Source: Amphibalanus amphitrite (lineage: Eukaryota > Arthropoda > Thecostraca > Balanomorpha > Balanidae). Taken from it: a DNA stretch of 64,000 nt. Of this stretch, positions 1 to 64,000 are shown piece by piece. The notes beneath the pieces were generated by a model. The model did no database searches. It was not told the DNA's origin and was given only the letters and a program-made list of their open reading frames with translations. Position numbers and translations under genes: made by a program. The stretch spans positions 1-64,000 of the forward strand of contig NW_024883052.1 in assembly GCF_019059575.1 (NCBI RefSeq). Direction: 5' to 3'. The stretch's first letter is position 1; each line of letters starts with the position of its first letter.

Positions 1-882
1 GCGAGGGTAATATCACTGGGGCATTGCTGGCAGTAGTTGTGATGGCACCTGTTTTATATTAAAGGCACTGACTTCTATCATCTTTTGCGTGGATTGATCA
101 CTTCTTTGACAACTCTGACAATAAGTGAGAAGTTCTTCAGATACCAGTGACCAGGCTTGCTTTCAGTCTTAAGTGAACACTGGAACACTGGGAGACATAG
201 CTACTTTGTTCCTAATTGTATCTGTCAAAAATAACATTCGAGCTCATAGCACGGTCTGCTGTGTAGGACCTTGATAGTGTCCGAGACCAACTGGTCACAA
301 TTAGATCATCGTTAGTCTCTGGAAGTTTTCCAGAGAACATCACGAAACAAAATACAATGGAAAATAGAAAATAGCATCAGCGAATTCCTTTAAGTGACGT
401 GACCTACTAACATTTCCAGCTCATCCGGCATCACGAACATGCGGCTATGTCACACGCGACAGTCCACCAGTAGGTCGAGGATGGGATATTTCTCTCATCC
501 TTGACTCATGTCAGCGAGTAATGCACCTTCCCGCACTCGACGCCATGCACAGCCACCCAGTCCCGTCCCGTTCCATCTCATTGTGAATATTCTGTAGCGC
601 CCATTAGCAGAAGCTGCTGCCAGAAGTTTAGGTCACGTACCAGTCGCAGGTCAAAGTGAGATAGGGTCTTAGGTAGGGTCAGAAGGGCCACTATGGGATG
701 GTCAGAAAAGCACCTGAAAGGGTCTCATGAGGATAGTTGAGAGAATCAGAAGACTAATGGTAATGCCAGGATGGCCGATGGGGTCATGAGGGCCCCTGAA
801 GGGTCAGGGGGTTCACAGTTAGGGTCTAAAGGACCGGTCACGGTTACTGGGGCAGTCACTGGAGCGTCACTGGTCGGGTCAG

Positions 883-1019
883 AAGTCTCCCCTAACCCTC
901 CTAGCAACCCATCTCCTGGTGAGGGGTACACGGAGGGCCAGCGAGACTCTAAGACGATCAGAAGGTTCGCTGTGGGATCACAAGTCTCCTCTGACCCTCC
1001 TAGCAACCCATCTCCTGGT
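883..1019 (+). repeat. Tandem duplication, 99-bp period
   Basis: A 38-bp block (AAGTCTCC, then CCTCCTAGCAACCCATCTCC) occurs at 883-920 and 982-1019. Confidence 0.85.
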
Positions 1020-1160
1020 CCGGGGAGGGCGGGTGAGACGCTGGCGCCGCGCCTGTTGTGTTTCTGTGCCGGTGGCGTGGCTGGGAGCCGGCACATAGCT
1101 GACCGTACTGGCAGGGAGCCAGGCGTCATTGGGTGCTGGGACGCTGCCGGCCAGCCACCG

Positions 1161-1275
1161 GCGCACGGTGGACGGTGGACGGCGCACGGTGGACTGTGGA
1201 CGGTGGACGGTGGATGGTGGACGGTGGACCGTGGATGGTAGACGGTTGACGCGGACGACGGACGGTGGATGGTGG
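1161..1275 (+). repeat. GGTGGAC minisatellite
   Basis: Short units of GGTGGAC/GGTGGATG type repeat about fifteen times with point changes. All overlapping open frames are by-products. Confidence 0.9.
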
Positions 1276-1565
1276 GCAACGAACGGGGGGAGGTCAGCGA
1301 TGGATGGAACACGGAGGGGTGTGGGATGGGTCAGAAGAACTCCCAGCTCCCCCTTCTGTCCCTGACAGAGTCTCTCATATCCTCACACAGCCCTGACTGG
1401 AATGCAACGTGGAAGAAGGTGAGGGCAACCAGGTAGGAAGATACAAGGGGTTAAATATATAGGCACCGTGATGCGGTGGTGGATGTAAAGGCAAATATGA
1501 TAGAGGAAAGAGCGGGGAGATACATATCGGAAGATAAATTGATAAATGGATGGATGGATAGAAAC

Positions 1566-1965
1566 TAGAGGTGGCAAAAGATGAAAATTTTGGGAACCAG
1601 ACTCGAACCAGACCCGGCTGAACATTTCTGGAACCAGTCGGACCCGGTCTTAGTTGGAACCGGAACCAGTTGGACCCGTTCCCCAAAAGTCAATTAATAC
1701 AAACTACTTGTAGGAATCATTAGTTGCATCATGTAAAACAGCCTATTTCCCACTGGGAATACTCATGAGCTATTGTGTGCAAAGAAACATTCATATTTGT
1801 ATCATCCCTTCATATATTGTAATAATGTGTAGTGTGCAAGATGTATAGTTTATGGTAGGACCCGGTTGGACCCGTCAGGAAAATTTCCAGGAACCGGTCT
1901 GGACCCATATGGGTCCAGACTGGTTCTTTGGACCGGGTCCTCGGGTCCACATTTTGCCACCTCTA
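1566..1965. mobile_element. hAT-like non-autonomous element, 400 bp
   Basis: Terminal inverted repeats TAGAGGTGGCAAAA and TTTTGCCACCTCTA are flanked by a perfect 8-bp target duplication ATAGAAAC (1558-1565 and 1966-1973). Eight-bp duplications are characteristic of hAT elements. The interior has GGACCCGGT/GAACCAGT-type short repeats next to both ends and no transposase frame. Confidence 0.88.
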
Positions 1966-2272
1966 ATAGAAACATATGCACAACACAGGCGAATGAGAGA
2001 GAAGCAAGAGAAGGGGAAAGAAAAGACAGGAGGAGGGGAAGAGAAGGAGATCATATTCGAAGCACATGGTAAACAGAACTAAGACAACCCTGTCCATAAC
2101 AGCTCCGCCTGAACCTGTCACCAAAACGGGCCTATCAAGACCAACTCATGCACGCTTCTCATACACACAAGTCTTTTATCTCCCCAATCGCGGCACATCC
2201 AGCCGATCTTTTCATCCCATTGCAGCTTCAATAGGGCCCGCGTCAGCCGCAGACCGAGCCGACAAAAGAACT

Positions 2273-2503
2273 AATGACGTCGACACATGTCCCAGACACC
2301 CTGATTGGTCTCGTCAGCAGGCGGAGCGCGCTCAATGAGCTTCCGTCGCAGCTGACCAGACTAGGCAGCTGACTAGAGTAGGCATCCATTGACAGAGCGG
2401 CTTTCAACGGTCTGATGCAGCGGCGCTTTGCGTAGAAGGACGCTGATTGGTCAGCAGGTCTGGACTAATGACGTCAGCAGTAGGAATGAGCGTCGGTGAT
2501 TGG
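2273..2503. promoter_or_regulatory. Cluster of inverted CCAAT boxes and CRE-like sites
   Basis: CTGATTGG occurs at 2301 and 2443 with a GTGATTGG at 2496, interleaved with AATGACGTC at about 2273 and 2467. The spacing suggests an internal duplication (AATGACGTC ... GATTGG ... GTCAGCAG repeated). It may be a promoter-like or repeat-derived regulatory block in CaMKII intron 7, just before the GA tract. Confidence 0.3.
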
Positions 2504-2540
2504 TTTAGTCACTCTGAAAGCACGCCGATGCATCGTTATG

Positions 2541-2708
<168 letters not shown>

Positions 2709-4604
2709 AAAAAAAAATAGATAGAAAATCTGAAACCCAGAGACAGACAGAAATCTGAGACCTACGAAAGGGGTACTTGAGACCTACGATGTAGTTGTGT
2801 CTCGCCAAGTATGCCCAGAAGTGTTACTCTGCGATGAAGTCAACCACATTCCATAGATCTCCCCCTCACCCAAGCAGCACCCAGGTGCCCAATCGCCCCT
2901 CCCCAGTGAAATTCAAACAACGCTCCAACAGTGTCCCGGCGACGGCATGCAACTCCAGCAGCTAATTCCCCTAATGTGTCGGCGGGCCGGGATCAGCGCA
3001 GTTAAATTACTTTGCTCCAACTTCGTGTATGAGCCAGGCCTTTCTCCCGTCGAGGGAACCTTCTGGAATATACCGCACGGGAAATGCCAATACATTCTGA
3101 CCAAACGGCTATGGCTTTCGGTAGAATTAGAAAACGAAACTACAGTCTGAACGAAGTCGGCTAATTCCAACAAAGTTTCCTTCGATGGCCTCGCTTGTCT
3201 CGTTCCTAGGTCCATGGATAAAATTCGGCGGCACAACTTTCCCATAGAGCACACGCAGTCGCACATCCCTGCCAAACGATCCCAGTTTGGAGTCGTGCTA
3301 AGACATACCCACCGACCGCTGGGTGGCTCGTGCTGTCTCCTGGGGCACCGTGAGTGCGAGCTTATTGAATTCCATCACCGGCAGACGCCAACAGAGGCGC
3401 GCTCCGGCATGTCAATATCCAGCATTTCGCAGCACTTGGGGGAGGGGACGGGAGAGGGAGCGGTGGGCTGAAGCTCATCGGTGTACGAGGTCTAGCTCAA
3501 GCTGGGTCAAAGTTTATTGTGTAGTATAAGCAAAGGATACATAGGCATAGAATACATACCTAAGCATGGGTACACACTAGGCGTACAACTGGATGCGCGC
3601 GTCAGGCGAACCAAACTCAACTCATCCGGATCCAATAACCAGTTCATCCTAGATCTACCCAGATCCATCGATCGATCTACCCCACATCCATCCGGGACCC
3701 ACTCGAGCGTAATCACAGAGCACACCTTACTCATTCCATCTGAGAGATGTCTCCGGTGAGTCGGCAGGGTTCAGATCGATTCAGATAGCTCCTAGAGCGC
3801 GCTCCGATGGATTTAATCCTCCAGCTCGGACTCCAGCGCCGCTGATGGTCCGGACAGGCTATTCCTGAGCCCTCAGACGCCGGGATATATCGGATGAAAA
3901 CGCCCCTATCGTGTAGACGATGTTTCAGTGTTGAGAACCAACAGCGATACAATTTTCTGGCTGGCGTGACATCGAAAAGAAGGCCGACGAAATGATCCGC
4001 GATACTCCATAAGAAAATAAGCGATAAAAACTTCCTAAAGTGATCCCATAAAGCGTAAAACATCGTTCTTGTTTCAAAACTTGAAATCCCTCCATCATCT
4101 ACCCCAAAGATCCACAGCAACTGGCACACAACAAGTACCTCAAAATCACAACCCCTAGCCTCCCACCAACCACATCATCAACTTGACCATGCCCATCTCT
4201 CCCCAGCCCACCTCAGCCTAGCTTCGTGACACCACCACTTGTCGCCACAAGTGTGCAGACCCCTCGCCGGCCACAGGTGTGTTAAAAGAGGGCGAGGGCA
4301 CAGATGGTCCCACTGAGCCTGGCGACGGCAGGCAGACAATAGTGCCGGAACAGACGGTCAAATGGGGTCAGACGGGGTCAGAGGAGGTCACCCGGTCATA
4401 GCTATGAAGGTCACAGTGGTAGCAGACTCGCAGCTGTATCACCAGCTGCGTGGACGAACAGACGGGCACCGCGTGGACAGGAGCAGCCCGGCTGATAAAG
4501 GCACCAGGAGGGGACGTGGTTGACGACAAGCTGCGCCGTGATAGGGGGATGTTTTATCATCTTTATCAGGATGAGTTTGACCAGTTACTCTGTGGTTTGT
4601 CTTC

Positions 4605-4795
4605 AAGCAACAAAAGACCCCCTAATTGATTCACCCTTTAAAAAACAGCGTAAACTCGCTACCGCATCAATTCCTAGTTCTACTGAAATAAATGCCGTTG
4701 ACCAAGCCCTGGAATTTTGCAGAAATGACTGTCATAACATGCTTCAAAGGAAAAGAGTTGCTAAGGCAGCAGAAAAAAGTACGACGGATTTTTAA
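4605..4795 (+). CDS. Possible exon fragment, unrecognised
   Basis: Downstream of an acceptor-like TTTGTCTTCAAG, an open frame reads ATKDPLIDSPFKKQRKLATA, then SIPSSTEINAVDQALEFCRN and a basic end (MLQRKRVAKAAEKS) before a stop. Composition is protein-like and not repetitive. It lies on the strand opposite CaMKII, inside its intron, so a transposon-derived fragment is as likely as a gene. No family recognised. Confidence 0.2.
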
Positions 4796-5354
4796 GCTAC
4801 TTTGTGACACGACCTTTACGCATCCTAAGTAACGCACGCCTTAGCAGCTCTAAAACGAGTCAGCCCCACCCAAACCTCCCCCTTCTGCCACCTCCCGCCG
4901 CGACTCTCAGACATGTCGCGACCTCTGACTTTTACCAGCGTCCGCCTCAATAATGCAGGTCACCAGACTCGGGCGGAGGCCGGCGCCTGAGACGCACCAT
5001 TTGCCTTTCCCAGAGGCGCGCCTCGGATACTAAAACTGCCCAGCCAATGTGCGACCGGGGAGAGATGTGGGCATTAGGGGACAGCATCGTCTCGGCCCCG
5101 AAATTTGGAACAATATGAATGTTATTAAATTTTATTTACGCCTAGCACGCCAGTGGGAACAACGTCTTGCAAGTTTGTCGATTTTTCTAACTAACACTGT
5201 TACAACTTGACAATAATTGCTTGGCGAGCTCACGTCATTTACCAGCCATTTTTTCGGTCCTGCCGTCTTTATTATCGTGTAGCGCCGTTCTTCGGCGTAA
5301 GTCTCACCCCTTCTTTACTCCGTCTCCTTCCTCCCAGCTCTCTCTTCTCCCTTA

Positions 5355-5531
<177 letters not shown>

Positions 5532-6338
5532 TCACCAACAGATGGCGCGCGACGCGCGGTGACGCAGGACTCGAATTCGAGTAGATGGCGCCAGCGTCTA
5601 TTGGCGACAGAACCAGTGTGAGGTATACCGCTAGAAACAATGATGGAAGCATCACCGCTTTGATCTTGTGTTTGGCACAAATGACAAGTATTGAAAACAT
5701 GGGTCAACGAATTACAAGAATACCATCAACTAAAAAAAAATCAGCTGAGTGTGCGGTTCCAATGCGATGTAAAATACACGACTTATTCCTTCAGCCTTCA
5801 TCTACAAAACAAAACCGAACCTGCTAGGATATAAACTCAATAATTATGCTCATGTGCGCATTCCCTGCACACTGCACGCGAATCAAGCGCCATTACACAA
5901 ATTACTTCCGGTAACAGACATAAACCAAACTCCATTACAAAATACTCGTCATCCTTAGACCAACACATTAATCCTAGCATTAATGCCCCACTTCCCTCTT
6001 CTTCGGGTCCAGATACCAGTAATACCTTCCAATACCTTCCAGCTTCATTTCATCCCATCCGTGACTATTTCAAAGGCACACGACGCCGGCACCACACCTA
6101 ACGACGACACCGGCCATAATTCCGGCCTACTACGAACTGGAACCGGTTCCGCATCGCGGCTGGGCCTCCGGGCACGGAAAGGTCACGCACGCTGACCTCG
6201 GCCTGACGAGAAGGGATGGGGAAGGCTCGGGGTACGCCAGAGGTGCAAGTGCAGGTTGAAAGGTGAAATTCCGGGGAATGCAGGAACGCTTGGAAGGGAG
6301 TGCGAGAAGTTCAGTTCAGGAAGCGAGGTGTAGCAGCT

Positions 6339-8142
6339 GGGGCATTCCACGTCAAATCGAACAAAAATCGGCTGTTTTGCACCTTACCATCAGCGATTTC
6401 ATTATAAATTTGTGAGCGAGTTCCTGTGTGGCCCCGGACATTACATTGATGTTTTTTGCACATTCTGACCACAGGTCTTCTAAATATAGGGCATCAAATT
6501 TTTACAAAATGTTGCATCTTTATATTTTTGAACGACCATAACTTTGGTTGTACTTGTTTGATTTGAATGAAATAAACCTTACTGTTTAGGTAATTTCTTA
6601 AGCATTTGTTTAGAATTGCACCTACTTAAATATATGACCTTGAAATTTGCTTAACTCTGTTCTTAAGTACAAATATCGAAATAGCAAAAAACACGTCACC
6701 TTCGATTTGGCTCATTTTCATATATTTTATTGCCTACCATATTCTTAACAACCTGTGAAAAAATTAGAGTGGGCCATTCATAAGTTTTGAAGAAAATTGC
6801 ACATATGCAAACGTATGTTCGCACGCGCAGTGGAGGAGGAAGAGCGAATTTCGCCCACCCCTCCTGTTTTTCGCCAATATCTCATAAGATTAATGCGAAA
6901 TTAATTATGGCTACCTGTCAAGAATTGAATTGGACATCTCATCGTGCAAGCAATAAGAAAATCGGTTCACAACTGTTCTAGTAATAGCGGTGTAAACTGA
7001 ACATCCTGTCGCCGCAGCGACGCGGCGACTCGGCAGCCGGCGCCGACCGCTACGCGCCGCCTGAATTGTAGACTGTGCCGGGACGGAACGGAACGGTTCC
7101 GTCTTTACATCGCGCTCCCTACCGCTGATTACGTTCGATTCGCGTCCAATTTTGTGAGAAGACTAAGAAATGTACAGGCAATCTTATGGTGAAAGAAGTT
7201 TGAAAATCGGTTGGTAAACAATTGAAACATGAACGTGTAAACACAAAATTGTGATTGCTGCGTTTCCCGCATCGGCCGAGCCCGCCTTGCAGCCGGCGAC
7301 ATGTTACTCTTAGCAGGCCTTTAACTGCCATATTTATTATTGGATTAACTAGAAATTCCCCATACATACTAAAAAATGTATGTTCTTTCGTATAGTGAAG
7401 ATCAAAAGACGTGAAGATATCGTTACGTGATAATGTTTTCGTTGAATTTACTTCATGATGCATTTCCACACGGCTCAAAATTCACCGCAAAATACCATTT
7501 GCCTGAGACACTTTTACTTTGGAAGTGGAACTTGAATGCTTGACTACGATGACTATGCATTTCCATGCTCGCAGAGTTTGGGATATCACTAATCAGCAAT
7601 CATTCATTTCAGAAAGTGTACACAAGCAAGCATGTCTTGACTCTGTCTTTCAAGGTCACGCGCGGTTGCGTGATGTTGATGCATGAAAACGGCGTTTGCC
7701 GCGAAAGTTATGAATGGCCCACTCCAATTTTTTCACAGATGGTTAGGAACATTGTGACGGACATAATATGTAAAAATTAGCCAAATCGAAGGTGACGTGT
7801 TTTTTGCTATTTAAATTTTTCTGTTTTAATTCAAGGTCAAAAGCATTTCAAGGTCACTTCAATTTAATTTTATAATTAAAAATCAAAGCCTTATCAATTG
7901 CCTATAAGACTCTGTTAATATCATTTTGATACCAGAAAAGGAACCAGAGTTATAGCCATTTAAAAAATTGATGTGTGGCATTTTTCGCTATATTCGATGA
8001 CCTATATCTCAGCGATACGTTATCAAATTTCGAAAATATTATACGTAACTCAGTTTTGAACCATGCCCAGTCTGCCTACAAATTTTCAGAAAAATCGAAT
8101 GGGATGACGGATTTCGGTGTTTGATTTGACGTGGAATGCCCC
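6339..8142. mobile_element. Foldback DNA element with long inverted repeats, 1.8 kb
   Basis: The ends are GGGGCATTCCACGTCAAATC and its inverted match (GATTTGACGTGGAATGCCCC), flanked by AGCT on both sides (possible 4-bp target duplication). Inversion reaches deep inside: 6670-6790 (CACGTCACCTTCGATTTGGC, AGTGGGCCATTCATAA) recurs inverted at 7700-7800. No transposase frame is present. The superfamily is not assigned. Confidence 0.75.
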
Positions 8143-9360
8143 AGCTAGCAACTGATGCTGATGATAAACCCTGGGGTGTCCAATGTTCATTATGATAATG
8201 AACTACATATGTCGTCATGAAGAAGTCTAAGATACTTTTCCTTGAGGTTTTTTCCATGAAGAAGTCTACATATTAGGCATGTCTTTCAAGTACTCAACTT
8301 TGAACACCAAAATCACACGAATGGTGATCAAAGCAAAAGAGGTTCCCGGTAACTCCCCCCCCCCCCCCCGGAGTAGAGTTATACCTAGCTTCATTGGCGC
8401 CAAACTTCAATCAATCAATTTCAATTCCATCTCGATCGGCATCAACCCATCGCCCAGACCCACGCTTACCCTAAATTCCGCACACCCATCCGGAACGCGA
8501 TCGATACAGCCAAGCCCCGGGGCAAAGTCCCATCGGAAACGAACATCGCGGCAACTGCGTTCGGCTCGGCAGCTCTATCGCGGCTGCTCTATTTTGGCAG
8601 ACGTCATTAGATCGTCCCACACACCTCGCGGAGGTCGTCGGACCACGACAGATCGCCTTTAATCTACCGGCAAAGACGTGGGGAGCGCCCCATTGGTGTC
8701 CCAGCGAACGGCGCGAACGGCGAGTGAATAGTTGGAGACGCATTCCAAAACGTCTGCGTAAGGAATGTCATTAGGGGTGGCATCCCAAGGCAGGGGTAAG
8801 TCCGCTTCGTGATGAGAAAATGGCCTCCGAAGGATGGAGAGTTTGATGGATGATGGGTGGGTCAAGAGAAAGGCCCTGAGGCAATAAAGACGATAACGGG
8901 CTTAAATGGATGTGCGTGGAAAACGTGACGTCTCCTTTTAAAGGAAAGCTGCACTTATCATGTGCTCCTATCGAAAGCATCATTAATAAAAGTGCGTGAA
9001 ACCGATAGCCATTGGAACGGCCATCGGCCATCACCAATGCATTGGTGGGCTCAAAGTGTCGTCGTAATCCAAATTGATATCTGCCGCGAAGCTCACTAAG
9101 CGGAGCATTGAACTTTCAAAGCAGCGCCTTCGATCACCAGTTGACTGCAAAGATCCCAAACTACTGGCAAAAGAAATACTTTCAAATGCATGTAAGTTAT
9201 TGAAAACTCAGACTAAAAAAAGAAACGAGCAACTCTGAGCCCACAGGCATTTGTACTAGCTTACCCGTCTACCCATCATCTCAATTTGCAGATTTACGGT
9301 TTCATGACAGCAACGCCCAACAGCCTACCTTTTCGCAATCCATTCCATAGCCCAGCCCAG

Positions 9361-9592
9361 GCCCAGACCAAGGCCCAGACCCGTCAGCTTCCCCCGTAGA
9401 TCAGTTAGTCTACGCAAGACTAGCTAGTCTACACCCTAGACTGTGAAGTCTAAACAAGACTATCCGTTCTATCCCAGGCTAGGCCCAGGCCAGACCCAGA
9501 CCCGTCAGCTTCCCCGTAGATTGGTTAGTCTACGCGACTAGCTCTAGACTGTGAAGTCTAAACAAGACTATCCGTTCTATCCCAGGCTAGCC
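9361..9592 (+). repeat. Tandem duplication, 121-bp period
   Basis: Two copies of a unit with GACCCGTCAGCTTCCCC, GTTAGTCTACGC, CTGTGAAGTCTAAACAAGAC and TATCCGTTCTATCCCAGGC (9378 and 9499 mark the shared start). Confidence 0.9.
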
Positions 9593-10934
9593 AGAACTCC
9601 CCTGAAACCAAACACCCCGCCGACCAGTCACCGAACAATCTGGTACCTTCATCATCCAGTACCCACGGGCCCATGCAGCAAGGGGTTGACGACCCCCCGG
9701 TGACAGGTGCCCAGTCATCCAATCTGACTCAGCCAGTGCCAGGTCAGGGCACGAGTCCCCTGGGAACTGATGACCCTGTCTGGTGTTCTGCGCTCGGTAG
9801 TTACTACCCTGTGGTGGGGGCAGCGCATGAGACATTCTCGGTACCTATCTATGTTAAACCGCATGTGCCATTTTCTGATTTACTTTATTGTTTGTGCCAG
9901 TCTACTGTTGGTGTCAGCTTTAGTATCTTTGAGGATTATACGCTGTTCTAGCAGCTATATCACGCTGATCATATTGCTCTACCTATGGGAGAGCAAATAA
10001 GGATACGACTTTGAAATAAATGAAAAAAGTTGAAATAAATATGAATCTCAAATCAGGAACAGAATACAGGAAGCAATAAAACAGCACAGAATATAGGAAC
10101 AGAATCAGCTTGGGCTAGGAAAAGCGGGATTTGAATTACGAACGAAGCCCAAGTACAGACAGCACTTGGATGGGAAGTCGGGGCTTGAGTCACCTAGTCT
10201 GAGTTTGAGCCAAAGATAGAGTCGTAGCCGGATCATGAACCCGAGTCGCTACCAGAATCCACCCTCTGACGTGGATTCCACATCTGAGCCGTCCTGGCCG
10301 AGCCGCGGGCGATTTAGCTCGTATCAGTCCGGCCCGGAGCCGATTACACGTCCGGAAACGCTCAGAACACGTCCCACTAATGAATTGGTCTCTCCCTCCC
10401 CCCTCCCCGCCGCCTCAGCTCAGCGACAGTGGATACGGGTGTAGACTCTCCTAACCAGGCGGCTGAGAAATAGAGGACGTACTATTGTGTCACTACTGAG
10501 AGATGGTACTGTGCTGACAGGCTAAGTGAGAAATGGATCGGTCCTTTTGTGCTACTATCGAGGTGAAGTTTGCTCCATTGTCACGGCTGGAGTAGTTTTA
10601 AATTGTCGTGCTAACGGTTGTAGCTAAAGGTCAAACCATTCTGAGGGCTTGCTGATAAGTCTATTCTACATCTAGCTGAAATAAACTTATCAGACATTTC
10701 CTACAACACTACTGTATCTCGAAGTAGTTGACAAAAATCATTCATTACAAGGCTAGACGACTGCTTTACAGCCCAAAATAATTTCATCGTGGCCATGAAA
10801 AGAAGATTGCAATTTTTACAGATGACCATACCACAGGCGAACGACGCCATAACCCCAAAAACTGTGTCTGGCCTCTGATGGAGAAACGTAACACCACCGC
10901 CGTCGGCTTGGGTCGTTCAACGACACATATTTCA

Positions 10935-11097
10935 CCAATCAGCCGCGGGCATCTTGGGGCGCGGCTCCAATCAGCTCCGCCCAAATCGGCCTCTCGTCCA
11001 ATCAGCGGCCGCCACGTAAGCTGATCGTCTCATCAGCATTCCCGCCCTCCCGCGCTCTCCGAAACCGTCACTGGCGCGTTTTCTGGGCGCCAATCAG
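10935..11097 (+). promoter_or_regulatory. Four identical CCAATCAG boxes in a CpG-rich block
   Basis: CCAATCAG occurs at 10935, 10967, 10998 and 11090. The first three are spaced 31-32 bp apart. The block is CpG-rich and has a CTCCGCCC GC-box-like motif at 10974. It looks like a promoter or CpG island within CaMKII intron 6, pointing to the plus strand by convention. No gene start was recognised downstream. Confidence 0.35.
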
Positions 11098-11463
11098 GCC
11101 CGAAAGGCGCGCGTATCTCACCGCTACGGTCCATCGATTTTGAACGGAGGCCGATGGTGAGGCGCCCCAGGTCGTATCGCCGCCACCAAACAAATTCCGA
11201 ACACCGATAGAAGATGAATTGACAGGTTATGATACTGCAAGCCACGCTTGCTTTGGAATGCAGCGCCGCCATTTTTATCAGTTAGTGAGGATACTATAAA
11301 ATAATGCGATAAACGTACTGAGCTGGTTGAACAACACTATTAGCTACGCATAAAAGTAACTGTGTATTCCCGAGCCTATATCACGAGAACAGCATGTACC
11401 GCGCGTGTCTAGCCTCTAACCCGACTGTACCGCTGGGTATCGCTGTGTACCACGCCTGTACTA

Positions 11464-11980
<517 letters not shown>

Positions 11981-12424
11981 TGAAAAAAAAACTGAAAATG
12001 TCGATGGGATGCTAGAGGTGGAGCAGAATGATAAGGGTAAATTAAAACAAAACCGATCTGATCCCATCTAGTAAAATAATGCAAAATAAGACCCAACGAG
12101 ATCCTCATCAAACTCCCATTCGTTGAACTCTTAAGCAATCCATTAGAAACACCAGTCAGATCTCTCCAACCCGTCCCTCCACTTGGCCTCCTCTCCTCCC
12201 AAACCCCTCCCCTTCAATGTCGATTCCGTCTGATCCGGGCCGCATTGATCCACTACCTGCCCCCCTCCACCCCCCCCCCGCCATCGGGGGGTCGGTGTCC
12301 ACCCCCGTCGGCCGGCCAGGTCGCCTGTCTTCCGCGGCCAAATGGACGGTGGCCAAGGCGCTCCAATATTAAAATTGCCGCTCAGTCTGCCTAGCCACGG
12401 CTCGCCGCCATCGGAGAATATGTA

Positions 12425-12585
12425 GAGTCGTGAACGACTCGAGTCGTACGGGAGGAGCGACTAGAGTCACTCGGGAGAACCGATTCGAGCCGTAAGGAAG
12501 TAACATCTCGAGTCGTACAAGAGTTACGAGTCTAGGCACTCAAAATAGCGACTCGAGTCATTCGGAGCCGAGTCGCAAAGGTCAG
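12425..12585. repeat. GACTCGAGTCGT palindromic repeats
   Basis: Five or more degenerate units of about 20-25 bp. The first holds a perfect 14-bp palindrome ACGACTCGAGTCGT (12434-12447). Confidence 0.75.
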
Positions 12586-12853
12586 GAAGCTCGGTACCCG
12601 CGAGATGGCGTGTGCCGTTCGACCTGCGAATCTTTCTCGTTCGACTCGCCGGCAGTGGGTCGGTCGTTTCGTACGAGTCGTAAGAGGATGAGTTCTGGGG
12701 TGGACCGTCGCCTTCTCGACGAGACGAGGGGTCCGTGCCCTGGCTCTCTCGCTCTCGCGCTAGCTCCAGCTTGGGTTAAAGTTGCATAGAGTGAGCGATG
12801 GAGATGGAAGTTGGCGCCGCAGGTAGAGGTTAAAGGAATATGGACTGAGGAGA

Positions 12854-12856
<3 letters not shown>

Positions 12857-12941
<85 letters not shown>
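12857..12941 (+). repeat. (AG)n microsatellite
   Basis: About 85 bp of uninterrupted AG dinucleotides in CaMKII intron 5. Confidence 0.97.
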
Positions 12942-12946
<5 letters not shown>

Positions 12947-13809
12947 AAAGGAAAGGGAAGAGGAAGTATACTTTAGTCACTGAAAACCGATGGAAGTGCT
13001 TTAGTTACCACAAAAGAACCACCGTTTCTGAGGGATTTCAGAATATATGTATGAGTTTAATGTAAAACAGCTCCGGCATAGGCTATCAGTCGAGCTTGTC
13101 AAAACAGGCTAAAATTTATTGACGCGTCTTAACTAAAAACATATTTAGCAAAAGGTCAGGAAGCAAACAGTTCAGACAGGGTTCTGGAAAAATTCCAACA
13201 GTAGCACAAATTAAGCCATTACTTGCATGCCGTTTACTGCCAAGTAGGTACCCGAAGCACATTCAATACTGCGTCCAATTCACAAAATGTCGCCAGACCA
13301 CAATTCATCCTTGCCACCTACAATCCTTACAATTCTCGGGCGCACCCCCCCCCCCCCCCGTCTCTCTGATGACCTCACGCGTAGGTGTGACGGATGACAG
13401 CTACTCCGACAGGTGACAGGTCAACAACACAGTCGTGACGGGCCGTCACTGGTCGTCCCAGTCACACGTCACACGGCAGCGCCTCGCGCATTTCAGCGTC
13501 CTACCGTGAGCAAACGCCCGTACACGTATCGTGATGGTCGTGACGGTCGTGGTCGTGACGGTTTGATGGTCGCGACTAGGCGAAACTCCATCAGACAAGA
13601 GATGATTGCTTAATTAGAAGGGTGTAAAAAAGTGGGCAGAGTCGGACGGTGGGGTTCTGGGAGTGGGAAATGTGGAGATAATTTCGCCTAGAGGAGTGAA
13701 TTTCCCTCAGGTAATATCAAATGTCCAATTTGGCCATAGCGGTACCATTAGAGAGTATTTACAGAGTTTACAGTGACCGCTCCTTAAAGAAAACAAAACT
13801 AATAAATAG

Positions 13810-14017
13810 GTACACTCGGGGGCAGTTGATGTTCCACCACTCCCTACCCATCGGGCTCCCATGGTTCAGCACTGGCTGCTGCCAGTGGCAGCACTGGCAC
13901 TGACAGGCAGTGCTGAGCAATGCTGAGGGCAGGCAACACTGGCAGCAGCCAGTGCTGAGCCATGGGATCGCCCGATGGGTAGGGTGTGGTGGAAAATCAA
14001 TCTGCCCCCGAGTGTAC
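13810..14017. mobile_element. 208-bp hairpin element
   Basis: Two arms of about 85 bp are near-perfect inverted copies: GTACACTCGGGGGCAG ... and CTGCCCCCGAGTGTAC, including CTACCCATCGGG and CCATGG with the flanking CAGCACTGGCTGCTGCCAGTG. The centre repeats CAGTGCTG motifs. It fits a foldback MITE. No clear target duplication was identified. Confidence 0.7.
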
Positions 14018-14677
14018 ATATGTAAACGAAACAAAACAAAACGCTAAAAAAATCAGCATCAAATTAGTTAAAAATTACGTGGTAATGTAATGAAAAACGT
14101 AAAAATTATAACCAGTATTGAGTCACTGGGGGTTTTTTGGGCGCCCGGACTACAGTGGTCATCGGCAAGACTGAATCACTAAGGGGGAGGGACCCAAAGG
14201 ACCGATATATAGCGCTGGTGGTCCGACTACAGGCGTGGTGTAGCGCAGCCGATCCAGGAAAGCTCGTGACTCAGAGCAAGCAAGCGTGTTCGATGTTCAG
14301 TGGCGTGTGTGTTTCCAGGCTATGGCGGCACTAAACCCGAAGTTCGCGTGGATAACGGCACCGACGCGACGGATAAAGGTCCACGAAGACCAGGAAGGAA
14401 GTAATATTTGCACAGCGGACAAGTCGATATGAGGTGCACGTGTCCTGGGAAAATCGATGTGGGGAACCATCGGAGCACCAAATCGACGGGGCCCCAGGGG
14501 GAGGGGGAGCGGCAGGAGCAAGGCCATATATAGGGAGGAGCATGCCATAAAAATACAGGATTGGCGTTAGGGCAAAGGTGAAGACCAAACGAGTAAGTAA
14601 TGCTGGTTTAGGGATGGTTGGATGTTTGATTAATACATATCCAATGTTATGTGTGGAAATGAATCTTAGCTTGTCAC

Positions 14678-16889
14678 CAGACATGTGCTTGGATCCGGAA
14701 AAATGGATCTGAGATCCGATCCCATGGATCCCGATCCGAGATCCACTCAGATCATAGATCCAACCCCTCAATTTTGTCGAGAGATCTACTGGGATCATAG
14801 ATCTGACCCTTCAATTTTGTCGCTAGATCCACTCGGATCATAGATCTGGCTCCCCAATTTTGTCGTGAGATCCATTGGGATCATAGCTCATAGGTGCTCA
14901 AAATGTTAACAACTTTCTTTCATAAGAAGTTATGAATACCAAAGTATGGTTAGAAACAAACAATCTTATACAAAGGACATATTAGTAAAGGCATCCAGTT
15001 ACATTATACAGAATACAAAATAAAGGAGGCTCATGACGGTCACAACTTGAGAGAATTGAGTGACATGAAGATTGTTCACAGTTCACATAGGTACCTACCA
15101 ACAGAAAAGTTTGCATTAAAAATTAACATAGAGGTAAGTCAAAGTAATGACTAATGAACAATACATAACTTGGTACCTACCACATCACAATTCATGTTAG
15201 AATCTACATAATGATATTGATAAGACAATCTTGCATTAGACAACCATGAGGCTTTCCAGTTTCCACTTTCCAGCTACCACAATTGATTGATAAACAATAA
15301 AAGATGATACTGACACATGTGGCTTGGTTAGGTAAAGGTATTTCAATCTATTGAAAGAAATATTTGATAAAATAAACTGAGATATAAACAAAAGTATAAA
15401 AACATTCAACAGCCTGCGGAAGCGATGGGAACCGAAATATCAATTGTAATGGCCTTGGATATTTACCGTAGAATGATTATTCAGTATCTAAATAGAACTC
15501 GTGACGTCATTTCAAATAACAAATGAGCTAGGCGTTCTACCTTCGAGTATAATGACAATAAATAAAAAATCAAACTGGAAATTCAAAAGCCTGGAGTTTT
15601 TTTAAAGAATGTTCATTTTTTCTGCCTCACATAATTTTACGATACGATTGTTTGTGAATATCATCTTTGTAGCGTTGAATTTAATGACGTAAACATCAGC
15701 TGAAACGGTATTATATGACCCAGAGCGGTGTGCGCCTTGCATCTTTGTTTTATTCATTTTTCAAAAGAATAACAATATCTTACGTCATTAGTTTAAAGGG
15801 CCTATTACGGGAATCTTTTGGAATCATTACGGTTTTGGTCAAATCAAGATTTTTCATTGGTCAAACGATAATGACGTAATAAAACCATATTACCAAAACA
15901 TACCAAAACGTGAGCTGTGAATTTCGTTTGTCTTTTTTTGGGAGGCTCTCTCATAACAAAAGCACAGCATGGCACTACACGTGGCACGATGCCAAAAGTA
16001 GGTAATCTGAAGAAGTTGATGCCATTTTTGAACTTGTAATTTTATTAGGAAAGTATTAGAGATTGGTTGCTATTCTTACTAAATCGAAATTGTGTTGCAC
16101 ATACTAATAGCTCATACGAACATTCTGGATTGGGATTTCATACCTGGCAGAAGTGGATTGCTGGATTATTTTAACAAAACTGACCTATTTGGCTTCCAGG
16201 TTTGATTCCCTAACATCTGTCCATAGGCGGCAGAACAGGGGGGGGGGGGGGTGGCACCAGGGTACAGTGCCCCCCATAGATTTTGGCATTTTAACATTGG
16301 CCCTACTGGCGTTGCATGGAAAGAATGGGACCAAAATGAAAATCTGCAGTGCCCTGCTGCCACTGCATCTGTCTGTACTGCTTGTTCATTGAATTTAAGT
16401 GCATTTTATTCTTGTTGATAAGATTGTCATCAGTGCTGTCATGAAAAAGTTACAATTGGTGACAAAAAGTAGCAATATGCATGTTCTTGGTTTATTTTAA
16501 ATGTAGTACAAATGTTGTTTATTTAAATTCAAATTTAATGATGATACCTAATGATTACAAGTGGTCTTAACCAATAACCATGTCCACAAGTGATAATTCT
16601 CAATTGTATTGCACTGTAAGGTGTACAATTATGTATGATAAGGGTTTCATTGGCTACATGTTGTCGTGAGATCCATACAGATCATAGGTCCTCCACAAAT
16701 TTTTGCCCGCTGGATCCACAGAGATCATAGATCCGACCCCTAAATTTTGTCGAGAGATCCATTCGGATCATAGATCCAACCCCTGAATTTTGTCGAGAGA
16801 TCCACCCGGATCATAGATCAAACCCCTCTATTTTGTCGAGAGATCCACTGAGATCATAGATCCAGCTCTCGGATCCAAGCACATGTCTG
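14678..16889. mobile_element. hAT-like non-autonomous element with internal tandem arrays, 2.2 kb
   Basis: Terminal inverted repeats CAGACATGTGCTTGGATCCG (14678-14697) and its complement (16870-16889) are flanked by an exact 8-bp target duplication CTTGTCAC (14670-14677 and 16890-16897). Directly inside each end is an array of about 45-bp units (GATCATAGATC, then ACCCCTCAATTTTGTCGAGA-like) in the same orientation at both ends: 14698-14890 and 16663-16868. The AT-rich middle has no transposase frame. Confidence 0.92.
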
Positions 16890-16976
16890 CTTGTCACACA
16901 CCTTGAAAGGAGGTGTCAACGCCGTTTATGTGATAAGCCTGCTGAAAGTCTAATCGTCAGAACGCTTCCTGCCTAC

Positions 16977-17018
16977 CTTGAAGTCCTGGTGCACGATATT
17001 GTTCATATGATAAGCAGT
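16977..17018 (-). pseudogene. Decayed tandem copy of the 3' end of CaMKII exon 5
   Basis: On the minus strand this encodes [14 protein letters not shown] followed by a GTAGGC donor-like hexamer, in the same frame as exon 5. It aligns with [14 protein letters not shown] plus GTAGGC at the end of the real exon. The core GTGCACCNGGA and AAGGTAGGC are shared, and the similarity continues about 25 bp into the flanking intron (ATTCTGGTGATT against GTTCTGACGATT). HRD is HQD here and there is no matching upstream two-thirds of the exon, so it cannot replace exon 5. It is best read as a small tandem duplication covering the exon end and donor. Confidence 0.75.
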
Positions 17019-17063
17019 AAGCACTGAATACAGTCTAGTGTCAATCACCAGAATGTCGCCTAC

Positions 17064-17202
17064 CTTGAGATCCCGGTGCACGATGCTGTTGAGGTGGCAA
17101 TGGTTGACCGACTCGAGAATCTGCTGGATACAGTGAGACGCGTCCGCTTCACTGTAAAACTCCCGGGCGACGATATCTTCAAACAGTTCCCCGCCAGTCA
17201 CG
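17064..17202 (-). CDS. CaMKII: CaMKII coding exon 5 (helices D/E and HRD catalytic loop)
   Basis: This 139-nt exon encodes [10 protein letters not shown] through [15 protein letters not shown] and ends in phase 0 at Lys137. The acceptor is GTTTCGCAG and the donor GTAGGCGA, a weaker match to consensus than the other donors. HRDLK carries the catalytic base Asp135. The segment before it reads HLNSIVHRD, where related kinases usually have Gly in place of Ser. A decayed copy of the last third of this exon and its donor lies directly downstream in transcript direction (16977-17018). Confidence 0.95.
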
Positions 17203-18915
17203 CTGCGAAACACGGGACAGAGGTCATCAATGGTTTTTTTAGGTCATCGGGGGCTTCCCATTAATAGCCAAAGACGGTCTTCGTCTATCAATGATGGCTG
17301 ATGATCCGAGGGAGGGGCAGCAAGTCATCAGCACGCGCGCAACAGGGTTATTCGGGGTCCTCTTCCAACACCGATGGCTTTTCGTGAGATAGAGGAAAAC
17401 TCGACAGGCATTCCTTCTCAGTAAGTAAGTGATTTAGGCGAAGAATGGGAGTGGTTATGGCATAAGAAGTCGTTGAATGGGCAGCTTGAATTAATTTTGA
17501 TCATATAGTTGCTGAAAGGATTCGTCTGCGGACATGTTATGACAGGTAGGGATTATAGAACAGGAACGATCATCTCAAACCCTGAAATAGAATGAACTCC
17601 GGAGTCTTGAGTCGACAAAATGTTACATTTTTAGTCACGTTCGCGCAGTGAGCACGAGTGCAAAATGCCACGACCACCACAGGAGACTAGAAAAGAGCTT
17701 ATCTTACGAAAATTGCAGTATCGTCTCTGTCTGAGGGTGATGAACGCCTTTGGAGGCATGGGACGAGTTAACGTCAGCGTGCGCACTTTGTCACTGACCC
17801 ACGAAGGTCAACGGTCAGTGCAGGGAGTCAGTGGTCACTGTTCGTTCAGTATTAAAAGGCCAGTGAATAGGGTCTAGTCACTGCAGCACAGGACCAATAC
17901 ATAATGCGCGGGATCACAGGGACACCATGTATAGTCATGAGGTCACTGCGGAGGTTCGGTTCAAGTTTCAACAAACAACTAACAGGGTAATCGATTCGCA
18001 GTTCGCCCTATAGGTGCTAAAAGTACCAGGAAAGTCAACATCTGTCTGTGTTAATGTTTTCGTAACGTTCAGTCTTACACCCTATCACCAAGTCAGCAGA
18101 TGAGGATAGCAACCACTTCAGCAAACAGCACAGTGCAGGTTTGTGTCAAGATTATCTCGCATACTTGTCTGATACCCATGCAATGCATTATAAAATAGAA
18201 CGAACGCAACGTTCAAAGGAGGTCTCATCAGCGTACCACCTATGCTCTACCTTCCGGGCCTTCCACTAAGTAGCAGGAAAGTAATTTCGCCCTTTTCAAG
18301 ATGCATTAGCCACTTCCACAGGTCTCCTCAAGCTTCTATTGACACTAAATCCCATCATCGTAATGTAAAGGCTCACGCAGAATGAGAGACTCCCATAAAA
18401 GAAAAATTCGTCGCCTCGTCGTGTGCTCCTTTGAACCTACTTGAAAGAGGCAATTTCTCAGCAGTGCGTTGGGCGTATAACACAGTCGCCAGTAGCGAAA
18501 TCGAATTACCGTTGCAGAGCCCAGAGGGTACGATGTGGTCGGAAAGAAAACTATAGCAAAAATGGTGTTACTAGGTAGTTATTGCTGTTTGCGACTGAAT
18601 ATGGTGACACGTAGTAAATTATTTTAGTTTAATCTTACTGTCTTTCAACCTGACTTTGTGTTTGACAAGTGTCGCCCTCAAACAAAGTCTGGTTATACCT
18701 ACTTGAGATATAGGATATCAATGCAAGTGCAATGTCGTGCATCAACCGTGACTGTAACTGAATGCATGTAATGTACGATTAAAAATATGAGGTGAATGTA
18801 TATAGCGGCTATTTAGTCAACATGATCATGAATCTTTCAAATGAACACCAGAGACATACAAATCAGAGGATCACGGCACAAGGCAAGCAACTTTGCCCGA
18901 TGACGAGATACTTAC
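17203..18915 (-). other. CaMKII intron 4
   Basis: Unique-looking sequence with no supported feature. Confidence 0.75.
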
Positions 18916-18970
18916 AGATCAAAGACCAGGTAATGAAAGCTCTCTTCTTGGATACTGTCGTGAAGTCGTA
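18916..18970 (-). CDS. CaMKII: CaMKII coding exon 4 (beta-4/beta-5, hinge)
   Basis: This 55-nt exon encodes RLHDSIQEESFHYLVFD, completing Val73 at its start and opening Leu91 at its end. The acceptor has a strong pyrimidine tract ending GTTTCAG, and the donor is GTAAGTAT. The HYLVFDL stretch is the hinge region of the CaMKII kinase domain. 'EESFHYL' differs slightly from the 'EENYHYL' of flies. Confidence 0.96.
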
Positions 18971-21194
18971 CTGAAACACAGAAAAAAAAAATATCAGTCA
19001 GGCGACCCCACGGAAAGAAAGAGGCACGGAGAAACAATGCAGACATAGGCGACGTCTCTAAACAATAAGAGCTTCTAATCCATGATCAGAAAAAATGGAC
19101 TTCCATCTTATTTTCTCGCCTCGTGCTTAACCGTTATCATTTTTTCAGCTATTTTGTCGATTGGGCAGATAAAAACAATTATCCGAAGAAAATAAAGGGC
19201 AAAACCCGTTCATTCTTTTTAAGTTGCATTAACTCTACCACTTCAAAGGTTGATGACATGAAAAATCTTATGGTCATCTTGTACATTGCAGCTGTCAAGA
19301 TGTTGCCTATATGACAGCTCGCTATAGAAGGTGGCCCGAAATAAAATATGCCAGTCCAATGCCACCAGCCCTTTATTCGACTCCCCCCCCCCCCCCACAC
19401 ACACACACAGATAGCATAGCACAACACGCAGTCACCTGAAACATTCTCCGTTTCTAGATTCCCTACTCGCACTGCCAACTCAGTTTTCCGCTATTCGCCA
19501 GCTGATTCACAAACATCTGTCTGGAGTTCTCAAATAAGATTTTCTCAGATTGGCGGCTGAAGAGAATGTGCGGACGGGCGGACGGAAGGGAGGTGTGTGT
19601 GGGGGGAGGGGAAGGATGGAAGGGGAGGCTCGGAGTTAATCAAAGTTTGTGCAGTCACTGATTGTGTGTAGAGTTCGTTCTGTCAACAGGGCGAATTAAC
19701 TTCGGGAAATATAGACGTGAGAAAGGTGGCAGTTCCAGTTTGCTTTGGTAAACTTAGCACGCAATAGGATGCCCGGCACCGCTGGCGCATCCATTGCAGT
19801 GAAAGAAAAAAAGATGAAGCTTCACGGTTACTATACCATCAAAGGATTTCTCAGACAACGAATATATAAATCAGTACAGCAGCTTTGTAACAGTACGCAG
19901 AAAAATGTAGCAAAACTTTCAATCATTTTCATTGAAACAGCATTTTATCTGTCAAGCAGCAGTGTGTGAATGATAAAAAAGGACTGTTTTTAGTAAGTGT
20001 TCACTGTTCATCATGCTTTCAAGTTTGAGGCTCACTCTGCAAAAATTGTTTTTAATTACGTCCGTAACAGCTCCGCCAGTGATTCTAATACTGAGGGATC
20101 ATACGCGACACTCGAGGCACCTCATTACACCAAAAACTTGGCGTACACAGTGCTGAAAGCAGCGGCAGGCTATCAGCACGGCCCCAACTCACTCCAGCAA
20201 TCGATTTACTAATTAAACGACCACCTGGACAAGTAAACAAGCAATAAATCAAAGCGAATGACCCACAGACCGACATAAAAACATCCAGACATCAACAGCT
20301 CTGACCGCGCCATCCAACAGCACTCTGGCAGGCGAGCTTGGACCCACAAAAATAACACATTCCATGATGAGGGAACATATCAACCGCCGGGTTAAGACAT
20401 CAACAGAATGGACTGATCCTATTTTTAGTGCATATTTTTGACCAGCAGTGAGCTTGACTGAACCGAGAGCTAGCTAACGCAGTCCGTTCAGCTCACGCCC
20501 AGTTCTCACTTCGTCGTCCTGACTTCAACGGTGACGGAAATCAAAGGACCGTGGGCCCGGGCGTAGGGAATAGTGTTGACCGTAGAGAAGGGGAGGGGGG
20601 GCGGTGTGCGGCCAAACTACCTCGATATATAGCTCATACGGGCGGACATTAGAGGCGCCTATCACGGCCGGGCCGCCGTTTGGTGTGTAATGATTTCCGT
20701 TATAGGCTGGCTGACTCGTGCCAAGCGAGCTGAGCGTCCTCCGCTGCTGGTAAATGAGCCCGACTGAGGCTAGGTCGGTGTGAAGCAGCAACAAGCGACG
20801 AATGAGGCAGCGGACAATAGTCAAACTCAGGGGGCGTCGAAGTCTAGTTCCTACCAAACTGGCACTCCCATGCCTACGTCACCACGAGGACGCCCGAGGG
20901 CATTTACATGTTGAAGATAGGGAAATTGCCATAGTTTAGAGCCGCCTGGAGGGCAACCTTGAGACAGATGATAATGTAAATGTGTGCTAATATGATCATC
21001 AACATGTTATTTATCCAAATCCAGGGCCAATTAATCGATATCTTGTCACGTTTTCCAGTGGTGATGCGCTAACTTTCGTGGTTCTTGCAGCCAATAAGGG
21101 TGTTTCATAGTGCGATTCAGCCGCATTATCGACTTTAATGCCATAAACCGCCACGGAACATATGATTTGCAGCTCCCTGGCGTGATAGCTGCCA

Positions 21195-21590
21195 GTAGGG
21201 CTCCGGAGTCGGAGTCATGAAGTCGGTCGGAGTTGACAGTTCTGACCTGAGTCGTCGAGTCGGAGTCAGAGTCGATTTTAAAAGCTTGAGTCTGAGTCAG
21301 TCACCGAAATTCGATCCCCTGCGCAGACCTTTCAGGGTTCCGTAGTCGGAGTTGTAGTTGGTCCGAGTCGACAGTTCTGACCAGAGTCAGAGTCAGAGTC
21401 GATTTTGAAAGCCAGAGTCGGAGTCGGAGTCACCAAAAATCCATTGCCTCCGCAGACCTGCTAGGGCTGTGGAGTCGGAGTCGGTCAGAGCCGACATTTG
21501 AAATCAAAGTCAGAGTTGATTTTTGAAAGTCTGAGTCAGAGTCGGAGTCATCAAGAAACCCATGGACGATCCGCAGTGCCATGCAGTAAG
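21195..21590 (+). repeat. Three tandem GGAGTCGGAGTC units, about 135 bp each
   Basis: Copies start at about 21195, 21333 and 21462 with AGGG[CT]T..GTAGTCGGAGT-like sequence and end CCGCAGACCT. The GGAGTC core resembles the ends of the 35628-36124 hAT-like element, so these may be amplified transposon ends. Confidence 0.75.
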
Positions 21591-23674
21591 GGCGCTGCCA
21601 ATCGATGCCCTGAATTGCCTATGATTTATGAATTAAATGAATAGATGGCAATTAATTAGGTACCCTCTATTATTCATCCCTTGCCACTTGGAGTACTTAC
21701 TTTCCGTAGAAAAAGACGCATTATTTGTTTGTTTATTTATTGACAAATATTTTTTGAACAGTTAGGGATACAGACACAAAACACAATGATAGCACCTCGC
21801 TGGTGCAAATCATTGCTAGATAGATGTTGAAATGTGTTGCCATTGAAGAAACTACTGATTTTCCAGGCGGCTCTCGTCTTCAAGTAACTACTGGTCTTGT
21901 AAGATCTCTTGACACTGCTCACCGTCTGGCGTCTAGTTCCAAGGTTTTCTGAAAGCTAATCAAACGTTACCATGGCTGCTCTTGATGGCATAGGTAGCGC
22001 TTGCTGGTTCTTGGTTCTTAATTGGTGGTTCTTGCGTCTGATCCTGTTACTTCATGTTCCATCACATCACATTAAATTTCTAATGGAACAGACATTTTAT
22101 TTCACTATCAGTCGACTTGCATTTACCCATGTGGCCTGCTGGCCCTTCTATTTCCACGATAGAATCTACCAATTATTGAAAAAGCCTCTGAGTAAAAAAG
22201 CAAGAAAAGTATGTGAAGTTAAATAATTTGCGACGGTCCTAGAAAACCTGAAAAAAAAATATCAAAAAGCCTGTCTATCTCACTTCCCTCACTTCATAAC
22301 AAAAAACACGCAGCAAAACATGCGAAAGAGTCCTTAGCAACGCCTTAGCAACGCACTTGTCTGAAGTGCGCAATATGTGTCACATCTGGAAAATTCAGTG
22401 GCTACTTGATTATTCAACTAGAGTTGGACTATAATAGCTAGGCTTTTATATAGAAAATAAGTGTTTGCTTATGGAATTTATAGCAACTGGTTACTTAACT
22501 TCGAAATAATGATTTATAACAGAAAAAGCTTGTTTGCGACATATTTGTAAAGAAACAACGGAAATAGCTTTGACTCGTACGCTATTCTAGTACATTTTTG
22601 GTAGAAAACTTCGTCCAACCTTATGTTTTAGGGCCTTGGTCAAACTGACAGCATCGTACCACGGATAATAAAAGTGATTCCGAAATTTGATAAGTGCATC
22701 TTCAACGTCCCTAGCTATCGATGATGAAACATTTACCACGCAAGGGGTGCTTAGAAATGACCCGTTTGAGATTGTGCCCGGGGACTCAGTCTACCGCCGG
22801 CTTTCAAATGTGTTTATCAAAGGTATTCTGGGGACAGTACCTAGATAGAGCATAATTGTCAAAATCAAGTGCTGCTCGAATGGAATTAATCGAATGAAAT
22901 TAATAATAGCGTGACACGACAAGGCACTGTGACACACATAAAGGCATCCACCAAAAAGATATGGTGTCACTCACAAAGATATCGACCAAAAAAGGTCCAG
23001 TCCGGTATTCCCAAGCGAACAACACACGTCCGCAACAAGGCGGTTCTTACAGCACAAAAGTCATGTGGAAATAGTCCGTATAAATTTGAGGCGACGTTTT
23101 CGCCAGCCCGTAATAGCACTGTCGTAGACGGTAGGCCTAAATCATTTCGGGTGTCAGTGACAGCCGTTTCCTTATCACACCGCTGGGACTCACAGTGTCA
23201 CCTCCAAGCGAATGTGTCAGGAAAATGGTGAAAATTGTTCGGCTATTTTACAGGAGCGAAAATGTATGGGTTCTTTGGGTAGATTGATAGCGTGCTACAA
23301 CACGATACAATTTAAGAACAAATACAAGTTATAGCACACTAAATAAATTCGTCATTCTTCATTCATAAAAACGTAACAGTTATATGTAGCGACTGTTGCA
23401 AAAGTTTTTGCTTCGTAGATAAGGAGCACTCGCAAGCTCTACCCTCCATTCTACCCTAAGCTCTATTTCGACACCATATTTTGTATTTGCTCAACCCTAC
23501 ATCCCCCTGAGTTAACCCACTCACTATCCTTCCTTCTCCGCCCCCCCCCCCCCATCCATCCCCACCCAGTCCCCAATTCTCCCCTAGCTGGCACCTCACC
23601 CCTGACCGAGTATTGATCCCCGTCTACCGATCGACCTCCGTCCTACCACTCAGAGCACCACTACACATGGAGGG

Positions 23675-23797
<123 letters not shown>

Positions 23798-26700
23798 GAC
23801 TAGGGTGTGCCGTGGGGAAGGGCTGAGATCAATCCAGCCCCACTTCATCATGATTTGTCCAGTGAGGCTGAGTGGGTTGCTATCCTACAGTTCCGTGTCG
23901 TCCCCACATGGAGCGAGCAACAGACATCAGTCGATATTCCCGGGTATACAAAGCACCGAGCGGGGCTCATGCGGAGGGCGCAGGGCAAATAGACACGCAC
24001 ACACATACATCGATCGCACTATATACGGTGTAGATGATGACGTTTGGGCTTCTCCATTCAACGAAAAGACAAATGCATACAAATGCATTCGATGATTAGA
24101 AGTACCACGGTGAAAGCAAACGGCTCCGTGAAATAAAACTAATTTTGTTCGGAGCAGTAAGTCATATAATAAAACCGATCATGCTAAATAAATATAATTG
24201 ACTCTCGTTGCCTTATGGGCGTGGCGTTTGTTTATTACTGCAACCAAGAGGGTATCACTCTTCTCTTACTGCCAATATAGTGCTGCTATATTCAATCCAA
24301 CTCAAAGAAACCAGTCAAGTTTAAAACGCGGCATCCGCCCACAATATTTCGCGGCAAGCCTCTGTCAACGCTAGCTATCGACAACCACACAAATCACGCG
24401 AAATCAGGCCCAGGCAGCCTCTGTTATGGAGATGCAGACATTAACAATGGCCATAGATCGTCATATATCGTTCGTATATCCCCCGACACAACCACTACCA
24501 GCCGAGGACAACGCCCGAAACGGCAATTTCGCCACAGGATAATAGCTGGACGGCAGAGTCACAGGCGATTGGTGGCCTCCTAACACGCAGAAAATGCGCT
24601 GATCAATAGAATGAAGTCACCGAATAGGATTATGCCGTTCGTCTGGGACATATAGGTGAATTGAAATGTACATGAAGTCATATGAGAGGAGAAATCCAGC
24701 TCCACTTTGAGAAGCACGCACCATAATGACAGTATAATATAAAAAGACAAAACGTTGGTAAGAATGCAAGTGCATATGTGTGATAACAGGCACAAAAATG
24801 AGTTGAAAATTCAGCGAGCATCCTTGACTGTCAAACAAGCACTCGCGCTCTCATCCCCACAGCTGCCATCACCACTCCACCTCCCCCCCCCCCACCCCAC
24901 CCCCGTCACAACCTGCCACCAGCGGCTGACCGTTGGCGCCAATACGGTGACGGATCGGCGTGTGATGTGGCTGTCGCGCCATTATTTCGTGTCGCGGCGT
25001 GCCAATACACCGCTCAAGGTCGGAGTGGCAGTAGCGGCACGGGCGGCCGGGGGGCAGTGTGTTGTCAGTATGGACTACGGATATTAAAAACTGAGGGCAA
25101 CCTTATGACTAGCCGGGGCCAGTCAGTACGGAATAGGGATACTGAATATTGAGGTAGACGCAACATTGTGGCCAGTGTCACCGTCGCTGGCATCTACCGA
25201 CAGTGTTACTTCACCAACCACGTCACTGTTAAAGTCACAAACATGTTCACAAACATTAAAGTCACAAACACTACAACCGTCACCTTTATCATCACATACC
25301 TAAAATCCACCAGATAATCATCGATCAGCCTCCTACGCACACCAATTCAAATGGTTAGGAAATGGACTTTCTTCACAAAGTTCGTCAGTTCGTGGGAGTT
25401 CTCGAATGTATTTACATATTTTCACCGTCAATCGTATCGTAGAATATATTCGGTCGTTTGAAGACAGGTTCGATTTCATAGAATCTAGCAAATCGTTCAG
25501 AGTTTGATTTGATACGACGGTTAATCGACGATTACTGACGAGGATATTCAAAAACACATAGAAAACTCCGTAAAACTAACAAACCTTGCAAAATTGATTT
25601 TCTAACCATTCTAAATTTCGAACACCGCAGTACGTCTTTGGCACACCAATTGCTCCAGCGTCACAACAGCACCGCTGCAAGTGTCACACCCCGCCCAATG
25701 TATCGCGCCGCCTCGGCTGCCGCCCTAAACGCAGCGCCGGTGTAGCAGCTCGGCCTTATTTTATGGAGCCGACAAAGGCAGCGGTAAGTAAGAGCCGGGT
25801 AATAAGGTTCGTCCAAAGGCCACATATGCCGACAAACAACATTTACGGCGACGGAATGGGTAATAGGTATGGGCCGGCTGTATCCTGAGTATGCTTGGTA
25901 GAATGTGTGTGTGTGTGTGCAGAATAAACCTATCTCGCATGCAAAGGAAGCAAGAACAACAGCTGGAAGGGTTAAAGGTTTGAGAATATCCAACAAAAAC
26001 AGGAAAAGTGAAATACAGAGCGCCATAAACGCCACCCACACAGCACTGTCCCGCCGCGTCGCGTATGTAGACCGGCAGCTAGGCTGCGCCGCGCAGCGCG
26101 CAGGCACGGCGGTACAGTATAGATGCAGGCGCTACATACCCCGCCATCTGTCGGCGGAGTTTTCAACTAGCGCGGGCGGAAGGCCGTGGCGTGCGGTACT
26201 ACGACCCTGGCAAGGAAACCAACATTCAAAAGAAAAAAGTGCATATGCATACGTATAGTAAGCATAAGAAAGTATCCGCCTGCCATATTCTTTCCCCAAC
26301 GAGACATCCCATTTCACATATAATGGAATTTTCAGCATCACCACATTGTGGAGTCGCCACCAAGCACAGTTGCCTGATCAACAATCCTAAAAAGTGGTCA
26401 TTTTTAAACTAGATGAAGTGATAATCATTTTCCCTCTATAGACCATCCACCATTCATCTTACATTCACGGTCTCTGAGCCCTCCTACCTCTCATTAAATC
26501 TCCATTGAAGTATGTTTTCCGGCACCAATTCATCCCTCCGCAGCATTAGTGCGTCGTTTTATTCTCGGCCTCGACAGCGCGGCTTTATTTTGACATTAGC
26601 GTCGCCGGGAGTGACTGGCAGCCTCCCCACCGGGACGGTAAAAGCCGTCGGGCACGTCATGCAAGCGTCGCAGGCGACGCGAGCGAAGGCGACGGCGACG

Positions 26701-29612
26701 GAGCGTCGCTGTATTATGGGAGTAAAAGAAGACAGAATAATGGGACGCATGTATGGAAAAAAGAACTAGTCTGGTAAGCAAAACAAGCCAATGCGTGGCG
26801 AGAGGAGGAAACAGAGGAAGTAGAGTGAATTAAAAAAGTCGCGAATACTGACATCAAACAACAACCTGTTTTAGGTTTAACGGATCGTTGCAGGGAACAG
26901 CAAAACTTTTTTTAACGAAATTGTTTTATTACACCCATTTTGACTATTCAGTGAGCTATCATAATACAAACATGAGCATGTCAGCAATCAAATACAAAAA
27001 GAAAAGAAAATAAGTAGGTACTGTACCATTTTCATTATCACTTAAGCTTATTCAATCAAAATTCTATGCAGATCGTCACAACTTTGACAATCCTGAGCTC
27101 CCTGTCACTCGATCCAGTAACTATTCCCGGCAAACAAAATAAAGCGAAACCACCCAAGCGAAACGAACTGCAATGTTCGAAAAAGACTGGACTTTGCGGC
27201 GCGCTGATGGCGTAAATCCATCCAATCAGCTGTTTTCCGAGCGGACACGGGAAAGTTGGCTGGTTGAATGGCTGTTTGCTGCGGTTTCAGGACGGGTCAA
27301 TTCGTGAGTAGTACTGATGTACTTAGGTGGGATTTAGAGCGGAACTACTTTTTCGCTGTGCAAAGTGGGAATGCAAAATTGGAGACCAAGTATGGTTCGA
27401 ACTTCAAAATACGGCGCAATTTGCAAAACGATGGCCAGAAAATGCAAGATTTATCAATAAGGGGAGTAAACAATGTAGTGCTAAAGCAGTTTTATCACAT
27501 GAGCGAAGGAATCAAATGAGCCAATCCATCATAATTTAGCGTCCAAGTAAGTCAACCTGTACCACGACGGGCGCACAATCAGTCACCCCACGAGCCCGTG
27601 AACTCTGTGTAAGCGGTCCTCTTCCTATCCAAAACTGGCAGCTCTACAGGATACGCCTGCTGTCTCCCACTTCGGAAAGCCAGTCATGTGGCCATCTTAG
27701 CCACTCCTACCGAAGGTAAACAACGCAGTGTTTGTGGCCGCCCCGTAGTGTAAACCGCCAGCTCTAAGCAAAGTGCCGTCCCAAAATTGAAATAACAAAA
27801 ACACGCTTCCCTCTGTGACAGCCTCTGCATCATAATGGCCGCGCATATTGCAAGTCAGGATGTACGGCTGCACAAGTGACACCAAAAAGAAGTTTGAGGA
27901 CAAAACAGGGTCGAGGTTCGATCAATGAGAGAAGCCGACTAACCTTTATAGACAGCCAATCGAGTACCTAATGAACCTAATGAGTTCCTTATAAGTACCT
28001 ACAAATAAGCCAAGCCTGTTTTTACCACAGCAGTGCTACAGGTGCCAGCCATTTTTCTACAGGTGCATTACGTATATCAGTAACCTTAGCTTATCCCTAC
28101 TACTAAACCACGACTTTCACACCATCAATCGCCAGCATTGATATAGCTATGGCATACAGACACCTATTCAAAGTCCACTACAAGACTGAACCACTCCCTG
28201 GTCAGATTGTTTCCGGCATTATCACCCATTTACATTCCGTAGCGAGTCGTGAAGCGCCAACTATTCATTGACTTGGATTCAGTGGCCGCCTAAATCACGG
28301 CACACCCGCATACAGAACTAGCCACGAATTCGATTACGGGGTGGAGTTAAATTAAAACAGTAGTCATGTAGCAGAAGTTTAAAAGTTCTCAACGCATCAC
28401 AGCGTTCAAAGCTGAACCAAAACTGGTTCAACTGGCTAAAGCTAGTCAAAACCGCTGTTATACCAGCTCAGCAAATAAACCATAAGGATAAGAGTGACAG
28501 TGCATCCCGTCCAGTTTTAACACACATGGATCGATATAAGCAACCATCAGTTAATGATTTTCTCAACATCCCACCAACCATCACAGTGTAGCTTCCTGAC
28601 TCGCTTGTCAGTCTTGGTATAGACGGCGGACCCCATGCCGCACCTATCAGCGATATTGGCGGACATCGCCGTGTTATCGGAACATTACTTCCGTCATCGT
28701 CCTCTCCTCTCTCCCTGGAATCGTTATTATATAGAGGGTAATATGTAGATTAGGCAGCGGTATGTATTCAGGGTATATATTAGTGTCAGGAAGCGCGTAC
28801 CCTAAGAGAAACCATGAGAACACCCTTCCAGTCAGATTGGTTTGTGATCCATGATATGTCCACTGTCAGAATAGCATGAAAAACTTGTAGAATCTCTAGT
28901 AGAAAACTGAAAACAAGCACAGCATGTCGCTACAAAATGATTCAATGACTTTTGATCTGCGAAATAAATAGGCAAACAGAAAGACAAAATAAAAGAAGAT
29001 TTTCCTACACATTTTCGCGCACATTTTCGCATTCCTGTGCCGGTCTGCAGGGCCGCGTGTCGACGCATTGCCTCTTGATATACCGATCACTTCCGGCGGA
29101 AATACCGGTCACTTCCGGCGGAACCCCATCATTTCCGGTCCGACGGGTTGTTATTGTTTTCCGATGCGATTATCGGCGGGCGGGAGGGAGGAGACACCAC
29201 CGATGTGACACGATCCTACACGTAGAGCGTGGATAATAATAATGAGGAGAAGACGGTCCAATAAAGGTCGGATGAAGCTAGTTGTCTGCCTCTAAGAAGG
29301 GACAAATCCGTGCTCTGGCGCACAAACGACCTATTGTCGAAGGGGACATACCCAGCAGAACACATCTAGCTGATGGAAGCAAGAGATGACATTATAATCA
29401 TCCTTTTGTTCCCTATTAGGACAGTAGTTCCGCATAACATCATTAGAACATCTGTGCTCGACATTCTAAGAGATCCTAGTTTTAATAATAGCAAATCAAT
29501 GAAGATTTTCTATCTGCGCCGAGCAGCTTGTAACCATAGCTGTAGCTTTGACACATTTATAGCACAACTGTGGTTATGGATGCAACACAGAAAACGCAGC
29601 GGAAAACGACCT

Positions 29613-29832
29613 GGGCCTCGTTTCATAAAGCGAGTCCGCAACTTACGCCGGTTTTTGGGCTTGTATTGCAAGCGCATGTGAAGCGACAAATTTATTCCCC
29701 CTTATCCCTTCTGTTCTTGCTTGCAAGATAAATAAATTCAACGATTCAAACCATCGCCATCGCTTCACATGGATTTACAATACAAGACCAAAAACCGGCG
29801 AAGTTACGGACTCGTTTTATGAAACGAGGCCC
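29613..29832. mobile_element. 220-bp inverted-repeat MITE
   Basis: The ends GGGCCTCGTTTCATAAAGCG and CGTTTTATGAAACGAGGCCC are inverted, and inversion continues through the CGCCGGTTTTTGG and CATGTGAAGCGA blocks, leaving only a short AT-rich centre. No target duplication is certain. Confidence 0.7.
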
Positions 29833-31924
29833 TGGCAGACACTGTCGTCGACACGCGAGACACTTTTCAACGAGAAGAGGATTCCATTCAAAAGTCCCCG
29901 AAACTCCGCCGGCCAACTTTGACAGCTGTCGTCGATCCTTCAGACACATCAAACACAGATGTTTCACCAGAACTGCTCCTGTTCAATAATCCTCCTTGTG
30001 TGACACGGACAGTCACCGGGGCGGGGTGATTTCAGTTGCAGAATGGGATACTTTTGAACACCTATAAAGTCCTCAGTTTAGCTTCCCGTATGAGGTCTGG
30101 GAACTAGACGGATGTGATTTTTAACTTTTCCACTGTTATGAAATATAATTGAGATAGAAGATTCCTTGCGGAAATCAGTCGCAAAGGTTCAAGTCACAGC
30201 ACAATTCCCTGCTTTTAATACTGAGATGCAAAATGCTATCAATTCAATACCCAAGAGTTATTCTCCAAAATAGCTAGACTTCATCGCAAAAAGTTCAACA
30301 TTGAGGACACCGCCGGACCCCCCCCCCCTCCCCCGGACGACAGCTGACAGCGTGGATACCTGTCATTGCTCCGGGTCATTCCGGGTGCAGAAACTTGGCA
30401 AAGTTGCCAGCTGAGGTCAGCTCTGAGGATACCTGTCCCGGCCAGACCCACCAGAAGCCAGACGAACCGCCTCAGACTGGCGAGGTGGAGAGTAGAGACA
30501 CTTTATAGGCGGGATGGGGACCAGGGGCCAAAATACTTGCCAAAGTAAACTGCAATTTCCTTATATTCTCTTGCACCGTGAAAGCCCTAAAAAAATGTTG
30601 TGATCATTTACCTAGAATTTCACCTGGCAGTTATAGGGAGTATAGGTTGGCGTTAGGAGCTGGTGCAAGACCAGTTACCAGCGTAGGTCAATTAAGCCCA
30701 AAAATAGTTATCCAATTCTACCTAGATAGGTATTTTGTTGTCAGAGGCCTCAGCGGACAGGCGACCGCAGGTCGGGGGGGGGGGGGGGCAAGACTCCCGG
30801 GACATCGTACCTCGGGAGAGAGAGAGTACGGAATTTGGAGGAGGAATTTGGAGGAGGAATTTGGAGGAGGAATGTGTAGCGTCGTGTCTGCCGCGGTCAT
30901 CTGATCCTGGCGACGGTCGTCGGCTGTCGCCCGCGACAAAAGCTGGTCGTTCAGAGGACAACGGTCAGCGCGGTAGCCCAGTGAAGTCCCAGTGAAGTCG
31001 GCTACATGTACCGACAAATGTCGCCGTTTGCAGGCCGACGAGCATGGGCTAGGACGTAATCGAGCAAAAAATATGCCTTCATGAAAGAGCAGAATTTTGT
31101 TGGACATTTTTGCTCTTTTACAGATGTCAGGACTCCCACTCTGGTCTCGCTGATGATATAAGCGGTTGGGCACACCGGTCGCCTAAACAAAAGCGCCACC
31201 AAGGGACAAACGGCACCATTTACATCAAAATGGCCCCGACACAGGACGTTGTTACGATCCAGCCGTGAAGCCGGCGCTAAGTCACGCCGTGGTGGTTTCA
31301 TAAAGGTGTCTGCAAAGGCCGCATAATGCGCCAAAAGACCGGCGAAGGCAGTTTGTTTACAGCTAGAGCCGAGTTAAAGCCTTGCCGCGGCCGCTAAATT
31401 GGTTTTCAGTGCTGAGCGTGGATCCGGATACAGTTTACCGAGGTAGATGAGTAGGTATAAACAAATGCAGTGAAGGAGAAAACCGTAAGCTTTCTAGCAG
31501 CTGAAGACAAGCTGATCGTCCCTGAGCAAATGAAAACGTGCCAGCAGCTTATTGGCAACGTAAGCATCAATAACTGTGTTCAGGAGAGTTCAGGTTTCTA
31601 GTTCCTATGTTCGTGGTTAAAGATCCACGAAGTCAGCTCTTCTACGTAACAGTTGCAGCTCGTCATCAAACGCCCATCGAGTGATGCCCATCGAGTGATA
31701 ACGAATACCTCCACTGGAATGACAAATCGGGATCAATAAAGGCAAAACACCAAGGAATAAGGAACGGGGAGCGATTGGGTATCACGTAAAATATCAGTTT
31801 TTCTCATGTGATGCAGTTTACTGGTCCGTGCTTTTATCTTATGAAATGTATCCTATCTTATGTAAGTAGCACCGTTCTGTTGGTACGCTGTATCAGTCAG
31901 TTCGTTACGGCCGCGCGTACTCAC

Positions 31925-31984
31925 CAATATTGGGGTGTTGGAGCTTCCGGCATATCCTGCCCTCGCGCTCCAACTTTTGAAAGT
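31925..31984 (-). CDS. CaMKII: CaMKII coding exon 3 (helix C)
   Basis: This 60-nt exon encodes FQKLEREGRICRKLQHPNI, completing Asp53 at its first bases and opening Val73 at its end. The acceptor is GTTTTCAG and the donor GTGAGTAC. It covers helix C, including the Glu that pairs with the ATP-binding Lys, and the HPNIV strand. Intron 2 before it is only about 0.9 kb, the shortest in the window. Confidence 0.96.
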
Positions 31985-32924
31985 CTGAAAACACAAACAA
32001 CACGTGCAGTCAGCATCGATACGTCCCGTGACTTAAAAAATCGTGTGACAAGTTCGTGAAGCACGCCGCAATTCACGTACATCCGCTGCTAAGGAGACGT
32101 CCTAGCCCATCATAAAGGATATTTAAAACTGAGAAGCAAACAAGGGTGCAGAGTAGAAACTCAAAATTGCGGTGAAGTATTGTATGGATGATTATACTAA
32201 CTTGAAGCAATACAAAGGTTGCAGTGATTCAATTGCTAGTGATTCGATTATAAAACAGGATTTGGAGTAGCAGGACTGATAAAAGAAATTGCATTTCCTG
32301 AATCAAACAGCACAGTTAATGTTGGAACAAATCCTAACTTGAACCAAGCAGCACACCGGCTTTTCCATCTCCCAGCACACGACTTCGAATGCCTGAAAAG
32401 TTCCGTAAATATAACCCACCAGACTTAAGAAGCTCAAAAGATTGCCCGCCTTCGCTTCCAACTATTTATACACCTTGGTCCCAAAGCTACTCAGCCTCCA
32501 TCTCAAACTATATTTATAGAGCTGCGAAGGCGTTCCGAAGCCCTAGAAGCTAAACAGTTCTTGAAATAGATACGTAAGTTATATGTGGCTTAGCAACGCA
32601 AAGTGATATTTGTAGCAGAATATCAAATGCTGAACCTGCCAGAAAGCCTGGCACAAAAACGTGAGAGAGCGCAGCACGCTTCTCCCGGTAAGACTGGACC
32701 TCTCGCAATATACTACAACACTGCATTAACGTGAGACAGAGCGAAACCCAGATTACGAAAGGTTGCAAACCAAAATAAAAAGGATTGTTGCAGAGGAAAA
32801 GCTTCAAATGTTTAAACTGCATTCTACCTCAACAGTTAAATACGGACACAAATTGCAATGTTGAAAGCTAGATAGAGGTGCAGGGACGTCGCTTTGGGCA
32901 GGCTCATTAGGCCGACGGACTCAC
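31985..32924 (-). other. CaMKII intron 2
   Basis: 940 bp with no supported internal feature. Confidence 0.85.
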
Positions 32925-33019
32925 CTCGTGCCGTCAACTTCTTGGTGTTGATGATTTTGGCAGCGAACTCCAGACCAGTGGATTTCTGCACACATCGCCG
33001 CACAATTGAGAAAGCACCT
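32925..33019 (-). CDS. CaMKII: CaMKII coding exon 2 (glycine loop and ATP-binding Lys)
   Basis: The acceptor is TTCACAG and the donor GTGAGTCC. The exon encodes [20 protein letters not shown], then [11 protein letters not shown] and the first base of Asp53. It holds the second half of the glycine-rich loop and Lys42 in the AAK motif, which contacts ATP phosphates in kinases. The length of 95 nt gives exact phase agreement with the exons on both sides. It is also in phase (2) with the alternative start exon at 44147-44292. Confidence 0.96.
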
Positions 33020-35048
33020 CTGTGAAGGGATAGAAAAACAAGGTAAGTCTCTGCGAAAAGTCATTAGGCGGATGACGGTTCAGTGATACCCGCACTTCTG
33101 GCTGGAAAAGGGAAAAGCGAAAAGAGAAGAACACAGAAAACATATAAATGAAGATGGAAAAAGGAAAGGTGAAAGCAAGCAGACCGGAAAAGAAGAGATG
33201 AGACAACTTAAATGGCATACCAAAGTAGTAAATAAATCTAAGGATGTCTTTCAGCAGCACACAGGTGTAAGATGGTATTAGCAGTTCAAAAACCTACTAA
33301 AGGTGGCAGCTGATACTTCCACCACTTTGGGAACTTCACTTCTCCATTTCACATCGAAGCCATACGTAATCGTCTTTCTCACACCATTTTCCATCGTGCA
33401 TTGCGTTCTTTACATAAACTGGCAGAGGTTGTGGCAGCTGGGCACGTTCCGCTGATTTCAGCCACAAACTCTAATAGCGCACGCCGCATACGCTACCGGC
33501 ACTGCATAGTGGGAAGAAAATGCGTGTTTATTTTCACAGCCAACACGGAAGCCGCCAGCTGAGGGTGCATTTCTCACAGCTAAGGCCTAAGGGTAGGCCT
33601 AAGTGGTTACTGTGCACATGTGGTTTCGTTGGCTATGTAGCTTGTTTTAGTGTAGCATCATATCTTCCCCTGATTGGCGCATTGCGTGGGATTGTATGAC
33701 ATCCTACATTGTCGTATTCTTTTAGCATTATGAAGTGTCAAATTTAGACACCAATTTAGTGTCAATTTAGACAAATTTAGCAGTGTACGATCTAAATTCT
33801 ACGATCGTAGAATGTCTTATCGTAACGCATGTCCTAAGCCATGTCAAATAACAAGGAATCCGCAAGTCGCGCCGAGATGGTCCGAAAGGAGCCCGGCCAG
33901 GTCGGTCACATGGGTCCCGTCCGGGCGCGTTGCCAGCGTGGCTAGGAGAGGGCCCGCCCGCCACCACCACCACCACCGCCACCGACTGCCTCGTCGCCGG
34001 CGGCAAAGGTCAAAGGTGACGCGTCTGAGGGCGGCGCCGTCCGTGGCGCAGTGCAGGCGAGGAGCGGCGCGGCCGGCCGTCCCGAGAGACCCGTGGCCCG
34101 AGCGCGGCTAGCCAGGGGGCGAGCGGAGCTGCTCGCACGGAGAAAGTGAACCAGGGTGGTGTGGGAGGGATGTGGGAAGGTGGGAAGGTGGGAGTATGGG
34201 CCGTGCCAAAAGCAGGGTCGGGCGATTGATACGAATAACGGTCAGGTCCAACGGGAGATCAGCTGATTGATGTTTGGTTTGGTTTGGTTTGAGTTAGGTA
34301 TTGCAGGTGTGTTCAGGGTGGGGAGGTTTGCACGCTAACATTAGAGATTCGCCGCGACCCCAAAAGCTATTTCAGTCGCATCGTAAACGGAAGGATTGGT
34401 GAAAACACACACAAGCATGAAGGCTAACACAAGAGTAACACAAAATACCGTAGCTACGCCTGAAGGCACAGCCCAGAATAAAAACGTGACATAACCCAAT
34501 ACTCCTCAGCCCCCTCCCTTATTGGATGAGCGCCAACACATACCTACAAAACTGGCCAGCCACGTGAGCATAACTAAGTCAATTACGAAAAGGACGCCGT
34601 ACAGCACAAACCTAGCACTTACTGTTGCGATGCGCGACACTGCTAATTGCAATTTGGGGATGGGTAATCGCATTTGGCCGACAATTGCATTTGCTGGGTG
34701 TAGGCCAGCGGGCAGCAGGCTGATACACAAACCAGACATAATTCAACAGATGGCAAACAGCGATAGGCAAAAACACAGCAAAGGGCAACTCGTGGACAAC
34801 AGACAACAAACAGAACACAATAGTCGACAAACAGCACATATGAAGACAACATTTGCTAGACAGCAGGCATAACAAATTATCTAATAACCGATAAAAATGC
34901 ATGACACTGTAAACAGCACACAATGGTGGATAAAGATGACACGAAGTGCACAGTTACACACTCCAAGACATCAGCAGTCGCAGGCAATGACCATCATACT
35001 CAGCCATCAGACAGTGGACAGCAGACACCAGACATCAACCTGCAGTCA

Positions 35049-35098
35049 CCAGACAGACCCCACCAGACATCAGACAGACCCCACCAGACATCAGACAG
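35049..35098 (+). repeat. Short tandem repeat, 22-bp unit
   Basis: CAGACAGACCCCACCAGACAT repeats twice and then partially, within a CAGACA-rich segment from 34990. Confidence 0.8.
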
Positions 35099-35627
35099 CC
35101 GCCATCAGAAGCCATCATCACACATCCGCCACACCCCGCTGCGCAGAGCCCACTTGCACCGCGCTCATATCACTCTAACGAGCCTGTCCCGCGGCAAAAA
35201 TACCACCCACCCCCGGGGCTAGTCGGTCAGGCGTGTCACCAGGCTCGCGACACGCATCCGGGGCAGCGGAGCAGACGACAGAAAAAACAGCGGCACTCGC
35301 CCCCAGGGCAGCCGGCTAGAGCCGCCTACCAGATCAATATCCAGTGTCATCTTTCGCAGAGCGCTCAATGATGGTCCCAGTGCAAGGTACAAGTGTGTGT
35401 TGCTATGGCAACGGTCGGTAGTGATCAATAAACAGACAGCTGATACTGTGCTGGTTCGAGATACAGAAACGCGGAGGAAAATAATCAAAGTATCTGAAGA
35501 GCATACGGATGAAAATGGCTCAATATAAAAGCGCCCGTTCCTGTGTTTCGGTGCGAATGCGTGCTAACAAATGCATAATGTACGTGTATTGGTGTCCTAA
35601 TGTCTTCCGGCTCGGTATAGTGGAAAT

Positions 35628-36124
35628 CAGGGATGCGGGGTCGTGGTAGCGATTTCCGACTCCGACTCCGGGCTCCTGGTCGGCTCCGACTCCGACTCCG
35701 GGTCTGATGCGAAATACGACGCAATCATTAGCATTACAAACCATTGCGAAACCGAAGCGTCCGGCGTCCGTTGCATTCAGCGTCGGCGGCGACCGGAAGT
35801 TTTCCAAGGTCTTCTGATTTTCCAAACGTAAACAAACTAGCAGACAGCTGATGGCCTTGAAAGTACGCGGCTATAAAATTATAATATAAAGGCTAGCAGT
35901 TGTTATTGTTGAAACAAAACAAAACATTTCCGAAATTAATTTCCAGAAAATTTATTTCTAGATATAAGTTTATTTCCAGCAAGCAACGCCACAAATTTTA
36001 ATAAGCTTCCCGGAGTCGGAGTCAAGGCAGCCTGGTCGACTCCGACTCCGACTCCGACTCCGAGCTCGCTACCACAACTCCGGGCGACTCCGACTCCGAC
36101 TCCGACTCCGACTCCGCATCCCTG
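35628..36124. mobile_element. hAT-like element with GACTCC-repeat ends, 497 bp
   Basis: Ends CAGGGATGCGGGGTCG and CGACTCCGCATCCCTG are inverted and flanked by an exact 8-bp duplication GTGGAAAT (35620-35627 and 36125-36132). Subterminal runs of CCGACT / CTCCGA hexamers are present on both sides. Non-autonomous. Confidence 0.9.
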
Positions 36125-36319
36125 GTGGAAATAATAGTACCAGTAAAATGCAAAATGGTGAACTAAAAGCACATGTATCGAGTGAAGATCGGTCAATTCT
36201 GCTGATGATGGTCGTATCAGTCCAAATTGCCTTAAATACCTGATGCCTTAAACTGCCTGATGAGAAGAACGCAATAGTTTTTTTTTTAATCTAAAGAAAC
36301 TTATTAGGGCAAGACCCCC

Positions 36320-36380
36320 CTTACAATTGATGTTTCAAACTTGCTAAGGGCTTACAATTGATGTTTCAAACTTGCTAAGG
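36320..36380 (+). repeat. Perfect 30-bp tandem duplication
   Basis: CTTACAATTGATGTTTCAAA and the next 10 bp occur at 36320-36349 and again, identical, at 36351-36380. Perfect identity suggests a recent event. Confidence 0.9.
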
Positions 36381-36748
36381 CCGCCATTCAGGGGTAATGA
36401 TAATTGGCATTGTGGTAACTTTTATAAAGTCTGTAGAAAGAGGTTGGGAGATTGTGAGTGTACTGCAAAAGTTATTATTAGGGAGAAAATGGGTGGCCTG
36501 GCCATGCGTCTCAAGCAATTAGCAAATGGGCACCAGAATCTCATGTGGTTCAAAACTGCCGCAGACGGCTACTGAAGCACATATCATTCTCTACCATCGC
36601 TAGGCTCTGCTGTTATTTACAGTGCCACTATTGGCAATACTGGCAAAGAACAATGTTTGCTATTGGCTAGTTGTCATGCCACTTTTCACCCTTCGCCAGC
36701 AGCACATCATGTTTCACGATAGTCGCCTGGTCATCACATAAACACCAA

Positions 36749-36800
36749 ACACCTTATCACCATGACCGCTCCAAGGTCCCGGGTTCAAATCCCAGCCACT
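36749..36800 (+). other. tRNA-like B box, possible SINE relic
   Basis: GGTTCAAATCC (36783-36793) followed by CAGCCACTCCCC matches a polymerase III B box and part of a T arm. No convincing A box or cloverleaf was found upstream, so it is not called as a tRNA. Confidence 0.25.
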
Positions 36801-39800
36801 CCCCAGCCGCCCTCCACCCACCACTCCCATGCTTCCTTCCTCTCTATCATCCAAAACACCGCAAATTAACCACCCATCATACTCGATCAAATACCAATTC
36901 AATATGAACTTCAAAGCAGCCGACGGTGCACATTGCAAAAGCTATTGCATTGGCGGCTGCCTCGTAACAAGCTCGTACCAATAACTCCTCTCAGTCGGTT
37001 TCACCTAGTAAATTAACTAGCCGTGATCGTTCGCCAGCAAACAGCCTCGTACATCAGTGGTATCAAGGCAAGCAGGCAGCGGTCTGGGTCGTGATGGTTT
37101 GCGCCATAGGTTTGCACCGCAAATGGGGACCATGCTCAAGAATGATGGTTTCGATGGGAAAGGTGATGTGAGTTTAATGTGACTCTGGCTGGAGTCTGGA
37201 AAGAGTTTGGTGGTAGCTTGGTTGAGTTTGTTCAGAAATCGGTCGCAAATTGGGTCATTTTGATGGAAACTCGGTGTGCGTTCATTGGGAATTTAGAGGG
37301 GATTATGTAGATTCGACAATAATTCGGTTGGAACTTAGGTATCAGCTTGACAGAGCATCGTTGTGAGTTTACTGAGAGTTTGGTGGATGTGACATGGAAA
37401 CTCGCATAATTAATAAGCTCGAGAATGTCGATAACACCCAAGAGATTCACCGCGAGGGTTCGGACCCCACAACATCCATTGACACTTCCGAAATTTGAAT
37501 AGAAATCCGGACCCGGTGCATTTGACAGCCGTCACGAGATAGGGTCACGATCTGACAGTTCGTGACCGTTAGACGTCTCTCCGTGACCGTTCACGAGGCG
37601 CTGCATCGTTCAACTGCCATCTGACACCGTGCAGAATACAATGGAGGGGATATGTGCGCGCGGCATGAGCTAGTTGCTCAAGTGCCGCTTTAGGTCGTGG
37701 CGACCCCCACCAAACACGATTTGGCAGCACTGTAATGGCGCCTGCTGGGCGTGAAGTTTTCCCTTCACCATAGGGTTTACACACAAATTGGTCAAAGTTT
37801 GAGCCAGGATATACTAGTCTAAAAATGCAAAAAACGAACAAATTTTGGCATCAATAGATTCAGCATTTCATCGTGTGCCTCAAACCGTCCATCATTTGGC
37901 CTCAAAGGAGGTAAAAATTGTTCAAAATCGAAGTTGAAAAGATGCTTTCTGAGCACATAATCTGGTAGCAATCACGTGACCTGCTATAAGCAGCTTATCG
38001 ATAATTTACAAACATAATTATTAATATCTGCTTTAAACAACATTAATCATACATTTTGAGCTTTCAGTACTTTAAATAAGGTCAAAACATCGCAAAACAC
38101 AAAAGTTAATACAATAGTCACGTGGGTGTCAGGAAATGTCACAGGTGCGTCAAATTTGTGACTGGGGCTTTACTTTCAAACATCGGATCTACCTGTTTCT
38201 TATAGGTATCTTGGGTCGTGGCGCACGCAAATGTCATGAAGCTTAATCAACTTCTCTACGCAGGTACAGGCCGTTGTCATAAAGATGAATCGATTGTTCT
38301 ACGCAAGTAGGAGGTGAATAGTGTGAGTTCTGCATAGCATGCAATAAAAATAACGTTTACTCCAGTCTGAATGGCACAGCTAAAACAGTGTGCACCATGT
38401 GCGTTGTACTTCTACGCAATTAACAACCACCAGGATGTTGCTACTTCGTTGATAATGGCGAAAGAAGTACTCCTAGCGTGACCTAGCAACTAACCCACAG
38501 ACGTCAAAGGAAGCGAAAGCGAGAGTGAGCGCCCACGGCCAGGGAATGGCACATCCCACAGTTGCAACACCTTCCATCACGACATAGCTAACCCCCGTAC
38601 TCCGTGCAGGTTGCGTTCCCAGCGCTTCAGCAGCGAGCCGCACGCTGCTTCAGGGTGGTGGCGGCAGTTCGTTCAACGTTCACAAAGGGGAAATGCCACA
38701 AAGCATCTTGCTAGGATCAATGTTTGCGCGATGTTTTTCTAAGCCGAAAGACCGTATGTGAGAACTACAAATACTCCAATTTGCAGCCACCACGGAAATA
38801 GCATCTTCGAGTCACTACGGTGATTCCCCGATTTGCAATTCATACCCTGATATGCAAAAACGGTCCCGGGTACGAAGAACACAATGCAAGAAGTATCATC
38901 TCAGACACTGGACCGGTTTATCGCCTGTCTGCAAACCGGCCCTTTGGCCTTGGCTGACGTAATGGTTTTGTTCGCCCCGTACTGTTTGGTCTGAGGCGAC
39001 AGAGGCGTGCCGCCTGCTTTGATACGGGTGGGGAAGGGCTAGGTACGGTTTGGTCGAGTTGGGTTGGGTTGGGCTGGCTGTGGCATGGGATGGTTTAGAA
39101 TGGATCAAACTGCCAGGAGCTGCGTTGGGCTGAGCTGGGCTGACAAAATACGGCCAAGTGTACGCGGAAGGTTGTCCTTTCTGTGGAAAACGTAAGTCAA
39201 TCCCGGTTTATCCACAAAACACGGCAGCGCGTCGTCGCGTGACTGAATGTAGCCACTCCATGGGCCTATGGCGTGCGTTGAGACCGCGTCGCCGAGTCGC
39301 GCCCATAAGCCGTTGATAAGCTGAGTGTGGACGTCACCCGTTACACTGCTACTGCAGCCAGACGGCGTCTTCCAGGTACTGGCACGGACAGCGCAGGGCG
39401 CCGGCATATAAATCAACTGCAAACTGGTCTATCATATTATAGCAAATAAGGTAGGACGTAACGAGCTGGTCATGAAAACCATGAGGTCCATAGGCTGCAC
39501 AAGCACTAAATTAACCAGTTTTCAGCTCAAACGCAGCGGACACAAGGCATCCTAGCACGATATTTGACAGCATTGTCTAGGAGTTCAATTATGTTCCGAT
39601 CGAGCTCCGAAGACCACAGTCGCAGTTCCGATTGCAAAACTAATAACCGGAAGTCAACAGTGTCGCCACCTCGCCAATCAACCCCGCCAAGGATGCCCGC
39701 CGCGTTGCCGTTTCTCTAAACAGATTTCGCCCCGAGCGCCGTGAATGGGTTATGTTTACTCCGCCACCAAACACGTACGGGAGAGGTTAGCACAGCTGCA

Positions 39801-41586
39801 CCAGCGGAGATCCAATGCTCCCGATGGTCCCAACAAGATATCGCAAATCACGGGAGGAGAAAGGCAGTGCAAAGAAGCCCCACAGCGGTGGCATACGAGT
39901 CACTGCAAGGCGTGGCTACGTTTACTGACCGTAAAAGCGATTGACGGGAGGCAACTGCAAACATGTGGGCGTCTGAGGGTCAATAGATAACAGACGTGGC
40001 CATGTCTGAGTGACTGCAATCAACTGCACCCTCACGGCGATACATTTGTCGTGTGGGGTGATGTCATGGCCAGAAAATCACAGACTAGGTTTGTAAATCA
40101 CAGACACGAAAAACCGAGAGCATTTCAGACCAGCCCAGCGAGTCACTCGCATGCGATGGCAATGTAGCCGCGAGCATGCCTCCTGGAGTTACGTCATACT
40201 ATAAACAATGCCATTACGCCGATGCTATCAATTTACACCAACGGGAATGTAGTGAGTAGCGACTAGCGTGACGGGAGTGTAGCGACTTAAATTTCAAAGC
40301 TAGATATTTTGCTTTCTTGTTATTCGTCCTGCAATTGAAAGCAATTGAAAGCATTGAATGCAAAATTTCGCTAAGTTTTCTTTCTCTGCGAATAAAACGT
40401 CGATATTGCACTAGTTCGGACGATGCGGAAGGGAAAATGGCGCGTGAACCCCCCCCCCCCCCGCCCGGCCACAAGTGAACACAGATACACGTGTAGCGCC
40501 ATGAGCTTATGTCATCACTGATCTGATGCACCTTGAGGACGGAATGTGTCGTCGCGATGTGTCTCAAGTATGTGTGCTATCGGGTATCCGCCAGCCCCTT
40601 ATCGGGACACGACTAAAGCGCGCTGAAAGCCTCCGCTGCGAGGCACATTACCATGGATAGGGATCACAGAAATGGCCATCTTGCTCAATGGTGGCGGCGC
40701 ATGGAGAAGATTCATTACTAGATTCAAAAGACGGGCTCTAGGATGCCAGATGCCCCTATGTAACTATCATAACCCTGGATAATCAGTCATTAAAAAGCCC
40801 ATACAGCATTATTTTCGGTTCAGTTCGGAATGCATCACCAATCCACGTAGCTTGCCGCCTTCTTCAATATTTCCGAGAAATCAGTGAACCACATCAAGTA
40901 AACAATATACGTCGCAAGTGAATAGCATACTCATGGGTCAAGAAGTGCCATGCATGCGGAATTCGTACACATCGACATGCAAAACTAGCATCTGTTCCAA
41001 CTCAAGTGGGTTTGCTTTGCTTGTGACCCGTAACTTGTTTGCTCGGACGCCAAGCAACGCAATGTTGTCACTTTTGGTGGATGAAGCAGTTGGGGAGAAA
41101 AAAAAGACAAAGGACATTTGACACTGAAACATTACCACAAAAAAAAAATAAGAGATAAAGATGGAGATCTTTCATATCTACAGCATATGATGATCGACGT
41201 CTGCTTTCATATTCACACCATACCCATAACATTTTCAAAAAAATTACGGAGTACATCTCGTGTGTGATACCACAGCATTTCATATACGATCTACCATCTT
41301 CGTGAGGCGTGACTGCTGATCCTACTCACTGCCGGACAAAACCGGTTCACGCCAAGAAGCCGAAATAAGCTGGAGCGCCGCAAAACAGACACAAAAATAG
41401 CCAAGAGGCTCCTCCGCGTGTCAAAATAGTCCGCCAGAGTTGTAAGAAAACTTACATAGCCTCCGACAAAGTGCGTGTGTCTTAGATAATAAAGGTAGGT
41501 AACGATGCCTCCTAGCTCAACGTTAGCCAAGTCCCAAGACTAATTTTCCAGTAACAACGTGACTCGATCAGACCAAGCCGCGACGT

Positions 41587-41669
41587 CACGTGGCTGATCA
41601 CGTGGTCCACCGCTGAACGGTTGAGCTAGGTCACGTGCTGGCAGCAGTGATGGATGCACTTGTCACGTG
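41587..41669. promoter_or_regulatory. Cluster of four CACGTG E-boxes
   Basis: CACGTG is found at 41587, 41599, 41632 and 41664. The first overlaps a GACGTCAC half-CRE. Family knowledge: bHLH factors such as USF, MYC/MAX and CLOCK/CYCLE bind this hexamer. Four within 83 bp in CaMKII intron 1 is far above the chance rate of about one per 4 kb. Confidence 0.4.
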
Positions 41670-42080
41670 GTTGGAAACTAGACCTAGTGAAAAACAACCA
41701 CCAGTGACGGTAGGTACAATAGAAAAAAGGCGACGTAACGGTTCATTCACGCGACGAGAATGCTTAGTTGTGGCCATAGCATTTCACTACCGATGAATAC
41801 GATAGCTTGGACTGAAAGTGTTTCATGTCCATAGGTGCAGACAAGTTTTACCAACTTTTCATCGTAAAACAAGCGCAGCTGATTTAACCACCAATTTTCA
41901 GAGACGAGCTCATAACTTAAGCCCCCGACCAAAGCATCCACCTTATTATGTAGCCAGTGAAACAGATCTGTAAAATGCACATTCCATGACCAAACACCCA
42001 AAAATAAACAAAGCAGGGACCGATACTAGGGACCTGATGCGAGACAGCCAGGTGTCCTGTTGTTTGTCACATTGACAGCT

Positions 42081-42366
42081 ACCAGATGTGCTACAGAAGG
42101 GGCTGGGTTCAAAGTTCAAACATAGTTAGATAAGCCTTAGAGGGGCAAAAGCTCTGCAATAGCCAGATGTGCTAGAAGGGGCTGGGTTCAACATAGTCAG
42201 ATGTGCTACATAACAGGCAATAATCACATGTGTCAGAAGAGGCTGATTTCAAACATAGTCATATGTGCTACAGAGGAAGCTAGACTCTGCAATAGCCAGA
42301 TAAGCTAGAAGGGAACGGGTTCAAACATAGTCAGATGTGCTATGGAGGCCTGGATCTGCAACAGTC
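42081..42366 (+). repeat. Degenerate CAGATGTGCTA minisatellite
   Basis: Units of about 35-75 bp with CATAGTCAGATGTGCTA and GAAGGGGCTGGGTTCAAA motifs, five to six copies in CaMKII intron 1. Confidence 0.75.
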
Positions 42367-43574
42367 ACAAAAAAATCCCGAAAAAGTCAAAACGCCCACA
42401 GGCTCTGAGCTGAATTTAGAGCTTCACTATAACTTCCGCGACCTCATCGACCTCATCATGCCAGCTAACAAAAAAATGGACATATCTGTCATTTTGACAA
42501 TGATAAAACAGGGCGTCTATTCTTTAGTATCCTCTCATCAATCGTATCAATCCTCCTCTTGTCAATCGAACAGTGCGTATTACAATAGCCCACAGTGCTA
42601 GAAAAGCAAATGGGATATCAAACGCATTTAAATGAGACAAAGTGCCGGACTAATCGAACAATTAACAATCCACAGGAAACCCGGGCGGTAGCGGAGCTGG
42701 GAACCAAAACAGCGCGGAAATGGAGGCGATATGATCTAGTGGAAGAGGGGACCGCTAGGGGTAGGGGTTCACATGTGGCACAGGTGTTCGGACCGGGTGG
42801 CACAGTTGTTCGGGCCGGGTGGTACAGGCTGATGGGAGCGTATAGAAGAGGACCTCACCGGTGCGCTGAAATTTTGACAGGTGAACCGCTCACCGCTGCC
42901 TGTAAAATGCATCTGGCATATAATTTATGATGGAGAATTGAAATTAAGTGAGCGTGTATGAGGGTGTAAACTAATCGCTGTGCTTAGATGAAGAAGGCAA
43001 AGATACAAAACATTAAGCTTTCATATCATTCATTCGCTCATTTCGGGCTGCGGAGATTCCTCAAAGGAAGTCCAGCAGTGAATCACTGCATCATCTACAC
43101 AAATCATCCCTACGAACAAACTCTCCGGCGCCAAGTGAACACCATCCGGGAGTTCTCCATCGCGCCACTTCACGTCGCTCCCACACAGCGCTGCGCCGGA
43201 TATGTCGTCACAGAGTTTGACAGCGGTCTCGGGATTCCAGGAGCGAGAAGGTTTGAGAGTGGCAGGCACATGGCGATAGGAGGGCTTCAGCACGTTTATC
43301 ATACCAAACAGCGCACAGGATGCTGAGAAATTGTTCCAAGAAACGCAGAACTTGTGTTTCGTAATTTGGTCAAACTAGAACAGTTTATATAACAGATTCC
43401 AATAAAGATATACGGGAGTGGCTGTCTCTCTTGAAAAAGCTTGCATTCTTCTATGGACAGAAATGGGTGCATTCGTGTATCAAGCCATCAACTGATCACA
43501 CTAGCATACTAAATCATACGAAAGAAACCGTAACAGCCGCCACATGCCCGCTCGGTACCCACATAAATCACCAG

Positions 43575-43603
43575 TGACGTCACTAAACCGTGCAGTGACG
43601 TCA
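43575..43603. promoter_or_regulatory. Paired full cAMP response elements
   Basis: Two perfect TGACGTCA octamers (43575-43582 and 43596-43603) lie 21 bp apart inside a larger inverted repeat (CCAGTGACGTCACT and its complement). They are 0.8 kb upstream, in transcript direction, of the alternative first exon. CREB/ATF-family factors bind this sequence. Function here is inferred. Confidence 0.4.
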
Positions 43604-44146
43604 CTGGCGACCTGAGGCAGCCGTGGAGTGGAAGGGGGACCGGGGAGGCTCGGGCGGCCCGCAATTATATCACCCCCGCCACCATAATTATCTCTAGCGT
43701 TTCCACAGTATGGCGTTGCTCGTGTGCAAGGCTCGGCCGACAAGAGGTGCCGGACACGTGCTGTTGCAGTACCTAGAGTGGGGAAGATGGAGTACGTGGC
43801 TCCGGTTGTAAACTTGATGCACTAGCCGACTTAAAATGCATGCCTGAGCATAAATGTGTGTTCACTCATTAACTAGGGAAGTTTTTAGTTAGGCTAGATA
43901 CATATTTCTTCAGAATTGCGTGTGATATAGCTCTCATTTATGATTTAATACAACTAAATCATCACAAAAAGTCATGCAACGAATAATTGTATGAAGTATG
44001 GTGATAGTATCAGCTAAATGAATTGTTCAGTACATTTATTTATGATTTAATGAATTCATTTACAAAATAGTTTGTCATACTTAATTTGAGACAAACACAA
44101 AAGCCTTTTTGCGGTGTTTCAGTTATCAGGTTGCAGCGATGCTTAC

Positions 44147-44292
44147 TTTCCGATGACGGCTCCGACGTCGTAGCGCGCTGCAAACTCTCCGCTCGGATTA
44201 TAGTTGGGCGCCTCCTTTGGCGATGGTTGCTTGGGCGATACCGGCGATTTTGGCGCCAAATCTGCCGCCGCCGAGGCCACGTGTGCGAACAT
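44147..44292 (-). CDS. Candidate alternative first exon of CaMKII with a kinase beta-1 strand
   Basis: On the minus strand an ATG (context GCGCCATGT) opens 48 codons. The leader is Ala/Ser/Pro-rich with SPK motifs (SPVSPKQPSPKE), followed by EFAARYDVGAVIG and two bases of Lys before a GTAAGC donor. The F-x3-YD-x5-GK spacing equals that of canonical exon 1 (F-SDN-YD-LKEEL-GK), and the phase (2) fits exon 2, so the join reads [19 protein letters not shown] box (CCAATCAG on the minus strand, 44351-44358) lies 59 bp upstream in CpG-rich DNA. The CAMK group shares this intron position (CASK, for example), so it could instead be the first exon of a nested kinase gene. No further kinase exon was seen between here and exon 2. 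The join is an inference. Confidence 0.55.
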
Positions 44293-44350
44293 GGCGCCAC
44301 CTATGTCAGGGTCGCACGCGCTGCTGGTCAAGGTCGCGCCAAGACGTATG

Positions 44351-44358
44351 CTGATTGG
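44351..44358 (-). promoter_or_regulatory. CCAAT box upstream of the alternative first exon
   Basis: CCAATCAG on the minus strand is 59 bp before the ATG at 44292, in GC- and CpG-rich DNA. NF-Y-type boxes usually sit 60-100 bp before transcription starts, so the position is compatible with a nearby promoter but close to the ATG. Confidence 0.35.
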
Positions 44359-45869
44359 CTAGAGATGTGAGGCAGGATGATATTGGTCGGTTGCTTGTCG
44401 ATGGCGTTTTCTTCAGGCTGGACGCAACGCGAGAGGCAATCAGGCAGATGCCGAAACGTAAATATATATGCCTTTTTCAACAGTTCAGCAGAAAAGATTA
44501 CAAAAAAAGACAGCTGTAGATTACGGCCACTGGCTTTGAAAGACAGAAACCGTAAAAACGATGGAAAATTTCGATGGCAGGATCAGAGAGCTTTGGAAAA
44601 ATTCTTATAAACTGCGGAAGCCATATAAGCATTAAAGAATATGTCGATTGTCAAAAGGATTCCTTTGTATCGAACTAGGGTTAGCTCTGTAGATGAATGG
44701 TGTTTGACTGAATGAAATGATTGACCACAGCAATACACTATGAGTTCTCCGTGCCTGTCGATATGGATATTGGACGTGAATGTGGCACTGATATGTAGAC
44801 AAATTTTGGAGTGGAGGGAAAAATACATGCTCAGTAGCGTTTGTTGAACGCAAAAAAAGTCAAATATAACAACCCTTGAATGTCAAACTGACGACAGTGG
44901 CGTAGCATTGAAAATGTAACGACAGCTGATAAGGGAACAAAAATACTAAAACGCTCATTCAACCAGAATATGCAGTGGCAGAACAGAAAACTGTCACTGC
45001 ATGTGTTAATGTCAATTGTTTTCTTATAGAGCAGAATACACGGCACCGTCCACTTATCAAACGTCTACGTCAAAAGACGCCAGACAGTACACTTGCAATG
45101 AGGACACATCGTGTGCGGTCTGACCGTGTCGCTCCGCAGACTTCGGGAAATTTTCGCCACAGTGTCTAGAAACATTCCAACATGCAGCACGACCGTGCAC
45201 GATATGACTGCAGCAGAGTTGGAAAATGTCGCACCCAATACCCGCAGCTAGACTTATACAAATGGTGTCGCGTGATCCGGACACTGTTCGATGGTGCAGA
45301 CAATTTATAGCTGGCAGACAGTCAGTCTCGTCGCAATGTCGAACTCTATTTACCCTCAGGCAAAAATCTTCATAGAGAAAAATCAAAGGACTTCAAGATA
45401 CAGCATTCTTACACGAAACGGCTGGTACCGGTATGCAATATGCATCATTTGGCGATCCTATTATGGAAATGATCAGTATTCCTGCCATAGCCACTTTTTG
45501 CCGTAACTTGCAGTCTAAGCAACTACACGGTGTAGAGGGTCTGGCCAGGTTGCGAGCAGCTAGACAACCGAGAAGCCTACAATGGACCCGCGCTTGACCA
45601 GTCACCTCGATATGAATCATGAACTCCCACGCGCTGATCTAAGCCGGATAGGGTGTTCGAAGGGTGGAGCATAAGTGAGTCACCAGAGCACGTTGGCTTC
45701 GTCAGGAGGTACGGGGAGTGTCCATGAGGAGAGCCTGCATATCCTTGGTTCAACTCACTTGCCATAGTTTTATGACAACTTGAAAGGACTTCACAGTGAT
45801 TGATTCGCTTTGCCCAATCGTAAATCAAAGAGCACGCTAAGCATACCCGTCCATGTCTCGTTCCGGCGA

Positions 45870-45907
45870 TGACGTCAGCACCACTGCCGCCGCCATGGAT
45901 GACGTCA
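45870..45907. promoter_or_regulatory. Second pair of full cAMP response elements
   Basis: TGACGTCA occurs at 45870-45877 and 45900-45907, 30 bp apart, in CaMKII intron 1. They flank a GC-rich segment with CCGCCGCCATGG. Binding by CREB/ATF proteins is possible but untested. Confidence 0.35.
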
Positions 45908-48900
45908 TCGATCGATGATGCACCGTGCACTCTGCATGTGCATTGTGCAGCGTGCAACATCCATGAACTGTGCAGAGTTGACGGGCGGCAGGACGCCAAA
46001 GTCAAGGTCACTCACCAACCCGCTGGAGAAAGAGAAAAATGGAGCTAGTAAGCATCCCTGAAGACATCCTCATTGGCAAGACATGTGCACTGGAACAATA
46101 CAGCTGGAGCGACCATCTGTACAAGAACAACGCCATGCGTTTAATGTGACCGTGACTAGTCCGAAGCCCGGATATATATGGAAATTGAAACACCTTATCG
46201 GCCTCACATGTGGTTCCTCTCTTACCAATATGGACCGGTGCCAAGAACAGGGATACGATGACCTTCGCGGAATGGAGATCTCTATCGAAAATGATTGGGC
46301 GAACGCTGACAGGGAACGCAACGCCGAGAGAAGTTGATGGAGAAAGGCGAGATGGATGGCACTGCTCAGCTGAAAATGACCAGACCAGACGGCAGACTGG
46401 GTCCAATGATCAATTTCCTCCCAATGTATAGGCCATTTATAATGCTGCAGGCACCGACAGTCAATTGAGGGACCTTCCTGAGAATGACGGCAGATAGGTA
46501 GGTCGCCCTAAGAAAAATAAATGATTATCCCAGTCGCATGAAACGCGACTGGAAATTAAACATCTCGTCACCACCCACCACATTGAAAAGTTTGCTTCAT
46601 GCTGGAGCGGCAGCTACGCTTCCATACCTGAATGAGGTCTTATAGCATCACAAACACTGTAACCATCCTCAATTCTGTAAGTGACAAGTTACATGTCAAC
46701 CACGTCATATATGTTCAGTCAGTGAGGCTTGAAACAGCTTAGAATTCAAAAACAAAAACAGATGAATGATGGCAATTTGTCAAAGAGGAAGAGCCAGTTA
46801 ATATTCAAAATCATATGATAATCATAATCATATAATATAATCACATAATCGAATGGAAAGGACCACAGGGAAAAATGTAGTGGACCATTTGAATAACTTC
46901 CGTCTATTCTTAATCATTCTGGATGCATTGGGAATGCTATATCAAAATGTCCAATAAATATAGACAATCACCACAGACAAAACTACGTGAATGAATCAGA
47001 AGCTAATGTAACACAGACATGTGTAAACACATAAACCGATGCATAACTTCGTCAATGCATACGTAGGCCTAGCCGTATCAGAATCGAGAAAATCGGAAAG
47101 ATGAATCAAAATCCAACTGCGCTGCCGATCCTGCTATTAATGCCACTGCCACTGCCGCCGTCTTGCCATTATCGCTACCATCGACTCGAGGATGACGCAG
47201 CAATGCCCTGATTACAGTTCAGTGTTCTAACAACATTGAACAGGAATCCTAACTGTGTGAGGGCACAAGCAGGAATGGTTTAGGGGAGCAATGCTAGCCA
47301 CGGACAGAGCCTGGGCTCGGTTCACTGAAGTGGAAAAAGTTAAGATCAGATCGCACAGGTCTCACAACTCGCCAGACTCGCTTCCACACTTGCTCGATGC
47401 GGCGCCGCCCACTACACGCTGCAAAAGTTCTTCCAATGCGAGCTCACGGACGATGCACGAATCACGATCACTTTTGGATATCAGCTCATACCCAGCAGAT
47501 TACGCTATGCGTCGATCTCAAGCGCTTCACAATCCTTTGCATAAGCAAAGAGCCATCCGTTCTGTGACCAGCTAGAACCGCACACGAACACGCAAGACTC
47601 GCATCACTCACTCCTCATCGTATCAAGGCACCTAACACACACACACCCTTATTCGCACAAAGTGTCTGATAACCGCAACACCACCAAAAGACACCACAGC
47701 AATACCGTCGTCCACGAGAGCGATGCAGTACTACTGCAACCACAGGTCGGACTGCTCAGTGCTCGCTGTTTACGTCTGACTCGAGTCTCCATAAGCGGAG
47801 TGCGGCGGCCGCAGAGGCGATTCCAGGCCCGGGTCCGACGTCGTACTGGACACGAGCGCGCGATAGACCAGCGCCCGGAAGGACGCTTGACAGACGGCAG
47901 AAGCGGTAGAGACGAGGGTAGCGACACACAGGCGCGCATGGCGACGCATGTTATGATGGGTTGTGCGGAGTCGAGACTTTATCAGACGTCGTGGAAGCAT
48001 GGAGGGATAGTGGCGGAGAGAAGCATGTTGGACACGTAGCATCAGCCGAAAATCAAAGGTCGAAGAGAATGCAGCACATAGCAAATATGGTCGCGGCTTG
48101 CCCTAACTGTGATCGGGAGATATCGGGGAGCCGCCACTGCCCGGAACAAATGCCAAGGTTAGATAGCTAAGGGCGATGAATGGGCTGAGGGTTTTTCAGC
48201 AGACAACTGAGACGATGCAAACGGTCCAAGGCTAGTGCATGATGCCAGGCTAAAGCAAGGCCACTTCAGTGGCAATAAATGACGAACTGGAATTTCATCC
48301 TTTCAATACTTAGGTACGTGACTTGGGCTCGCGAGCACAATTTCTGCTATCCATAAAAACACACCAGCTGTAGTTATCTCCCCACAGGAGTATGTATGCT
48401 ATTGTACCATGTATGCTATTAGCCAAATAGCATTGGTACATACTTACATGCATGTTGAAATTGGGAAATGAAAGACATGTAACTTTCCTGTTACCTGTCC
48501 AATACAACTGTTTTCCATTTACCCTGGAGAGGCATACCTACCTAAAATACACCGAATTCAACATATATGAGGGCTGAGGCAATCTATTTGCTTCCAGAAT
48601 TGATAATGCCACCACTGTGTTTCATTATCACATAAAATTGATATACCTATTACCTACTGAATATTTTGGTTATAAATGGCCTTAGTTCTCTGAAGTAATA
48701 TGAGGTGGCTGTACTCTTCACAATCCACAGCAGCATAATGTAGTTGCATTAATATTTGTCCCTTCACAAAGTAAGAGAACTAAGACATAATGCCATGAGC
48801 ATTTAGCATCATATTTAGTTAGCACACAGTCCTAATATTTCCTCTCTACCAAACAAAAATAAAAAGAGCCAATGATCAGTATGTTGGAAAAAAGGATAAA

Positions 48901-49954
48901 AATAAAAATAAACACACATAAAACATGTCTTCGACAAAACTAGGCATTCAGCTTTAGCACAAGAAAGTAAAATGGCAGCAGTGAAACAAGCTGCATATTG
49001 TTAGTGAACTTGAAGGCGCAATTTTAGTCAATTACTAGTGAGTAAAAAAGCTAGGTAGTGATGGGAACTGATGACAATACTTGCCAATTTCTACTCTGTT
49101 TTACCTTTTAACGATGTGTCAATGGCAAGTCAGGTTAGTTCAACCGTGAACAATCAGCAGGTTCTGCAAACCCATGGTCTCTAAGGCTAGGTTTCATTGC
49201 CATAATACCCCATCATAACCAAACATATTCAAGATCTTCCTTGAGCACTCTTGAGAGTGCTCGGGAAGGTTTCCTCTCCAGTTTGAGCTAGCTTATCAAG
49301 AAACTTATATCCATTTGATCTTGCTCCTGCTGGTTTGATAGCACGTGCCTTGGCATACAATGCTGTTAATAACATTGAATTAATTGAGCTGAGAAGAGAA
49401 GCATATATTGTGGTGCCTGAGATAATAAACACCTAAACTAACAAGTTTGACACATCAAAATACAACCAGGTTGCCACCCTGCCCCCATCCTTTCGCTTTT
49501 TCTCTTGCCTACATCATGCAGGCTTTGCTGCCCAATGTCAAGTGCACTAGCACTGAGTTTGATATTGCCTTGACCAAAATGGTACTTGTATAAACATATC
49601 AATCATAGACATATAATTTTACACTGTTATTCAGCTTACAAAACATTGTGCAACCACCACACAGCTTCTCGGAAGTCATTCTGTGGAAGGGCATTTCGCT
49701 TCTCGAGTGTTCTCGTGGAGGGCCAACTGGGTCTACAGCATTCATGCAATCATATTACAATTTTGATGTTACACATGCTGTAAGGAATGTGCAGCCTGAG
49801 CATGCGGTCAGGGTCTGATGGCATACAGACCTCTGGCAGAGTGACAGCATTGCAACCTGGCAATGTAAAAGCTACCAACTCTGCCCATACACTGACACTA
49901 TTCCCAAATCCCTCGGGTTCATCAAAACTGGAGCAAGTGGACCAGTTCACTTAC

Positions 49955-50016
49955 TTGCCAAGCTCCTCCTTAAGGTCGTAGTTATCGCTAAATTTCGTCG
50001 TAGTGCCGCTCGCCAT
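49955..50016 (-). CDS. CaMKII: CaMKII coding exon 1 (canonical start)
   Basis: This exon encodes MASGTTTKFSDNYDLKEELG and the first two bases of Lys21, then a GTAAGTG donor. It carries the start of kinase strand beta-1 and the glycine-rich loop (LGK, followed by GAFS in exon 2). The ATG has a good context (ACGATGG). The exon ends in phase 2 and joins the 'A' that opens exon 2 to restore Lys. Family knowledge: CaMKII proteins begin with a short variable leader and then [RK]FSDNYD-type sequence, so this is the canonical initiating exon. The 5' UTR is not delimited. No convincing splice acceptor lies directly upstream, so the UTR is probably continuous with the promoter region around 50.1 kb. 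Confidence 0.95.
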
Positions 50017-50128
50017 CGTGACCACCACCCTCAAGACTGATCCGTGTCCAACTGAGCGACAGCGCCGGATTGACAGCAACAGCAGCACATTCGCCTCATC
50101 CACCGGATGAAAAAGTTTTCTACTGCCA

Positions 50129-50136
50129 CTTATAAG
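50129..50136 (-). promoter_or_regulatory. TATA-like motif upstream of CaMKII exon 1
   Basis: The self-complementary CTTATAAG lies 113 bp upstream of the canonical CaMKII ATG. It could serve as a core promoter for a leader of roughly 80 bp, but there is no supporting initiator and the true start may be further upstream. Confidence 0.25.
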
Positions 50137-51028
50137 ATAGACGAAAGCGCTGTTTGATTTTCACGAATCCCTAATAAAACAACAACACCTACACCAAGGA
50201 CAGCCTAGACTGCGGCTTCTGTAAAGGTCTAACTTGGGCGTACATGAAAGTATTGATTTCATTTATACCATTTTGTAGCTAAAGTTCTTGTCCTTTTTCA
50301 AGTCCAATACATTTTTCGTCAATTTTCAAGCACTCATATAGCAACAAACGATTCTTAAAAATAATTTATTCATATTTTTGAAAGGACATAGCAGAGACGC
50401 TTGCAAATAATTTTAATTCAAAATAATTTTACATACAAAAAGGTGTAAGAGACATGTCTGCTAGCACTTACCACTAAAATGCTGCTATATTTTCACTGCT
50501 GCATTAGCAATGCTTTGGATGCGAATAGCAACGTAAAGAGAGGATATCTATTTTTGCAGATCAATAACAATAAGACATTCAAAATGTCAATATATGCCTG
50601 GTATCCATCCTCAATTATCTTAGCATAATTCTATTTCATAGGTATCTACTGTTATATATCATACGGGGTACGGCCTTGCATACGGCCAGGCAACAACAGA
50701 CAGGTCACAGGGGCGGAGCTTCCTATACAGTTGTTGATGGGATTTTGCCCCACCAACTTTAGCTGATCTCTAAGACTTTGTTGCTTTGAAAATTAATCTT
50801 TTTCGTATTGAAGAGCTTTGGAATGTCTGTTTATTGCAAAATATTATATCGGTAATGAATATGATAGGAATTGATTTAGTGTGCCAGGCCAGTGGCATTT
50901 TATTCAACTTCATGATTGGACATTGTAGGTTTGACGACTTTTTGCCCCGCCAACTTCCCTGGAAAAGCTCCACCAGGCACCAATGACAACAGATTCTGTG
51001 AGGCAAACATAAGAACAGCCGCAGGACA

Positions 51029-51955
51029 CTTAACCCGCGAGTTGCTGGGGGGGGCGTTAAACGCCCCCACTTTTTTCGCCGGGCCATAGCATAAAAACGG
51101 CGCGCCGCAGGCGCGCCAAATTTTGAGTACCTGTAGGGAATTGATTGAAGATTATTGTGACAAAGTTTCAAAAAAATCGGTCGGAAAATTTTTGAGATAT
51201 CGAGGTTTTAGTGACGTCATGATTTCTGAGTTTTCGACCAAAAACGGCATATGTTCAAAAAATCATATAAAATCACAGAATAGACATACAGACATGCCGT
51301 AAACGCCATTAGACTGCCAATGCCATGAACAATCAAATGGCTATCTTCGATTATTGATTATCGTTCCGCATTTTCCAAAATCTTGAACTGAATCTTGGCA
51401 ATTTCTCGTGACTACTTCACGACCATGATACATGAATTTCTTAAATTGAACTTTTTGGACCAAACACGTACACATATGATAAAATGAATGTCACCATCGT
51501 GTTCTACGCCCCAAATTACCCATAAAACATGTGTCACAGGCTGCGAATGTCAGTTTTGATTTTCGGGGATATGTGCCTTCCCGGTTGACCTGACCTTGAC
51601 CCTGACCTATGCTTGACTGACCCCTACATGGAGCTGACACTCTTGTAGGCCTTATATGATGGATTGTGCACCGTTTTGACAGAGTTTATGACGAGAGGCG
51701 CCCATTGCGAAGTCCTGAAGTCAATGCCACTGAAATCCCGATTTCAGGCATTTGACCTGACCTTGAACTGACCTGTGACCTCAAAATTCAACTTTAAAGT
51801 ACTCATCTGAAGCGTCTCGTCGCGTTCTTTCGTTTGCCGCCTCGTGCGTTTCGCTGCGCCTATTGGTTCTCGAGTTATCGGCTGGGGGCGTTAAACGCCC
51901 CCCCCCCCCCCAGCAAACGGTGGGTGGCGAAATACCCCAGCAACTGCCGGGTTAA
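51029..51955. mobile_element. TTAA-flanked piggyBac-like MITE
   Basis: The left end TTAACCCGCGAGTTGCTGG and right end CAGCAACTGCCGGGTTAA are inverted and start and finish with TTAA, the target site of piggyBac transposons. Close to both ends is a GGGGGCGTTAAACGCCCCC hairpin (51046-51068 and 51884-51903). A TGACGTCA site lies at 51212. No transposase frame. The superfamily call rests on TTAA plus CCC/GGG ends and is an inference. Confidence 0.7.
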
Positions 51956-52955
51956 AAGGACCCATTAAGCCAACATATGGTCCTCTGAGGTCAAACAAAG
52001 TCCTTCTGACCAATTCAGCATGCATCAAATTTGACGTTTTTGTGGAAGACTTATGCTGAATAGGTTACTTTTGACAACAAGCTTTTATGACATTGCTTTT
52101 ATCGGCATCGCGTTTCTCTCGTCGAGATGCGCCGAAAGGACTATAACTTGACATGAAAAGGTCAACTTATAGTTACTCTCATCTTATATAGTTATACTTC
52201 TAGTTATACCTATTTATTTTTAGCTCGGGTCAAGGACCAAGGTCACGGAAAAGTTCACGTTGCATCAGTCAATTTGTGTCGTTGAGCTAAGCGCACCAAA
52301 CGTGTTTTGATCCTTCTAGCATGTCTCAATCTAAAGTTATTGTAAAAAACTGACCGTTGATGACCCGAGTCCTGAGATGGCATCATGAGCATAAAGATGG
52401 GCCACGAGTGCAATTTTTCGATTCAGCGTGTCATGTTTACCTGTATTCTGATCAGTGTTAAGCATGACTTTCGTCCAAAAGAAATGCCGTTGATTTGTTC
52501 CCCTTGACTTATAGGTACCTAATGGAATTGGAGAAGTTCCCAAATGGATATGACCTTGGGTCACCGCTATTAAAATTCCGACACATGTAATCAAATTGTT
52601 GGTACTGACTGCTGATTCCTTCCCGCAATAGCCTGAGTTTCAAACTTCTAGGGTACCTATAAACTGCAGGAATGACAAATTACGATTTGTTTAGATGCGT
52701 AATCACTTATCTTGACCTGGTGACCTGGTGTTAAGTGACCTAGGGTCGCTTTTCACACACGATGCGAAATTGATGGGCATCATAAGCTACCAAGGCTCGC
52801 CGCGCTACGCGACGCAGCTATCTTCATGCAGGCAAAAAAAAAACTGGCAAGTGTGGCCAAAGGCGCCTCCCAACACGCCATCAAGGCGAACATTAACTCA
52901 AGGCAGTGGATGCCGCTATGCTACCCATCACGTCTTGCTGGGAAGGGGGGGGGGG

Positions 52956-53931
52956 CTTTAACCCTCGCCGGAACAGGCCATTTTGCGTTCTTCGACGGCA
53001 CAGCCACCCCCCCCCCCTCGCGTTTGGCCCATGATCGAGCTAGGCAGGGGTTGGCAAATGGTGGGGCATGCCCCCTTTGGGGGTAATGAAACCGCTCGGC
53101 GGGGGGTAATGAGGGCCTCTGAGAAAGCCTCATCTTAGAACCAATGGCTCCCTTGATGGGACAGACATCACGACTGTTTGGTCCCAGGGTTCAAAGATAA
53201 AATCACTGGCCGAACGTCAACCGACGACCGTCTATTGGCGTTTTCACAGCAGCTAACGTAAAGGGGGAGAACTAGGAGTCGATCGGCCCCTGCAGCCTCT
53301 CGGCCTCTGAACTGGAGCTTTTCGGTAAAAAAAAAAAAAACGAGCGTACTACCCGTGACGATAGGAAGCCGCTGCTACCCAATTTGAAGTTCCTTGGCCA
53401 TGGGGTGACTTTCAGGAGGTCAATGACGATTTTCGAGATGATTGAGACCCGCTGTAACTTCTTGAATTGATATGTTATGGCCTAACATGATCTCAAGGAA
53501 GAACTAACAAGTCAACGGTTATTTGTGTCAAAGCCATGAAATGTTTTAGGGTAAAAAATGATCGGCTCGAGAATACAATTCTGCTGTCATTTTGACACAT
53601 CTAAGTACACTTTCAGCTAGATCCTGACCAGTGATCGGCCCTATATATTCAGATTTCAGTCTTATATGTCGGATATATCGTGAGGAAACCCAGGGACGTA
53701 AATCTATAATTGGGTTTCTGACGTCACTGTGACGTCATTTCAAGTGAGATCGACACCAAATTTTAACACAACCTCGGCTAGGTATTTAGGGAAATGTGTG
53801 CAAAGTTTCGTTTCTCTATCTCTTCGCGTTGCGACGATATCGTCGGAAAAGTAAGGGGGCAACTATGTGCCCCCCCCCCCCCCCCCCCAGCGGCTGGCGG
53901 GTGGCGCGGAGGCCCAGCGGCCGCAGGGTTA
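52956..53931. mobile_element. TTAA-type element, second copy
   Basis: It starts TTAACCCTCGCCGGAACAGG and ends CCCAGCGGCCGCAGGGTTAT, where the final TTAA is mutated to TTAT. A G5/C19 hairpin precedes the right end. The interior (53330-53440 and the AAAGTTTCG...GCGACGATAT block near 53800) recurs at 58460-58570 and 59200-59240. Confidence 0.55.
53870..53888 (+). repeat. Poly-C run, the longest of many
   Basis: 19 C. Other runs of 13 or more C or G: 8355-8370, 13345-13359, 16238-16251, 19383-19397 (followed by CA repeats to about 19411), 23541-23553, 30774-30788, 40449-40462 and 51898-51911. Confidence 0.95.
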
Positions 53932-53965
53932 TGATACAAATAGTTTGCATTTATGGCCTTTTGGG

Positions 53966-54082
53966 TAACGGGTCCAACTGGTTCCGAATTCAATTTACAC
54001 CGGGTCTGACTGGTTCTAAAAATGTCCAGTCGAGTCTGGTTCGAGTCTAATTCCAAGCATTTTCACCTTTTGCCACCTCTAT
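53966..54082. mobile_element. Truncated end of the TAGAGGTGGC hAT-like family
   Basis: Segments GGGTCCAACTGGTTCC, CCGGGTCTGACTGGTTC and the end CACCTTTTGCCACCTCTA match the right part of the 1566-1965 element. The left end is missing, and the fragment abuts the right end of a TTAA-type element near 53931. Confidence 0.65.
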
Positions 54083-54473
54083 TTACGAGTGTCTGATTCA
54101 TGCAGGGGTAAGAAAAAAATTGAAAAACCCAGAGTTCCTAAACCTAATTAAACGAATAAATGCAAGCGGTTAAGTAAAAGCGGTAAAAGCTGGCCAGTGC
54201 AACATCGCCGATCAAGTTGCGGTGCGATCGATCCATAAAATGAACTTGTGGGAAAAATAATTCAGGAGCAGGTAGGCATCTGTTTAATTGGCTTCCTGGC
54301 CGCTGTTCTATCAAAAGCGTATAATTTGTTTCAGAATTTAGAAGTACCAACACCTTGTTTGTCTCGTGTAAGCCACGAGCGCCATCAATAGTTTAAAAAT
54401 CCAAAGAAAAATCGATGCTGTGAATTTCTCGATACCTGCTTTTTGTATTAAGCTCTAGTTCGAGCTGTAATCC

Positions 54474-54482
54474 ATTATAAAA
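54474..54482 (+). promoter_or_regulatory. TATA-like box of the secreted-protein gene
   Basis: ATTATAAAA lies 36 bp upstream of the start codon at 54518. Spacing implies a very short 5' leader, typical of small single-exon secreted-protein genes. No other core element was identified. Confidence 0.45.
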
Positions 54483-54517
54483 TTCAAGTTTTTTCACAAA
54501 ATAATTCCAATAACAAC

Positions 54518-54964
54518 ATGAAGCTGGTGTATTTAATTTTCATATCGAGCGTTATTGCAGCGAGTAATGCATACACGAATCATTATAGAAATGCCAATAC
54601 AAATACAATGGCATCAAGTCGCATGACACTCGGCAATGAAAATGAATTGAGTAGAGAAGACGAGAAGCTAGTGGAGGCTATTTCTGGTGAGGTTTACCAC
54701 ATGCTTTCAAAATTGTTGCATGAACTAGACTACCGAGTTCGAAAACACCTGAGAGATGATCGGGAAAAAGAAGAGAAAAATGAAGAAAAGCTTCTTTCCT
54801 GGATGGAAACACACGAAGAAACACTCCGTCAAGTTGGTAAGGAGTGCAGTGGGAGGAGCAGCGAGGATCCAGTGTCAACGGACGATTGCAAGGACTGTGA
54901 TAAGGAAGACGACGACAACACTAATACCCAATCACACCGAAGGCGTGTTTTATACTGGACCTAA
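54518..54964 (+). CDS. Small secreted acidic protein, intronless, unknown family
   Basis: This open frame of 148 residues begins with a clear signal peptide (MKLVYLIFISSVIAASNA, likely cut near residue 18). A Thr/Asn-rich segment follows, then a highly charged, probably helical region (about residues 45-107) and a short tail with three Cys (110, 124, 127) among many Asp and Glu. It ends in a basic cluster SHRRR followed by VLYWT, which resembles a convertase site releasing a short C-terminal piece (inference). A TATA-like element (54474-54482) lies about 40 bp before the ATG. No consensus AATAAA was seen, only an AATAATAAG near 54990. The gene sits alone in a field of transposon remnants on the strand opposite CaMKII. 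I recognise no family. It could be a lineage-specific secreted factor. Confidence 0.65.
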   Translation: MKLVYLIFISSVIAASNAYTNHYRNANTNTMASSRMTLGNENELSREDEKLVEAISGEVYHMLSKLLHELDYRVRKHLRDDREKEEKNEEKLLSWMETHEETLRQVGKECSGRSSEDPVSTDDCKDCDKEDDDNTNTQSHRRRVLYWT

Positions 54965-55723
54965 GTGCTACAACCAAATCAACATAGTAAATAATAAGAA
55001 CCAATGTTTCATTTTCAGAAGTGATTTATTTTCTGGTTTTTCATTTTCTTAAGTCTCTGGGGTCCTGCCTTTTATCTGACAAGTTATTAATACATGCCTA
55101 TATTTACAGTCGAGCACGCGTCGTTTAATCCAGCACCGCTTGGGCTGTTTCCTAGGCCGCAACCGCCTTGAAAGGGGTCGGGTCTGAGACCTTCCTGCTA
55201 TCTCGAGAACCAATGGTGGTATCGAGCTCCGTGAGGGGACGTTTAACAGCTCTCTACGAGATCTTCCCAAAGCACTCAAGATTTAGGTCAACTTTCGGGT
55301 CATTATCAGATCAACGCTTAAATTCTGGGGTACAGCTGCATGATCAGCATTAGAAACGGCGGAATCAGTAGTTTTTGCCCGAAATTCAGCCAAAATGACA
55401 TCAAAGCCCTTACATCAAAGCCTTTACTTTATGCATCTCTCAAATACATTTTGATCAAATTACATAAAGTTGCGCAAAGCACGTCAAATGTAGGAGAAGG
55501 TATACAAAGTTTCACATTAACAGATCGAATGCTTCCTGAGTTATTCAAGAACAGAATGGGACGTTCCGTACCCGGCTCGGTCGTGGTTTTGTGCGTCGCA
55601 ATCTGAGAAAGAAAACAAGGCTCACAAAAATGACTCGTTTTAACCCGCGCCTTGCTGGAGGGGGGACGCCCCCTCAGGTTTTGAATATCCGTTTTAAGCC
55701 ACGCCCCGTAGAGAATTCCATGA

Positions 55724-56235
55724 CAAAATATCGAAACGCAAAATATCGAATCGCAAAATATCGAATGCAAATTATCGAAAGCAAAACATCGAAGTTGCAA
55801 AATATCGAAACCGCAAAATATCGAAATCGCACAATATCGAAATCGCACAATATCGAGTCGCATAATATCGAAATTGCAAAATATGGAAATAGCATAATAC
55901 TGTGCATAATATCAAATAGCAAAATATCGCAATGGCAAAATATCGAAAGACAAAATATCGAACGCCAAATATCGGAGAGACAAAATATCGAAAGCAAAGT
56001 ATCGAAAAGACAAAAGATCAAGTGCAAAATATCGAAAGACAAAATGTCGAAAAGAGATAATATCGAAAGCGGAATATCGAAAAGGCAAAATATCGATTGC
56101 ATAATATCGAAAAGACAAAATATCAATAGCAGAATATCGAAAAGACAAAATATCCGAAAGCATAATATCGAAAAGACAAAGTATCGAGTGCAAAATATCG
56201 AACAGTCAAAATATTGAAAAAGCAAAATATCAAAA
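55724..56235 (+). repeat. ATATCGAAA minisatellite, left arm
   Basis: About 34 degenerate units of 14-16 bp with consensus near GACAAAATATCGAAA. It faces an inverted counterpart at 56735-57180. Confidence 0.9.
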
Positions 56236-56296
56236 AGACGAAGGCATATGCAGCACCAGGGTGTGATAATTGACGAGGCACTAAAACTTGATTCCA

Positions 56297-56420
56297 TGAC
56301 AACTGAAGCAGTGACAACTGAACCAGTCACAGCTAAACCGATGACAATTTAACCAGTGAACAGCTGAACCAGTGGACAGCTAAACCAGTGGACAGTTGAA
56401 CCAGTGGACAACTGAACCAT
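56297..56420 (+). repeat. ACTGAACCAGTGGACAG minisatellite
   Basis: About seven units of 17-19 bp (GACAACTGAACCAGT, then GGACAGCTAAACCAGT variants) between the two minisatellite arms. Confidence 0.8.
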
Positions 56421-56500
56421 TAGTTGATTAAACCCATCCCCTTATTGGCGTTTCAATAGAGGGAAACAGTTACATTGGGTCTACAATACTCGTAATAATC

Positions 56501-56665
56501 AAACCTTATCAAACCTAATCAAACCTAACCCAACGTAACCAAACCTAACCCAACTTGGCCTAACCCATCCCAACCCAACCAAACCTAACCTAACCCAACT
56601 TAACCCAACCCAACCTAACCTAACCTAACTTAACCTAATTTAACCCAACCCAACCCAGCCTAACA
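56501..56665. repeat. Degenerate CCTAA/CCCAA pentamer tract
   Basis: Runs of AACCTAACCTAACC and AACCCAACCC. CCTAA is the complement of TTAGG, the common arthropod telomere repeat. The tract is degenerate and interstitial. Confidence 0.7.
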
Positions 56666-56734
56666 CAGCCTGTGATGTTTTTTGCATTTCAAAGCAAAAA
56701 GTGTCGGAAATGTCAATGCATCAGCGATTCTTTT

Positions 56735-57180
56735 CAATATCCTGCTTTCGATATTTTGTCTTTTCAATATTCTCTGAACCGATAAGTTGTCTTTCCGATA
56801 TTCTGCATTCGATATTTTGTCTTTTCTATATTCTGCCTTCGATTATTCGTCTTTTGGATGTTCTGCTTTCGATATTTTGTCTTTTCGATATTCTGCATTC
56901 GATATTTTGTCTTTTCAAAATTTTGTCTTTCGATATTTTGCCTGTACGATAGGTATCCTGTCTTTTCGATATTTTGTCTTTCGATATTTTGCAACTTCAA
57001 TATTATGCTAACTATTCGATATTTTGCGATTTCGATATTTTGCGATTCGATATTTTGCCATTTCGATATTCTGCTTTTCGATATTTCGCAACTTCGATAT
57101 TTTCCATTTCGATATTTTGCTTTCGATATTTTACCTTCTATATTTTGCAATGCGATATTTTGCATTTCGATATTTTGTCC
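56735..57180 (-). repeat. ATATCGAAA minisatellite, right arm (inverted)
   Basis: About 30 units of TTCGATATTTTGTCTTT type, the complement of the left-arm unit. It ends directly before a G-rich block (57210-57235) with G-quadruplex potential. Confidence 0.9.
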
Positions 57181-58204
57181 GGAACCCTCTGGAGCTATCG
57201 GCGGACCACCCGTGGGGGGTTGGGGTGGGGGGCGTTTCGGCCACTTCCCCCCCACCCACTAAGATCTCGAAGAGCTACCGGCCGATTTTAAAAATCCAAA
57301 CGGCATTCGATAGCCCCACCGGAGAACTACCGCGTGACCCAATTTCAATGACCTCGGTCAAACTGATGACGTCACAGGTTACGTCGAATGTCGCATTTTC
57401 AGCTTTTATAGGCATTCCAGGAAATGCGTTGTAAAATCGAGTAAAAGGCATAGTAACCAAAAATAATCTATGAAGAACTGTTCGTGAAACACATAGTCGT
57501 ATTCCTATTTGATGTCACTAATATAAGGTCAGGCCACAGAGGTCAGGTCACCGAGGGTCACAATATGAAAGTGTCGTGCGACGCATGTTCTATGGTGCAT
57601 TTTACATGATCAACGCGAGTATGAGGGTAAGGCGACCTTTGGGGCCAGCTTAGGTTATGTTCTGGTGAAGGCCACGTCAAGATCAGGTCAAATAAGGTCA
57701 AATTTGAAAGTTGATATTTCTGCATAAAATGGGTATTAATTCAATGCAACGAGGAGTCTAATGGTGGTCTTCGTTTTGCGCTAAGTGGTCTAGGATTGGA
57801 GAAACAAATTGAATTTGAACTAATTGACGTCTTCAATTTTGAACAGTTTTTATTCGCTATAACTGGGCCAGAAAAAGAGAGATCGATCAAATTTGGTGTG
57901 TGGATAGAAGACGGTAGGGACTAAAATATTTATTCAGTTTTTTTATTTCGAAAACTTAAAGGGTTTTTGGCTATTATATATAAAATTGTTTTTTTAGCTC
58001 AAAATCCAAAAATCTAAAAAGTCCGAAATCGCCTCCCTAGAGCCCTGTTAATTCTACACCTTTTATGTTTTTAACATTTTTCTGCAGTTTCAAAGATGTG
58101 GGCCTGACAGCTCTTCCCGCGAAACTTTTTTTTGGGTCGAAAATGGCAGAAGATGACGTCATTCTGACGTCATCTGTAATTAACCTATCATAGCCACCGG
58201 AAAA

Positions 58205-59300
58205 TTTTTGAGCACAATGTGTAAAATTGATGCTCAGAGGGTTTATAAGTTTCGTAGCGATATCTGCCGTCGTTTCGGATATATCTACGGAAAAAGACAG
58301 GGGGGGGTCCGTTTGCCCCCCCCCCCTCACTACATGGCGCGGCTTGACCCTCGCCCGCACTGGTGTTTTGCCAGCCGCGAACGTATAAAGGGGGGGAGGG
58401 GGTCCGTAATCCGTTGGACCCCTCCTTGCCATTTTGCCCCTGATCGAGCTGCTTGAGCGTCGTGAAAAAAAGAGCGTGTTGCTCGTGACGAGAGCAAGCC
58501 GATGATACCCAATTTTAAGGTCCTAGGTCATTGGTTGACCTTCCAGGTCAGGTCAATGACCCAAAAGTCGGGAAAATCGGGACCTATTAGAACGTCGTAA
58601 AGTGTGGCTGCCATGGGGTTTTCGGGGTGCTGATCACGAATATTATGTTAGTTTTGATCACAGATGATGTCTTCATGCATTTAGGCCAGGTCGGGTCAAG
58701 TCAGGTCAGGTCAACCAATAGGATTGTTGCCGGGTATTTGTAGTAGGTGTCAACCGCCTCTGACAGCTTCGTAACATGTTACGAAGGCACCAAAACTACT
58801 TCGTGAATGTTCAAATGATTGCTAAATTCATAGATAACATGAACTACCATGTAGTAGTTCATGTTATCTATGCTAAATTCAAACTCAGCTCCAAAAACTA
58901 GCCTAAAATCATGTAAAACTCGAAAAAGTGGACCAAGGTCATCAAGGTCAATGACTTGACCTGACCTTCGGGTGACCTGAAGGTCACATCCACCCTAATG
59001 CATGGGAGAAACATCATATCCCATGTTTGAACGCTTGAAACCACGAAAAGACTGCAAACGAGTGGCTAATGCGAGCCGACACTTGCGCCGAACCACGATT
59101 CCATTCAAATTTGGTCTCGAAAAGTAGGTCTATGGTCAAGAGTCATTTGGTTCAGGGTCATTAAATTTTTAGGGGAGGTGTAAAATTGATTAATGCGAGG
59201 GTACTGAAAGTTTCGTCGCGATCGGGCGCTTTTTACGCGAGCTATTTGCGAAAAACCAAAGAGGGGGGGGGGGTCCGTTCGACCCCCACGATGCTTGGCC
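58205..59300 (+). mobile_element. Head-to-tail TTAA-type copies sharing one TTGA junction
   Basis: A right end (G8-TCCGTTTG-C11, then ACATGGCGCGGCTTGA) runs directly into a left end (TTGACCCTCGCCCGCACTGG) that matches 52956 onward. The second copy reaches another G-tract hairpin at 59264-59290 (GGGGGTCCGTTCGACCCCC). The TTAA is changed to TTGA. Confidence 0.5.
58829..58872. repeat. 44-bp hairpin between direct repeats
   Basis: Arms CATAGATAACATGAACTAC and GTAGTTCATGTTATCTATG pair perfectly. GCTAAATTCA occurs on both sides. Confidence 0.9.
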
Positions 59301-59476
59301 TCTCTTCCTTGGCTCTCCACTCTCTGGCTGGCACGCGATGGCAGCGTCATCTATACATTCTAAAGTCAACCATACAGAGCCCCCAAGCGGATGATACCGT
59401 CAACAGCAAATTGCCAATCTGGTGAACGGTCCGATTGCCATAAGGACTTTTTTGTTAGGCACTGCAGAGTGCAGTA

Positions 59477-59756
59477 TTGATATAAATGGGAAAGGCAATG
59501 GGAACGTGTTGTTTTATATATTAAAAATGGTTGCACATGTGTGTCGGGAACAATCTTTTAATCACCCCATATAAAAATAACTACATTCAAATACAATCGA
59601 GGTTGAACCTTGATCGTTCGACCTCGCCTGTATTTGAATTTTGAATGCAAATATTTCTATATCGTGTGATCAAGGGATTATTCCAGAAGCACATGTGTAA
59701 CCAATTTTAATATGAAAACATCACGTTCCCATTGCCTTTCCAATTTGTATCATATC
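59477..59756. mobile_element. Inverted-repeat MITE, about 280 bp
   Basis: Arms AAAGGCAATGGGAACGTG ... TGCACATGTG and CACATGTG ... CACGTTCCCATTGCCTTT are inverted. A second, inner inversion (TACATTCAAATACAATCGAGG against CCTCGCCTGTATTTGAA) lies within. It is located in the TTAA-element cluster. Confidence 0.65.
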
Positions 59757-61433
59757 CTATATCTATGAAATTACAATAAAGTTCAGTATGCTTAATGAAA
59801 GAGTACCTACCTATTAAAGGGCAAACATTGTGTCTTTTATTTGGCCCTTTTTTAGCCTACGAATATATTCAAGAATCAATTTTATATAAATAAGCGGACC
59901 GGTTTCGTCAGTCAAAGGTCACCTCAGCGCCTTTTCAAAAACTGTTTTTGTCTTTACTACATACCTGTCCAATATATTTACCTATTCAAATACATTTGAA
60001 TTCTTCCGCTTCAATCGCATGCGCGAGGTTCAGGTGCGTGCAATGCGAGCGTGCTTCCATACATTTGAATAGGTTCTCGCATGCGATTTCCTGACTGCGA
60101 AAAGAGTCTGTTTCAGGCTTTACATGTGTTTAGCTCCACGAAACGGATCGACTGATCTGCAACATGACCTAAACCGGTCGACCCGACCTATGCCCAAATT
60201 TTTCAAGTTGACCTTTTAGTGTCAAATTGTCGTTCATTCGATGCGTCTCGACAAGAGGAACACGATGCCGGTATAATTAAGCTCGTGCAAGTTTTATGTC
60301 AAGATGTTTTGCATAAGAACTTACTAGGTATCCGCTACTGAGCTATGCGTCGGTTTGTTGAAAATTGTTCAAGTCTGACCTGGAAAATGGCGAAATTTTA
60401 CCGTTGATGACCTCTGGTTACCTGACCTTTGACCTGAACTAAAAATAGACGGTAGTAATTTAGTTATAACTTTTAGTCTCATTCAAACACTACTTACTGC
60501 GTGTCGCTCCGTGGCCCAGGAGCCCAGTAGAAGGGGGTAAAAACGCCCCCCCCCCCCAGCAGGGCGTGGAAATCCAGGAGCCCCAGCGGGGCGCGGGTTA
60601 AGTGAGAAGTGCCTGGAAATAAAGTGGGCCAAATCCAGACTGAATAAAATCGGTACATGTAGGTAGCATGGGGACTTGGGAGTCTAACTTGAGTATAGCT
60701 TAGATGTCATAGATATCGTCTTGTCATGGGAACAGGGAAGCATGCTCGGCTGCCTAGAAAATCTATCTCGATGAGGGGCGGGCTGAGGGGGTATTCGGCC
60801 GACCCCCAAACTCCAGCCGTTGTAAAAAGGCGAATGCGTTCCAGTGGTACTACTACATGTTTGCTTTGTTCGATGCTCATGTATCTGTGATGAGTGCGTG
60901 TCAGATTTGCCTGAATGTTCGGTCTGCGCTCTGCAGTTACATCCTTGGTGAACTGTGAGGATGCTTCATGCTGCATTCAAAAGGTAAGAGCCATCCGCCA
61001 ACATTGTTGCATCGACATGAAAGCTGGACCTATCAACAAATCTACGTAAGCAGTCACGAGTATATAAGCCTGCAGTGCAGCGGTCCGCACAGCTTTGGCC
61101 AGTGTTGTGCATGCGGCCCTCCATGTATTAAGTGGTTGGTTGCCAACATCACAATAATCGATCTGCATTGATGAATCGTCTAATGGCGATTGAGAACTAC
61201 TACCGAAATGTGTGCACGAACCCTCTTCTCATTTCTATTGAGTCATTTTACAGGAGCGTCTCTGTCGTTCAAAGTTATTTCACCAAAAGCACATAGGCTA
61301 ACCATAAACCAACCACTCTTTTGCTGGAGGGCCGTACGTATGTACATCATGCGGCCGATGTGCCACGGCTACATATACGTCTTGCATGGACGGACGTCCA
61401 CGTCGGGCATTCATAAACATTGCCCGAAGTCCC

Positions 61434-61475
61434 GGGGAGTCCCTGGGGAGTCCCGGGGAGTCCCTGGGGAGTCCC
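61434..61475 (+). repeat. GGGGAGTCCC tandem decamers
   Basis: Four copies at 61434, 61445, 61455 and 61466. On the minus strand each reads GGGACTCCCC. Confidence 0.85.
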
Positions 61476-61710
61476 CATGAGTCTGTGTACGTGTTTGGTC
61501 TGTGCAGAGCCCCGCCACTCGCTCACTCCGCGTCTAACTTGCTGGACGTGCCTCCGAGGCAGTGAGGCAGGATTCAGGACGATTGGGAGGTGGCCCGCCT
61601 GTCTCCGAGACAACGAGGCAGGAGGCGCGCTGTCTCAGCAACAGACAGGCGGGCTGTCTCACTGTGGCAGCAAGGCTGGGTGTCTCATCGAGGCAGCGAG
61701 TCGCGGTACG

Positions 61711-62124
61711 TCCCTGATCTCACGGAGTCCACAAGAGCACCGCCGGTGTCCTTTCTGCGCCGGTCCTGAGATTGAAGAGATGGAGGACCGCAACGGATTC
61801 TCACATCGGCTCGATGGCAAAGGATTTCGCTTTCCCAAGCCACCCTGTGAACGGCATGATGAGAAACGCGAAGACTCGCGAGATGGAGATAAGACAGCAT
61901 CTTTCAAAAGATCCAACTCGACCAGTGGAGGTGCATCGATACCAGTGTCGCAAGCTTCGTCTCCAGCTAGGCGAGATAACAGCGAGTCAGGTAACGACTC
62001 GCCTTCGAGACGGCCAAGAGTTGGCTCGGGATCGCCTCCAAAAAGTCCTTTGAGAGTGTTTGGATCGCCTCCGAGAAGTCCGTCGAAATCGTTGGGATCA
62101 TCTCCAGGACGTACATTCAAATAG
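61711..62124 (+). CDS. Possible coding exon: Ser/Pro/Arg-rich protein tail
   Basis: This is the 3' part of a 234-codon open frame that starts at 61420. From about 61711 the translation looks protein-like: a CPFC pair, then EIEEMEDRNGFSHRLDGKGF, then a basic and serine-rich stretch closing with repeated SP motifs (GSPPKSP, GSPPRSPSKS, GSSPGR). The SP[KR] repeats would suit proline-directed phosphorylation. The upstream part of the frame (61420-61700) is low-complexity tandem repeat and may be non-coding. No homologue is recognised and no acceptor was fixed, so the start is arbitrary. It may be a terminal exon or chance coding in a GC-rich repeat. Confidence 0.3.
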   Translation, partial: SLISRSPQEHRRCPFCAGPEIEEMEDRNGFSHRLDGKGFRFPKPPCERHDEKREDSRDGDKTASFKRSNSTSGGASIPVSQASSPARRDNSESGNDSPSRRPRVGSGSPPKSPLRVFGSPPRSPSKSLGSSPGRTFK

Positions 62125-62156
62125 GTCGGAACACCAGCGAAGGCAAAAAGAGTGAT

Positions 62157-62366
62157 GTGACGTACCGAAATTTGAAAGTTAAGCAGTGCAAGCACCATCT
62201 TAAAGCTGTGAATCCGGCAGTGATGCGGGAATTAAAAACGCCGGCATGTGGTAGTGTGTGCAGTGGCGAAGAACGTCTTCGACAAACTAATAAGGATAAG
62301 TGCCCGCAAAACGTAAAAAACACATTTATCCCGGGAGAACGCTTTGTAGTGAATGCATTACTTTAA
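62157..62366 (+). CDS. Possible short exon or gene remnant
   Basis: An open frame 33 bp after the SP-rich frame, in a different phase, encodes YRNLKVKQCKHHLKAVNPAV, then MRELKTPACGSVCSGEERLR, ending FIPGERFVVNALL. It is basic with four spaced Cys and lacks low complexity, so it reads more like protein than most frames here. No family is recognised. If both frames are real, a short intron or a frameshift separates them. Confidence 0.2.
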   Translation: MTYRNLKVKQCKHHLKAVNPAVMRELKTPACGSVCSGEERLRQTNKDKCPQNVKNTFIPGERFVVNALL

Positions 62367-63613
62367 CAGTTTGCTGTAATCTTTATAATACTCGTACAAG
62401 CGTGCTTATTTTAGTGACTAGCGGGCTATAGCTATCAGGTATTATAGAGCGTGGTTAGAGTTACCACTGTTTGCGCTGTTCTCTTCTCTGCTGATATATT
62501 TTTTGCGTACTAGCTCTTAGTCGTACTTTTGCGCAGTAAGCTGTTAGCTTCACGCTATGCAAGCATTTCCACTAATAACATCTTTGAACCGTGACCACAG
62601 CGCCTGGCATCTGGACTCTGAACAGCTCTCTGCATAAGTTATCAGTGAACCGTGAGGCCTGACCGGCGCGGGGTTAAACCGTGGTTCGAGACTGGAGAGT
62701 GTGATGGCATTATATGACGTTTTCAGAGCAGCACCGTGTTGCCAGTAGAATCTGTCACGGTGTCGTTTTGAGCCGCTTGTGTGTGTGTAAAATAGGACAA
62801 ACAGCGACTGTAAACTACTTCTGAAAACAAACTGGGAATGCTGCTCTGGATGCGTGTCAATGTATTCCTGCCCGGGGCCGGGATGATTCAATGTAACCGA
62901 GGTTTTTAGTGAAAACTCGGAAGGCCGTTAGTCCCGAGCCCCAAGGTGCTTTTGCTAAAAAAGCGAAGTGACATCTATTGAATTCCCGGCCTCAGGGCTG
63001 GATGGTGTTTCCCATACCTGCCAAAAAGCTCACTAGTACCTATATGATAGTGACATCCATAGGGTGACATCAGCAGCCGTGTGGTTCAACGTGTTAAATC
63101 ACGCCCCTTGAACCAAGATTACTACAACATAAGGTTGGACAAATCGTGACGTCACGGGTGCTTGGAATATTTGTTTAGTATCCAACTAGACAGTCATAGT
63201 GATAGTTTAAACTAAATTGATGGCATAAATCCTATATAATACAATTTCTTAAAAGCTGCGCCTACAAATTACTGAGAGAAAGCTCGTCAGACCCTTCTTT
63301 TTTTGCTTGCTAACATTTTATAGGGAGAACGATTTTTTAGTATGAGCATAAAACAGCTAAGCTGGAATAAACTATACTTTGCCAGATAGCAGTGAATTGA
63401 CGCTGCGGCGACATACAACGGTTGATTGATAAACAACTTGTGGTTGCTAAGGGCGCTTCCGTGTCGTTTATACGATCCTCTCTAAGATTCTGTTTAAGAT
63501 TGGCTGTGTAATGTAATGTAATTTGTGGAATATATTTGATGATTTAATTTCTTTATACCTTGGGGACATTGTAAAATTGAAATCCGTGAAGTGCACGAAG
63601 CAGGTAGGTAGGT
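62367..63613. other. Region before the THAP gene
   Basis: No gene recognised. There is a CGCGGGGTTAA near 62665 that resembles a TTAA-type end without a partner, and a TGACGTCA at 63147. Confidence 0.6.
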
Positions 63614-63924
63614 ATGCGTTGCCTGGTACCCGGGTGCCGTAATGGCACTGGCTCTGGTGATTTACATCCCCCTGGATTAATAATGCATAGAGTACCGAAG
63701 GATCCAGGGAATGTGGCTTCCTGGATGAAGGCTGTGCGGCTACAAGCTAACCAAACTCCTAGCAATGCGTGTTTCTGCTCCATCCACTTTAAACCAGAAG
63801 ACTACGATCGAGATTTGAGATTTGAACTCAACCCGGGGAAGTGTGTCGCGGACAACCCAAGACGTCGCCTGACTAAAACAGCAGTGCCCTCTCTCAACAT
63901 TCCTGAAAGTGAACACAATGAAAG
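63614..63924 (+). CDS. First exon of a THAP-domain protein (continues beyond the window)
   Basis: THAP domains are C2CH zinc-coordinating DNA-binding modules found in transcription factors and in P-element-type transposases. The exon encodes 103 residues and two bases before a GTAATT donor. The signature is complete: Cys3 and Cys8, the HRVPKDP segment (25-31), Trp37, Cys55-x2-His58 followed by Phe, and an AVPS form of the closing AVPTIF motif (90-93). The ATG at 63614 is natural because the first zinc ligand is residue 3, as in most THAP proteins. A host gene and a domesticated or mobile transposase cannot be separated, because the remainder lies beyond 64000. Confidence 0.88.
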
Positions 63925-64000
63925 GTAATTTACCATTTGCTCTTATTTTCATCATTTTTTTTTTCACGAGTTCTGTTTATGTAGCCTACACGGCGGCGCC

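Follow-up and report, generated by a model that had tools for sequence, protein, structure and literature searches.

A candidate alternative first coding exon in intron 1 of the CaMKII gene of Amphibalanus amphitrite

We found that an open reading frame in intron 1 of the CaMKII gene (44147..44292, minus strand) is, on the evidence of its sequence, probably a real alternative first coding exon of that gene. The stretch of DNA that was analysed, 64,000 nucleotides long and hereafter called the window, contains the first seven CaMKII coding exons, and the candidate lies on the same strand as these, upstream of exon 2. It comprises 48 codons plus AA, MFAHVASAAADLAPKSPVSPKQPSPKEAPNYNPSGEFAARYDVGAVIG(K). 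The original prediction of a second start frame in this intron was confirmed as an observation, and its interpretation was partly supported.

CaMKII is a memory-related kinase whose diversity has been studied mainly through the variable linker; its kinase N-terminus is generally taken as fixed. For CaMKII exons other than those of the linker, one published account describes alternative splicing as uncommon, and it attributes alphaKAP to an alternative promoter of mammalian CAMK2A (PMC5882894). The arrangement proposed here is similar, in that a CaMKII gene would use a second promoter to alter the N-terminal part of what it encodes. It differs in that alphaKAP is without a kinase domain, whereas the candidate product would keep all of the kinase but the first strand. 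AlphaKAP is a precedent for promoters inside CaMKII genes. Among the publications listed by literature searches, mostly outside subscription journals, none showed an alternative N-terminus for the CaMKII kinase. If the reading holds, an internal promoter that supplies another kinase N-terminus would give a further means of controlling where, when or how actively subunits work in mixed holoenzymes.

The candidate exon and its place in the gene

The seven CaMKII exons run on the minus strand from 50016 down to 5426, as mapped by tblastn with a Drosophila CaMKII sequence and by checking of the boundaries. The coding part of canonical exon 1 (49955..50016) reads MASGTTTKFSDNYDLKEELG plus AA and is followed by GTAAGT. 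Exon 2 (32925..33019), which supplies the shared acceptor, begins with A GGT GCT TTC directly behind TCACAG. Further downstream lie exon 3 (31925..31984, (D)FQKLEREGRICRKLQHPNI), exon 4 (18916..18970, (V)RLHDSIQEESFHYLVFD(L)), exon 5 (17064..17202), exon 6 (11511..11613) and exon 7 (5426..5509). Later exons match a second allelic contig pair (C1770:4626-54532 and C1854:91707-44411). Of 87 matches scored, those at least 65% identical to fly CaMKII all fell on two allelic contig pairs, as for one gene. The break falls within the gene in both haplotypes, after exon 7 and before the exon that follows. At 17033-16977 on the minus strand, the exon 5 frame runs on into a degenerate second copy of the exon 5 end, which is most like a decayed partial tandem duplicate.

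The candidate sits in the 16.9-kb intron 1. Its frame opens with an ATG at 44292-44290 and closes with ...FAARYDVGAVIGK and AA at 44147; the adjoining donor is GTAAGC (the GT of AAA|GTAAGC at 44145..44146, minus strand). This is a phase 2 junction, equal to that of canonical exon 1, so that both exons rebuild an identical Lys codon, and F-x3-YD-x5-GK is present in both; the candidate completes this kinase motif at a position equal to that in exon 1. The predicted phase and spacing thus agree with the canonical exon. In a six-frame scan of the window, F-x3-Y-x6-G[KR] occurred in two places, canonical exon 1 and the candidate. Scored with a simple matrix, the candidate donor reached 3.53 bits, a score attained by 1.1% of the 1105 GTs of intron 1. 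Six other CaMKII donors, those of all exons but exon 5, gave 0.95 to 7.62 bits, a span that includes the candidate.

Two other frames are also open across most of the same bases, so the open frame alone is no evidence for an exon. In simulations with an order-3 Markov model of the window (8710 windows of 64 kb, both strands), F-x3-Y[DE]-x5-GK arose 208 times, once with an in-phase GT[AG]AG donor and never with an in-frame ATG as well. A looser motif with a donor arose nine times, again never with an ATG. Because the candidate sits in a G+C-rich part of the window, we trained another model on the 136 segments of the window whose G+C content is 52-62%; the 8094 windows simulated from it contained 78 motifs, none of them with a donor. 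The candidate is very unlikely to have arisen by chance, and the phase and spacing claimed for it go beyond chance expectation.

These counts bear directly on the view that the candidate is a chance open frame in G+C-rich intron sequence which ends like a kinase start by accident. That view draws on the openness of the other frames, on the behaviour of the peptide alone in database searches (below), and on the post hoc choice of the candidate by a reader of 64 kb. It is opposed by the near absence of motif and in-phase donor from both sets of simulated windows, and by a further likeness to CAMK-group N-termini upstream of the motif; we judge it improbable.

First-exon status, promoter signals and the allelic contig

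The frame upstream of the ATG is open back to a stop at 44361-44359. Within this segment, AGs at 44351, 44324 and 44321 would yield an in-frame exon of 204, 177 or 174 bases, and an AG at 44301 would yield a 154-base exon that shifts the frame as a cassette. Used as a cassette exon behind exon 1, the in-frame version would add 58-68 residues at the glycine loop. The pyrimidine tracts (16 bases) of the three in-frame AGs score 0.50-0.63, as against 0.69-0.94 for the acceptors of exons 2-7. Because these tracts are poorer, and because a cassette would duplicate the first strand, we prefer a first exon to a cassette, and the candidate is likely to be a first exon.

A promoter of its own had also been proposed for the exon, from nearby sequence signals, and here the evidence is weak. 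The CCAAT-box-like site exists (44352..44360, minus strand, ~60 bases upstream of the ATG), but such sites number 11 in the window against 10.98 expected. CRE pairs are likewise present, but the closest (43575, 43596) is downstream of the candidate and another (45870, 45900) is ~1.6 kb upstream. The CRE palindrome, TGACGTCA, occurs throughout the window (13 observed against 0.91 expected), spread out and often paired 11-30 bases apart; these palindromes may belong to a dispersed repeat family. Further pairs were seen at 53719/53730 and 58154/58165. The CCAAT and CRE sites, being at chance level and window-wide respectively, were set aside as support. The ratio of observed to expected CpG over the candidate plus 300 bases upstream is 1.1-1.4, at about the 80th-96th percentile of the window. 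The TTTGGCGCCAAA palindrome, which we take to be E2F-like, does lie inside the candidate coding frame (44249..44260), and it was present in 1 of 100 shuffles. None of these signals shows a promoter, most being at chance level or window-wide.

The other haplotype is represented by contig C1264. To the left of 41930 in the window, its aligned blocks longer than 1 kb share 92-96% identity; substitutions between the contigs amount to ~4-5% over 42000-43555, and differences remain dense up to 43554. From 43555 to 64000 they are nearly identical; a single difference, at 44496, lies between 43555 and 47000. This segment matches the end of C1264 (~63600-84054); the contigs are ~4-8% apart up to 43555 and then nearly identical for 20 kb, with a sharp edge. 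A homozygous or collapsed block explains this pattern. As the candidate lies in the identical block, the C1264 copy is not independent and is no test of constraint, and its identity was discounted as support.

The same edge raises the question of an assembly artefact, in which a wrong join would have been made near the candidate, at the point where the haplotype contigs stop differing. The edge is at 43555 and the near end of the candidate is ~590 bases beyond it. Against a wrong join, exon 2, the candidate and exon 1 stand in equal order on both contigs, the window is free of any run of N, and the homozygous or collapsed block accounts for the pattern. An artefact of this kind is very improbable.

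Resemblance to other CAMK-group kinases

Taken alone, the 49 residues encoded by the candidate matched no Pfam family, and a PDB search returned nothing sensible and no kinase. Joined to exon 2, the peptide gave CaMKIIs as its best PDB matches, with the score coming mostly from exon 2. We then compared the candidate with 27 N-terminal kinase segments. The best partner was CAMKV, with a score of 51 that none of 30000 shuffles equalled; NYNPSGEFAARYDVGAVI of the candidate and NYNQPSEVTDRYDLGQVI of human CAMKV are identical at 10 of 18 positions without a gap. PHKG2 (43), UNC-43 (38), PSKH1 (37), DCLK1 (30) and Drosophila CaMKII (29) followed, and human CAMK2A was further down the list (20, p 0.20). 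Canonical exon 1 scored 76-77 against fly and worm CaMKII. By sequence, then, the candidate looks like the start of a CAMK-group kinase and is no obvious duplicate of exon 1. Its origin may differ from that of exon 1, because its residues are nearer to CAMKV and PhK-gamma than to fly CaMKII.

The candidate shares with the canonical N-terminus of Drosophila CaMKII and C. elegans UNC-43 its gene, strand, splice phase and an F-x3-YD-x5-GK ending at the glycine loop; it differs in having 36 residues before the F rather than 8, and AVIGK in place of EELGK. The proposed leader of 48 residues is accordingly correct as the residue count of the exon, but the leader proper is these 36. EEL, which is conserved in CaMKII before the glycine loop, is absent from the candidate, where AVI takes its place. 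This bears on the likeness to canonical exon 1 and not on the splice partner, and it lowers confidence without excluding a CaMKII exon. With CAMKV the candidate shares NYN-x7-RYD-x-G-x-VI at exact spacing, but human CAMKV reads VIKTEEF at the glycine loop, whereas the candidate would join GKGAFS. With phosphorylase kinase gamma (human PHKG2) it has EF-x3-YD-x3-VIG[KR] and an equal intron position in common, but the PhK-gamma gene of this genome has a first exon of its own on C62.

Whether the exon could belong to another kinase gene was examined by tblastn of the window with sequences of CaMKII, CAMKV, PSKH1, CASK, PHKG1 and CAMK1, and with an HMM of these six. CaMKII exons were the only ones confidently found, and no other convincing kinase exon was detected in the window by these searches. 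Weak HMM scores went to the degenerate copy of the exon 5 end, to the candidate (E 2.2) and to a frame in intron sequence (42983-42858, E 1.2). The test reaches its limit with short exons, and canonical exon 1 itself gave E 0.42. The intron frame scored better than the candidate but lacks all the catalytic residues, and it was discarded. Across the genome (807,550,619 bases in 2644 contigs), the 49 residues matched the window and its allelic contig C1264 only, at E values up to 10. No relatives were found in viral and prokaryotic contigs, and Rfam and tRNA searches gave nothing useful.

CASK, PhK-gamma and PSKH1 were rejected as owners of the exon. CASK and a PhK-like gene, which had been named as possible rivals, both have first exons elsewhere: CASK starts on C354 (DDDVVFDDVYELCEVIGK|GTAAGT) and PhK-gamma on C62 (...VFYSKYEPKEVLGR with its own donor). 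PSKH1 starts on C921/C1613, with AKYDVKALVGRG and the loop in one exon. A CaM kinase I gene was recognised from pieces on C969/C1354, its start not being located.

There remains the idea that the candidate belongs to, or survives from, another CAMK-group kinase (the likeliest being CAMKV-like) whose first exon landed in CaMKII intron 1 and whose splicing to CaMKII may or may not persist. The CAMKV likeness described above, top among the 27 segments, speaks for it, and tblastn of CAMKV against the window picks out the candidate, with an E value of just 0.093. CASK and PhK-gamma also have an intron at the identical position. On the other side, CAMKV exons past the first were not found in the window by tblastn. 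Of 121 genome-wide matches to CAMKV, 30 were taken as loci and compared back with six kinases. CAMKV ranked first in 2 of the 30; these two are allelic copies of a single locus, at which CAMK1 scores an equal 79 bits. At four loci (L021, L022, L033 and L036), the CAMKV score nearly equals the CAMK1 score; from their alignments we presume these to be doublecortin-like kinase. The first 71 residues of CAMKV had no genome match at E values up to 10, which proves nothing by itself. We regard such an origin as unlikely, though the least unlikely of the alternatives to a CaMKII exon.

The proposed product

On the favoured reading, an alternative first exon of CaMKII, transcription would start in intron 1 upstream of 44292 and translation at the ATG at 44292, and the exon end at 44147 would be joined to the start of exon 2 at 33019, 11.1 kb away. 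No in-phase kinase acceptor nearer than that of exon 2 was found downstream, so the expected subunit is a CaMKII whose leader and first strand are new. In this subunit, residues 1-20 would be exchanged for 48 others, giving an Ala/Pro/Ser/Lys-rich leader and the first beta-strand RYDVGAVIGK in place of NYDLKEELGK. From GKGAFS onward, the kinase and then the regulatory segment and hub would be unchanged. Given what is known of CaMKII biology, the unchanged regulatory segment and hub suggest that such subunits could co-assemble with normal ones.

The likeliest role would be that of a differently expressed isoform, whose leader might alter location or be regulated by proline-directed kinases. The leader contains three Ser-Pro sites of the minimal proline-directed kind; a full S-P-x-K/R site does not occur in it. 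A bolder extension, which we consider improbable, is that the CaMKII gene has two promoters, the second serving a start exon akin to that of a CAMKV-like kinase and acquired through shuffling at an intron position that is ancient and shared; holoenzymes from this one gene would then contain two kinds of N-lobe.

Two further features of the window lie outside the CaMKII coding exons. Between 55500 and 57300, long open frames of a short repeated unit occur on both strands (FDIL.. on one; NIEK../SKYR.. on the other), apparently an AT-rich satellite-like array in inverted arrangement. At 63608-63928 on the plus strand, an open frame contains a THAP domain (Pfam PF05485, E 2e-14).
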